Assembly: GCA_913049555.1 (NCBI GenBank)
Contig: CAJWYM010000022.1
Span: 1 to 43,709 of the forward strand
Source: an uncultured Opitutia bacterium
GTDB taxonomy: Bacteria; Verrucomicrobiota; Verrucomicrobiia; Opitutales; CAJWYM01
Reading direction: 5' to 3'
DNA: 43,709 nt
Shown here: positions 1-43,709 of the stretch, piece by piece
How positions within the stretch are numbered: position 1 is the stretch's first letter
Layout: every line of letters starts with the position of its first letter
Notes under the pieces: generated by a model
Seen by the model: the letters and a program-made list of their open reading frames with translations, nothing else
Databases searched by the model: none
Told to the model about the DNA's origin: nothing
Program-made: the position numbers and the translations under genes

Positions 1-2
1 CC

Positions 3-416
3 ATTGCTGCTGGAATCTCGGATGGATTAGGCCTTGGCGACAATGCTAGAGCTGCACTGATTACAAGAGCTGTGAGTGAAATGGTCCGTTTTGGATCTGC
101 AATCGGTGGTCAAGTGGAGAGCTTTTACGGGCTAGGGGGTTTGGGTGATTTGATTGCTACCTGTGGCGGAAACTGGTCTCGTAACAAACAATTCGGTTTT
201 CGAATTGCCAAAGGGGAGCAAGCGATGGAGATCGTTGAAAAACAAAAGACAATCATCGAGGGTTTTCGTTCCACCGATAGTTTTTATAGAATGGCCCAAC
301 AAAAAAATTTAGATTTACCGATTTTATCCGCAGTTTTTTCAGTTTTGTATGAGGGGTTGAACCCTGAGTTAGGCTTGCAAAGCCTTATGAAAAGGGGGGT
401 TAAAAAAGAAATATAA
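3..416 (+). CDS. gpsA: NAD(P)-dependent glycerol-3-phosphate dehydrogenase, C-terminal part
   Basis: This reading frame is open from the left edge, so the N-terminal Rossmann part lies outside the window. The visible 137 residues are the C-terminal helical domain, which binds the substrate. It carries the family hallmarks GDNARAALITRA, then GLGGLGDLIATC, then SRNKQFGFRIAKG. The enzyme interconverts dihydroxyacetone phosphate and sn-glycerol-3-phosphate in the cytoplasm and supplies the glycerol backbone of phospholipids. The stop codon overlaps the next start by one base (TAATG), so it is probably co-transcribed with the SET-domain gene. The lipid-related glycosyltransferase further downstream fits a membrane-lipid theme. 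Confidence 0.93.
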   Translation: MAAGISDGLGLGDNARAALITRAVSEMVRFGSAIGGQVESFYGLGGLGDLIATCGGNWSRNKQFGFRIAKGEQAMEIVEKQKTIIEGFRSTDSFYRMAQQKNLDLPILSAVFSVLYEGLNPELGLQSLMKRGVKKEI

Positions 417-958
417 TGGCTGTGAACTCTGAAGAGGATGTATTTTTTGTCAGCGATTCAGGAATCCACCAAAGAGGCGTTTTCGCAAAATGCTTCATTC
501 CTAGAGAAAGCTATATCGTTGAATATATTGGAGAGCGAATTACTAAAGAGGAATCGATCCAAAGGGCATTGGATTGGGAAAAATACGCTCGGGAGCAAGA
601 CAAAGGAGTTGTTTATATATTTGAATTGAATGACGAATATGACATTGATGGCAACAACGAGGAGAATCCAGCTCGTTTAATCAATCATTCCTGCAAAGAA
701 AATGCGGAATCCGTTGTGGTCGATGATAGTATCTGGATCGTTGCGAAGAGAGATATTGAGGAACAGGAGGAGATTACCTTTGACTATGGCTATGATATGG
801 AGCATTTCTTAGATCATAAATGTAACTGTGGTTCAGGCAACTGCTTCGGTTACATCGTTAGAAGAGATCAGCGTAAAAAATTGAAGCGAATGTTGAATGC
901 ATCCAAACGAACCGCCCAACAGGTAAGTGCTCTTTTGCTTAAGGAATCTCAAGTTTAA
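416..958 (+). CDS. SET-domain protein (putative lysine methyltransferase)
   Basis: A 180-aa protein almost entirely occupied by a SET domain. Visible motifs are GIHQRGVFA near residue 17, the AdoMet-binding and catalytic signature LINHSC near residue 88, and ITFDYGYD near residue 122. A post-SET-like cysteine cluster, CNCGSGNC, lies near residue 136 and resembles the zinc-binding tail of eukaryotic SET enzymes. The family transfers methyl groups from AdoMet to protein lysines; the substrate here cannot be read from sequence. The start overlaps the gpsA stop by one base and the glycosyltransferase begins 3 nt after the stop, so it sits inside an operon. The tail after residue 150 is basic. Confidence 0.85.
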   Translation: MAVNSEEDVFFVSDSGIHQRGVFAKCFIPRESYIVEYIGERITKEESIQRALDWEKYAREQDKGVVYIFELNDEYDIDGNNEENPARLINHSCKENAESVVVDDSIWIVAKRDIEEQEEITFDYGYDMEHFLDHKCNCGSGNCFGYIVRRDQRKKLKRMLNASKRTAQQVSALLLKESQV

Positions 959-961
959 GCG

Positions 962-2206
962 ATGAGAGTCCTTATATTAACCTCGAGCACTGGCGGTGGC
1001 CATGACATGAGAGCTCGCTCATTCAAGCAATGGACGGAGACCCAAGAGGCCCAGTTTCTTAATATGAGGGTAACGGTTTATCAAACTTTGGAGAGCCTTC
1101 ATTGGTTGTATAAGTTTGGAGTCGGTTTGTACAATGTAATTCAAAAATTCTATCCTCGCTTTCATCATATTTACTTCAATTATTTAGAAGCTTCTGGTCA
1201 ATTTCGAAGGGCGGATCAAATCAAAGGCCAAAAGAAATTTCGAGAAATGCTTTTAGATGTGAAGCCGGAGTTGATTGTCAGTACGCATGCTCACTTAAAT
1301 CATGGGTTTTTTGAATTAGCGAGGAATGTTCTAGGGAAAGAAAATGTAAAGTGTGTCACTTATTGTGGAGAATTGCATGGGGGGTACGGTTTCAGTCGTC
1401 ACTGGGTAAGTCCGGATGCGGATCTTTTTATTGGTGCTGTCGAAGAAACTTGTGATATGGCTAAATCTCTGGGGATGGATGACCATAAAACGTGGGCGGG
1501 TGGATTTATGTTGAATCCTGCTTTTTATGAAAAGCGCCTCACAGAGGAAGAACGTAGAGAGTTTATCCGAGATCGCCTAAGTTTGGATCCGGACCGGTTT
1601 ATTCTATTACTTGGAACGGGCGCCAATGGTGCTAACAATCATATGCGAATGCTACAAGCTCTTGCTGATAGTTCTCTCGTTCTACAAGTGGTTGTGCTTT
1701 GTTCTAAAAACAAAAAGTGTTATGACTATATTGAGAAATGGGCAAAAAAGTTTCCTCGTCTCCATCTGAAACCGTTGGGTTACTTTACGGAAATGGGTCC
1801 ATTGTTGCAGTCGGTTTCTACGGTTGTGGCCAGATCTGGAACCGGTCTTACGAGTGAGTCTATTATTTCTCAATGTCCGGTTCTGTTTAATGGAGTTGGA
1901 GGGGTCATGCCTCAAGAGAGAATTACATTGGATTTTTGTCGAAAGCATAAATTGGGAGTCGAATTGAGGCGTCCTTCCGATATGATCCCCTATCTAAAGA
2001 GATGGATTGAAAATCCTAAAAAATTGGAGGTTCGTAGATTGAAGAAAGAAAGAAAGCGTCCACAGAACAATCCTTTGGATATTTTAAAGAAGTTGGATGA
2101 ATTGGTTTATGGCTCCCAAATGGATCGAAAAAATATTGCTCCCTTTGTTGTGGAAACAAAAAAACTGCCGCCTTCGAAGCAAAACCCGAATCGGGAAGTG
2201 GGTTGA
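962..2206 (+). CDS. MGDG synthase/UgtP-type glycosyltransferase (GT28-like)
   Basis: A 414-aa protein with the N-terminal MGDG-synthase domain, whose signature STGGGHDMRARSF is at residues 9-21. A MurG-like C-terminal nucleotide-sugar half follows, with LLGTGANGANNHMR near residue 218 and the acceptor/donor motif ARSGTGLTSESII near residue 291. The family transfers galactose or glucose from UDP-sugars to diacylglycerol at the cytoplasmic membrane face. The neighbouring gpsA supports a glycerolipid role, but the exact acceptor and sugar are inferred. The C terminus is rich in Lys and Arg and may help membrane association. It is 3 nt from the upstream gene and 13 nt from the downstream gene. 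Confidence 0.82.
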   Translation: MRVLILTSSTGGGHDMRARSFKQWTETQEAQFLNMRVTVYQTLESLHWLYKFGVGLYNVIQKFYPRFHHIYFNYLEASGQFRRADQIKGQKKFREMLLDVKPELIVSTHAHLNHGFFELARNVLGKENVKCVTYCGELHGGYGFSRHWVSPDADLFIGAVEETCDMAKSLGMDDHKTWAGGFMLNPAFYEKRLTEEERREFIRDRLSLDPDRFILLLGTGANGANNHMRMLQALADSSLVLQVVVLCSKNKKCYDYIEKWAKKFPRLHLKPLGYFTEMGPLLQSVSTVVARSGTGLTSESIISQCPVLFNGVGGVMPQERITLDFCRKHKLGVELRRPSDMIPYLKRWIENPKKLEVRRLKKERKRPQNNPLDILKKLDELVYGSQMDRKNIAPFVVETKKLPPSKQNPNREVG

Positions 2207-2219
2207 AGTTGCAGAGAGT

Positions 2220-2999
2220 ATGAATGATGTTCAAATTTCAGGGCACTTGTATCTTCATGCTGTCTTAACAGCACTCGAAGATCTTTTAAAACATACATCC
2301 AAAGCTAGAAAAATACTGGGAGCTCAAAAGTTTTCGGTGGTGGTCGATTGTCTGGAGGCAAAAAATAAAAGCCTTCTCATTTTATTTGAAAATGGAAAGG
2401 CTCAAGTCCGATCCAGTTCCGATGAAACTGCGGATGTGTATTTAGTTTTCAAAGAATATCAATCAGTGGTGCATTTTTTTGAAGGCTCTGGAATTGTGCT
2501 TCCAAAAGTTCGAATCGGATGGCGTAGGCCTTGGTATTTGATTACAGTCGTGCGTTTGTTATTGATTATGAAAAGTCATTTGGAGCCTGCGGAAAAGAGC
2601 ATTGAGAAATCCAGAGAGTTGACAATCTCTCATGCGAGATTATTGCTAGGGGTTGGTTTGCAATCCATGAAAGAGCTCTCAGAGATAGAAAGTTTTTCTC
2701 AAAGAATCGTTCAGTCCTTACCGAATGGATTGGCATTGTTTGCTATTGAAAAAGAAACGATTTTGGCGTGGATTCGAGTGGATTCCGGTAAAATCACAGT
2801 GGGTAAGGGAGCTCCTGATAGAAAGCCAGACGTTCTCTTGCGTTTCAAAAGTGCCAAAACGGCATTGTCTATTTTAAAATCTAAATTACCTCAGCTTGAG
2901 GCGGTGGGTAAGACGGATCTGGAGGTGTCGGGTATGATTCCTCTTGCGGATGGTATTGGGTACATTGTCGATCGTTTGTCTAGATATATAAAAGTATAA
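2220..2999 (+). CDS. Hypothetical protein, possibly SCP2-like lipid-binding
   Basis: A 259-aa soluble protein without a signal peptide. I chose the ATG at 2220 because the frame upstream runs through the end of the glycosyltransferase gene. The C-terminal third (after residue 180) alternates strands and helices with [16 protein letters not shown] and ends [17 protein letters not shown]. That pattern resembles the small SCP2 sterol/lipid-carrier fold, and the first half has a similar stretch near [10 protein letters not shown], so two diverged copies are possible. Position after a lipid glycosyltransferase would suit lipid handling. The family assignment is tentative; the gene itself is clear from its length and tight spacing (menB starts 4 nt after the stop). 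Confidence 0.65.
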
Positions 3000-3003
3000 G
3001 TGT

Positions 3004-3837
3004 ATGAGTGGAGATTGGAAATTAGTTAAAGAGTATAATGATATTGTTTATGAGAAGATTGATGGGATTGCCAGAGTTACCATAAATCGACCTCATAAGA
3101 GAAATGCATTCAGGCCCGAAACCGTTTTCGAGATGTTTGATGCATTTTGCGATGCGAGAGAGGATTCCTCAATCGGCGTTGTTTTGTTGACCGGAGCAGG
3201 TCCGCATAGTGATGGTAAATATGCATTCTGTTCTGGGGGGGATCAAAGTATTCGAGGAGAGGCTGGATATTTAGGAAAGGACGGGGTACCTCGCTTGAAT
3301 GTTTTAGATCTACAAAAGCTGATTCGCTCGATACCAAAAGTGGTGATTGCCCTTGTTTCTGGGTATGCAATTGGAGGAGGTCATGTATTGCATGTAATTT
3401 GCGATCTTACGATCGCTTCTGAAAATGCAATTTTTGGTCAAACGGGTCCTCTCGTTGGTAGCTTTGATGGTGGTTTTGGTTCCAGTTATTTGGCCCGAAT
3501 TGTTGGGCAAAAGAAGGCTCGGGAAATTTGGTATCTTTGTCGTCAGTACAATGCGGAAGAAGCCTATGAAATGGGTCTTGTTAATAAAGTAGTGCCTCAA
3601 GAGGAATTAGAGGCGGAGGGAATCCGATGGGGTCAGGAAGTGATGGAGAAAAGTCCCTTGGCGATCCGTTGTCTCAAATCTGCGTTCAATGCCGATTTAG
3701 ATGGACAGGCAGGGATACAAGAATTGGCAGGGAATGCGACTTTGCTTTATTATTTGTCTGAAGAGGGCTCTGAGGGTAAAAAATCTTTTCTGGAGAAGAG
3801 AAAACCTAATTTTACCAATTATCCTTGGCTTCCATGA
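3004..3837 (+). CDS. menB: 1,4-dihydroxy-2-naphthoyl-CoA synthase (MenB)
   Basis: A 277-aa crotonase-fold enzyme of normal MenB length. Diagnostic stretches are [13 protein letters not shown] near residue 29, FCSGGDQ near residue 75, [12 protein letters not shown] near residue 122, [18 protein letters not shown] near residue 149, and the C-terminal RKPNF...PWLP. MenB closes the second ring of menaquinone by Dieckmann condensation of O-succinylbenzoyl-CoA, which implies menaquinone-based respiration. No other men gene is in the window, so the pathway is dispersed or continues elsewhere. It lies 4 nt after the SCP2-like gene and 10 nt before the epimerase gene. Confidence 0.95.
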
Positions 3838-3847
3838 TCTTAGAGGA

Positions 3848-4750
3848 ATGAAAAATCGTGTAGTCATATTGGGTTGCGGTTATGTAGGGCTAGCAATTGT
3901 CAAAAACCTATTGGCTCAGGGATTGGAGGTTTATGCATTGACTCGTAACGAAGCTCGTATTGAAGAACTTAAAAAGATGGGAGTTTTCACGGTATCTTCT
4001 CGGATCGATTCTACGGAATGGCACAATGAACTGGATCCTAACATAGAAAATGTCATTGATTGCGTAAGTGCTGCTGAATCCTCTGTGGATGGCTATAGGC
4101 AGTCTTACTACAATGGATTAAAATCGATTTTGGAATGGCGCACACATTCAGACAAATCTTCCAAAGGACAGTCCTTTATCTACACTAGCAGTACTTCGGT
4201 TTATCCTCAATTAGATGGCTCTTGGGTTCATGAGGGCAGCGATGTTTACCATGGAGACTTTGAGAGAACTAATATTTTGCTAGAATCAGAACAACTAGCG
4301 GTTTCTTTGAGCTCTTTTTTTGAAAGATGTGTTGTCCTCCGTTTGGCGGGAATTTACGGTCCGCAAAGGCATTCATTGATCCAACAATTGAAGCATGGGC
4401 AAATCGAGTTTCCCGGAGATGGAAATAGTTGGTTGAACTTGATTCATCGTCAAGATATCGCCTCTGCTGTTGAAGGCATCCTCAAGTCTGATTGTTCCGT
4501 GCATGGGATTTACAATCTCACGGATAATGAGAAATATACGAAGAAGCAAATCATTGAATGGACTGCTGAAAAACTAGGGATCGGGTCTGTTTCTTTCAGT
4601 GGCAAGGCATCTAGTGCGAGGCGTAGTTTTTTACCAAATGGGCAAATGCCAAATCGACGGATTTCCAATGAAAAATTTAAAAAACAATTCCACTGGAAAC
4701 CCAATTATAATTCATTTATGGATGGGTATTTAGAAATACTTAAACAGTAG
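3848..4750 (+). CDS. NAD-dependent epimerase/dehydratase-like protein (extended SDR)
   Basis: A 300-aa protein beginning with a Rossmann dinucleotide-binding motif, VILGCGYVGLAIVKNL, which looks like the YeeZ-type branch of extended SDRs. YTSSTSVYPQ near residue 112 carries the Ser/Tyr region, RLAGIYGP is near residue 167, and HRQDIASAV near residue 200. The usual YxxxK catalytic pair is not obvious, so activity on a nucleotide sugar is uncertain. I placed the start at 3848, after TAGAGGA, because the longer frame from 3701 overlaps menB for 46 codons. The substrate is unknown. Confidence 0.8.
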   Translation: MKNRVVILGCGYVGLAIVKNLLAQGLEVYALTRNEARIEELKKMGVFTVSSRIDSTEWHNELDPNIENVIDCVSAAESSVDGYRQSYYNGLKSILEWRTHSDKSSKGQSFIYTSSTSVYPQLDGSWVHEGSDVYHGDFERTNILLESEQLAVSLSSFFERCVVLRLAGIYGPQRHSLIQQLKHGQIEFPGDGNSWLNLIHRQDIASAVEGILKSDCSVHGIYNLTDNEKYTKKQIIEWTAEKLGIGSVSFSGKASSARRSFLPNGQMPNRRISNEKFKKQFHWKPNYNSFMDGYLEILKQ

Positions 4751-4961
4751 AGAGGTGCCTTTTTTCCTTTTTAGATTTGGGATTCGCAATTGCAATCTTA
4801 TGGAACGTGGCTATTGTTATTTTCATGCCTCCTTACCTGATTCATTTCAATTTAAAGTTCTTAAATGGGTTCCCATTTCCAGAAACTTTGTGGAGGAGTG
4901 TTCCCCCTTCCTTTTCTCTGGTAGGGGTTGGGATGCAACAAAATCATAAAAATTGGTTTTA

Positions 4962-5843
4962 ATGAGAAATGTCAAATCCGCTTTGCTTGCTTTGCATGAG
5001 GAACTCGGACGTTTGAAATTATTGGGCGAGGACACGGTATTTGTTTCTGATGAAACTTTGCGTAGCTTTAAGATGTATTTTCAAAGCTCGAAATCCCTTC
5101 AGGCTTCTAAAGTCCCATCCCCAAAAGTTGCTAGTTCTCCAGTTAAAAAAGTGGTAGTGAAACCAGTCCCTCAATCGCCACTTCCTTCAATTCCAAAACC
5201 TGAAATTTTTGAACTGCCACCTGGAAATAAAGAAGAACAATGGAAGTGGTTGCGAAATCGAGTTCTGAATTGTTCCGTTTGCAAAGAGAATGTGATGCCA
5301 GGCAAGCAATTAGTTTTTGGTTTGGGTTCTTTAAATGCGGATCTATTTTTCGTTGGTGAAGCTCCCTCTGAGGAGGATGCTCTTGTGGGTCAGCCATTTG
5401 TTGGAGATGCTGGAGATCTCTTAACCAAGATCTTACAAGCGATGGGGTTGGAACGAGAGCAGGTTTATATCGGAAATGTTTTAAATTGGAAGCCAGATGC
5501 TGGAGCTGGTTTTGGAAACCGAGCTCCCACTAAAGAGGAGTTAGAGTTTTGTGGCCCTTACTTAAAAGCACAAATTGATATCGTTCAACCGAAGCTTGTT
5601 GTAGCTCTTGGGGCGACTGCTGTAAATGGGATTTTAGGGATGGATAAAAAAAGGAAATTGAAGGATATCCGCGGTCAGATTTTGGAATACAATGGGTATC
5701 CACTCATGATCACTTATCATCCTGCCTATGTCCTTAGAAATGGAACGAAAAAAACAAAACGAACCATTTGGGAAGATCTTCTGGTCGTTATGGAGAAAGT
5801 TCAGATGCCTATCAGCGACAAGCAAAAGCGATTTTTTACCTGA
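4962..5843 (+). CDS. Uracil-DNA glycosylase, family 4-like
   Basis: A 293-aa protein with a 90-residue Pro/Lys/Ser-rich N-terminal linker followed by a family-4/5 uracil-DNA glycosylase core. Motif A is GEAPSEEDALVGQPFVGDAG near residues 132-151, motif B is TYHPAYVLR near 251-259, and VVALGATAVNGIL is near 213-225. The enzyme excises uracil from deaminated or misincorporated DNA in the cytoplasm. Iron-sulfur ligand positions are C104, C107 and C197, but the usual third Cys of the NVVKCRP motif is Trp (NVLNWKP, W176). ATG at 4962 was preferred over the in-frame TTG at 4953. Confidence 0.9.
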   Translation: MRNVKSALLALHEELGRLKLLGEDTVFVSDETLRSFKMYFQSSKSLQASKVPSPKVASSPVKKVVVKPVPQSPLPSIPKPEIFELPPGNKEEQWKWLRNRVLNCSVCKENVMPGKQLVFGLGSLNADLFFVGEAPSEEDALVGQPFVGDAGDLLTKILQAMGLEREQVYIGNVLNWKPDAGAGFGNRAPTKEELEFCGPYLKAQIDIVQPKLVVALGATAVNGILGMDKKRKLKDIRGQILEYNGYPLMITYHPAYVLRNGTKKTKRTIWEDLLVVMEKVQMPISDKQKRFFT

Positions 5844-6092
5844 AAGCCATTGGTTTTATCTAAAGAAGGATTTGGAGCAACCACATAGAGAAGTCTCAAT
5901 CAGTAGCATTTGAATATTGAAATTACAAAAATAGTGCCTGATCTTTGCGAATTTAACTTTTGATTGTTTTCATTGCCCTAGAAGGAAGTTCTTTTAGGAA
6001 GAGTAATTTAGCTGAAATTTAAAAAACTTTTTTAAAATCACTTGCTTATTTTATCAAACCTGATTTTATTGAATTTTCGTTTCTTTGGAAGC

Positions 6093-6169
6093 GGGCGGCT
6101 AGCTCAGTTGGTTAGAGCACCTGGTTTACACCCAGGGGGTCACAGGTTCGAATCCTGTGCCGCCCACCA
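6093..6169 (+). tRNA. tRNA-Val (anticodon UAC)
   Basis: A full cloverleaf can be drawn. The acceptor GGGCGGC (6093-6099) pairs with GCCGCCC (6159-6165), and the D-loop region has AGTTGGTTAG. The anticodon stem CCTGG/CCAGG encloses TTTACAC, so the anticodon is TAC at 6127-6129. The T-arm is ACAGG-TTCGAAT-CCTGT. A discriminator A and an encoded CCA (6167-6169) follow. It reads GUA/GUG valine codons. It stands alone between the glycosylase gene and the LysR-type regulator; no integrase or duplicated 3' end was seen, so there is no sign that it serves as an integration site. Confidence 0.97.
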
Positions 6170-6411
6170 TTTTCTCCATTTTAACTTCCTTTGATGCTTT
6201 AAACCTCTTGTGATCTAGTAATTCACATTCGTAATTGCCTGTTTTTTAGTTTTATTATTTATTTTTTTTATAGGTAACTTGGTCCGTCAATCTTTTGATT
6301 ATCAGCTCCATTCTAATCCTTTGCTTAGTACCTTTCTAGGGCCTCCTAAGATCGATCTTGACTTTGAGTGGGCATTTTAATGAAAAAATAATGTAGTAAT
6401 TCATTTATCAA

Positions 6412-6424
6412 TGAATTTAAATCA
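6412..6424 (+). promoter_or_regulatory. Candidate MetR-type operator before the LysR regulator
   Basis: TGAATTTAAATCA matches the MetR-type dyad TGAA-N5-TTCA at seven of eight arm positions and lies 8 bp before the regulator start codon. It overlaps a 6-bp inverted repeat, ATTCAT-N6-ATGAAT (6399-6416). A TTCA half-site (6400-6403) lies 21 bp from the corresponding arm. This placement suits autorepression, which is common for LysR-type regulators; that role is inferred. Confidence 0.45.
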
Positions 6425-6432
6425 TACAATCC

Positions 6433-7335
6433 ATGACTCAATTAGAAAGAATTCACCTTGAAATCATTCGTGCAGTTCATCAGGAAGGGACGATGACTGC
6501 TGCTGCTGATGCGATTCATTTAACACAGTCAGCACTTAGCCACAGCATGAGGAAGCTAGAAGATCAATTGGGAGTCAAACTATGGCTTCGGGAGGGTCGT
6601 CAATTGAAGCCGACTCAGGCTGGATCTTATTTATTAAAAGTATCCAATCGCTTGCTTCCACAACTCACACATACTGAAGAAAGGTTGAAGCAATTTGCTC
6701 AAGGCCAACGAGGTTCCTTACGAATTGGGATGGAGTGTCATCCTTGCTACCAGTGGCTTCAAAAAATTACGGCTCCATACCTTAAAGATTGGCCCTCTAT
6801 AGATTTGGATGTAAAACAAGCTTTTCAATTTGGAGGTGTGGGCGCTCTATTTGCACATGAAATTGATTTACTGGTGACACCCGATCCTTATAGAAAGAAG
6901 GATCTCTACTTTGAGCCTGTTTTCGACTATGAACAAGTTTTGGTTGTGGGCCCCGATCACCCATTAAAAGATGAAGAGCACATCATCCCTAGACAGTTGG
7001 GAGATGAAATTTTATTTACTTATCCGGTATCCCCGGAACGCCTGGATATATATACTCATTTTTTAAATCCATCGGGGGTGACGGTTAGAAAGCAAAAAGA
7101 AGTGGAAACTACAGATATGATGTTTCAATTAGTAGCTTGCAATCGAGGAGTTACAGCGCTGCCCCGCTGGCTAGTCGAGGAGTATGCAGAGAAATATCCG
7201 ATTTTTCCAGTTCGTATGGGCAAAAAAGGGGTATCCAAACAAATATTCCTTGGGATTAGAACAGAGGACTCTAAGGTTGAGTATATGGATGCATTTATGA
7301 AACTAGCTAGAAATTACCCAAATTCAGAGGGGTAG
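6433..7335 (+). CDS. LysR-family regulator, MetR-like
   Basis: A 300-aa LysR-type transcription factor of standard length. The N-terminal winged helix-turn-helix spans residues 3-62 (TAAADAIHLTQSALSHSMRK), and the effector-binding domain follows from about residue 90 (GSLRIGMECHPCYQWL). The GMECHPCYQWL stretch and the following region resemble MetR, which senses homocysteine and controls methionine genes. The convergent neighbours are a folate-independent methionine synthase pair, which supports the assignment. A dyad at 6412-6424 and two dyads before mesX are the candidate targets. Its stop is separated by one base from the stop of the convergent permease gene, so the two transcripts probably overlap. 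Confidence 0.85.
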   Translation: MTQLERIHLEIIRAVHQEGTMTAAADAIHLTQSALSHSMRKLEDQLGVKLWLREGRQLKPTQAGSYLLKVSNRLLPQLTHTEERLKQFAQGQRGSLRIGMECHPCYQWLQKITAPYLKDWPSIDLDVKQAFQFGGVGALFAHEIDLLVTPDPYRKKDLYFEPVFDYEQVLVVGPDHPLKDEEHIIPRQLGDEILFTYPVSPERLDIYTHFLNPSGVTVRKQKEVETTDMMFQLVACNRGVTALPRWLVEEYAEKYPIFPVRMGKKGVSKQIFLGIRTEDSKVEYMDAFMKLARNYPNSEG

Positions 7336-7336
7336 C

Positions 7337-8167
7337 TTAGAGAAGAACTTGAGCCAACATACGAAGGCCTGTAATCAACAAGACCACAGAAAATACCTTC
7401 TTTAACTTCACTGCATCCAATTTACTTGCCAAAGAAACACCAACTGGAGCGAATAAGATTGTTAGAGGAACAATCAAAAAAAAACCAGGCAGGTTTACCA
7501 ATCCCAATGATCCAAAGGGGGCGTCTGCGGGAGTGTTCCCAAAAATTAACAAAATGATAGCACCAGGGAATGAAATCAGGAAGCCGATTGCGGAAGCGGT
7601 GCCAACAGACTTGTGAGTCGGATAGTTGAATCTTGTTAGAACCGGAACAGAGAGCGTTCCACCACCAATCCCTACCATAGCGCTGAAAAAGCCAATGGAT
7701 GAACTGATTACGATTTGCCCCGCCTTTCCTGGCAATGGATAGGATCGCAGGGATTTCCCTTTAGAAAATAGCATATTCATTGCAGATAAGATAGCAATTA
7801 TGCCGAACAAAGTGGTCAGCCAAATACCATGGATACGAGTTACGAGCAGGCTGCCAAACAATACCCCAAAAATAATGAATACCGCCCATCGACTTAAAAT
7901 TTGAAAATCGACATTTCCCTTTTTATGGTGTGAAAGAATGGAGCTAATGGATGTGGGAATGATGGTAGCTAATGAAGTGGCAGTAGCGACTGACATCGCC
8001 GATTGAGTGGATACCCCGAAGCTTTGAAATAAGAAAAAAAGAACGGGTACAATTACAATGCCTCCTCCTACTCCAAGCAATCCAGCTAAAAATCCAGCAA
8101 AGGCTCCAGTTCCAATTAGAGCCATGATTGCTAAAGCATTCTGTGTGATTATTTCTAGGATCCCCAT
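7337..8167 (-). CDS. TauE/SafE (TSUP) family membrane permease
   Basis: A 276-aa hydrophobic protein with about eight predicted membrane segments. It carries the paired Gly-rich repeats of the TSUP family: FAGFLAGLLGVGGGIVIVPV near residues 23-42 and IGFFSAMVGIGGGTLSVPVL in the second half. Family members export or import sulfur-containing anions such as sulfite, sulfoacetate or thiosulfate. It is the third gene of the mesX-mesD unit, 28 nt after mesD, so export of a sulfur compound or sulfur supply for methionine synthesis is a reasonable inference. The actual substrate cannot be read from sequence. Confidence 0.85.
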   Translation of the reverse strand: MGILEIITQNALAIMALIGTGAFAGFLAGLLGVGGGIVIVPVLFFLFQSFGVSTQSAMSVATATSLATIIPTSISSILSHHKKGNVDFQILSRWAVFIIFGVLFGSLLVTRIHGIWLTTLFGIIAILSAMNMLFSKGKSLRSYPLPGKAGQIVISSSIGFFSAMVGIGGGTLSVPVLTRFNYPTHKSVGTASAIGFLISFPGAIILLIFGNTPADAPFGSLGLVNLPGFFLIVPLTILFAPVGVSLASKLDAVKLKKVFSVVLLITGLRMLAQVLL

Positions 8168-8195
8168 TCATCTATCATTCAATTATTCAATGAGT

Positions 8196-9236
8196 TTAGC
8201 AAGCAGCCTCAGTCAAAAGTTCTTCTCTTACGATTTCAGCCCCTGCTCGTAAAGCACTGAGTTTAGACCTAGCCAATTCACGAGAGAGGGGAGCCATTCC
8301 ACAATTTGTACATGGATAAAGTTTTTCGGCATCCACATACTTTAGAGCTTCTCGTAACGTTGCTGCCACTTCTTCAGGAGTTTCCACAGTAGGGGTGGAA
8401 ACATCAATGGCACCAACCATGACTTTCTTACCTCGAATGCGTTCCAGAACTTCAAAAGGAACTCGAGAACCATGGCATTCTAATGAAATAATATCAATCT
8501 TGGATTGTTGTAATTTTGGGAACACCTCCTCGTATTGCCGCCACTCGGGGCCAAGTGTTTTTTTCCAATCTGTATTTGCTTGAATCCCATAGCCATAGCA
8601 GACATGAACTGCTGTTTCGCACTGAAGGCCCTGAATGGCTCTCTCAAGGCAAGCAATCCCCCAATTATTTACATCTTCTATAAACACATTGAATGCGGGC
8701 TCATCGAATTGAATGATATCAATTCCAACAGCCTCCAGTTCTTTTGCTTCCTGATTTAAAATTTTAGCAAATTCCCAAGCGAGCTCTTTGCGACTATTAT
8801 AATAGGTATCATAGAGGGTATCCACCATGGTCATCGGACCAGGCAATGCCCATTTAATGGGTTGATCCGTTTGAGATCGAAAAAATTTGGCATCTTCAAC
8901 AAATACCGAAATCGGTCTGCTCACTGGACCAACGACTGTTGGCACGCTTGCATCATATCGATCACGAATTTTAACCGTTTTACGCTTTTTAAAATCTACT
9001 CCCTCTAGGTTTTCGATGAAGGTCGTAACAAAGTGTTGTCGGGTTTGTTCTCCATCGCTCACGATGTCTATGCCTGTTTGCCGTTGTTCTTGTAGAGTAA
9101 TTCGGAGAGCATCTTGTTTTCCTTTAGCCAATTCCTGGCCGCCAAGTTTCCAGGGGGACCAAAGTTTTTCAGGATCTGCAAGCCAGGAGGGTTTCGGTAA
9201 GCTACCAGCTGTGGATGTAGGTAATAATGTTTTCAT
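8196..9236 (-). CDS. mesD: Core methionine synthase MesD (MetE C-terminal-like)
   Basis: A 346-aa single-domain protein equivalent to the catalytic C-terminal barrel of MetE, without the folate-binding N-terminal half. The zinc ligands expected of MetE are present: H211 and C213 (AVHVCYGYGI), and C309 or C312 (YPCTNCGMAPLSREL). QFDEPAF near residue 176 and SDGEQTR near residue 60 bind homocysteine-type ligands in the family. MesD proteins make methionine from homocysteine without methyl-tetrahydrofolate, and are known to need the DUF1852 partner MesX and oxygen. That partner is encoded immediately upstream, 27 nt away, which separates it from other MetE-like core enzymes. The methyl donor is not visible from sequence. 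Confidence 0.88.
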   Translation of the reverse strand: MKTLLPTSTAGSLPKPSWLADPEKLWSPWKLGGQELAKGKQDALRITLQEQRQTGIDIVSDGEQTRQHFVTTFIENLEGVDFKKRKTVKIRDRYDASVPTVVGPVSRPISVFVEDAKFFRSQTDQPIKWALPGPMTMVDTLYDTYYNSRKELAWEFAKILNQEAKELEAVGIDIIQFDEPAFNVFIEDVNNWGIACLERAIQGLQCETAVHVCYGYGIQANTDWKKTLGPEWRQYEEVFPKLQQSKIDIISLECHGSRVPFEVLERIRGKKVMVGAIDVSTPTVETPEEVAATLREALKYVDAEKLYPCTNCGMAPLSRELARSKLSALRAGAEIVREELLTEAAC

Positions 9237-9263
9237 TCTGATAAAATGGGTTCTTTGATAATC

Positions 9264-10289
9264 TTAGGCTGCATAATTCGAAGACCATTGCTCCAACAAA
9301 GATCGGTATGGATTTATAAAGTGTTCTTCAGCAAATTTTCCTTGCTTGATTGCCAATTGACTCCTTTCTTTCCGATCATAGACAATTTGAGTCAGCGAGT
9401 GATCCGAGTGTTTTAATTTAGGCTGATAATGGTTTCCAGCAGTAGAATTGGCATTGTAGATTTCGGGCCGATAAATTTTTTGAAAAGTTTCCATCGTGCT
9501 GATGGTTCCTATCAACTCGATGTTTGAATAATCACTGAGTAAATCTCCAAAAAAGTAGAATGCCAATGGAGCTGCAGCATTGGGTGGGATAAAGTAGCGA
9601 ACATGGAGACCCATTTTCATAAAATACTTTTCTGTCAATGAAGATTCATTCGGTTGGTACTCAAAACCCAAGACTGGGTGTTGATTTTCTGTCCGGGTGT
9701 AGGTCTTATTATCCGATACGCTGAGGCAGATTACTGGAAGTTTACTGAAATGCTTTTTATAAGTATCTGAGAAAATAAAATCTTTAAAGAGCTTTCCATG
9801 AAGTTCTCCAAAGTCATCCGGTATACTGAATTGGGATTTATCTTTATTGTGCTCCAGTAAGCGAATACTGAAATCATAATCCCGGATGTAAGAAGAAAAA
9901 TTATTTCCGACAATTCCCTCAATGCGCTTGTTCCATTTATGATCTCTAATGTAGGTCTTTAAAATTTCAATGGATGGAAAATGATGGCCTTTGCCGTCCA
10001 CATCGACATCCACAGAAATGATTTCCAAATCAAGACTATAGCGATCCCCTCTAGGGTTGTCCCAATGTGCCAATGCATTGAAACGCCGCTCGATCATTTT
10101 CAGAGTATTGCGTAAGTTCTCTTGGCGACTTTCTCCCCTCGCTAAATTTGCAAAATTAGTGCTAATTCTCGTGTTCTTGGAGGGTCGATAGTTTTCATCA
10201 AAACAAATCTTCTGAATCTTATATTGAAATGCTTTGCCTTGAGTCTCTTGGCATTCAGCATCTGTAGAAATATCTGGCACTGTATTCAT
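9264..10289 (-). CDS. mesX: MesX (DUF1852), partner of methionine synthase MesD
   Basis: A DUF1852 protein with strongly conserved stretches such as ICFDENYRPSKNTRISTNFA, ALAHWDNPRGDRYSLDLEI and GIVGNNFSSYIRDYDFS. MesX proteins are required together with MesD for oxygen-dependent, folate-independent methionine formation; their biochemical step is unsettled. The frame extends to an ATG at 10358 (364 aa), but a TATAAT on this strand (10362-10357) overlaps that codon. The DUF1852 core starts well after Met24, so I prefer the ATG at 10289 (341 aa). No signal peptide or membrane segment is seen. It is first in the unit mesX-mesD-TSUP. Confidence 0.88.
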   Translation of the reverse strand: MNTVPDISTDAECQETQGKAFQYKIQKICFDENYRPSKNTRISTNFANLARGESRQENLRNTLKMIERRFNALAHWDNPRGDRYSLDLEIISVDVDVDGKGHHFPSIEILKTYIRDHKWNKRIEGIVGNNFSSYIRDYDFSIRLLEHNKDKSQFSIPDDFGELHGKLFKDFIFSDTYKKHFSKLPVICLSVSDNKTYTRTENQHPVLGFEYQPNESSLTEKYFMKMGLHVRYFIPPNAAAPLAFYFFGDLLSDYSNIELIGTISTMETFQKIYRPEIYNANSTAGNHYQPKLKHSDHSLTQIVYDRKERSQLAIKQGKFAEEHFINPYRSLLEQWSSNYAA

Positions 10290-10386
10290 GGTTCTTTTTA
10301 GAATTGAGTTGTCTTTAATTTTGGAACACTCATGGAATGAATGCTGTAAAACTTCCATTATAACAGCAGCAATCGATAAATAAAAA

Positions 10387-10420
10387 TGATATTAAATCAT
10401 CAATCCATGAGCAATTTTCA
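10387..10420 (-). promoter_or_regulatory. Paired LysR/MetR-type operator before mesX
   Basis: Two TGA-N7-TCA dyads lie at 10387-10399 (TGATATTAAATCA) and 10408-10420 (TGAGCAATTTTCA), with centres exactly 21 bp apart. A perfect -10 hexamer TATAAT lies on the minus strand at 10362-10357, with no good -35 box. If transcription starts near 10350, the dyads centre near -43 and -64, the usual activation and recognition positions of LysR-type activators. The MetR-like protein at 6433-7335 is the obvious candidate. Confidence 0.55.
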
Positions 10421-10477
10421 TAGATCAAATTGCAAGCATAGGAATTAGAAGAGACCTTTCTTAGTGAGCCGCTGAAA

Positions 10478-11833
10478 TCAAAGGTTCTGAATCAGGTAAT
10501 CAAATATAGAAGTAGCTTTTCTTTCGGATTCTAAATTATTGGGGCCGATCAAGACCGGCCAAAAATTTTTATCTTTTGGTTTACAACCGTGGGATCCTTT
10601 AACCAGATCTGTGTTGAGAGGGATGACATCCATCAATGTTCTAAATCCAAGCTTCTTTTTAATTAAAGTAGACAGGATCTTGAGCTTCGGTAAAGTAATT
10701 TCTGAATCAATAAACAACTCACAGGGGTCGTACCCAAACTTTCTGTGAATATCAATGCAGCGAGCAAAATCTGGGGCTTTTTTATCATTTTCCCAGTAAT
10801 AATAACTGAACCAAGAATTCTCTTTTGCAATAGCAACGAGATCCCCAGAGCGAAAGTGGTTGAGGCCCGCTTTTTTCAATGAGTCGTCGTATAAAATTTC
10901 AGAGACTCCTTCTATTCTTGAAAGTGCCTCTATGACCTCTTTTTTGAGGGTTGGGTCGTTTAAATAAATATGGGCAATCTGATGGTCGGTAATGGCAAAT
11001 ACTTTGGAGGCCCCACAATCTAAAAGTTCCAGTCCCAATTCATCTTTGATTGTCAGCCAGTTTTTAGATCTAAAAAGACGATTTATGTGAATGCAATGAT
11101 TCGTTTCTGAGATGCCATATTCAGAGAGCAAGAAGGGCTGTATCTCTCTTTCTTTGTAAAATTGAACAAGATCTCCTACAATCTTGTCTATTGCTCGAAC
11201 ATCTTCTTGTATTTTAGGATCATTAGGCCCCAATCTTTGTAAGTTGTAGTCAAGATGCGGAAGATATACTAAAGAGAGGTCTGGGGAGTATTTTTCTTCT
11301 ACCCATTTAGCTGATTCAGCAATCCATTTAGACGATGGAAGGCCAGCCATAGGTCCCCAGAAAGATGGAAAGGGAAACTCCCCAAGATCGTTTTTTATGG
11401 TGTCTCGAATACTCAGGGGCTGGCTGTAAATATCAAATACCTTCTTACCGTCGCTTAAATATAAAGGTCTAGGAGTGATGGAATAGTCAGCACTGGAATA
11501 CATGTTGTACCACCAAAAAAGTTGAGCGCAGGTAAAATTCTTTTTTTGATTGCGGATGGCTTCCCAAAGTTTTTCTCCTCGAACCAGCCGATTGGACTGT
11601 TTCCAGAAATGATGTTCATGGAGGGTTCTGTCATACCATCCATTTGCCACGATGCCGTGTTCAGATGGATTTTGACCAGTCAAGTAGGTCGCCTGAGCGG
11701 TACAGGTAACCGCAGGGATGTTCGGTTCAATCAGTCCTAGAGAGTAGGACTCAATCTGTTTGTTTGTGTAAGGGGTGTGGGGACCAATAAGATCTTTGCA
11801 AAGTCCTACAATATTTATAACAACCGATCGCAT
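10478..11833 (-). CDS. eboF: EboF-like alkaline phosphatase superfamily protein
   Basis: A 451-aa protein of the nucleotide pyrophosphatase/phosphodiesterase branch of the alkaline phosphatase superfamily. The nucleophile region is AVTCTAQATYLTGQNPSEHG near residue 40. The metal-site segments deviate from classical members: INIVGL at the start, PHLDYNLQRLG near residue 196, and LSEYGIS instead of SDHGM. As I recall, such substitutions are usual in this Ebo subgroup. There is no signal peptide, so it should act in the cytoplasm. It is the last gene of the ebo unit, 22 nt after eboD. In cyanobacteria the ebo genes are needed to move a scytonemin precursor to the periplasm; the substrate here is unknown. 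Confidence 0.85.
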   Translation of the reverse strand: MRSVVINIVGLCKDLIGPHTPYTNKQIESYSLGLIEPNIPAVTCTAQATYLTGQNPSEHGIVANGWYDRTLHEHHFWKQSNRLVRGEKLWEAIRNQKKNFTCAQLFWWYNMYSSADYSITPRPLYLSDGKKVFDIYSQPLSIRDTIKNDLGEFPFPSFWGPMAGLPSSKWIAESAKWVEEKYSPDLSLVYLPHLDYNLQRLGPNDPKIQEDVRAIDKIVGDLVQFYKEREIQPFLLSEYGISETNHCIHINRLFRSKNWLTIKDELGLELLDCGASKVFAITDHQIAHIYLNDPTLKKEVIEALSRIEGVSEILYDDSLKKAGLNHFRSGDLVAIAKENSWFSYYYWENDKKAPDFARCIDIHRKFGYDPCELFIDSEITLPKLKILSTLIKKKLGFRTLMDVIPLNTDLVKGSHGCKPKDKNFWPVLIGPNNLESERKATSIFDYLIQNL

Positions 11834-11855
11834 AGGGACTCGTATAAATCCTTTT

Positions 11856-13034
11856 TTACTGTTTTAAATGGATTTCTTTTACTTCTCTGAATGCCTGAGC
11901 CATTTTGAATTTGTCAATTTTGTGGACATTTTTCATGGAACCAATCTGGGTTAGGAGAGGAATCGATAGTTCGCCTCCAAGGTGTTCTCTAAATTCCTCA
12001 ATGCCCTCGATCACTACGCGCTTTCCGTTTGTGTCATAATCGTCTAAGTGTTCGTTGTATAAAGTAAACTCAAAATGGATCAATAAATTTAAAATTCTGT
12101 TTTTATCGATTTCACTTAACATTCCAATATTGTGGGCATAGCAAATGTCTACAGCGATTCCTATACTGACTGCCTCTCCATGATTGATGGCAAATGAAGA
12201 AATTTGCTCGAGTTTATGGGCAGACCAATGGCCAAAATCTAAAGGGCGGCTGGATCCAATTTCAAAGGGGTCCCCAGAGTTGCAAATGTGGTCAAAGTGT
12301 AAAGAGGCACTTTGATAAATGAGTTCTTCGACCACTTCCTTTTTTTGGAGTTTTATGGCCTCTTTATTCTTTTCAATCCAAGAAAAAAAACATTCTTTCT
12401 TAATCAAGGAAACTTTAATCGCTTCGGCCAATCCTTCTCTAAACAAGGCGTATGGAATGTGTTCTAAAAAATGGGAATCATTGATCACACATTTGGGGAT
12501 GGAAAAATTACCGATCCAGTTCTTTTTTCCCAAGCGGTTGACCCCATTTTTTACACCAACCCCACTGTCAGCTTGAGCCAAACAGGTCGTTGGAACTCTG
12601 ATGATTCTAATCCCACGGTGAGCCGTCGAGGCCGCAAATCCTACTGCATCCATTAAAGAACCCCCACCTATAGCAATTATATAAGAGTGTCTGCAGAGGT
12701 GCTCCTTCTCGATATGCCCCCAAATTTTCTCAATGTAACGCCAATCATTCTTGATTGCCTCTCCTCCTGGTAGTTCTAAAATTTTGGGTATCGAGACAAA
12801 TGAATCGTTGTGATTTTCAAACCAGCTTTGAATCGTGTTTTCGAGTTTTGGCATGAATGTAAGCAAGTTTCTGTCTAGCAGAACCAAGGCTTTAACTGGT
12901 CTGTTGTCCTCGAAAGCATTGAGAAGGGTTTCGTTCTCCTTAGAAAACAAAGATCGTGTGAAGAATACTTTGTGTTCTTGCTCTATTTGGATTTTTTCAG
13001 TGAGTTTCTTTTGAAAAGTTTTTGGATGAATCAT
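11856..13034 (-). CDS. eboD: EboD-like 3-dehydroquinate synthase family protein
   Basis: A 392-aa sugar-phosphate cyclase fold protein. The NAD-binding IIAIGGGSLMDAVG is at residues 119-132, and the three expected metal ligands are present: E204 (REGLAEAIK), H269 (DFGHWSAHKLE) and H285 (INHGEAVSIGI). PTTCLAQADSGVGVKNGVN near residue 148 replaces the dehydroquinate synthase T-x-L-A-Q-V-D-S-S segment. It therefore looks catalytically intact, closing a ring on a sugar phosphate, but belongs to the Ebo group rather than the shikimate pathway. It lies 12 nt after eboC and 22 nt before eboF. The product is unknown. Confidence 0.9.
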   Translation of the reverse strand: MIHPKTFQKKLTEKIQIEQEHKVFFTRSLFSKENETLLNAFEDNRPVKALVLLDRNLLTFMPKLENTIQSWFENHNDSFVSIPKILELPGGEAIKNDWRYIEKIWGHIEKEHLCRHSYIIAIGGGSLMDAVGFAASTAHRGIRIIRVPTTCLAQADSGVGVKNGVNRLGKKNWIGNFSIPKCVINDSHFLEHIPYALFREGLAEAIKVSLIKKECFFSWIEKNKEAIKLQKKEVVEELIYQSASLHFDHICNSGDPFEIGSSRPLDFGHWSAHKLEQISSFAINHGEAVSIGIAVDICYAHNIGMLSEIDKNRILNLLIHFEFTLYNEHLDDYDTNGKRVVIEGIEEFREHLGGELSIPLLTQIGSMKNVHKIDKFKMAQAFREVKEIHLKQ

Positions 13035-13046
13035 AATTATTCCTTA

Positions 13047-13931
13047 TTAAGTAGCTGGAATGAAACGTTGCAAGTATTTCCCTACAGGGATGAAAGCGAG
13101 TAATAAAATTGCATAGAGATTGTAGAATCCGCTGAGAGCGATGGCATCGATAAAAGGAATCAGACTGAGCAATGTGCCAATCATCTTTTCAATGGGTCGG
13201 ATGCGAGAAGTATTCCAAATTAGGAAAATGAATACAAAAGCGAGCGTTACAGAAACAAAGTTCACTCTCCAGTTTTCCACATATAAAAAAACCGTCAGGA
13301 TTGGCGAAATAAGTAGACCCAATGCTAGGGACTTATTCTTAATGAGAGAGGACTTGTTTGCCTCGTTTCTAGCTAATAAAGACAATCCAATGATATACAA
13401 ACCTAGCAAGATCCCGGGCAGAACGGTGATATGAGAAACGGAAACTTGGTAACAGCTTCCGGCAACAACCCATAGGAAGGTTCTGCATCCGCCCATAAAC
13501 AATACGGAGAAAGGCGTGAATTTATGCAACCAAGTGTAAATAAGCAGGCAACTGCACAAAGCGCCCACTGCTATAAAATTCGCTTGGCAGATGGTTGTAA
13601 GCAGCGAGAATCCTGCCAAGAGGGTCAAAAAACCTAAAAGATAGGTGGTTGAAACACTGATTTTTCCCTGAGGGATCGGTCTATCTGTCCTATGCTTTTG
13701 GTCAAAAGAAGCATCTTTTGCATCATTTAAGATACAGCCACTCATGTAAAGCAATGAGGCACCCAGAAGGATTGGAAGAAGTTGTATTGTGTTCTTATAT
13801 TCCCAGTTTCCAAAATTATAAACGGTCACCAAGCAGAAGGCAGCGATTACGTTTGTCCAGACACTAGGAAGATTGGATACCCTTCCAAGTAATAGAAATG
13901 TCTGAATTTTTGAGAGCATGATTGGTGTCAA
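13047..13931 (-). CDS. eboC: EboC-like UbiA-family prenyltransferase
   Basis: A 294-aa integral membrane protein with about eight to nine hydrophobic segments. It has the EboC-type start LGRVSNLPSVWTNVIAAF near residue 15, and the prenyl-diphosphate motif NDAKDASFD near residue 67, followed by HRTDRPIPQGKIS. UbiA enzymes transfer a polyprenyl group from its diphosphate to an aromatic or other acceptor using Mg2+. In Ebo systems the prenylated product is not established. It is 12 nt from eboD. The upstream gap to eboE is 224 nt, unusually long within the unit, so a secondary promoter is possible. Confidence 0.9.
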   Translation of the reverse strand: MTPIMLSKIQTFLLLGRVSNLPSVWTNVIAAFCLVTVYNFGNWEYKNTIQLLPILLGASLLYMSGCILNDAKDASFDQKHRTDRPIPQGKISVSTTYLLGFLTLLAGFSLLTTICQANFIAVGALCSCLLIYTWLHKFTPFSVLFMGGCRTFLWVVAGSCYQVSVSHITVLPGILLGLYIIGLSLLARNEANKSSLIKNKSLALGLLISPILTVFLYVENWRVNFVSVTLAFVFIFLIWNTSRIRPIEKMIGTLLSLIPFIDAIALSGFYNLYAILLLAFIPVGKYLQRFIPAT

Positions 13932-14155
13932 ATTTGAACTGAGTTTTGGGCTAATCTATTAAATGGGAACTTAAAATCTTGAATGCCACTAATAACATAA
14001 GTTGTTGAGAATGTAAAAAATTACCCTTTATTTGTCGCACATATACAAGAAAATGACGCGATCAGTTACAATATAATTTCAAAAAAAGGACTCTGAATGA
14101 ACCTTTAAGTCACGCTTAAGAAGCGAAAAGTCTGTTATTAAAGACTGTCGATTGG

Positions 14156-15313
14156 TTACCCCTCAAGATTCAGGGTATTCAAGGCCCAAAGGTATTCCTG
14201 TTCCATTTGTTCGACCACTGAGAGTTCTTTGAATTGGGAAGGTAAAACCTCCCAAGTATAGGTCTCCAATTCGATGTGTTTTGTAGTGTGGGGATTTTTG
14301 ATAAGATAATCCAAGGTATCTTGGGTATGGTCGCTGGTGCTTTGTAAAGGTTTTTCTGGTAAGGTATGGAGGGGGATGTGAAAGTGAATCCGCCATTCGC
14401 TCTCGACAAGCGCAAATTGGGATGGATCCAGTGCTTGGTCCAAGTCTTCTACTCGATTGATTTGTCCGAATTTATTCATTGCGACGACTTGATGTAAGTA
14501 TTTTTCTTCAACAAAGGGATGAATTGCTTTTAAAAATGCAGGAGAATAGCGACCTTTTATCGCGGAACTTAAATGGAGTTTACTGATCCGAATCGATTCT
14601 TTCTCAAAGAGCGATAAAGATTCCCAAGCATTTTCAAATTGGATGGCCATATGGCAGGTATCATAATTGACCCCTATGGTTTTTTGAACGGAATGATCTT
14701 GAGCGAATGAACGAAACGCATGGATGAATCGGATCGTTTCTTCAGTCGTTTCAAAGAGACCAAGAGGCTCTGGCTCTAAACCCAAATGTAGATCGTAACC
14801 ACTTCGATCTGCTACTTTCAAAATATGTTGGTGGCATTTTAACAAGTTCTCAAAAATCAGAGTCTGCTGCTCTGCATTGTTTATAAATCTTTTAAAAGAA
14901 CCGGGAAGTGTACTGATACTCAGGTCTTGGCTTTGGGGCTCCAATTCAACAATTAGATCGAAAAGTAAATTTGTATAACTCAATCGATCTGAGCAGGTCC
15001 AATCCGGCCAATAAACTTGTTCCTTAATTCGACCTTTATTGAAGTCGGCAAATGGGAAGCCGTTAATTGTAAAAACGTAGCAATTGTGTTTTTTGAGCCA
15101 TCGTTTGAATTTTTGGAGGGTTTTTGGATGTGAGAGTTCTTGAGCGGATTTGTAACTCAATCGCAATCCTATGGCAAAAGCCTTTTGTTTAGAAGCGATT
15201 CTGTAGCGAAGCGGTAAAGTGAAAGTTTTTAAAGAATGAAGAGTTTCTTCCAGATCCTTGCCAGGGTGCACATTGGTACAGTAAGCAAGGTGGGAATTAG
15301 ATGAGAGTCTCAT
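14156..15313 (-). CDS. eboE: EboE-like metabolite traffic protein (xylose isomerase-type TIM barrel)
   Basis: A 385-aa protein with the typical EboE features. The N terminus is SHLAYCTNVHPGKDLEETL, GLEPEPLGLFETTEETI is near residue 177, VNYDTCHMAIQFE near 213 and ISKLHLSSAIKG near 241. LVESEWRIHFHIPLH is near 307 and HIELETYTWEVLP near 357. Acidic and His residues in these segments match the metal centre of xylose isomerase-like barrels. It is predicted to be cytoplasmic. Its biochemical role in the Ebo system is unknown. It is separated from eboB by 334 nt and from eboC by 224 nt, so the unit is looser than typical operons. Confidence 0.9.
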   Translation of the reverse strand: MRLSSNSHLAYCTNVHPGKDLEETLHSLKTFTLPLRYRIASKQKAFAIGLRLSYKSAQELSHPKTLQKFKRWLKKHNCYVFTINGFPFADFNKGRIKEQVYWPDWTCSDRLSYTNLLFDLIVELEPQSQDLSISTLPGSFKRFINNAEQQTLIFENLLKCHQHILKVADRSGYDLHLGLEPEPLGLFETTEETIRFIHAFRSFAQDHSVQKTIGVNYDTCHMAIQFENAWESLSLFEKESIRISKLHLSSAIKGRYSPAFLKAIHPFVEEKYLHQVVAMNKFGQINRVEDLDQALDPSQFALVESEWRIHFHIPLHTLPEKPLQSTSDHTQDTLDYLIKNPHTTKHIELETYTWEVLPSQFKELSVVEQMEQEYLWALNTLNLEG

Positions 15314-15647
15314 AGGAATCGATTTTTAAGAAGGTCTCAGGCAGATGTCAATGGACTAAGATTCCTCAAACCCAAATCGCTCCCACTGAAAAATAAGTAT
15401 GAGTTTTTAATAAATAGGATTCAAGTCGGTCAAAAGGAAATAGGATTTATGAACATTCAATCCCTCCTATTGTTATAAAATGTTTCAGGAATCATTTTGA
15501 TTTCAGCTTTGCCTATTGCTTAGAATTGGATGAAAAAAGCAAATTTTAAATCATTTAAAATACGGACAATTGAAGGATTCATCCATATGATTTCAAAAAA
15601 CTATCTGGGGTCGTATTGCTTGTATAAATCCATTTAAAAGGATGCAT
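15314..15647. other. AT-rich gap between eboB and eboE without a gene
   Basis: No convincing reading frame was found in these 334 bases. The sequence is AT-rich. TCCAT elements at 15582 and 15629 recall the TCWAAWARTCCATA element found elsewhere, but they are 47 bp apart and read on the opposite strand from the ebo genes. The gap could hold a separate promoter for eboE-C-D-F. I see no strong hairpin terminator. Confidence 0.5.
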
Positions 15648-16448
15648 TTATAATTTAAACTTAGGATTTTGGGACAAAAACTGATTGGGATTCTGGAAGA
15701 TGATTCGGTCAATAGTTTCATCATTATGGCCTCTGTGCTTCATCTCAATGGCTGTTTTTGGAACAGCCAATGGATCACTCACTCCCCAGTCACAGGCACA
15801 ATTCAACCAGATATTGTCCAAGCCATTGACTTCTAGTAAGTCAACGGCTCTTGCTTTGCTGCATTTCGAATCTGGGTAGAGTGTAACCCCAGCCCAATAC
15901 CCAAGATCCTTCACCATTTGAATTGTGTGCTCCTCCACGTGATCGATGATGACTTTTGACGGATCTACCTGTGAATGATTCTCCAAAACATCCAGAATGA
16001 GTTTTGTCCCTTTTTTCTTATCTTCCAAGTGAGGAGTGTGTATCAGGATCATTTGATTGTGTTTGCATGCAAAATCTACTTGCATTTCAAAAACCGTCAA
16101 TTCGTTTTTAGTATTGCGATTGAGTCCAATTTCCCCAATTCCCAAGACATTGTCAGCCTCAATAAATTCGGGAATGATTGAAATGACTTCCTCTGCTAAT
16201 TTTATATCTTCAGCTTCCTTTGCATTGATGCACAACCAACTGTAATGGGGAAGTTGAAACTTTTTAGCGCGATTGGGTTCGTACTGAGTGAGTTGTAGGA
16301 AATAATCATAAAATCCTTGAACACTCGTGCGATCAAATCCAGCCCAAAAAGAGGGTTCGCAAACCGCAGCACAGCCAGCAGTGATCATTGCTTGATAATC
16401 GTCGGTAGTCCGACTTACCATGTGGGCATGAGGCTCTATATACCTCAT
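15648..16448 (-). CDS. eboB: EboB-like TatD-family metal-dependent hydrolase
   Basis: A 266-aa amidohydrolase-fold protein. The first metal site is EPHAHMVSRTTDDYQAM at the N terminus. It is followed by CEPSFWAGFDRTSV near residue 30, GIGEIGLNRNTKNE near 100, ILIHTPHLEDKKKGTK near 134, IIDHVEEHT near 164 and CACDWGVSDPL near 217. These supply the His, Glu and Asp metal ligands of TatD-like enzymes, and the SRTTDDY and DWGVSDPL stretches are characteristic of EboB. Its substrate is unknown. The start codon overlaps the stop of the upstream 92-aa gene by 4 nt, so the two are translationally coupled. Confidence 0.9.
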   Translation of the reverse strand: MRYIEPHAHMVSRTTDDYQAMITAGCAAVCEPSFWAGFDRTSVQGFYDYFLQLTQYEPNRAKKFQLPHYSWLCINAKEAEDIKLAEEVISIIPEFIEADNVLGIGEIGLNRNTKNELTVFEMQVDFACKHNQMILIHTPHLEDKKKGTKLILDVLENHSQVDPSKVIIDHVEEHTIQMVKDLGYWAGVTLYPDSKCSKARAVDLLEVNGLDNIWLNCACDWGVSDPLAVPKTAIEMKHRGHNDETIDRIIFQNPNQFLSQNPKFKL

Positions 16449-16723
16449 TGAATTTGCTCCGGTTTACTCCACGCACCAGAGGCTGGTTTGTTGTCTGATG
16501 AGAGGATCGGGTCTGTAGATGGATCGCTGAAATGATCTAGGATATCTTTGGCTTTTTCGGTGCTCATGGAAGATAAATGATTCAATGCTTTAAGGAAAGC
16601 AACATTTCGAGGGTCCTCTAACTCCCCATGACGTTGAATGCGGTCTAGGTAGGCTGCAATTTCAACTAGGTTGTAACGATTTGGCATAAAACCATGTTCA
16701 GTAATGGGGAATTCTGCTTTCAT
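16445..16723 (-). CDS. Small unknown protein in the eboA position
   Basis: A 92-aa soluble protein that opens the ebo unit and overlaps eboB by 4 nt. It is mostly helical up to residue 65 (NRYNLVEIAAYLDRIQRHGE, then KALNHLSSMSTEKAKDILDH), with a Ser/Pro-rich tail. EboA would be expected here, but EboA proteins are usually over twice this length and I recognise no EboA motif. It may be an unrelated accessory protein, a strongly reduced EboA, or a fragment. The tight overlap with eboB and an intact frame argue that it is a real gene. Confidence 0.65.
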   Translation of the reverse strand: MKAEFPITEHGFMPNRYNLVEIAAYLDRIQRHGELEDPRNVAFLKALNHLSSMSTEKAKDILDHFSDPSTDPILSSDNKPASGAWSKPEQIQ

Positions 16724-16839
16724 CCTTTAATATAATTAAGAGCTTTTAGTAAAAGATTATCAATTTATTAGAAATTACAAGACTTATTAATCAAATGTAA
16801 TTCTTAAGTCCACTCATCCTATGGCTATTAATTAGACCG

Positions 16840-16900
16840 TCAAATAGTCCATACTAGGGATCAAATAATCTATGTAAAATTATTTTTTAAAGTATATAAT
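16840..16900 (+). promoter_or_regulatory. AraC-type tandem operator and -10 box, copy A
   Basis: Distal TCAAATAGTCCATA (16840-16853) and proximal TCAAATAATCTATG (16861-16874) are direct repeats 21 bp apart. A perfect TATAAT (16895-16900) begins 34 bp after the start of the proximal copy. The proximal element covers the place of a -35 box and no good -35 is present, as in activator-dependent promoters. It sits in the 281-nt gap between the divergent ebo unit and the pseudopilin unit, and reads towards the gene at 17005. Confidence 0.75.
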
Positions 16901-17004
16901 GGAGGGTGAATTCTTTTTTCTATTCGTTTTTAGATCGATGGTAACGGGAATGTAAAAAGAATATATAAATTGAAATTTAAGCTTATTTTACTACTTTAAC
17001 AACT

Positions 17005-17757
17005 ATGTGCTTTTTTGGTCCAATACCCCGAATGATTGTTTGTTCTTTCATTTTTCACTTACTATCAGGAGTTAATGTTTGTGCCTCCACAGACAAAATT
17101 GTAGACACAGATATACGTTTGTATGGATGGGATCCGATCTCTCGGTCCTCCTCTGGAAATTTTGAGGGTAGTAAAAGAAAAAATATCACTAAAAAGAAAT
17201 TTTTCTACAAGGCTGGAGAAAGTTACAAACCTATTGTAATAGAACAGGGCGTTACGAGTTCTAAATTTAGATACGTAGGTCCGACCAAATTTGTAATGTA
17301 TACAAAAACTAAGGGAGAGTTTGTATCAATCTCCTCGGCAAAGATTTCTTTAGATGCAAAAGATGTGATCGTTTTGGTTATTTTTATTCCAAATGCAAAA
17401 AATTTAAACCCGCTCAATTGTATCACTGTAGAGCAAAGTCATTTAGATGCTGGCCAACTTCTTTTTATAAATTTAGCTAAAGCGAAGATCCAATTTCGCC
17501 TAGGGCCGAATTTTGAATCTTCTCTCAATCCATTGGACAAAATTGTTTTTAACATGACAAAAATACCAGACCCTGGGGAGAGACTAGTAGCAGCAATTCA
17601 AGAAAAAAATGAAAAATGGAAAATCTTTAAGACTCTTTTCTTTTTAAAGCCCCAAAATAACCAAGCAAATCTTGTGGTGTTTTATCCTTTCACTCTCAAC
17701 GGAAAAGTGCGTCATTCTTTTCACGTAATACCCGTAAAAAAAGGGAGTGATTCTTAG
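17005..17757 (+). CDS. Exported protein of unknown function, pseudopilin unit
   Basis: A 250-aa protein with an N-terminal signal sequence (hydrophobic VCSFIFHLLSGVNVCAS). An alternative start at Met10 (17032) gives a tidier signal peptide. The mature part is rich in beta strands and basic residues, with no domain I recognise. It is 11 nt upstream of the Verru_Chthon cassette A-like gene, so the two are very likely one transcript, and it may be a periplasmic partner of that system. The perfect -10 of the AraC-type promoter at 16840-16900 lies about 105 bp before the start codon. Confidence 0.75.
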   Translation: MCFFGPIPRMIVCSFIFHLLSGVNVCASTDKIVDTDIRLYGWDPISRSSSGNFEGSKRKNITKKKFFYKAGESYKPIVIEQGVTSSKFRYVGPTKFVMYTKTKGEFVSISSAKISLDAKDVIVLVIFIPNAKNLNPLNCITVEQSHLDAGQLLFINLAKAKIQFRLGPNFESSLNPLDKIVFNMTKIPDPGERLVAAIQEKNEKWKIFKTLFFLKPQNNQANLVVFYPFTLNGKVRHSFHVIPVKKGSDS

Positions 17758-17768
17758 GACGCTTTAAA

Positions 17769-20700
17769 ATGATCTCAGAAAATAGAATTTGTAAAAAAGA
17801 ATTGAGGGGATTTGCACTCATTCTTGCTTTGATGATCATGTCTTTGATTCTCGTTCTTTCATTGAGCCTCTCGTCAATGATAAAGAGTTCAATTGCTCAG
17901 GCAAAGGGACTGAGTGACGACCACAAAATTCGACTTACTGCCAGACTTGCGATTCAAGATGCAATCGGGACTTTGCAAAAAGAAGCTGGAAAAGACCAAG
18001 TGGTTACCTCGATGGCATCTATTAAGGATACTAAAATTTCTAACATAAAAGTGGAGGGTGTTGAGAATCCTTATTGGACAGGACTGTGGAATGCAGAAGA
18101 TCGATCTTTTATTCGATGGTTGGTTTCCAGCCCTGATTCTAAGGATTACTCGCAACTGAGTCCATTGTCTACTCCATCCTCGGACTCTGTTGAGATGGTT
18201 CCAGCAAAAGGAGTTCATGGAAATTCAAGAGCAGTCACAGTGCCTTTGCAAATATTGGAGGATGAGAACGGAAAAGAGTTTGGAAGGATCGCTTGGTGGG
18301 TGAGTGATGAGTCAGTCAAAGGGAAACTCAACGCAATAGACCCAAAATACACCTCTAGTTCTGAATCCAACTACATCCATTTACCGGGCAAAACGGGCAT
18401 GGAACTGAGTGGTGAAAACGGTCGAGGACTTTTAAGTCAAACAAATGAGGTTTATCAGGAATTATATAAAGTTTTATCTTTTGACTCGTACAATTTGGTC
18501 AAGAAAAATGAGGTAGAATTAAAAAATTACTGGCATGATTACACGGCTCATTCAAAAGGGGTTTTATCCAATACAAAAGAGGGGGGATTGCGGAAAGATC
18601 TGACTCGGGCTTTGGCTCTAAATTCAACGGAACTGACAGGTCCTATTTTTGTGAATAAGAAAAATAAGGATCTTTGGAGTGGTTGTGGGCCCGATTGGGA
18701 ATTACTAAGATCTTTCTTTAATATGAGAGCGGATTCAAATGGTAAAGTCCAAGTGCGTCCACACCAGATTAATTCAGGGGGATTGCCATTACTGGTCAAT
18801 CGCCAACAACGGTTTGGAGCCGTTCAAAATGGGATCTATCCACTCATTTCACGGATGCAGATTTATTTTTATCCGGTTTTGGTTCCTGATGGATCCGATT
18901 ACAAAGCAAGGATGTATCATGTTCCAGTGATTGCTTTGTGGAATCCTTATGACGTAACTTTAAAGGCGGTGGATTATGTGGTTACCGTTACTTTAGGGGA
19001 TGTAGACCATTTTAATTGGGCTTATGAAATTAAAGACAAAACAACTCCTGTAGCTAATATTATAGCGAGTGGAGTTTTTGAGGACATCATTCATACGACT
19101 AGAGCAGGAGGGTTGTTTCAAACGCAATTGACTTACCGACTCAAATGCCCTGATATTCCTCCCGGAGAGGCAATAGCATTTGGAGTGAGAGATAAAAATG
19201 TCGCGATTCCATCTGACAGAACAGTGCCAGTAGACCTTCATCCTGATGATAAGTTTATCTATGGTTGTTTTGAGGAATCAGTGGACTCTTTCCCTCTCTC
19301 TCTTCCCTACAACAACTACGAGATGCAGGTCTATGCAGACTGTTCAGAATTGTATCCTCAATCTTCGGTTCGGATTTTTAGAGAGCCTGCAAGTGTCAGT
19401 AGTTACAAAGATGCGGGCACTCAAATTTATGCGTTCGGTAGTTCAAAATTGGGAGAAGTTCCTCTACATGCTACAAAACATAAAAAGAAAATAGCTATTG
19501 GGGATCAAACTCCAGTTTTAGATCCCTGTCAGATTAGAGACCCTTCAGGGATAAATGATTCAACTCCGTTTTCAGTAAATCTACCAAATAAATGGCCGGT
19601 CTATGGTTGGGAATGGTCTCATTATTTACCAGAGACTAATTTTTCCTACAATCCGATTGCAGATTTTCTACCCCCAAATCGCATTTATGGAGCTCGCAAT
19701 CTTCGAGCTCCTTTTGTTTCAAAGCTAAGACAACACAGAGATGCGAATGACTTATCCTCCGATATTGGAAATAACAGCAATTATGTCTACATGTCTAAGA
19801 ATGTTCAAAATGTGCAAAGCGATGTGGATCAACAAGTTGCCTTTGAAGCTTTGAGTGGGGGACAAACTTATGTTGGGTATTCTGAGAATTCTTCTGTTGG
19901 TCAACTCAAGTCCATTTTATATCATGCACTGAGTGAGGATGAAGTGGTCCATTCTGTAGGACAATTGAGGCACTGCAATTTGTTTGAATTTATTTGGGCC
20001 ACCAATACTCAGATAGGAAATTCCCAGTCCTTGGCCTTTGTGCCTAGAGACGTAGATCCTGAAAGTCTATTTGATATGACTTCCGCGGCCCAACCCTATT
20101 TTGCCAGACAATTTATGGTCATAGGAGATGTCAATTATATTGCCAACGATTCACTTTGGGATCGGTACTATTTTTCCACTTTAGAGCCCCCTTCTGATCC
20201 ATTTGAAATAAAGAACACCAAGTTAATTCACAGACCATTTCCAGGAGAACCTAAGGAGGATATTTTTGAATTTGACAAATCCTCTGCGCATTTGATGTTG
20301 AATGGAGCATTCAATGTAAATTCAACCTCAGTAGAAGCATGGAAAGGATTGATTGCATCCTTTTATTTTAATGATGCACAGACTGCAAATTATAAGATTA
20401 AAGAAAAGGCGTTGTATTCATTATTTCCCAACCTTCAAGCAGATGAATTCGATGAGGATCCAATTTCTTTAGAAGCATTTGCAGGTTACAGGGCCTTAAA
20501 TTCCTCAGAAATTCAGAATTTAGCAGAAAAAATTGTGGAGCAGGTCAAGTTGAGAGGACCTTTTATGAGCTTGGCTGAGTTTGTGAATCGCAAACTAAAT
20601 AAAGTAAATCCTTTTGCCCAGATGCCAAAAACAGTTTTAGAAAAAGCCAACAACCCGGAATATATGGGTGCTTTGGATTCAGCAATTTATAACAGTGGGA

Positions 20701-21107
20701 TCAATCGCACTCTAGATGCTGTCAAGGTTCTAGAATCTGAGATTCATACAAGTTACTTCGACGGGTCAGGAAATTTTGTTCCTAATAGACAGCCTTTCAA
20801 TCGTGGAGCAGATATGGGATCAAGCATGCAGGGACTATCAAGTTACCTCCAACAGGGGGATCTGTTAGAAAAACTGGGTAGTTTACTGACCGTTCGATCT
20901 GATACTTTTATTATCAGAGGTTATGGAGAATTGGTAGATGCAGTGACTGGAAAGAGGACTGGTAAGCATTGCGAAGCGGTCGTTCAGAGGGTTCCGGATC
21001 CGGTTGAACCTGATTTGATCAACCCTTACGAACCCAGAGCCCAGTCAACGATGGGTAGAAAGTTTAAAATGATTCATTTTCGATGGTTGAGCCCTGATCA
21101 ATTATAG
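17769..21107 (+). CDS. Verru_Chthon cassette protein A-like giant pseudopilin
   Basis: A 1112-aa protein with a type IV prepilin-like N terminus. The short basic leader KKELRG is followed by a hydrophobic helix (FALILALMIMSLILVLSLSL, residues 15-34). Cleavage by prepilin peptidase would be after Gly14. The Glu at +5 of major pilins is absent (Leu), as in the GspK/PilX type of tip pseudopilins. A very long globular domain follows, and its C-terminal part (SLAEFVNRKLN, then DTFIIRGYGELVDAVTGKR) resembles GspK-like helical and terminal regions. Size and architecture match the Verru_Chthon cassette A family. It probably forms a surface or secretion pseudopilus tip. Cassette proteins B, C and D are not next to it. 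Confidence 0.8.
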   Translation: MISENRICKKELRGFALILALMIMSLILVLSLSLSSMIKSSIAQAKGLSDDHKIRLTARLAIQDAIGTLQKEAGKDQVVTSMASIKDTKISNIKVEGVENPYWTGLWNAEDRSFIRWLVSSPDSKDYSQLSPLSTPSSDSVEMVPAKGVHGNSRAVTVPLQILEDENGKEFGRIAWWVSDESVKGKLNAIDPKYTSSSESNYIHLPGKTGMELSGENGRGLLSQTNEVYQELYKVLSFDSYNLVKKNEVELKNYWHDYTAHSKGVLSNTKEGGLRKDLTRALALNSTELTGPIFVNKKNKDLWSGCGPDWELLRSFFNMRADSNGKVQVRPHQINSGGLPLLVNRQQRFGAVQNGIYPLISRMQIYFYPVLVPDGSDYKARMYHVPVIALWNPYDVTLKAVDYVVTVTLGDVDHFNWAYEIKDKTTPVANIIASGVFEDIIHTTRAGGLFQTQLTYRLKCPDIPPGEAIAFGVRDKNVAIPSDRTVPVDLHPDDKFIYGCFEESVDSFPLSLPYNNYEMQVYADCSELYPQSSVRIFREPASVSSYKDAGTQIYAFGSSKLGEVPLHATKHKKKIAIGDQTPVLDPCQIRDPSGINDSTPFSVNLPNKWPVYGWEWSHYLPETNFSYNPIADFLPPNRIYGARNLRAPFVSKLRQHRDANDLSSDIGNNSNYVYMSKNVQNVQSDVDQQVAFEALSGGQTYVGYSENSSVGQLKSILYHALSEDEVVHSVGQLRHCNLFEFIWATNTQIGNSQSLAFVPRDVDPESLFDMTSAAQPYFARQFMVIGDVNYIANDSLWDRYYFSTLEPPSDPFEIKNTKLIHRPFPGEPKEDIFEFDKSSAHLMLNGAFNVNSTSVEAWKGLIASFYFNDAQTANYKIKEKALYSLFPNLQADEFDEDPISLEAFAGYRALNSSEIQNLAEKIVEQVKLRGPFMSLAEFVNRKLNKVNPFAQMPKTVLEKANNPEYMGALDSAIYNSGINRTLDAVKVLESEIHTSYFDGSGNFVPNRQPFNRGADMGSSMQGLSSYLQQGDLLEKLGSLLTVRSDTFIIRGYGELVDAVTGKRTGKHCEAVVQRVPDPVEPDLINPYEPRAQSTMGRKFKMIHFRWLSPDQL

Positions 21108-21438
21108 AGGTGGCAGAATTGTTCATTGCCTAACTGCTTTTAATACACGCAACTCAACCACCTCACAATTTATGCAAAAAGAACTTATAAAATCAAGAAT
21201 ATTAGGGGAAGGATTTTTTGGAATTTTCCAAATTTATCCTTATTGACTAAGTGGTCGTTTTTTCGGTTTTTCTTAGGCAATTTGAACTCTCTTTATAGTT
21301 TGAGCCAAAAATAGATTCAGGGATCCTTTTAATCTCATAGGACTGAAATGTTTAATAAGGAATACAATAGAATTTAAGGTTGCAGAAATTTCAATGAGAC
21401 CTAAATTAAAAACTTTATCTCCTATTTATAAAACCCCA
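21108..21438. other. Gap before the secretin-like gene
   Basis: No gene is supported here. A 7-bp inverted repeat, GAGGTGG (21107-21113) and CCACCTC (21158-21164), follows the stop of the pseudopilin gene, but the 44-nt loop makes it a poor terminator. The rest is AT-rich and contains no copy of the tandem AraC-type element. Confidence 0.4.
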
Positions 21439-22509
21439 ATGAAAATTCTTAAGTTCTTAATTCTAGGATTTATAGTTCCTTTTGCAACGGCTGAAGAGGT
21501 TGCCAAGGTGATTGATCTGGGCACGACTTTGTCCCCCAGTCAAGTGGAGACTTTAGTAAAAAAACTAATCAGCGATCAGGGTTTTTATTCCATAGATTCA
21601 AAGACTTTGTTGATTTATGATGAGGAAAAAAATGCGTCTAAAATTGAAAAATTAGTGCTCTCTCTGAGACATAAGGAAGCACAAGCTGTGATTCCATTGA
21701 AAAGTATTTCTTTTGCAAGCATTGAGAAATTGATCCATCCCAAACTTTCTAACTTTGGAAGTCTTGGGTTTTTAGAGAATGAGAATGCCGTGATTGTCTA
21801 TGATACCCCCGAAAAAATCGAACAAATCAAACAAATGATCAATCAGGTCGATCGCCCTCGTTTGAATGTGAGGGTCCTTGTTGATTTTGTAGGAAATCGC
21901 AATGAGGAATCAGTAAATATTGGGGTGGGCCTTGGTAAGTCTCAAGATGGAACTCTTTTAAAAATGGAAAATGGTCGGGTCGTTGATCACGCATTGAATG
22001 GATTCAGCCTGAAAGGTTCCAAGTTGAAATCTAATTCAGATAGCAATCGTCAAATGCAGTTGCTGGTTCAAAGCGGTAAGCAAGCTAGCCTATTTGTAGG
22101 AACAGAGGAAATCGATCCAGTTCAGTTGTCTGCGTATTTTAAAAGTCATCGATTGGAGATTTTTGAAAACGGGGCTTGGAGAACCTATCAATGGAAAAAT
22201 GATCAGGAATTAAACATGAGAAGAATCGGTGCTTCGATGCAGGTTCAACCATTTGCTTATCAGAATGGAAAGATTTCAGTCGATGTTTTTCCTCAATTTT
22301 CTGTTAAAGATCGTATCGGGAAAGAACAATCCGTTCGTATCGAGGAACTGGTTTCCACCGTTCAAGTGGAGGAAGGTCAAAAAATTCATCTTGGAAGCTT
22401 AATGCAAAATAAAAAAGGCAAGCTTTCCCAAATTTTTTCAGGTTTTGGTTGGAATAACAGTTCCAACCAATCCTTTATGAATGTTTATCTAACCGCTTAT
22501 TTGAAGTAA
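21439..22509 (+). CDS. Exported secretin-like protein (type II/III secretion N-domain)
   Basis: A 356-aa protein with a clear signal peptide (MKILKFLILGFIVPFATA). I chose the ATG at 21439 over the in-frame ATG at 21394 because the signal peptide starts there. Residues 30-140 resemble the N-domains of secretins: a strand-helix repeat ending with NAVIVYDTPEKIEQIKQMI and the linker VDRPRLNVRVLVDFVG. The end, VQVEEGQKIHLGSLM, resembles the VxxGETVxIGGL segment of the secretin core. It is shorter than typical secretins, so it may be an accessory or reduced outer-membrane component. Following the pseudopilin gene, it may serve the same surface system. Confidence 0.65.
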   Translation: MKILKFLILGFIVPFATAEEVAKVIDLGTTLSPSQVETLVKKLISDQGFYSIDSKTLLIYDEEKNASKIEKLVLSLRHKEAQAVIPLKSISFASIEKLIHPKLSNFGSLGFLENENAVIVYDTPEKIEQIKQMINQVDRPRLNVRVLVDFVGNRNEESVNIGVGLGKSQDGTLLKMENGRVVDHALNGFSLKGSKLKSNSDSNRQMQLLVQSGKQASLFVGTEEIDPVQLSAYFKSHRLEIFENGAWRTYQWKNDQELNMRRIGASMQVQPFAYQNGKISVDVFPQFSVKDRIGKEQSVRIEELVSTVQVEEGQKIHLGSLMQNKKGKLSQIFSGFGWNNSSNQSFMNVYLTAYLK

Positions 22510-22829
22510 ATGAGAAAGAATGGCTCAAGTTAGAATGCAAGGTATCTGAATCATTGAACCTAAAATCTAAATTTTCTGAATAATTTTCTTCTTACACTAA
22601 GCTCTTCGCTGAAATGTTTTCTGGAAATTATTCAAGTTCCGATTCGTGGTCTTTTTAGTGCTTTAAATAATTTCTCTAAATTCCTCTCTTTTTTAACTTT
22701 ATCTCTCAATGAATGTTTGATGTTTAGGAGGCTTTAAATCCAAGCGTTCTCAACGCTTTTTATCCATAAATCATTCCATCTAAATCTTTTAAAAGGGGAA
22801 AATTAGATGGATTTAACAAGTATCTATGA
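22510..22829. other. Gap before the first sulfatase, with an inverted repeat
   Basis: No gene is seen. A perfect 9-bp inverted repeat, TCCATCTAA (22775-22783) and TTAGATGGA (22803-22811), with a 19-bp spacer, lies just before the sulfatase start. It carries TCCAT cores facing each other, and a further TCCATA lies at 22763. It may be an operator or an mRNA hairpin. The 21-bp direct-repeat geometry of the three other sites is absent. Confidence 0.4.
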
Positions 22830-24446
22830 ATGAACACCAAAATCATGATTATGAAAAAGCCATTCAGTCCATTTTTAATTATTTTTTTATCCCTGTTTTT
22901 TTTGACTTCAGCGATAGAAGCTAAAAAGAAAACCAATGTGATTGTCATCTTGTATGATGATATGGGTTACTCGGATCCTGAGTACATGGGTGGGGAGGCT
23001 CTAATGCCTAATTTGTCAAAGTTAGCTAAAAATGGGGTTACTTTTTTAAACTGTATGAACAATGCTAAATGCGCTCCCACTCGCTGTGCACTCATGTCTG
23101 GAATGAATAGTATGAAACTCGATGTTCAGGGTGAGAAAGGAGGGGATTTTATTAAAAACAATGCTGCATCCGTTGCTGAAGTTTTGCAGAAAGATGGTTA
23201 TACTACAATTCTTGCAGGAAAGTGGCATATAAGAACTCCTGTATTAGAAGCCGGTTTTCAATACAGGTTCGGGGAGCGCTACCATGCATCTTATTTTAAA
23301 GATTCTATTCGGTATTTGATGAACCAAGACGAGTTGGTAGATAAAAACACATTGCCTGATGACTATTACAGTACGATTGCCTATACGGACTATGCAATGG
23401 ATACTGTGAAAAAACAAGCCATCGACAAAGAAAAGCCCTTTTTTCTCTACTATGCCGTTCATACCCCCCATTTCAATTTTTCTGCTCCCAAAGAGTATAT
23501 TGACAAGTATAAGGGTCGATATGATGAGGGATTCAATGTTCTGAGTGAAAAGCGCTATCAAAGAATGATTGATAAAGGAATTGTGGATCCTTCCCTGTAT
23601 GAATTGGCTCCGCTCTCTCATGATGGAGAGCAAACGAAGTTGTTCCATTGGGGAGATTTCAATTCAAGAGAGCAAAAATATTTCGCACGCAAACTTGAAG
23701 TCATTGCAGGCATGCTGGACATTGCTGATGAACAAGTGGGTAGATTGATTGAGATGTTAAAAGAAACTGGTCAATTGGATAACACAATGATCGTATTTCT
23801 GTCTGACAATGGAGCTTGTCCTGTTCGGGGGACATTTGGCGGACCCAACCCTAACAAAGCAAATGATGAAATGCTTAATAAGATGGGGGAACCAGGGTTC
23901 AAAAGTGCAGGTGACAGTGGAACTGCGATTGCAGCTTTTCAGAACACCCCTTTGCGTGGGGGTAAACAATCTTTATGGGGCGGAGGAATGAGAACCTCTA
24001 TGATCATTCACTGGCCCGAGGGAATGACTCCGGATGCATCAGATGGTTATGTTCGCGAACCTGTACAAATTATGGATATAGCACCTACTATCTATGAAGC
24101 CACTGGATTGAAGTATCCTAATAAAATAGGCGAAAGGATTTTAGATCCAATGGATGGTACGAGTCTCAAACCTCTTTTAACGGGTGGAAAACTTCCTGAT
24201 CGTGATTTTTGGTTTTCTTTTCGCTACTACAGGATGGCAAGATCCGGCAAATACAAAGCTGTTGGTTTTCTGCCAAATTACGATAAAAAGAACGCTCTTT
24301 GGCAATTATTTGATTTAGAAAAAGACCCCAGTGAGATGAGTGATCTTTCACAATCGATGCCCGAAATGACGGAAAAATTAAAAAAGAGGGCTCTTTCCCT
24401 TCACGATAAATTTAAAAAGAAGTCCAAACTTAAAAAAAATTTATAG
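22830..24446 (+). CDS. Exported sulfatase 1 (arylsulfatase A-like, S1)
   Basis: A 538-aa sulfatase with a signal peptide (PFSPFLIIFLSLFFLTSAIEA). Met8 at 22851 is an equally good start. The metal-binding DDMGYSD begins at residue 43. The formylglycine motif CAPTRCALMSG has C81 as the residue to be converted, and AGKWHIR (K131, H133) and FLSDNGACP complete the active site. It hydrolyses sulfate esters, presumably on a sulfated glycan in the periplasm or outside the cell, after maturation by an enzyme not encoded here. It is closely related to the next gene, with shared blocks such as MGYSDP-YMGGE and FLNC-NNAKCAP. The C terminus is Lys-rich (KKKSKLKKNL). Confidence 0.93.
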   Translation: MNTKIMIMKKPFSPFLIIFLSLFFLTSAIEAKKKTNVIVILYDDMGYSDPEYMGGEALMPNLSKLAKNGVTFLNCMNNAKCAPTRCALMSGMNSMKLDVQGEKGGDFIKNNAASVAEVLQKDGYTTILAGKWHIRTPVLEAGFQYRFGERYHASYFKDSIRYLMNQDELVDKNTLPDDYYSTIAYTDYAMDTVKKQAIDKEKPFFLYYAVHTPHFNFSAPKEYIDKYKGRYDEGFNVLSEKRYQRMIDKGIVDPSLYELAPLSHDGEQTKLFHWGDFNSREQKYFARKLEVIAGMLDIADEQVGRLIEMLKETGQLDNTMIVFLSDNGACPVRGTFGGPNPNKANDEMLNKMGEPGFKSAGDSGTAIAAFQNTPLRGGKQSLWGGGMRTSMIIHWPEGMTPDASDGYVREPVQIMDIAPTIYEATGLKYPNKIGERILDPMDGTSLKPLLTGGKLPDRDFWFSFRYYRMARSGKYKAVGFLPNYDKKNALWQLFDLEKDPSEMSDLSQSMPEMTEKLKKRALSLHDKFKKKSKLKKNL

Positions 24447-24499
24447 GGGTCAGTCTAAAGATTTTCCGAAACAACTTAAAATTCAATCCCAGCTGAACG

Positions 24500-26122
24500 A
24501 TGACTCATTTTTTAATTATATTTCTCACGATCTTCACTTCGGGTTTATTATTTTGTAAGCCCAATGTCATTTTGATATTGGTGGACGATATGGGGTATTC
24601 GGATCCCGGATATATGGGTGGTGAATCGGAAACTCCTAACTTGGAGAAACTCTCCACAGATGGAATTACTTTTTTAAATTGTTTCAACAACGCTAAATGT
24701 GCTCCATCCCGGGCATCATTAATGACAGGAATGAGTTGCCAGCGGGTAAAAGCCTTTAAATCTGCAGGTAATATTGAAACAAATCATGCGACTACAATTG
24801 CAGAAATTTTAGCCTCTGAGGGGTATACAACGATTTTATCCGGCAAGTGGCACATAAATCCCTCGCCTTTGGATATAGGATTCCAATTTCATTATGGCGC
24901 AAAGTTGACCCCTATGTATTTCAAAAGGGATGTTTTGGGAGTTCCGGGTGGAAAAAGACCTGGACCTTTGACTTTGGAAGGAGAGGAGGTTTCAGCCAAC
25001 TCATTGCCTGATGATTGGTACGGAACTACGGCCTATACCGACTATGCGATTGAAAAAATTGATAAAGAGGCAATCAGTCAGGGGAAACCATTTTTTGTTT
25101 ATTTAGCCTTAAATGCCCCTCATTTTCCGCTCTCAGCCCCCAAAGAAGTGGTCGATAAATATGAGGGTATTTTTGATCTTGGAACGGATAAGATTCGCTT
25201 GCAAAGGTATCAGCGAATGATTCAACGTGGGATTTTAGATCCAGATAGTATTGATCTGCCAGAAATGAATAAAGATTTAGAGGGAAACATTCCTCAATGG
25301 GATTCTTTCAACAATAAAGAGCAAAGATTGTTTAAAAGAAAACTTCAATTGATAGCAGGTATGGTGGATGTGATTGATCAGGAGGTGGGTAAATTGGTTC
25401 ATTTTTTAAAACAAAAGAATCAGTTTGAGAATACATTATTCATATTTCTTTCTGACAATGGAGCCTCTGCGGAATCTGGAATTTATGGCGGCTGTCCCTT
25501 GGATACCATGACGGATGAAGATATAGATAAGCTGGGTACTCGAGAGGGAATTTTAGTTAATAATAACAGTGGAACCATTGTAGCAAATGTTCAAAATACT
25601 CCTTATAGAGGGAATAAAACTAGTTTGTGGGAAGGGGGTATGAAAACTTCCATGATTGTTCATTGGCCAGAGAAAATTTCTTTTGAGGCTGCTAAATCTT
25701 ATAACAGAACCCCTGTTTCAATTTATGATTTAGCGCCAACAATTTATGATGCAACCGGGGTTAGTTATCCAAGTCAGATCCACGGTAGAAAATTGAATCA
25801 CATGGATGGAGTCAGTATTATCCCACTTTTGGAATCTGTAGAATTGAAAAATCGCAATCTTCGTTTTGCTTACAAGCGGGATCAAGTAATCCGAAATAAA
25901 GAATTTAAACTTTATGGGAATCGTGGAAAAAAATCTACCTTATGGCAATTGTTTGATCTGCGCAACGATGAGAGTGAAATCAAGGATGTTTTTAGTGAAA
26001 ATCCTGAAATTGCCGAGTCTATGATCAATGATTGGCGGGATTTTGATTCTAAATACGAGATTGTATCCGGTTATGACCAGTTTTTTAGCTCCAACTCAAA
26101 AAAGAAAAAATCCAAAAATTGA
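24500..26122 (+). CDS. Exported sulfatase 2 (arylsulfatase A-like, S1)
   Basis: A 540-aa sulfatase with a short signal peptide (THFLIIFLTIFTSGLLFC). Active-site elements are LVDDMGYSD near residue 28, the canonical formylglycine motif CAPSRASLMTG with C67, SGKWHIN near 115, and FLSDNGAS. Overall layout and many local blocks match sulfatase 1, so the pair looks like a tandem duplication that has diverged, perhaps to act at different sulfate positions. It lies 53 nt downstream of sulfatase 1, probably in the same transcript. The C terminus ends in SKKKKSKN, again strongly basic. The substrate position cannot be read from sequence. Confidence 0.93.
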   Translation: MTHFLIIFLTIFTSGLLFCKPNVILILVDDMGYSDPGYMGGESETPNLEKLSTDGITFLNCFNNAKCAPSRASLMTGMSCQRVKAFKSAGNIETNHATTIAEILASEGYTTILSGKWHINPSPLDIGFQFHYGAKLTPMYFKRDVLGVPGGKRPGPLTLEGEEVSANSLPDDWYGTTAYTDYAIEKIDKEAISQGKPFFVYLALNAPHFPLSAPKEVVDKYEGIFDLGTDKIRLQRYQRMIQRGILDPDSIDLPEMNKDLEGNIPQWDSFNNKEQRLFKRKLQLIAGMVDVIDQEVGKLVHFLKQKNQFENTLFIFLSDNGASAESGIYGGCPLDTMTDEDIDKLGTREGILVNNNSGTIVANVQNTPYRGNKTSLWEGGMKTSMIVHWPEKISFEAAKSYNRTPVSIYDLAPTIYDATGVSYPSQIHGRKLNHMDGVSIIPLLESVELKNRNLRFAYKRDQVIRNKEFKLYGNRGKKSTLWQLFDLRNDESEIKDVFSENPEIAESMINDWRDFDSKYEIVSGYDQFFSSNSKKKKSKN

Positions 26123-26155
26123 GAGCAATTAAACAAATTTACCTGATTAAAAGGA

Positions 26156-26216
26156 TCAAATAGTCCATAATTGTAATCTAAAAGTCCATTTAAATTTTTT
26201 ATTCTTAAATTATTAT
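26156..26216 (+). promoter_or_regulatory. AraC-type tandem operator and -10 box, copy B
   Basis: Distal TCAAATAGTCCATA (26156-26169) is identical to the distal element of copy A. Proximal TCTAAAAGTCCATT (26177-26190) starts 21 bp later, and TATTAT (26211-26216) starts 34 bp after the proximal copy. The block lies in the 130-nt gap before the third sulfatase and ends 36 bp from its start codon. It would drive the genes at 26253 and 28212. Confidence 0.75.
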
Positions 26217-26252
26217 TAAACCAGAAACATTTACTTAGATCTGATTGATTCA

Positions 26253-28190
26253 ATGCAACAAATAACTTTAATTTCCCTATTTATATTATTTCAACTTTTA
26301 ATAGGAAAGTCTTTTGCTGATGAAAAAAAAATCAGTGGATCGAAACCCAATATTTTATGGATAACGGGAGAGGATATGAGCGCAAGATGGCTGGGTTGTT
26401 ATGGAAACAAGCAGATAGAAACCCCTAACTTTGATAAGTTTGCCAGTGAAGGTTTTTTGTATTCGAATTGTTTCACTCAGTCTCCTGTATGTGCTCCTGC
26501 AAGGAGCGGTTGGATTACGGGAATCCATCCTACCTCCTTGGGAACTGTATATATGCGAAGCAAAAATCCAATTCCAGAGCGCTTGAAGCTTTACCCTGAT
26601 CAATTACGTGCCAACGGATACTTTGTAGCTAATTGGACTAAAACAGACTACAACTTTTCAAATAGACGGGAAAAAGGCCACAACGGTGGTGGAGAAAATC
26701 AAGGTACTTGCGGTCACTATTTAAAAACTTGGGATCATTATGGCAAATTTGCTTGGGAAAATCCAGATCGGGAGCTCAATCAACCTTTTTTTCAGGTAGT
26801 TAACACCGCGGGCTGTCATGAATCTTTTCTACACAGGTCCAGCAATACGAATACTCACCCTAAAAGTAAGATTACCGTGAATCCAGAGGAAATGAAACTG
26901 GCTGCCTATCATCCAGATATTCCGGAGATGAGAATGGACTATGCTAGATACACTGTAGGAGTCATGAAGGCAGACAATAGTCTTGGTGCAATATTAAATA
27001 AATTAAAGCAAGATGGACTCTCAGAAAATACGATTGTTGTTTACGCCTCGGATCATGGAGGGGTTATTGGTAGAAGCAAACGATTTTTGTTCGATTCTGG
27101 AACTCACTCCGCTCTGATCATTCGCATCCCGGAAAAGTTCAAGTATTTATGGCCTGATCAGAATGTCGGAGTTGTGGTAGATCGTTTGGTAAGTTTTATT
27201 GATATGCCAAAAACTTGGTTGAGTATTACTGGATCTGCAGTTCCAAAAGAAATGCAAGGCAATATTTTTCTAGGCAAAGACGAGGAAGAACCAAGGCAGT
27301 TCGTTCACATGGGAAGGCAAAGAATGGACGAGGTGCCTGATATGCAAAGAGGAATTCGAGATGGACGTTATTTGTATATACGCAATTTTGAACCCTTTCG
27401 CCCCAATGGACAACACCTAGCTTATCTTTGGAAGGCTCCCTCTATGAATGCTTGGGAAAAGCATCACTTGGCAGGAAAAACCGACGCAATCACAGGTGCT
27501 TTTTTCAAACCAAAGCCCGTGGAACAACTTTTTGATTGCCTTCAAGATCCTGACAATGTGGCCAATCTTGCTGGAAATCCAGACTATGCGGACCGTTTGA
27601 AGCAAATGAGAACTTCACTCAAAGATAGACAAGTGGCCATCCATGATTGCGGTTATTTGCCGGAGGATATGTTATTGGCCCGCTCAAAAAAGCACCAAAT
27701 GCCGATCTATGATTTGATTCGAACTCCAGATTTTTTTGATCAAGTAAAGTATATGGAGGCCGCTGATTTAGCTAATTTTGCTTCTATTGAGGATGCTTCC
27801 GCCTTGTTTGATTTGCTAGAGTCTGAGGATGAAGCACTCCGCTATTGGGGAACTGTTGGATTTTTACATCTAGGTAAAGAAGCAGCTACCCCCGCGGTCT
27901 TAGCAAAAATGACAGGATTTTTAAAAACAGAAGTTGAGAATTTTAGCACTCTGGACATCCGAGTAACTGCCGCCTTGTATTTGGGACTTTTAGGCAAGGA
28001 GAAAAATGAAGTCATCCATTGCTTAGCTGAGTCGATTGTGGTGGCTGAAAGTCTCAGGGCTTGGGGAAATGTATTTCTATTAGGAAAACAAATAGAAGGG
28101 ATTGCTGAAGTTTTGAGCAATATGAAATTAAAATCAAAAGACAAGGAGCGGTTGGCAGTGTTTCAATCCCGCTTAAAAAATAAAATTTAA
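26253..28190 (+). CDS. Exported sulfatase 3 (heparan N-sulfatase-like) with helical C-terminal extension
   Basis: A 645-aa sulfatase, the longest of the set, with a signal peptide (LISLFILFQLLIGKSFA). The metal motif is ITGEDMSARWLGCYG (E40-D41 replacing DD), and the formylglycine motif CAPARSGWITG has C80. The segment that usually reads GKWH is NWTKTDYNF, and ASDHGG is present; both recall the N-sulfoglucosamine sulfohydrolase group. After about residue 500 an alpha-helical stretch with HEAT-like repeats (ASALFDLLESEDEALRYWGT, then DIRVTAALYLGLLGK) is added, probably for protein or glycan contacts. An AraC-type promoter (copy B) lies directly upstream. The next sulfatase follows after 21 nt. 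Confidence 0.92.
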   Translation: MQQITLISLFILFQLLIGKSFADEKKISGSKPNILWITGEDMSARWLGCYGNKQIETPNFDKFASEGFLYSNCFTQSPVCAPARSGWITGIHPTSLGTVYMRSKNPIPERLKLYPDQLRANGYFVANWTKTDYNFSNRREKGHNGGGENQGTCGHYLKTWDHYGKFAWENPDRELNQPFFQVVNTAGCHESFLHRSSNTNTHPKSKITVNPEEMKLAAYHPDIPEMRMDYARYTVGVMKADNSLGAILNKLKQDGLSENTIVVYASDHGGVIGRSKRFLFDSGTHSALIIRIPEKFKYLWPDQNVGVVVDRLVSFIDMPKTWLSITGSAVPKEMQGNIFLGKDEEEPRQFVHMGRQRMDEVPDMQRGIRDGRYLYIRNFEPFRPNGQHLAYLWKAPSMNAWEKHHLAGKTDAITGAFFKPKPVEQLFDCLQDPDNVANLAGNPDYADRLKQMRTSLKDRQVAIHDCGYLPEDMLLARSKKHQMPIYDLIRTPDFFDQVKYMEAADLANFASIEDASALFDLLESEDEALRYWGTVGFLHLGKEAATPAVLAKMTGFLKTEVENFSTLDIRVTAALYLGLLGKEKNEVIHCLAESIVVAESLRAWGNVFLLGKQIEGIAEVLSNMKLKSKDKERLAVFQSRLKNKI

Positions 28191-28211
28191 ATTGGATAAA
28201 TTAGAAATTAT

Positions 28212-29696
28212 ATGAAAAAAAAACAGTTTGTACTTTCATGCTTGTTAATTATTGGTGTCTCTATTTTTGGCCAGAGTTCATCCCCAAATGTTGTTTTTAT
28301 TTTAACAGACGACCAAAGATGGGATGCCTTGAGCTGTATGGGCAATCCTTATTTAAAGACTCCAAATATTGATCGTCTTGCTCAAGAAGGCGTTCTTTTT
28401 AAAAATCATTTCTGCACCACTTCTTTATGTTCTCCGAGTCGGGCCTCAATTTTAGGGGGTTTGTATGCGCATGCACATGGTGTGGTTAATAATTTTACTG
28501 ATTATCCTAAAGATTTGCCTACTTTTCCACGTCAACTGCAAGAGGCCGGGTATTCTACAGCTTATATCGGAAAATGGCACATGGGTGAGGCAGATGACAG
28601 CAAAAGGCCAGGATTTGATCATTTCATTACCCACCGTGGACAGGGAAAATACTTTGATACAGAGTTTAGGGAGAACAGTGGGCCAAGAAAAGTAGTTCCT
28701 GGATATTACACAAATGTCGTAACAGATATGGCGATTGATTGGATCGATTCGTTGAAAAATGAGGAGCCCTTTTTGCTAATGTTAGGCCACAAGGCTCCTC
28801 ATAGTTTTTATTATCCAGAAAAAAAATACGAACGTGTTTTTGATTCAATCCGGGTTCCTTATCCAGAGACTGCTTTTGAATTGAGTAACAAACCCAAGTG
28901 GATCACTGAGAGATTAAACACTTGGCATGGGATCTACGGACCTTTATTTGATTGGAGGAAAGATTTCCCAGACTCATCCGCCTCAGGGATGCTTGCATTC
29001 GAGAATATGATTCGGGCTTATTGGGGGACATTACTTTCAGTGGATGACTCTGTGGGTCGACTTTACAAAAAGTTGGATCGCATGGGAGTTTTGGACAATA
29101 CATTGTTTATATTTACGAGCGATAATGGTTTGCTCAATGGGGAGCATGGAATGGTTGACAAAAGAACGGGGCATGAACCTTCGATTCGCATTCCCCTTGT
29201 CGTTCGTTACCCCAAGCTTGTTTCCCCTAAATTCCCTAAAATAATTGAACAACAAACGCTCACTCTCGATTTTGCTGCTTCTATTTTGGATATTTGCGAT
29301 CAAAAACCACTCCCAATGACACAAGGCAGTTCCTGGAAAAAATTGATCACTGATGGAGATTCAGATTGGAGGACAAGTTGGTATTACGAATACAACTATG
29401 AATATCAATTTCCATACACTCCCAACGTGCGAGCCCTGAGAACCGATCAATGGAAGTTCATTCGGTATCCACATGGAGATGGTTCTGAAGACAAACATAT
29501 GGCAGAGTTGTACAATCTCAATGAGGATCCCAATGAGAAGTTGAATCTAATACGAGATCCAAATTACAAAGACCTGATTCAAAAACTCAGCAAGGAATTA
29601 GATCAGCTCATATTAGCAGCCAATCCAGATAAAGAGGATTGGATGCCGATCGATCAGGGCATAAAGGGAAATCTACCAGACGAAGAGATCCGTTAG
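28212..29696 (+). CDS. Exported sulfatase 4 (N-acetylglucosamine-6-sulfatase-like, S1)
   Basis: A 494-aa sulfatase with a signal peptide ([19 protein letters not shown]). Active-site elements are [16 protein letters not shown] near residue 29, the formylglycine motif [11 protein letters not shown] with C73 (Gly in place of the usual Thr before the final Gly), YIGKWHMGE near 120, and [14 protein letters not shown]. The TDDQRWD and NGEHGM stretches resemble N-acetylglucosamine-6-sulfatase-like and related S1 enzymes. It is 21 nt behind sulfatase 3 and should share its promoter. Unlike most sulfatases here, it has no basic C-terminal tail (it ends LPDEEIR). Substrate is inferred only as a sulfated sugar. 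Confidence 0.92.
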
Positions 29697-29799
29697 ATTC
29701 CAAAAGTGATTCAAGAAAAAGGTTTAGAAATCAAACGGGTAAGCAGTTAAAAGCTAAGTTTCTGTAGCGATTTTAAAAATAATCAGGGGAAAAATTACA

Positions 29800-31311
29800 A
29801 TGAACACAACTAAAACTATGAACTTCTTACACAAAACACGAATCGTTTTGATTTTTATTTTTTCCATTCATTGTGCGCTTTTAATCAATGCTAATGGGAA
29901 TGAGAAAAAACCTTTGAATGTTCTATTCATTGCTGCAGATGATCTTAATTGTGCCATTAGTTCTTATGGTTGCGAAGAAGCCATCACTCCAAACTTTGAC
30001 CGCCTAGCTGCAATGGGTGTTCAGTTTGACAATGCTTATTGCCAACAAGCTCTATGTGGTCCCAGTCGAAATAGTGTTATGACTGGAATGCGACCTAATA
30101 GTATCACTTGCTATGGTTTAGGGGATTTATTTCGTGTTTACCAACCGAATAGAACTTCGCTGGGTGAATTTTTTATAAATCAGGGGTATTATTCGGGTAG
30201 AGTGGGTAAAATTTATCACTATGGAAATCCTGATCGAATTGGTACGGATGGTAGAGACGATAAATTGAGTTGGTCAGAGCGTTTCAATCCGGTAGGTATT
30301 GACAAGACTATGGAGGAGAAGATTGTTCGCTTTCCGGGCGGACGCACCGGTAAAAAGGGAGGATTGGGGATTTCCATGTCTTATTGGGACCCGATCAGTG
30401 AAGACGACGATCATACAGATGGTAAAGTCGCCACTCAAGCGATTCAAATGATTGAATCTAACAAAGACCGCCCCTTCTTTATTGCTGCAGGTTTTTTCAA
30501 TCCTCATTGTCCTCATGTTGCTCCTAAGAAGTATTTTGATTTGTATGATATCAATGCCATTCAAATGCCTGACCTAGAGCTTGCCAAAAAAGATCTGGAG
30601 GATGTTCCTCCTCTGGCTTTAAAGAAGGATTTGAAAGGTTGGCCATTTTGGAGGCAAAATGTAACTCTGGATGAAGCAAAACAATCCAAGTTGGCTTATT
30701 TGGCTACCATTTCTTTCGTGGATGCTCAGGTAGGTCGATTGTTGGATGCCCTTGAAAAAAACAATCTAATGGATCGAACGGTGATCGTTTTTTGGTCGGA
30801 TCATGGTTATTTTATAGGGGAAAAGGGACTTTGGTTTAAGCGCAAAGCTTTTGAGCTCTCAGCTCGAGTTCCTCTGTATATAATGGCTCCAGGGATTAAG
30901 GGTGGGGTTGCCTGCAAGAGGACTGTTGAATTGATTGATCTTTTTCCAACGATTGTGGATTATGCCGGTTTTGAAGTTCCAACTGGATTGGATGGAGTCA
31001 GTCTGAGGCCTCTTTTAGAAAATCCAAATAGGAATTGGGAACGGCCGGCCTTTACTCAAGTTCATCATTCGTCCGAAGAACAAGGCTATTCTATGAGAAA
31101 TGAAAAATGGCGCTACACGGAATGGAATCGAGGAAAAGATGGGGTTGAATTATACAATCATGAAATGGATCCGGATGAAGTTCACAACCTAGCAAAGAAT
31201 CCAGAATTCAGTTCGGTTGTAAATTCAATGAGCAAAGAACTAAGAATTTACAGCGATACCTATAAACCAAAACCAGCTAAAAAGAAAAAAGTGATCAAAA
31301 AGGATGGATGA
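29800..31311 (+). CDS. Exported sulfatase 5 (iduronate-2-sulfatase-like, S1)
   Basis: A 503-aa sulfatase with a signal peptide (RIVLIFIFSIHCALLINANG). NVLFIAADDLNCAISSYGC near residue 40, the formylglycine motif CGPSRNSVMTGMRPNS with C86, GRVGKIYHYG near 130, and FWSDHGYFIGEKGLWFKR are the signature of the iduronate-2-sulfatase group. It would remove 2-O-sulfates from a uronic-acid-like or related residue, an inference from family only. The 103-nt gap to sulfatase 4 shows no tandem AraC-type element, so read-through from copy B is likely. The C terminus is very basic (KPAKKKKVIKKDG). Confidence 0.93.
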   Translation: MNTTKTMNFLHKTRIVLIFIFSIHCALLINANGNEKKPLNVLFIAADDLNCAISSYGCEEAITPNFDRLAAMGVQFDNAYCQQALCGPSRNSVMTGMRPNSITCYGLGDLFRVYQPNRTSLGEFFINQGYYSGRVGKIYHYGNPDRIGTDGRDDKLSWSERFNPVGIDKTMEEKIVRFPGGRTGKKGGLGISMSYWDPISEDDDHTDGKVATQAIQMIESNKDRPFFIAAGFFNPHCPHVAPKKYFDLYDINAIQMPDLELAKKDLEDVPPLALKKDLKGWPFWRQNVTLDEAKQSKLAYLATISFVDAQVGRLLDALEKNNLMDRTVIVFWSDHGYFIGEKGLWFKRKAFELSARVPLYIMAPGIKGGVACKRTVELIDLFPTIVDYAGFEVPTGLDGVSLRPLLENPNRNWERPAFTQVHHSSEEQGYSMRNEKWRYTEWNRGKDGVELYNHEMDPDEVHNLAKNPEFSSVVNSMSKELRIYSDTYKPKPAKKKKVIKKDG

Positions 31312-31395
31312 TTTTAAATTTATCCTCTAATAATTTTCAGACTTCAATTTTGATGGGCTGGATCGTTTAAAATTTTCATTAATAGTTAAAATTTA

Positions 31396-31456
31396 TCAAA
31401 TAATCCATATGTTTAGTCTAAAAATCCATACTATTTCAGCTGTTTGCAATTATATT
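31396..31456 (+). promoter_or_regulatory. AraC-type tandem operator and -10 box, copy C
   Basis: Distal TCAAATAATCCATA (31396-31409) and proximal TCTAAAAATCCATA (31417-31430) are 21 bp apart. TATATT (31451-31456) begins 34 bp after the proximal start, the same geometry as copies A and B. It lies in the 215-nt gap before the cytochrome fusion gene, with its -10 box about 70 bp before the start codon. Confidence 0.75.
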
Positions 31457-31526
31457 GTAGGTTCCCATTTTTCTCTTCCTAAATTAATCTCTCTCAAATC
31501 CGCTTAAATTTCCAATCTTTCGCATC

Positions 31527-34106
31527 ATGAATCCTTTATTACTGTTTATTATATTCGCTTGTTTCTCTGTATGTTTTGGGTTTGACCGAAGTCAAATCGA
31601 CACGGACCCAGATACCTCCCCGTTGAATCCCGAGGTATCTCGTAACAAAATTTTTGTCAAAGAACCTTTTCAAGTAGATTTGGTTGCTTCGGAGCCTCTA
31701 GTCAATGAACCGATTTGTATGGTTTGGGGTGGTGACGGCTCTTTGTATGTAGTGGAACTTCGAGGATATATGCAAGACCTAGACAATACTGGAGCTCAAG
31801 CTCCTGTAGGAAGAGTGGTTCGTTTGGTAGATGAAAATCAAGATGGGATCTGGGACAAAAAGTCTGTATTCATCGATGAATTAGTGGAACCTAGAGCTTT
31901 ACTTGCAGTCAAAGGTGGAATCTTAGTGGGCGCTCCACCGAACATATTCTTTTGTAAAGATACCAATGGAGATGGGGTTGCAGATGTTCAGAAATCAATC
32001 TATGACAAGTTCGGTTCCAGAAATGGGAATGTGGAGCACAAACACAACGGTCTTATGTGGGGATTGGACAACTGGATTTATAATGCCAAAACTTCGGATC
32101 GTTACCAATACATTCCTGACGATCAGGGTGGAAAAATCATTCAAGGAAAAACAGGTTTTCGAGGTCAGTGGGGAATTACCCAAGACAACGTTGGGAATCT
32201 ATATTCTACAATCAATTCAAATCCATGGACTGGAGAGATGATAGGATTGGATTATTTAATGCATGACAACTTGAGTTTTGATCCAATGTTCAATGATCTT
32301 GCAAGGATTGAGCCTGATTTTAAAACGGTTTGGCCGATTCAAGGAACTGCCGATGCTCAAGCAGGGAGAGGGATTTTAAGAAAAGAGGATCGTTCTTTGA
32401 TTAAATTTACGGCTATTGGAGGCCAAACGCTTTTTCGGGGTGACAAGCTTGGTGAGGAGATGGTGGGTCAATATTTTATTCCGGAACCAGTGGGTCGTCT
32501 TGTAAGGCGAGGCATTTTTCTTGAAGATGAAGATGGTTTTAAAACTTTGACCAATCCTGAAAAAGAGAATCAGGTTGAGTTTCTTGCTTCCAAAGACCCA
32601 AATTTCCGTCCTGTCTACTCTTATACGGGTCCTGATGGATGTTTGTATATTATAGATATGTATCGTGGGATTATTCAGGATGGAAATTGGACAAAAGAGG
32701 GATCCTATCTCCGAAAAGAAATCAAGCGAAGAAATCTGGATAAGAATATTCAGAGGGGTCGAATTTACCGAGTTATCAAAAAGGGGTTCGAAGCAGATCG
32801 TATCCCTAAAATGGACTTTTTCTCCAATGAACAGTTGATCTCAGCATTGGCTCACCCGAATGGTTGGTGGCGAGATGAAGCCCAAAAACGTTTGGTGCTT
32901 GCAAAGGACCGTTCTGTGGTTCCTGAACTAAAGAAACTTTTGTCTGAGGAGAATTCTGGCTTGGGTAGATTGCATGCTATATGGACTCTACAGGGTCTAA
33001 ATGCTTGGGATAAAGATTTAGCACGAATCGCTGTTAAAGATGAAGATTGGCGAGTGCAAGTAGCTGCTATTAGAGCCAGTGAAAATTCTATGCTAAATGA
33101 TACGGAGTTTGTGCAGTTGTTTGATGATATGGAGGTCTCCAATGTTAGAGTTGCCAAGCAACTTATTTTGTCATTAGGCCTTTGCAACAGTAAAAAAGGG
33201 GTTTCAAAACCTGTGAAATCGACCGCCAGTCAAATCGTTTCCAAAGTATCCATGAAGCATTTTACGAATGAACTCATTGTTCTGTCTACAGTTGTATCTA
33301 TGAAAGGCAAAGAGATTCAAATGTTAGCCAACATTTATGAGAGTAATACTCCAGCATCTCAATCTGAAACTTGGATTCGTATTTTGTCTCGAGTGATTTT
33401 AAAGTCAGGCAATGCTGAGACCGTTGAATATTTGGTGAATGGTGCCCTCAAAAAGGATCTTGAATTTCAAAAAATGGTGATTCATTCGATTGCGGATGCT
33501 ATCCCTCAGAATAAAACCAGAAAACGGCTTCAAGTGAATTTAGTTCGGTTTGACAGTAAACCAGAGGCTTTAACCCAATTAGCCAAAATCAGCAAACTGG
33601 ATACTGAGACAGCAAAAAAAATGAAGGTTGCGATGCGATGGTTCACTTGGCCTGGAGAATCTCGATTTGATCAGGAGTTTGCAGTGCCTCCAATGGTTGC
33701 ATGGGAAAAGGAATTGTATTCGCAAGGCAGCACGATTTATTCAGGGCTCTGCTCCGCTTGTCATGGCAAAGAGGGTGAGGGAGTTAAAATGGGAGCCAAT
33801 CAGTATCTTGCACCTGCATTTGCTGGTAACAAACGGGTCGGAGGCAAACAGGATGTGGTCACCCGAATATTACTACATGGAATGACTGGTCCAATTGACA
33901 ACGTTACTTACGGGGGCTTGATGGCATCAATGGGTAACAATGATGACAAATGGCTTGCTGCAGTTCTTACTTACATTCGTCGATCTTGGGGGAACGAGGC
34001 CTCAACAATTTCTGAACATGATGTGAGAGCTATTAGAAGGAAATATGTGGATCGAAAAACCCCTTGGACTCAAAAAGAGTTAGCGGTGAAATCGAAGAAA
34101 AAATAG
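31527..34106 (+). CDS. PVC-type membrane-bound dehydrogenase-like protein with HEAT repeats and cytochrome c
   Basis: An 859-aa exported protein (signal MNPLLLFIIFACFSVCFG) with three parts. Residues 40-410 form a beta-propeller like those of glucose/sorbosone dehydrogenases (DENQDGIWDKKSVF, KDTNGDGVADVQKS, SYTGPDGCLYIIDMYRG). Residues 440-700 are helical, HEAT-like (HPNGWWRDEAQKRLVLAKD). Residues 735-840 form a cytochrome c domain with haem motif CSACH (C742, C745, H746) and a likely Met ligand in GGLMASMGNN. It probably oxidises a sugar or sugar derivative in the periplasm and passes electrons to haem c; the substrate is inferred. It ends KSKKK. The ThuA-like gene starts 5 nt after its stop, and AraC-type copy C lies upstream. 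Confidence 0.9.
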   Translation: MNPLLLFIIFACFSVCFGFDRSQIDTDPDTSPLNPEVSRNKIFVKEPFQVDLVASEPLVNEPICMVWGGDGSLYVVELRGYMQDLDNTGAQAPVGRVVRLVDENQDGIWDKKSVFIDELVEPRALLAVKGGILVGAPPNIFFCKDTNGDGVADVQKSIYDKFGSRNGNVEHKHNGLMWGLDNWIYNAKTSDRYQYIPDDQGGKIIQGKTGFRGQWGITQDNVGNLYSTINSNPWTGEMIGLDYLMHDNLSFDPMFNDLARIEPDFKTVWPIQGTADAQAGRGILRKEDRSLIKFTAIGGQTLFRGDKLGEEMVGQYFIPEPVGRLVRRGIFLEDEDGFKTLTNPEKENQVEFLASKDPNFRPVYSYTGPDGCLYIIDMYRGIIQDGNWTKEGSYLRKEIKRRNLDKNIQRGRIYRVIKKGFEADRIPKMDFFSNEQLISALAHPNGWWRDEAQKRLVLAKDRSVVPELKKLLSEENSGLGRLHAIWTLQGLNAWDKDLARIAVKDEDWRVQVAAIRASENSMLNDTEFVQLFDDMEVSNVRVAKQLILSLGLCNSKKGVSKPVKSTASQIVSKVSMKHFTNELIVLSTVVSMKGKEIQMLANIYESNTPASQSETWIRILSRVILKSGNAETVEYLVNGALKKDLEFQKMVIHSIADAIPQNKTRKRLQVNLVRFDSKPEALTQLAKISKLDTETAKKMKVAMRWFTWPGESRFDQEFAVPPMVAWEKELYSQGSTIYSGLCSACHGKEGEGVKMGANQYLAPAFAGNKRVGGKQDVVTRILLHGMTGPIDNVTYGGLMASMGNNDDKWLAAVLTYIRRSWGNEASTISEHDVRAIRRKYVDRKTPWTQKELAVKSKKK

Positions 34107-34111
34107 CACTG

Positions 34112-35116
34112 ATGTCACCCGCTTATCCGTTTCCATTGATTAAAATATTTTTAATCATTACCTATATTCATAGTCTGGTTTTCGCTAATGGAAATGTTCA
34201 GTCTTACCAAGCTGAAGAGCAAGCCATAGCAAAACAAATCACCCAATTGCTTTTAAAGCAAAAGCAATTGAAGATCGATATTAAGTATATGAAAAATGCA
34301 TCGGATGTTGAGTCCGCTGTGGATTCCATTGTTGTTGTTCCTCCAAAAAAAGAACGTTCTCTCTTAATTTTTTCTAAAACTACTGGGTTCCGACATGGTT
34401 CTATCGAGTTAGGAACCGCAGTGTTCCAAAAAGTAGCCGAGAAAACTGGAGCATTTACAGTGGAGGTCAGTGAAAATATGGATGATATAAACACTGAGAA
34501 TCTAGCTCGTTTTGATGCAATTATGATGTTAAACACAACAGGCAATCCCATTCATAGAAAAGATCCAAGAAAAGCATTTGATAATTTTTTAAAAGAAGGA
34601 AAGGGTTTGATTGGGATTCATGCGGCGACTGATTGTCATTCCAATTGGAAAGAGTATATGTCAGCGATGGGAGGACTTTTTGCAGGTCATCCTTGGTTTT
34701 CAAAAAGCTTAGTGACTCTTTGCAATGAAGATCCTAACCATCCATGCGCTCACATGATCCCCCAAGGATACAAGATTAAAGATGAAATATATCAATACCA
34801 AGACGATAAATATTTCACAAGAGATGCATTGAGAATTTTGGTCAGTCTGGATCTTCATGGTGAGGATATGTTTCGCGATAAAGCCAAAAGGAAAGATCAT
34901 GATTATGCGGTTTCTTGGATTCGAGAATACGGAAAAGGAAAGGTTTTTTATACCAATCTTGGTCACAATGAAAGTACCTTTATGAACCCGATCGCTCTTC
35001 AGCATATGGTATCTGGAATACAATATGCATTTGGTGATATAGAAGCGGATGCTACTCCTTCTGCAAAAATTGGCAAGCTTCCCAAGGCTCCTCCCGCTGA
35101 GTTTTTAAGGAATTAG
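34112..35116 (+). CDS. Exported ThuA-like domain protein
   Basis: A 334-aa protein with a signal sequence (FPLIKIFLIITYIHSLVFA), a short coiled-coil-like segment (residues 32-60), then a ThuA-like fold. That fold is marked by SLLIFSKTTGFRHGSIELG, IMMLNTTGNPIHRKDP, GKGLIGIHAATDCHSNWKEY, FAGHPW, and GKGKVFYTNLGHNES. ThuA proteins have been linked to disaccharide (trehalose) utilisation through 3-keto sugars and have a glutamine-amidotransferase-like topology. I placed the start at 34112, 5 nt after the cytochrome fusion gene; the frame from 34064 would overlap it. The pair suggests oxidation of a sugar followed by processing of the keto product, which is an inference. Confidence 0.88.
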   Translation: MSPAYPFPLIKIFLIITYIHSLVFANGNVQSYQAEEQAIAKQITQLLLKQKQLKIDIKYMKNASDVESAVDSIVVVPPKKERSLLIFSKTTGFRHGSIELGTAVFQKVAEKTGAFTVEVSENMDDINTENLARFDAIMMLNTTGNPIHRKDPRKAFDNFLKEGKGLIGIHAATDCHSNWKEYMSAMGGLFAGHPWFSKSLVTLCNEDPNHPCAHMIPQGYKIKDEIYQYQDDKYFTRDALRILVSLDLHGEDMFRDKAKRKDHDYAVSWIREYGKGKVFYTNLGHNESTFMNPIALQHMVSGIQYAFGDIEADATPSAKIGKLPKAPPAEFLRN

Positions 35117-35148
35117 AATTTGTGAATTGAATTCAAACGACAAATTCT
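35115..35148 (+). terminator. Candidate intrinsic terminator after the ThuA-like gene
   Basis: A perfect 9-bp inverted repeat, AGAATTTGT (35115-35123) and ACAAATTCT (35140-35148), with a 16-nt loop, begins inside the stop codon and is followed by TTT. The stem is AT-rich, so termination strength is uncertain. A 230-nt gap to the next gene supports a transcript end here. Confidence 0.45.
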
Positions 35149-35346
35149 TTTCAGAATTCCCTATAAATTTATAAAGAATTTTTTATTTTAAACCATTATT
35201 TTAAATTATGAGATTTATGCATTTATTCTTTCCGATCTTTAATGATTCTTTGAGGTTTAATAAAAGATTTGAATTTCCTTGTGTTTTAGATTTTGGATCC
35301 AAACAAATAAAAATTGGAAAGCATGTCTAAAATCTCTTGATTGATT

Positions 35347-36699
35347 ATGAAACTACGAAATACAGTCTCTTTCTTTTTGTTAATCCTCTCGCTTTCCTTG
35401 GTTCAAGGCAAACAGAGCTCCCCAAATATTGTTTTAATTATGGCAGATGACATGGGCTATGAGTGTATCGGTGCTCATGGGGGAACTTCTTACGAAACCC
35501 CGAGGATTGACAAACTTGCCGATGAAGGAATGCTCTTTGAGCAATGTCATGCACAGGCAATTTGCACCCCCTCTCGAGTGAAAATTATGACAGGAACCAG
35601 CAATGTGGTGAATTACATCAAATTCGGTAAATTAGACAGAAAGTTAAAAACTTTTGCTCATTATTTTCAAGAAGCTGGATATGCAACAGGGATCATGGGT
35701 AAATGGCAACTGGGTCAAGAGGATGACTCTCCGATTCATTTTGGATTTGATGAAGCTTACATGTGGAGACACAGTTTGAAAAGTTCCGTCGAAGGATTCA
35801 ATGGTGATAATAGGGATTCTCGCTTTGCGAGTCCATGGATGCAACATACTCAAATAATAGAGGGTAAAATTGAATCTAAAACCAAGCAGTATCCCTATAA
35901 ATATGGCCCGGACTTAAGTTCTGATTTTGCTTGTGATTTTATTGAAAAAAATAAAGACAAACCTTTCCTGCTGTACTATCCCATGGCTCTTGTGCATTGC
36001 CCCTTTGATTCTACTCCTGATTCAGAAGATTGGGAATCGAACAATCTGGGTAGCCTCACTTACAAAGGGGATGAAAAATATTTTGCTGATATGATGGCTT
36101 ACACGGACAAAATTGTCGGTAAGATTGTTGACAAACTGGAAGCTTTGGATCTAAGAGAAAATACCTTAATTATTTTTACGGGTGACAACGGGACCGACAA
36201 ACCGATTGTTTCTAATATGGGGGATACCAAAATTGTAGGTTCTAAGGGGAAGCCGATCGAGTGGGGAACTCATGTGCCCTTTGTTGCCAGTTGGCCTAGA
36301 GAAATTCCTCCTAATTCTAAAAATTCAGACTTGATTGATTTTAGTGATGTTTTACCTACTATGTGTGCTGCAGCTGGTATAGAGGTTCCCAATTCCCCAG
36401 AATTGACGGGTATCAGTTTTCTACCTCAGCTTATGGGTGAAAAAGGTTCTCCAAGGGAATGGCTGTATTGTTGGTATCATCCAAGAGAAAAAAATCCAGT
36501 TACCGTTTTTAGTCGATCCTTGAACTACAAATTGTACAACACGGGCAAATTTTTCAACATCTCCAAAGATGTCCTTGAAAAAAATCCTCTTGAAGAAAGC
36601 GACCTTTCAGAAGTGGCTTGGTCGGAACGAAAAAAATTACAAGATGTGCTGGATCGTTTTGAGGATCTAGAAATCAATCGTGAAAAAAATAAACGGTGA
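35347..36699 (+). CDS. Exported sulfatase 6 (arylsulfatase-like, S1)
   Basis: A 450-aa sulfatase with a signal peptide (LRNTVSFFLLILSLSLVQG). ATG at 35347 was preferred to the TTG at 35341. Active-site elements are IMADDMGYECIGAHGG near residue 31, the canonical formylglycine motif CTPSRVKIMTG with C73, MGKWQLG near 118 (Gln where His is usual in GKWH), and FTGDNGTDKP (GDN rather than SDN). WGTHVPFVASWP near residue 310 replaces the more common EGG-R-P block. The substrate is unknown. It begins a new transcription unit after a candidate terminator and ends NREKNKR. The second cytochrome gene follows after 44 nt. Confidence 0.9.
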   Translation: MKLRNTVSFFLLILSLSLVQGKQSSPNIVLIMADDMGYECIGAHGGTSYETPRIDKLADEGMLFEQCHAQAICTPSRVKIMTGTSNVVNYIKFGKLDRKLKTFAHYFQEAGYATGIMGKWQLGQEDDSPIHFGFDEAYMWRHSLKSSVEGFNGDNRDSRFASPWMQHTQIIEGKIESKTKQYPYKYGPDLSSDFACDFIEKNKDKPFLLYYPMALVHCPFDSTPDSEDWESNNLGSLTYKGDEKYFADMMAYTDKIVGKIVDKLEALDLRENTLIIFTGDNGTDKPIVSNMGDTKIVGSKGKPIEWGTHVPFVASWPREIPPNSKNSDLIDFSDVLPTMCAAAGIEVPNSPELTGISFLPQLMGEKGSPREWLYCWYHPREKNPVTVFSRSLNYKLYNTGKFFNISKDVLEKNPLEESDLSEVAWSERKKLQDVLDRFEDLEINREKNKR

Positions 36700-36743
36700 A
36701 ATGATGAAAAATAGTAGAAGAATTCAAAAGATTAGGAAAATAG

Positions 36744-38156
36744 ATGTATAATTTAAAGAGTATGAATAATGAAAGATTGTCTCAAAGCTTTGGTTGGAAT
36801 TCTATGAAGTGTTGGTTTCTAGTTATTCCTATCGCCAGTTTGTTTGTTTCCAGCCTTGCTGCTGGAATTGCCATTCCTAATGAGGAGGCCGTTCAACCTG
36901 ATTACTTGACATCGGAAGATCTAGAATTAATTGAAAAGTCACTCAACAAAAAAAATCTAAAAGAGGGAAAAGCTTTGTATGGTCAGGCTTGTTTTGCCTG
37001 TCATGGTCATAAATTAGAGGGTGCTACAGGACCGAACTTGGTTGATGGAGAATGGTTGCATGGGGGAAGACCATCCAACTTGTATCAAAGTATTTCCAAA
37101 GGTTTCAGCGAGAAAGGAATGATGGCTTTTGACACCATGTATTCTAGTAAACAAAGAGAAAATTTGGTGGCTTATCTTCTATCTAAATCTTCTGGACTTA
37201 AAGATTTGGAGTTTGAACTTCGGCCTGGGGCAGAAGGTCTTGAAAGTGGATTGAGTCAGGAAATGTACAAAACGGGACCCATGCCTCAACAGCTTCTTCA
37301 TTTTGATATGATGGAATCCGAAGAACCTGCTGTGATTTCATTCATTGGTAAAATCTTTTTCTCCTCTAAAGTTAATTTTGGTCTTCTGGTGACTGCGAAT
37401 AGTGATTTAAGAATTACTATGGCAAATGATATTTTGATGGAGAATTTAAATGGGGAAGGAACCGATTTCACAGATCAGACTCGGAGATCTTGCGGTGCCG
37501 GATGGTTCCCCTTCAGGATCGATTACTTATACCGAGGAAAGTCTAGTAAAATAACTGCCACCGTATCGCCTAGGAAATTGGATAAATTGGAATTATCTCT
37601 GGATACTAAGAAACTTAAAACTCCTAAATTTTATGAAAGTATTGATGAAATGGCGAGAGTGGTTCGGTTTCATTTTAAAGATCTACCACCGATGTCACTT
37701 GCTGTAGGGGTTCCCGGAGGAAAACACTATGCTATGTTGGATGCCGAGCTTGGAGGCCTCCTATCCGTATGGAAAGGTGAAAAATTTGTAGAGACCTCAG
37801 GGCAAAGAAATAAAAGAGCTGGAAATCCAGCCATTTTAGGAAACAAACCTGTATTTAGCTCAGAAGAGGGCGTTTATTTGTGGGATGCCAAAAATGATAC
37901 GCCCTTAGAATATATTGCCTATGACGTAGACGAGCAGGTTGTATTTCATTATGAGCACAAGGGGGTTGGGATTTCCATTACTCCTCAATTGAAAGGAAAG
38001 ACATTTGGAATGGCATTTGAATTCAAAGACCCATTGAAATCCCCCTTGGTCTTAAAACTTGGGGAATCTAAATTGAAAGTTAACGGAGGCACCGTTAAAG
38101 ATGGCTTGGTTCATCTGCCCCAAGGTCACTCAAATTCACTCAGTCTAAGTTTATAA
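36744..38156 (+). CDS. Exported cytochrome c-domain protein
   Basis: A 470-aa protein with a signal sequence (WFLVIPIASLFVSSLAAG). Met21 at 36804 would give the most compact signal peptide. A class I cytochrome c domain occupies residues 65-150, with haem motif CFACH (C83, C86, H87), GATGPNLVDGEWLHGG and a likely Met ligand in KGMMAFDTM. The remaining 300 residues form beta-rich domains that I do not recognise. One segment (VNFGLLVTANSDLRITMAND) is reminiscent of PA14-like or carbohydrate-contacting sandwiches. The sugar-dehydrogenase-like gene follows after 10 nt, so the two probably form a periplasmic oxidoreductase pair in which this protein is the electron acceptor. Confidence 0.85.
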   Translation: MYNLKSMNNERLSQSFGWNSMKCWFLVIPIASLFVSSLAAGIAIPNEEAVQPDYLTSEDLELIEKSLNKKNLKEGKALYGQACFACHGHKLEGATGPNLVDGEWLHGGRPSNLYQSISKGFSEKGMMAFDTMYSSKQRENLVAYLLSKSSGLKDLEFELRPGAEGLESGLSQEMYKTGPMPQQLLHFDMMESEEPAVISFIGKIFFSSKVNFGLLVTANSDLRITMANDILMENLNGEGTDFTDQTRRSCGAGWFPFRIDYLYRGKSSKITATVSPRKLDKLELSLDTKKLKTPKFYESIDEMARVVRFHFKDLPPMSLAVGVPGGKHYAMLDAELGGLLSVWKGEKFVETSGQRNKRAGNPAILGNKPVFSSEEGVYLWDAKNDTPLEYIAYDVDEQVVFHYEHKGVGISITPQLKGKTFGMAFEFKDPLKSPLVLKLGESKLKVNGGTVKDGLVHLPQGHSNSLSLSL

Positions 38157-38166
38157 GGATTTTATC

Positions 38167-39603
38167 ATGAGAAAAAAAACATTTAAATCTTACCTACTGC
38201 TTTTGTTAGCCATCAATCCTTTATGGTCTGAGGCTCCTTTAGGTTATGAAATTGAGACTATAGCATTGCCCAACGTCAAGAAATTCAACGTTGCTGGAAT
38301 GGATGTTCACCCAGATGGGACTGTCTATTTATGCACTCGTGAGGGAGCCATTTGGAAAAGGTCACAAAAGGAGTGGTCTCGATTTGCTCAAGGTTTGCAT
38401 GAACCCTGTGGATTGAAAGTAGTCGATCACGGAAATATTCTTGTAAGTCAGAAGCCTGAGCTTACAAGAGTGCTCGATCGAAACGGAGATGGCTATGCGG
38501 ATCGTTATGAGAGTATTACTACTGACTTTACTTTTTGGGGAAATTATCATGAATTTCATTATGGTCCCATCATGGATGAGAAAGGAAATCTCTTTGCAAC
38601 CCTCAATCTCCAAACGAATGGTTATCAATATCAAGGAAATGCAATGGGAAGTTCTGGGGGATATCGAGGTTGGCTCTACCAAGTCAAACCCGATGGAACT
38701 TTTATACCCTTTGCATATGGTCTTCGATCTCCTGCTGGAATTGGTTGGGGCCCAGAAAAAACGATTCTCACCACTGACAATCAGGGAGGATGGATGGGCT
38801 CGTCTCGACTCAATGTCACTGAGAAAGGTAAGTTTTACGGGGCCCCTGTGTCTCAGATCGATATTGAGGGTTGGACTCCCGATCGGGTAGAAAAGGAGAT
38901 GACCGTTGATGACTTTGATAAATTGCAGGAAGATCCAGCTTGTTGGGTCCCTCATATCGAAATTGCAAATTCACCGGGAAATCCAATTTTGGACAATACG
39001 AATGGTAAATTTGGTCCTTTCGGGGGAGATATTTTTATTGGGGATCAAAGCAATTCCAATATTTTTAGAGCAATGCTTGAAAAGGTGAACGGAAAATGGC
39101 AAGGGGCAATCACGAATTTTATTACTGGTCTGCAATGTGGTGCAATAAGAATCAGCTTTGCTCCTGATGGATCTTTGTGGGTTGGACAAACAGCCCGTGG
39201 ATGGGCCTCTAAAGGTGGAAAGCCATTTGGAGTTCAAAGAATTACTTTTGATCCGGAAGTGATGCCTTTTGAGATTCAAAAAGTGAATATCACACCCAAG
39301 GGATTCAAGGTAACTTTCACTGAGCCTTGTGACAAAAAGAGTTTGAGAGATATTCATGGTTCTGCATATTGGTATGCTTACAATTCTGGTTATGGTTCTC
39401 AGAAAATTCGAACGGAGAGTTTTGAAAAAGCTCCTTATAATCTCAGCGAGGATGGTAGAACCTTAGTCATTGATACCAATTTGAGCGAAAGATTAGTATT
39501 TGAATTTGATTTAGGAAAATTAAAATCAAAAAGTGGTAAAAGTATGGTAAATCAAAAGTTTTTCTACACTGTTAGAGAAATCCCCACCAAAGAGGGAGTT
39601 TAG
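38167..39603 (+). CDS. Exported sugar dehydrogenase-like beta-propeller protein
   Basis: A 478-aa exported protein (signal FKSYLLLLLAINPLWS) with a six-bladed propeller like glucose/sorbosone dehydrogenases. Signature stretches are NVAGMDVHPDGTVYLCTREG near residue 42, RVLDRNGDGYADRYESITTD, PFAYGLRSPAGIGWGPEKT near 180 and ISFAPDGSLWVGQTARGW. The last 80 residues look like a beta-sandwich. Family members use PQQ or calcium-dependent chemistry; cofactor ligands cannot be assigned confidently. It is 10 nt downstream of the cytochrome gene, which would accept its electrons. The large antisense frame inside it is a shadow. Confidence 0.85.
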   Translation: MRKKTFKSYLLLLLAINPLWSEAPLGYEIETIALPNVKKFNVAGMDVHPDGTVYLCTREGAIWKRSQKEWSRFAQGLHEPCGLKVVDHGNILVSQKPELTRVLDRNGDGYADRYESITTDFTFWGNYHEFHYGPIMDEKGNLFATLNLQTNGYQYQGNAMGSSGGYRGWLYQVKPDGTFIPFAYGLRSPAGIGWGPEKTILTTDNQGGWMGSSRLNVTEKGKFYGAPVSQIDIEGWTPDRVEKEMTVDDFDKLQEDPACWVPHIEIANSPGNPILDNTNGKFGPFGGDIFIGDQSNSNIFRAMLEKVNGKWQGAITNFITGLQCGAIRISFAPDGSLWVGQTARGWASKGGKPFGVQRITFDPEVMPFEIQKVNITPKGFKVTFTEPCDKKSLRDIHGSAYWYAYNSGYGSQKIRTESFEKAPYNLSEDGRTLVIDTNLSERLVFEFDLGKLKSKSGKSMVNQKFFYTVREIPTKEGV

Positions 39604-39707
39604 TAGATTCTTAAAATCTTGGTCGGTCTATTGTCCTTTCATTGGATTCCAGTATTTTAAGCATCCCTTTCTATCAATAGAAATTCTAATTATGAACCAT
39701 TCTTTCT

Positions 39708-41276
39708 ATGTCTTTAAAAGATAATTTTCTCTCTAGAAACGCTGTAGTATTGGGCTTGTTTTTATTTGCACTCTGGACGCTTGAAGCTTCTGAAAAACCA
39801 AATGTCATTGTAGTATTGGTCGATGATATGGGTTTTTCTGACTTGGGTTGTTATGGGTCTGAGATTAAGACACCCAATTTAGATCAGCTTGCAGCCTCTG
39901 GGATTAGATACACCGCAGCTCACAATGTTTCCAAGTGCTATCCTTCACGCGCTGCTCTATTGTCAGGTCTCTATTTTCAACGTTCAGACAGGGAGTATTC
40001 GAATTCCGCTTTGTTTGGAGAAGTTCTAAGACCGATTGGATATAGAACCCTATGGTCTGGAAAAAATCATAGTAATACTGATCCCAGAACCCGAGGATTC
40101 GATCGCTTTTATGGGCTCATGGGAGGCGCTAGCAATCATTTCAATCCTGGAGATAAAGCCAGACCTGGGGAGGGAATACCGGCTGGAGCTAAAAAAGGAA
40201 AGTGGATCATTGGTGACAAGGAGATTCGTGGTTTTGTTCCAGAAGATAAGTCTTGGTATTCCACAGACGCTATGACAGATGCAGCTATGAGTTGGTTGAA
40301 AGAATACGAAGACGAGCAAAAACCTTTCTTTCTCTACCTCTCTTATACAGCCCCTCATTATCCTCTTCATGCGAAACCAGAGGATATTGCTAGGTATAAA
40401 GGCGTTTATGATTTGGGCTATGACGTTATCCGTAATGCTAGATATCGCAAACAGATTGAAATTGGAATGTTTGACGAAAAAACTACCCCTTTGTCCATTG
40501 CGGATCAAACAACTCCTTGGAATCGATTAGAGGAGGATGAAAGAGCCAAGGAAATTCTTCGCATGGAGATCTATGCAGCAATGATCGATTGCATCGATCA
40601 AAATATTGGACGGTTGGTATCCTACTTAAAAAGTGTGAAGAAATTTGAAAATACTCTCATTTTATTTGCTTCTGATAACGGTGCTTGTGCAAGCACTGAT
40701 AAACCCGCAAAAGGAGATCGTTCGGGGGCCTTTGGAGGTGTGAATAGTTATGAGTGCACAGGACTTTCTTGGGCGAATGTATCGAACACTCCTTTTCGTT
40801 TTTATAAGTTGAATTCTTACGAAGGGGGGACGACGACTTCAATGATTGCTCATTGGCCCAAAGGCATAAGTCAGAAAAATACTTTTAACCATGAGAACAT
40901 TCATTTCGTTGATATTATGCCAACCATTATGGAAATAACGGGTGCCTCTTATCCGGGTGAGGCAAAAAAGGTGGCGCTCAATCAACCGGATGGGGTCAGT
41001 CTTGTTCCCACGTTTTCTGGTGAAAATCTAAATAGAAATAAGCCCGTTTTTTATGAGTACAACAATGGTGCTGCCATTCAAGAGGGCTCTTTGAAATTAG
41101 TTCGCAATAAAAATTGGGAGCTTTATGATTTGTCAAAAGACAGGACGGAGACGAAGAATATTATCCATGAATTTCCTGAGGTTTATCGAGATTTAGAATC
41201 TAAATGGCAGAAGTGGTATTTGCAATTAACAGGACTCGATTACAAGGAGTCTAAAAATTCTAAAAAGAGAAAATGA
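39708..41276 (+). CDS. Exported sulfatase 7 (arylsulfatase A-like, S1)
   Basis: A 522-aa sulfatase with a signal sequence (AVVLGLFLFALWTLEAS). VLVDDMGFSDLGCYGSEIKT near residue 37, the formylglycine motif CYPSRAALLSG with C77, SGKNHSN near 119 and FASDNGACAS complete the active site. The block RYKGVYDLGYDVIRNARYRK near residue 230 is shared with sulfatases 1, 2 and 8, placing all four in one subgroup. It is particularly close to sulfatase 8 (LGCxGSEIKTPxLD, SWANVxNTP, YEGG). It lies 104 nt from both neighbours. The C terminus is basic (KESKNSKKRK). Confidence 0.92.
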   Translation: MSLKDNFLSRNAVVLGLFLFALWTLEASEKPNVIVVLVDDMGFSDLGCYGSEIKTPNLDQLAASGIRYTAAHNVSKCYPSRAALLSGLYFQRSDREYSNSALFGEVLRPIGYRTLWSGKNHSNTDPRTRGFDRFYGLMGGASNHFNPGDKARPGEGIPAGAKKGKWIIGDKEIRGFVPEDKSWYSTDAMTDAAMSWLKEYEDEQKPFFLYLSYTAPHYPLHAKPEDIARYKGVYDLGYDVIRNARYRKQIEIGMFDEKTTPLSIADQTTPWNRLEEDERAKEILRMEIYAAMIDCIDQNIGRLVSYLKSVKKFENTLILFASDNGACASTDKPAKGDRSGAFGGVNSYECTGLSWANVSNTPFRFYKLNSYEGGTTTSMIAHWPKGISQKNTFNHENIHFVDIMPTIMEITGASYPGEAKKVALNQPDGVSLVPTFSGENLNRNKPVFYEYNNGAAIQEGSLKLVRNKNWELYDLSKDRTETKNIIHEFPEVYRDLESKWQKWYLQLTGLDYKESKNSKKRK

Positions 41277-41380
41277 AACGATGAGTTTTTTTGTTATTAA
41301 TTTCGCTGTTTGCTCTTTTATAACAAGTCAGTTGTCTTTAACAAACTTCAATGGATTGAAGAAAGGAATCTTTTTTTAAT

Positions 41381-42928
41381 ATGAAAATTTTTTTACTATT
41401 TATATTAGTTTGGATGTCTTATTTATCTGCGCTTGAAAGACCCAATGTTGTTTTGATTCTCGTGGATGATATGGGATACTCGGATTTGGGTTGCTGGGGA
41501 TCTGAGATAAAAACTCCTCACCTAGATAATTTGGCCAAAGGAGGGGTTCGTTTTACCCAAATGTACAACACCGCTAAATGTTTCACCACAAGAAGCGAAT
41601 TGATCACTGGCGCTTACTATGAAAGTGCTCCAAGTTTCTCGAATATTTCAATTGCTGATGTATTGAAACCCTCAGGTTATTATTCCATGTGGTCAGGAAA
41701 GCATCACAATAATAAAAATCCTTTGACTCTGGGTTTTGATAAATTTTACGGTTTTTTAGGAGGAGCGATCAATTTCTGGAACCCAAGTCGAGTCGTAAGG
41801 GATGGCGATGGAACCGTTGCCCAAATGAAAAGAATTAAGGATTACACTTGGGGGATTGATGGTAAAGAAATCAAACCATTTATTCCTCCTAAAGATTGGT
41901 ATGCGACGGATGCATTTACTGACCGAGCAATCGACTGGTTGGATCAAGTTCCAGATAAAAGTCCATTCTTTTTATACTTGGCTTACAACTCCCCACATTG
42001 GCCTTTACATGCAAAATCTGAAGATATTTCTAAATACAAAGGTGTTTATGATTCTGGTTACGGGGAGGTCCGAAAAGAGCGTTATGAAAAAATGGTTGAA
42101 ATGGGTATTTTTAATAAAGAAACAACTCCTTTGAGTCCAACTTCCCATGAAATTTGGCTTTCTTTATCTGAGGAAGACCGGAAATTAGAGGCGGAAAGAA
42201 TGGAGGTGCATGCCGCTATGGTAGATAATGTAGATCAAAATGTAGGAAGAATTATAGAAAAGTTGAAATCGCTGGATTGTTTTGAAAATACCTTAATTCT
42301 TTTTCTAAGTGACAATGGAGGAAGTCCAGAAAATGTGAGAGGGGATGGAATTGAAGGGGCTGGAGGCCCATTAGGGACTGTTGGAAGTTATGATTCTATT
42401 GGGAAAAGTTGGGCCAACGTAATCAATACTCCTATGTTTCAATGGAAGGGGAAGCCTTATGAAGGCGGGATTAACACGCCAATGATTGCACATTGGCCGG
42501 CAGGGATTGAGAATCAAAATCGAATTTCTCATGAGGCTGTTCATTTGGTAGATTTTGTTCCTACTATGTTGGAACTCACTCATTCGGAATACCCATTAAG
42601 TTTAGAGGGAAAAGAGGTGCTTCCTTTGTCGGGACGAAGCTTTATGAGAGTTTTGAAAGACCAAGAAATAGAGGCACGTAAGGACGCTCTTTATTTTCTT
42701 TACAGAGGCAGAGCGATTCGTGAGGGGAATTGGAAAGCATTGAAAGAGAGGCAAAAAAATTGGGAATTGTATGATTTAGCAACAGATAAGACGGAAACTA
42801 AAAATTTGGCAGCTAAATACCCAGAAAAGTTAGCTTCCTTGTCCAATCAATGGGAGTCTTGGTATCTCAAAGAAACAGGCAAAAAATACGACCCTGATTT
42901 AAAAAATAAACAAAAGACCAAAAAGTAG
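41381..42928 (+). CDS. Exported sulfatase 8 with altered formylglycine motif (CFTTR)
   Basis: A 515-aa sulfatase with a signal sequence (KIFLLFILVWMSYLSA). LVDDMGYSDLGCWGSEIKT near residue 28, SGKHHNNKNP near 106 and FLSDNGGSPE are intact. The activation motif reads CFTTRSELITG: C67 and R71 are kept but the Pro of C-x-P-x-R is Thr69. The codon is clear (ACC), and the frame is otherwise unbroken and full-length. Maturation by a standard formylglycine system may be impaired, or a tolerant enzyme may exist; alternatively the protein has become a glycan-binding pseudoenzyme. It is the close paralogue of sulfatase 7. The C terminus is basic (KNKQKTKK). Confidence 0.9.
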   Translation: MKIFLLFILVWMSYLSALERPNVVLILVDDMGYSDLGCWGSEIKTPHLDNLAKGGVRFTQMYNTAKCFTTRSELITGAYYESAPSFSNISIADVLKPSGYYSMWSGKHHNNKNPLTLGFDKFYGFLGGAINFWNPSRVVRDGDGTVAQMKRIKDYTWGIDGKEIKPFIPPKDWYATDAFTDRAIDWLDQVPDKSPFFLYLAYNSPHWPLHAKSEDISKYKGVYDSGYGEVRKERYEKMVEMGIFNKETTPLSPTSHEIWLSLSEEDRKLEAERMEVHAAMVDNVDQNVGRIIEKLKSLDCFENTLILFLSDNGGSPENVRGDGIEGAGGPLGTVGSYDSIGKSWANVINTPMFQWKGKPYEGGINTPMIAHWPAGIENQNRISHEAVHLVDFVPTMLELTHSEYPLSLEGKEVLPLSGRSFMRVLKDQEIEARKDALYFLYRGRAIREGNWKALKERQKNWELYDLATDKTETKNLAAKYPEKLASLSNQWESWYLKETGKKYDPDLKNKQKTKK

Positions 42929-43572
42929 AGTAACCGGAACCATTTTAAAGAAAGCATGCAACGTGGGATTCCTGTGGATGGATTCCATATCTTTTGCAAT
43001 ACTCCACAATGGTATTAATGAGAGCTGTTTATTTTTCTGCTTTTTTCCCTTTTTTCCTGTTAAAATTTTACTCATTTCTTTGACGTTGATTTAGGGGATC
43101 CCAATCGGATTTTCTGGCCACCGAAAGTTACCACAATTCCATCTCCTAGTTCTTACCTCTATTCCAAATTGGGTCTCGAGTAAAATACCTCTCAAAGACA
43201 ATAGCTCCTGTTTGAGAATAATTAGAGGGCTTTACCCTCTACTTCTCCAATGAGTGATTTTTACCCTGAGTAAGCTTTGTGCAAATCAAAAACTCCACAG
43301 CAAATAATATTTTTTGGTATTTCTTTCATCGACAGTCATTGTAACGTTTTTGAAGATTGATTTCTAGATAGGGTTCACCGGTCGCTTATAAAGTAGATTC
43401 GAGCAAATCTTTATTAAAAATCTTTTGTTGTTTTTATCTGAAAATTTTGAGAAAAAATCAGGGAAAATAATTTTTGTCCTATTTATTATAAAATTTACTG
43501 GTTTCTACAATGAGTTTCTCATTTTAGGGCAATATAAATGGAGAGAATTTAAATCTAGAACGATGAAACTTA
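42929..43572. other. Long non-coding stretch at the end of the sulfatase block
   Basis: No coding frame is supported on either strand over these 644 bases. Contents noted are a near-repeat of GGATTCC around 42968-42988, and a perfect 7-bp hairpin, TAGAGGG (43223-43229) and CCCTCTA (43235-43241), with a 5-nt loop. The hairpin lacks a clear T-run but could end transcripts from either side. No tandem AraC-type element is present. Confidence 0.5.
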
Positions 43573-43709
43573 TTAAATAAATTCCGTTATGATTCTTAGA
43601 GTATCAGAGCCTAATGTGCCGATACCAGATCGGATTGTGATCGTCTTTTGATCGGGCCAAATATAGGCTCTATCGTGAGATTTATAAAATCGCATTTGAC
43701 TCCCTAGAT
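43573..43709 (-). CDS. Possible C-terminal end of a gene cut by the window edge
   Basis: On the minus strand a frame runs open from the right edge to a TAA at 43575-43573, giving 44 residues that include RAYIWPDQKTITI and GIGTLGSDTLRIITEFI. The composition looks protein-like, but the piece is too short to identify. It could equally be a chance open frame. Confidence 0.3.
   Translation of the reverse strand, partial: LGSQMRFYKSHDRAYIWPDQKTITIRSGIGTLGSDTLRIITEFI

Follow-up and report, generated by a model that had tools for sequence, protein, structure and literature searches.

Glycan-degradation clusters of Verrucomicrobiota have been described as rich in sulfatases and free of SusCD, with sulfatases and PSCyt genes in the same neighbourhoods (PMC8857213, PMC5615132). 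A text search of these two papers showed that AraC and pilins are unmentioned in both and that regulators are unmentioned in PMC8857213. We also found no paper that deals with Verru_Chthon cassettes, and none describing an AraC regulon that serves glycan use in Verrucomicrobiota. In class-II AraC promoters, the second half-site covers the -35. The published half-site of the Escherichia coli AraC protein is TAGC-N7-TCCATA (PMC4514859). In Verruconatronum alginivorum (Opitutales), the alginate cluster includes a pulG-like pseudopilin with 67 homologues in that genome, and a further pseudopilin is among the proteins raised on alginate in the proteome (PMC13274419). A pseudopilin controlled together with glycan use thus has a precedent in the alginate data; the comparison with the giant GspK-like protein described below is one of protein type, and substrate and regulator differ.

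Here we analyzed a window of 43,709 nucleotides, the whole stretch of DNA under study, from an uncultured Opitutia bacterium. Similarly to the Verrucomicrobiota glycan clusters (PMC8857213, PMC5615132), this genome combines sulfatases with PVC-type cytochromes, glycoside hydrolases and exported proteins; unlike in those clusters, a shared cis-site here joins separate clusters and a pseudopilin pair. We consider it likely (probability of about 0.75), from sequence evidence, that the copy of this site in front of the pseudopilin pair, operator A, is a class-II AraC/XylS-type operator that wires the cassette into a sulfated-glycan regulon together with operators B, C and six further sites.

A Shared Operator Precedes the Pseudopilin Cassette

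Operator A consists of two direct 14-bp half-sites 21 bp apart (16840-16874, + strand; half-site consensus TCAAATAATCCATA), built as TCAAATAGTCCATA-N7-TCAAATAATCTATG (Table 1). At up to three mismatches, the window contains three sites, A, B and C, and none besides, all on the + strand and each inside an intergenic gap, in comparison to a mean of 0.02 sites (largest 1) in 100 dinucleotide shuffles of the window. With a matrix built without A, operator A ranks third of 87,350 window positions, with B and C the only higher ones. Half-site 1 is common to all three operators as the 14-mer TCAAATA(G/A)TCCATA, and the likeness of A to B is limited to the 48-nt site (75% identity). The -10 boxes all start 20 bp after half-site 2, with that of A matching at 6/6 positions and those of B (TATTAT) and C (TATATT) at 5/6. 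An earlier note on this DNA had placed a copy of the sulfatase-type operator before the pseudopilin unit, which the pattern scan, shuffles and matrix rank confirm; its statement that A has the best -10 holds among A, B and C, a perfect TATAAT also being present at a sulfatase site outside the window (C5:29204). The direction of A, towards the genes of the exported protein and giant pseudopilin as the note also proposed, agrees with the orientation of the site and with TATAAT at 20 bp.

TABLE 1. Coordinates of the operators and genes discussed, in window positions.
Feature	Position	Strand	Remarks
ORF of 92 aa, nearest minus-strand gene of the ebo-type unit	16445..16723	-	No family match; bounds the divergent gap on the left
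Operator A, upstream half-site TCAAATAGTCCATA	16840..16853	+	From pattern scan, shuffles and matrix rank
Operator A, downstream half-site TCAAATAATCTATG	16861..16874	+	21 bp from the upstream one; geometry places it across the -35 position
-10 box of A, TATAAT (6/6)	16895..16900	+	Starts 20 bp after half-site 2
Exported protein, 250 aa	17005..17757	+	First cassette gene; N-terminal hydrophobic stretch
Giant GspK/Verru_Chthon_A-like pseudopilin, 1112 aa	17769..21107	+	Second cassette gene; prepilin-type N-terminus ...RGFALILALM
Secretin-like protein (Secretin_N + Secretin)	21394..22509	+	Possibly reached by read-through from A
Sulfatase	22830..24446	+	Without own operator copy
Sulfatase, second	24500..26122	+	Without own operator copy
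Operator B, TCAAATAGTCCATA-N7-TCTAAAAGTCCATT	26156..26190	+	Before sulfatases; -10 TATTAT at 26211-26216
Sulfatase behind operator B	26253..28190	+	
Sulfatase behind operator B, second	28212..29696	+	
Operator C, TCAAATAATCCATA-N7-TCTAAAAATCCATA	31396..31430	+	-10 TATATT at 31451-31456
DUF7133/PVC-type heme-binding CxxCH protein behind operator C	31527..34106	+	
ThuA-domain protein behind operator C	34064..35116	+	

The whole genome was scanned for the operator by pattern search, which returned nine matches at up to three mismatches and none for the reversed-pattern control. The match at C58:11860 (three mismatches) lies inside a coding region and was dropped. A looser pattern added one site with a 22-bp period at an end of contig C18, and contig C47 ends in identical sequence; a 55-bp overlap between these contigs (end of C47 and start of C18; L142, L101) makes them probable neighbours. 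This site reads into a sulfatase on C47, with TATATT at exactly 20 bp, and the join brings a sulfatase gene and an AraC gene to either side of a single operator. Together with the eight sites kept from the scan, it makes nine convincing sites, whose targets are sulfatases (three sites), the DUF7133 cytochrome/ThuA pair, a DUF1080 protein, a ThuA protein, two small exported proteins and the cassette behind A. Outside the window, the scan sites precede a sulfatase (C5), the DUF1080 (C8) and ThuA (C9) genes and the small exported proteins (C37 and C61), which are homologous to each other; since the latter two carry the operator as well, targets that encode no enzyme are not confined to A. At the C37 site (L012:9060-9124), before a 143-aa exported protein, there are three half-sites, 31 and 21 bp apart with the third one 31 bp upstream, possibly a more complex operator.

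At two mismatches, the operator was found in none of 272 other genomes of the order, the exact pattern has three matches in 257 Gb of other genomes, which is near the estimated chance level, and there is none in viral contigs. Collectively, the counts from the window, the genome, the order and the 257 Gb indicate a real operator signal that is peculiar to this lineage. The genome is the sole member of its genus and family, and no relative has both operator and cassette.

A separate observation concerns one of these three exact matches, in Mucilaginibacter corticis (L050:6961-6994), with letters nearly as in A (TCAAATAGTCCATA-N7-TCAAATAATCTATT). It is followed 21 bp downstream by a Bacteroidota-like -7 box, TACTTTTG, and the gene about 215 bp downstream of the match has a CxxCH cytochrome-type motif; this match may not be due to chance.

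Promoter Geometry and Candidate Regulators

A -10 box with at least five matches lies 20-21 bp after half-site 2 in six of eight sites, a number reached by none of 4000 shuffled sets; the C37 and C8 sites have no good -10 at the expected place. The core TCCAT is present in 12 of 16 half-sites, and the remaining four differ from it by one letter. This arrangement resembles that of the E. coli araBAD promoter, whose sequence was checked against 5348 E. coli genomes: as in I1-I2, the direct half-sites are 21 bp apart, the B-box TCCATA of the AraC half-site is present, the downstream half-site falls at the -35, and 20 bp separate half-site 2 from the start of the -10. The operator thus combines direct half-sites about 21 bp apart with the -35 overlap and fixed -10 distance of class-II AraC operators. 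In contrast to E. coli, the A-box TAGC is absent, with a conserved TCAAAT instead, the targets are many and scattered, and the likely ligand comes from sulfated glycans. No looping operator is shown here, though C37 has a third half-site.

There is no AraC gene within the window, and the AraC DNA-binding domain is matched 24 times in the genome. Operators occupy the divergent gaps of AraC-like genes at three places: C8, where two operators face opposite ways, C18/C47, and C9. The C8 protein (C8:4018-4923) and its C18 paralogue (C18:179-1084) are 40% identical and, of 12 paralogues scored with the NCBIfam AraC model (NF007860), reach 116 and 114 bits compared with at most 80 bits for the other ten; both are below the curated cut-off of 208 bits and are AraC-like proteins rather than AraC. 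Moreover, an AraC homologue from another family of the order (L133) has two ATAATCCATT (TCCATT) boxes 21 bp apart in its own divergent gap; other AraC homologues have single TCCAT boxes or weaker repeats, which are only suggestive. Based on the operators in divergent gaps, the AraC-model scores and the L133 repeat, the regulator of A is most likely the C8 protein and/or its C18 paralogue, with three AraC genes near operators not allowing one regulator to be singled out. A weaker 21-bp repeat on the minus strand (L014:5017-5051) faces back to the C8 AraC gene, as for autoregulation.

From the site, its repeat, geometry, distribution and target genes, we infer how binding, activation and ligand sensing would proceed. 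An AraC/XylS-type dimer would bind the two direct half-sites of A and, with the downstream half-site overlapping the -35, recruit RNA polymerase to the TATAAT at 16895. The resulting transcript would comprise the exported protein and giant pseudopilin genes (17005-21107), and perhaps continue further, as no strong terminator-like sequence was found in the gaps 21108-21393 and 22510-22829, so that A may feed the secretin-like gene and two sulfatases by read-through. The same type of regulator would act at B, C and the six further places, in front of sulfatases, DUF1080, ThuA and small exported proteins, and would sense a sugar released from the glycan. The araBAD-like geometry, the AraC-gene gaps and the L133 repeat together point to a probable class-II AraC-type regulon that includes the pseudopilin cassette, and the same regulator type at A and at the sulfatase sites would wire this cassette into sulfated-glycan use. 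The predicted AraC-type regulon is new and of ordinary design, with one uncommon member. The earlier note had proposed that, if the same regulator acts at A, the cassette would be induced jointly with glycan desulfation; one regulator type at A, B and C and such co-regulation are well supported at the level of sequence by the shared operator and its genome targets.

Alternative Readings of Operator A

The sites could be divided among at least two paralogous AraC-type regulators of overlapping specificity (C8, C18, C9), in which case A may answer another signal than B and C. This is a tentative but genuine possibility given three AraC genes with an operator in the divergent gap, half-sites that vary and the 22-bp period of the C18/C47 site; on the other hand, A, B and C are nearer to each other than to most other sites, sharing the half-site 1 14-mer. 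Direct repeats of about 11 or 22 bp are recognised by PhoB/OmpR-type response regulators, too, which counts in favour of a regulator of such another class at A. We regard this as improbable, since the B-box, 21-bp period and -10 distance equal those of araBAD, the operator adjoins AraC genes, and the AraC homologue L133 has the same box. It is slightly less probable still that A has no function and arose by chance or as the decayed remnant of a duplication: none of the six remaining pseudopilin cassettes in this genome carries the operator and only the cassette of the window does, as might be expected for a stray copy, but neither half-site of A has been lost, its -10 is the best in the window, shuffles yield only 0.02 sites, and the restriction of A-B likeness to the 48-nt site is as under selection, not recent copying.

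Operator A also lies in a divergent gap, 117 bp from the nearest minus-strand ORF, and could mainly control the ebo-type unit on that strand, by activation at a distance or by repression. The ebo name is fair, as EboE exceeds its curated cut-off and is accompanied by EboC-like and AroB-like genes. The earlier note was right that the gap is divergent; the nearest minus-strand start lies at 16723 instead of 16448. A minus-strand promoter-like match (TTGACG-16-TAGGAT, 16843-16816) overlaps half-site 1 of A, but such matches are fewer in the region than in shuffles (40 vs 49.1), and the gap between the 92-aa ORF and 17005 contains no operator in the ebo direction. A may still affect the ebo unit, as the note suggested, though this is not supported, and main control of this unit by A appears very improbable, with the orientation of A and its perfect TATAAT at 20 bp pointing to 17005 and the remaining sites preceding glycan or exported-protein genes. 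The class-II AraC-type operator serving the cassette is our preferred reading.

The Pseudopilin Cassette and Glycan Use

The giant pseudopilin has a prepilin-type N-terminus, in which G14-F15-A16 is invariant in 11 relatives and followed by a hydrophobic stretch. It resembles Verru_Chthon cassette protein A (TIGR02600) and GspK (NF037980) in this N-terminal prepilin-like segment, but scores far under their cut-offs, with a weak N-terminal match of 18 bits to the former (cut-off 332) and 20 bits to the latter (cut-off 130; N-terminus only). Among 11 family members, weak N-terminal matches were obtained for TIGR02600 in 6 and for NF037980 in 5. The exported protein encoded at 17005-17757 falls in no Pfam or NCBIfam family. 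Searching solved structures with profiles of the two cassette proteins gave nothing useful for either, and a single-sequence structure model of the exported protein (pLDDT 32) was too poor for use. Assembly ATPases (PF00437) are present in the genome.

Of 105 genomes examined from the order, 83 have giant pseudopilin matches, often with many copies each, and in relatives the gene is usually beside a relative of the exported protein. This genome has 118 sulfatase-family matches in 3.1 Mb, a very high density. Among the seven cassette copies listed in it, five are within 6 kb of one of these sulfatase matches (P ~0.01, for a genome fraction no larger than 0.24); in relatives, sulfatases are near pseudopilins in 5 of 20 regions vs 2 of 20 control stretches, which is not significant. 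Cassette flanks in relatives include GH2, GH28, Melibiase and GH43 enzymes and SSF or MFS transporters. The surface attachment proposed by the earlier note is not supported; with sulfatases, glycoside hydrolases and sugar transporters as neighbours here and in relatives, the gene content around the cassettes fits glycan use better than attachment.

As the other six cassettes of the genome lack the operator, the operator link is not general for the pseudopilin family, and the C51 cassette, which adjoins a GntR-type regulator gene, suggests that cassettes come under the control of whatever regulator lies nearby. The cis-site joining the giant pseudopilin pair to sulfatases makes this pair a candidate part of the machinery for attack on, or uptake of, sulfated polysaccharides. 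More speculatively, and with considerable doubt, each sulfated-glycan gene set might carry a giant pseudopilin of its own together with the exported partner, the pair forming a substrate-specific tip that secretes or captures glycan-related cargo or the glycan, under the same sugar sensor as the enzymes; the dozens of pairs per genome would then constitute a swappable substitute for SusCD, without which verrucomicrobial glycan degraders have been reported (PMC8857213). The operator set provides nine target promoters and two candidate regulators, and the role of this large pseudopilin family thereby becomes testable. Some of the giant pseudopilin copies in three relatives (G082, G103 and G116; L054-L056) have internal stop codons, which suggests turnover of the family.
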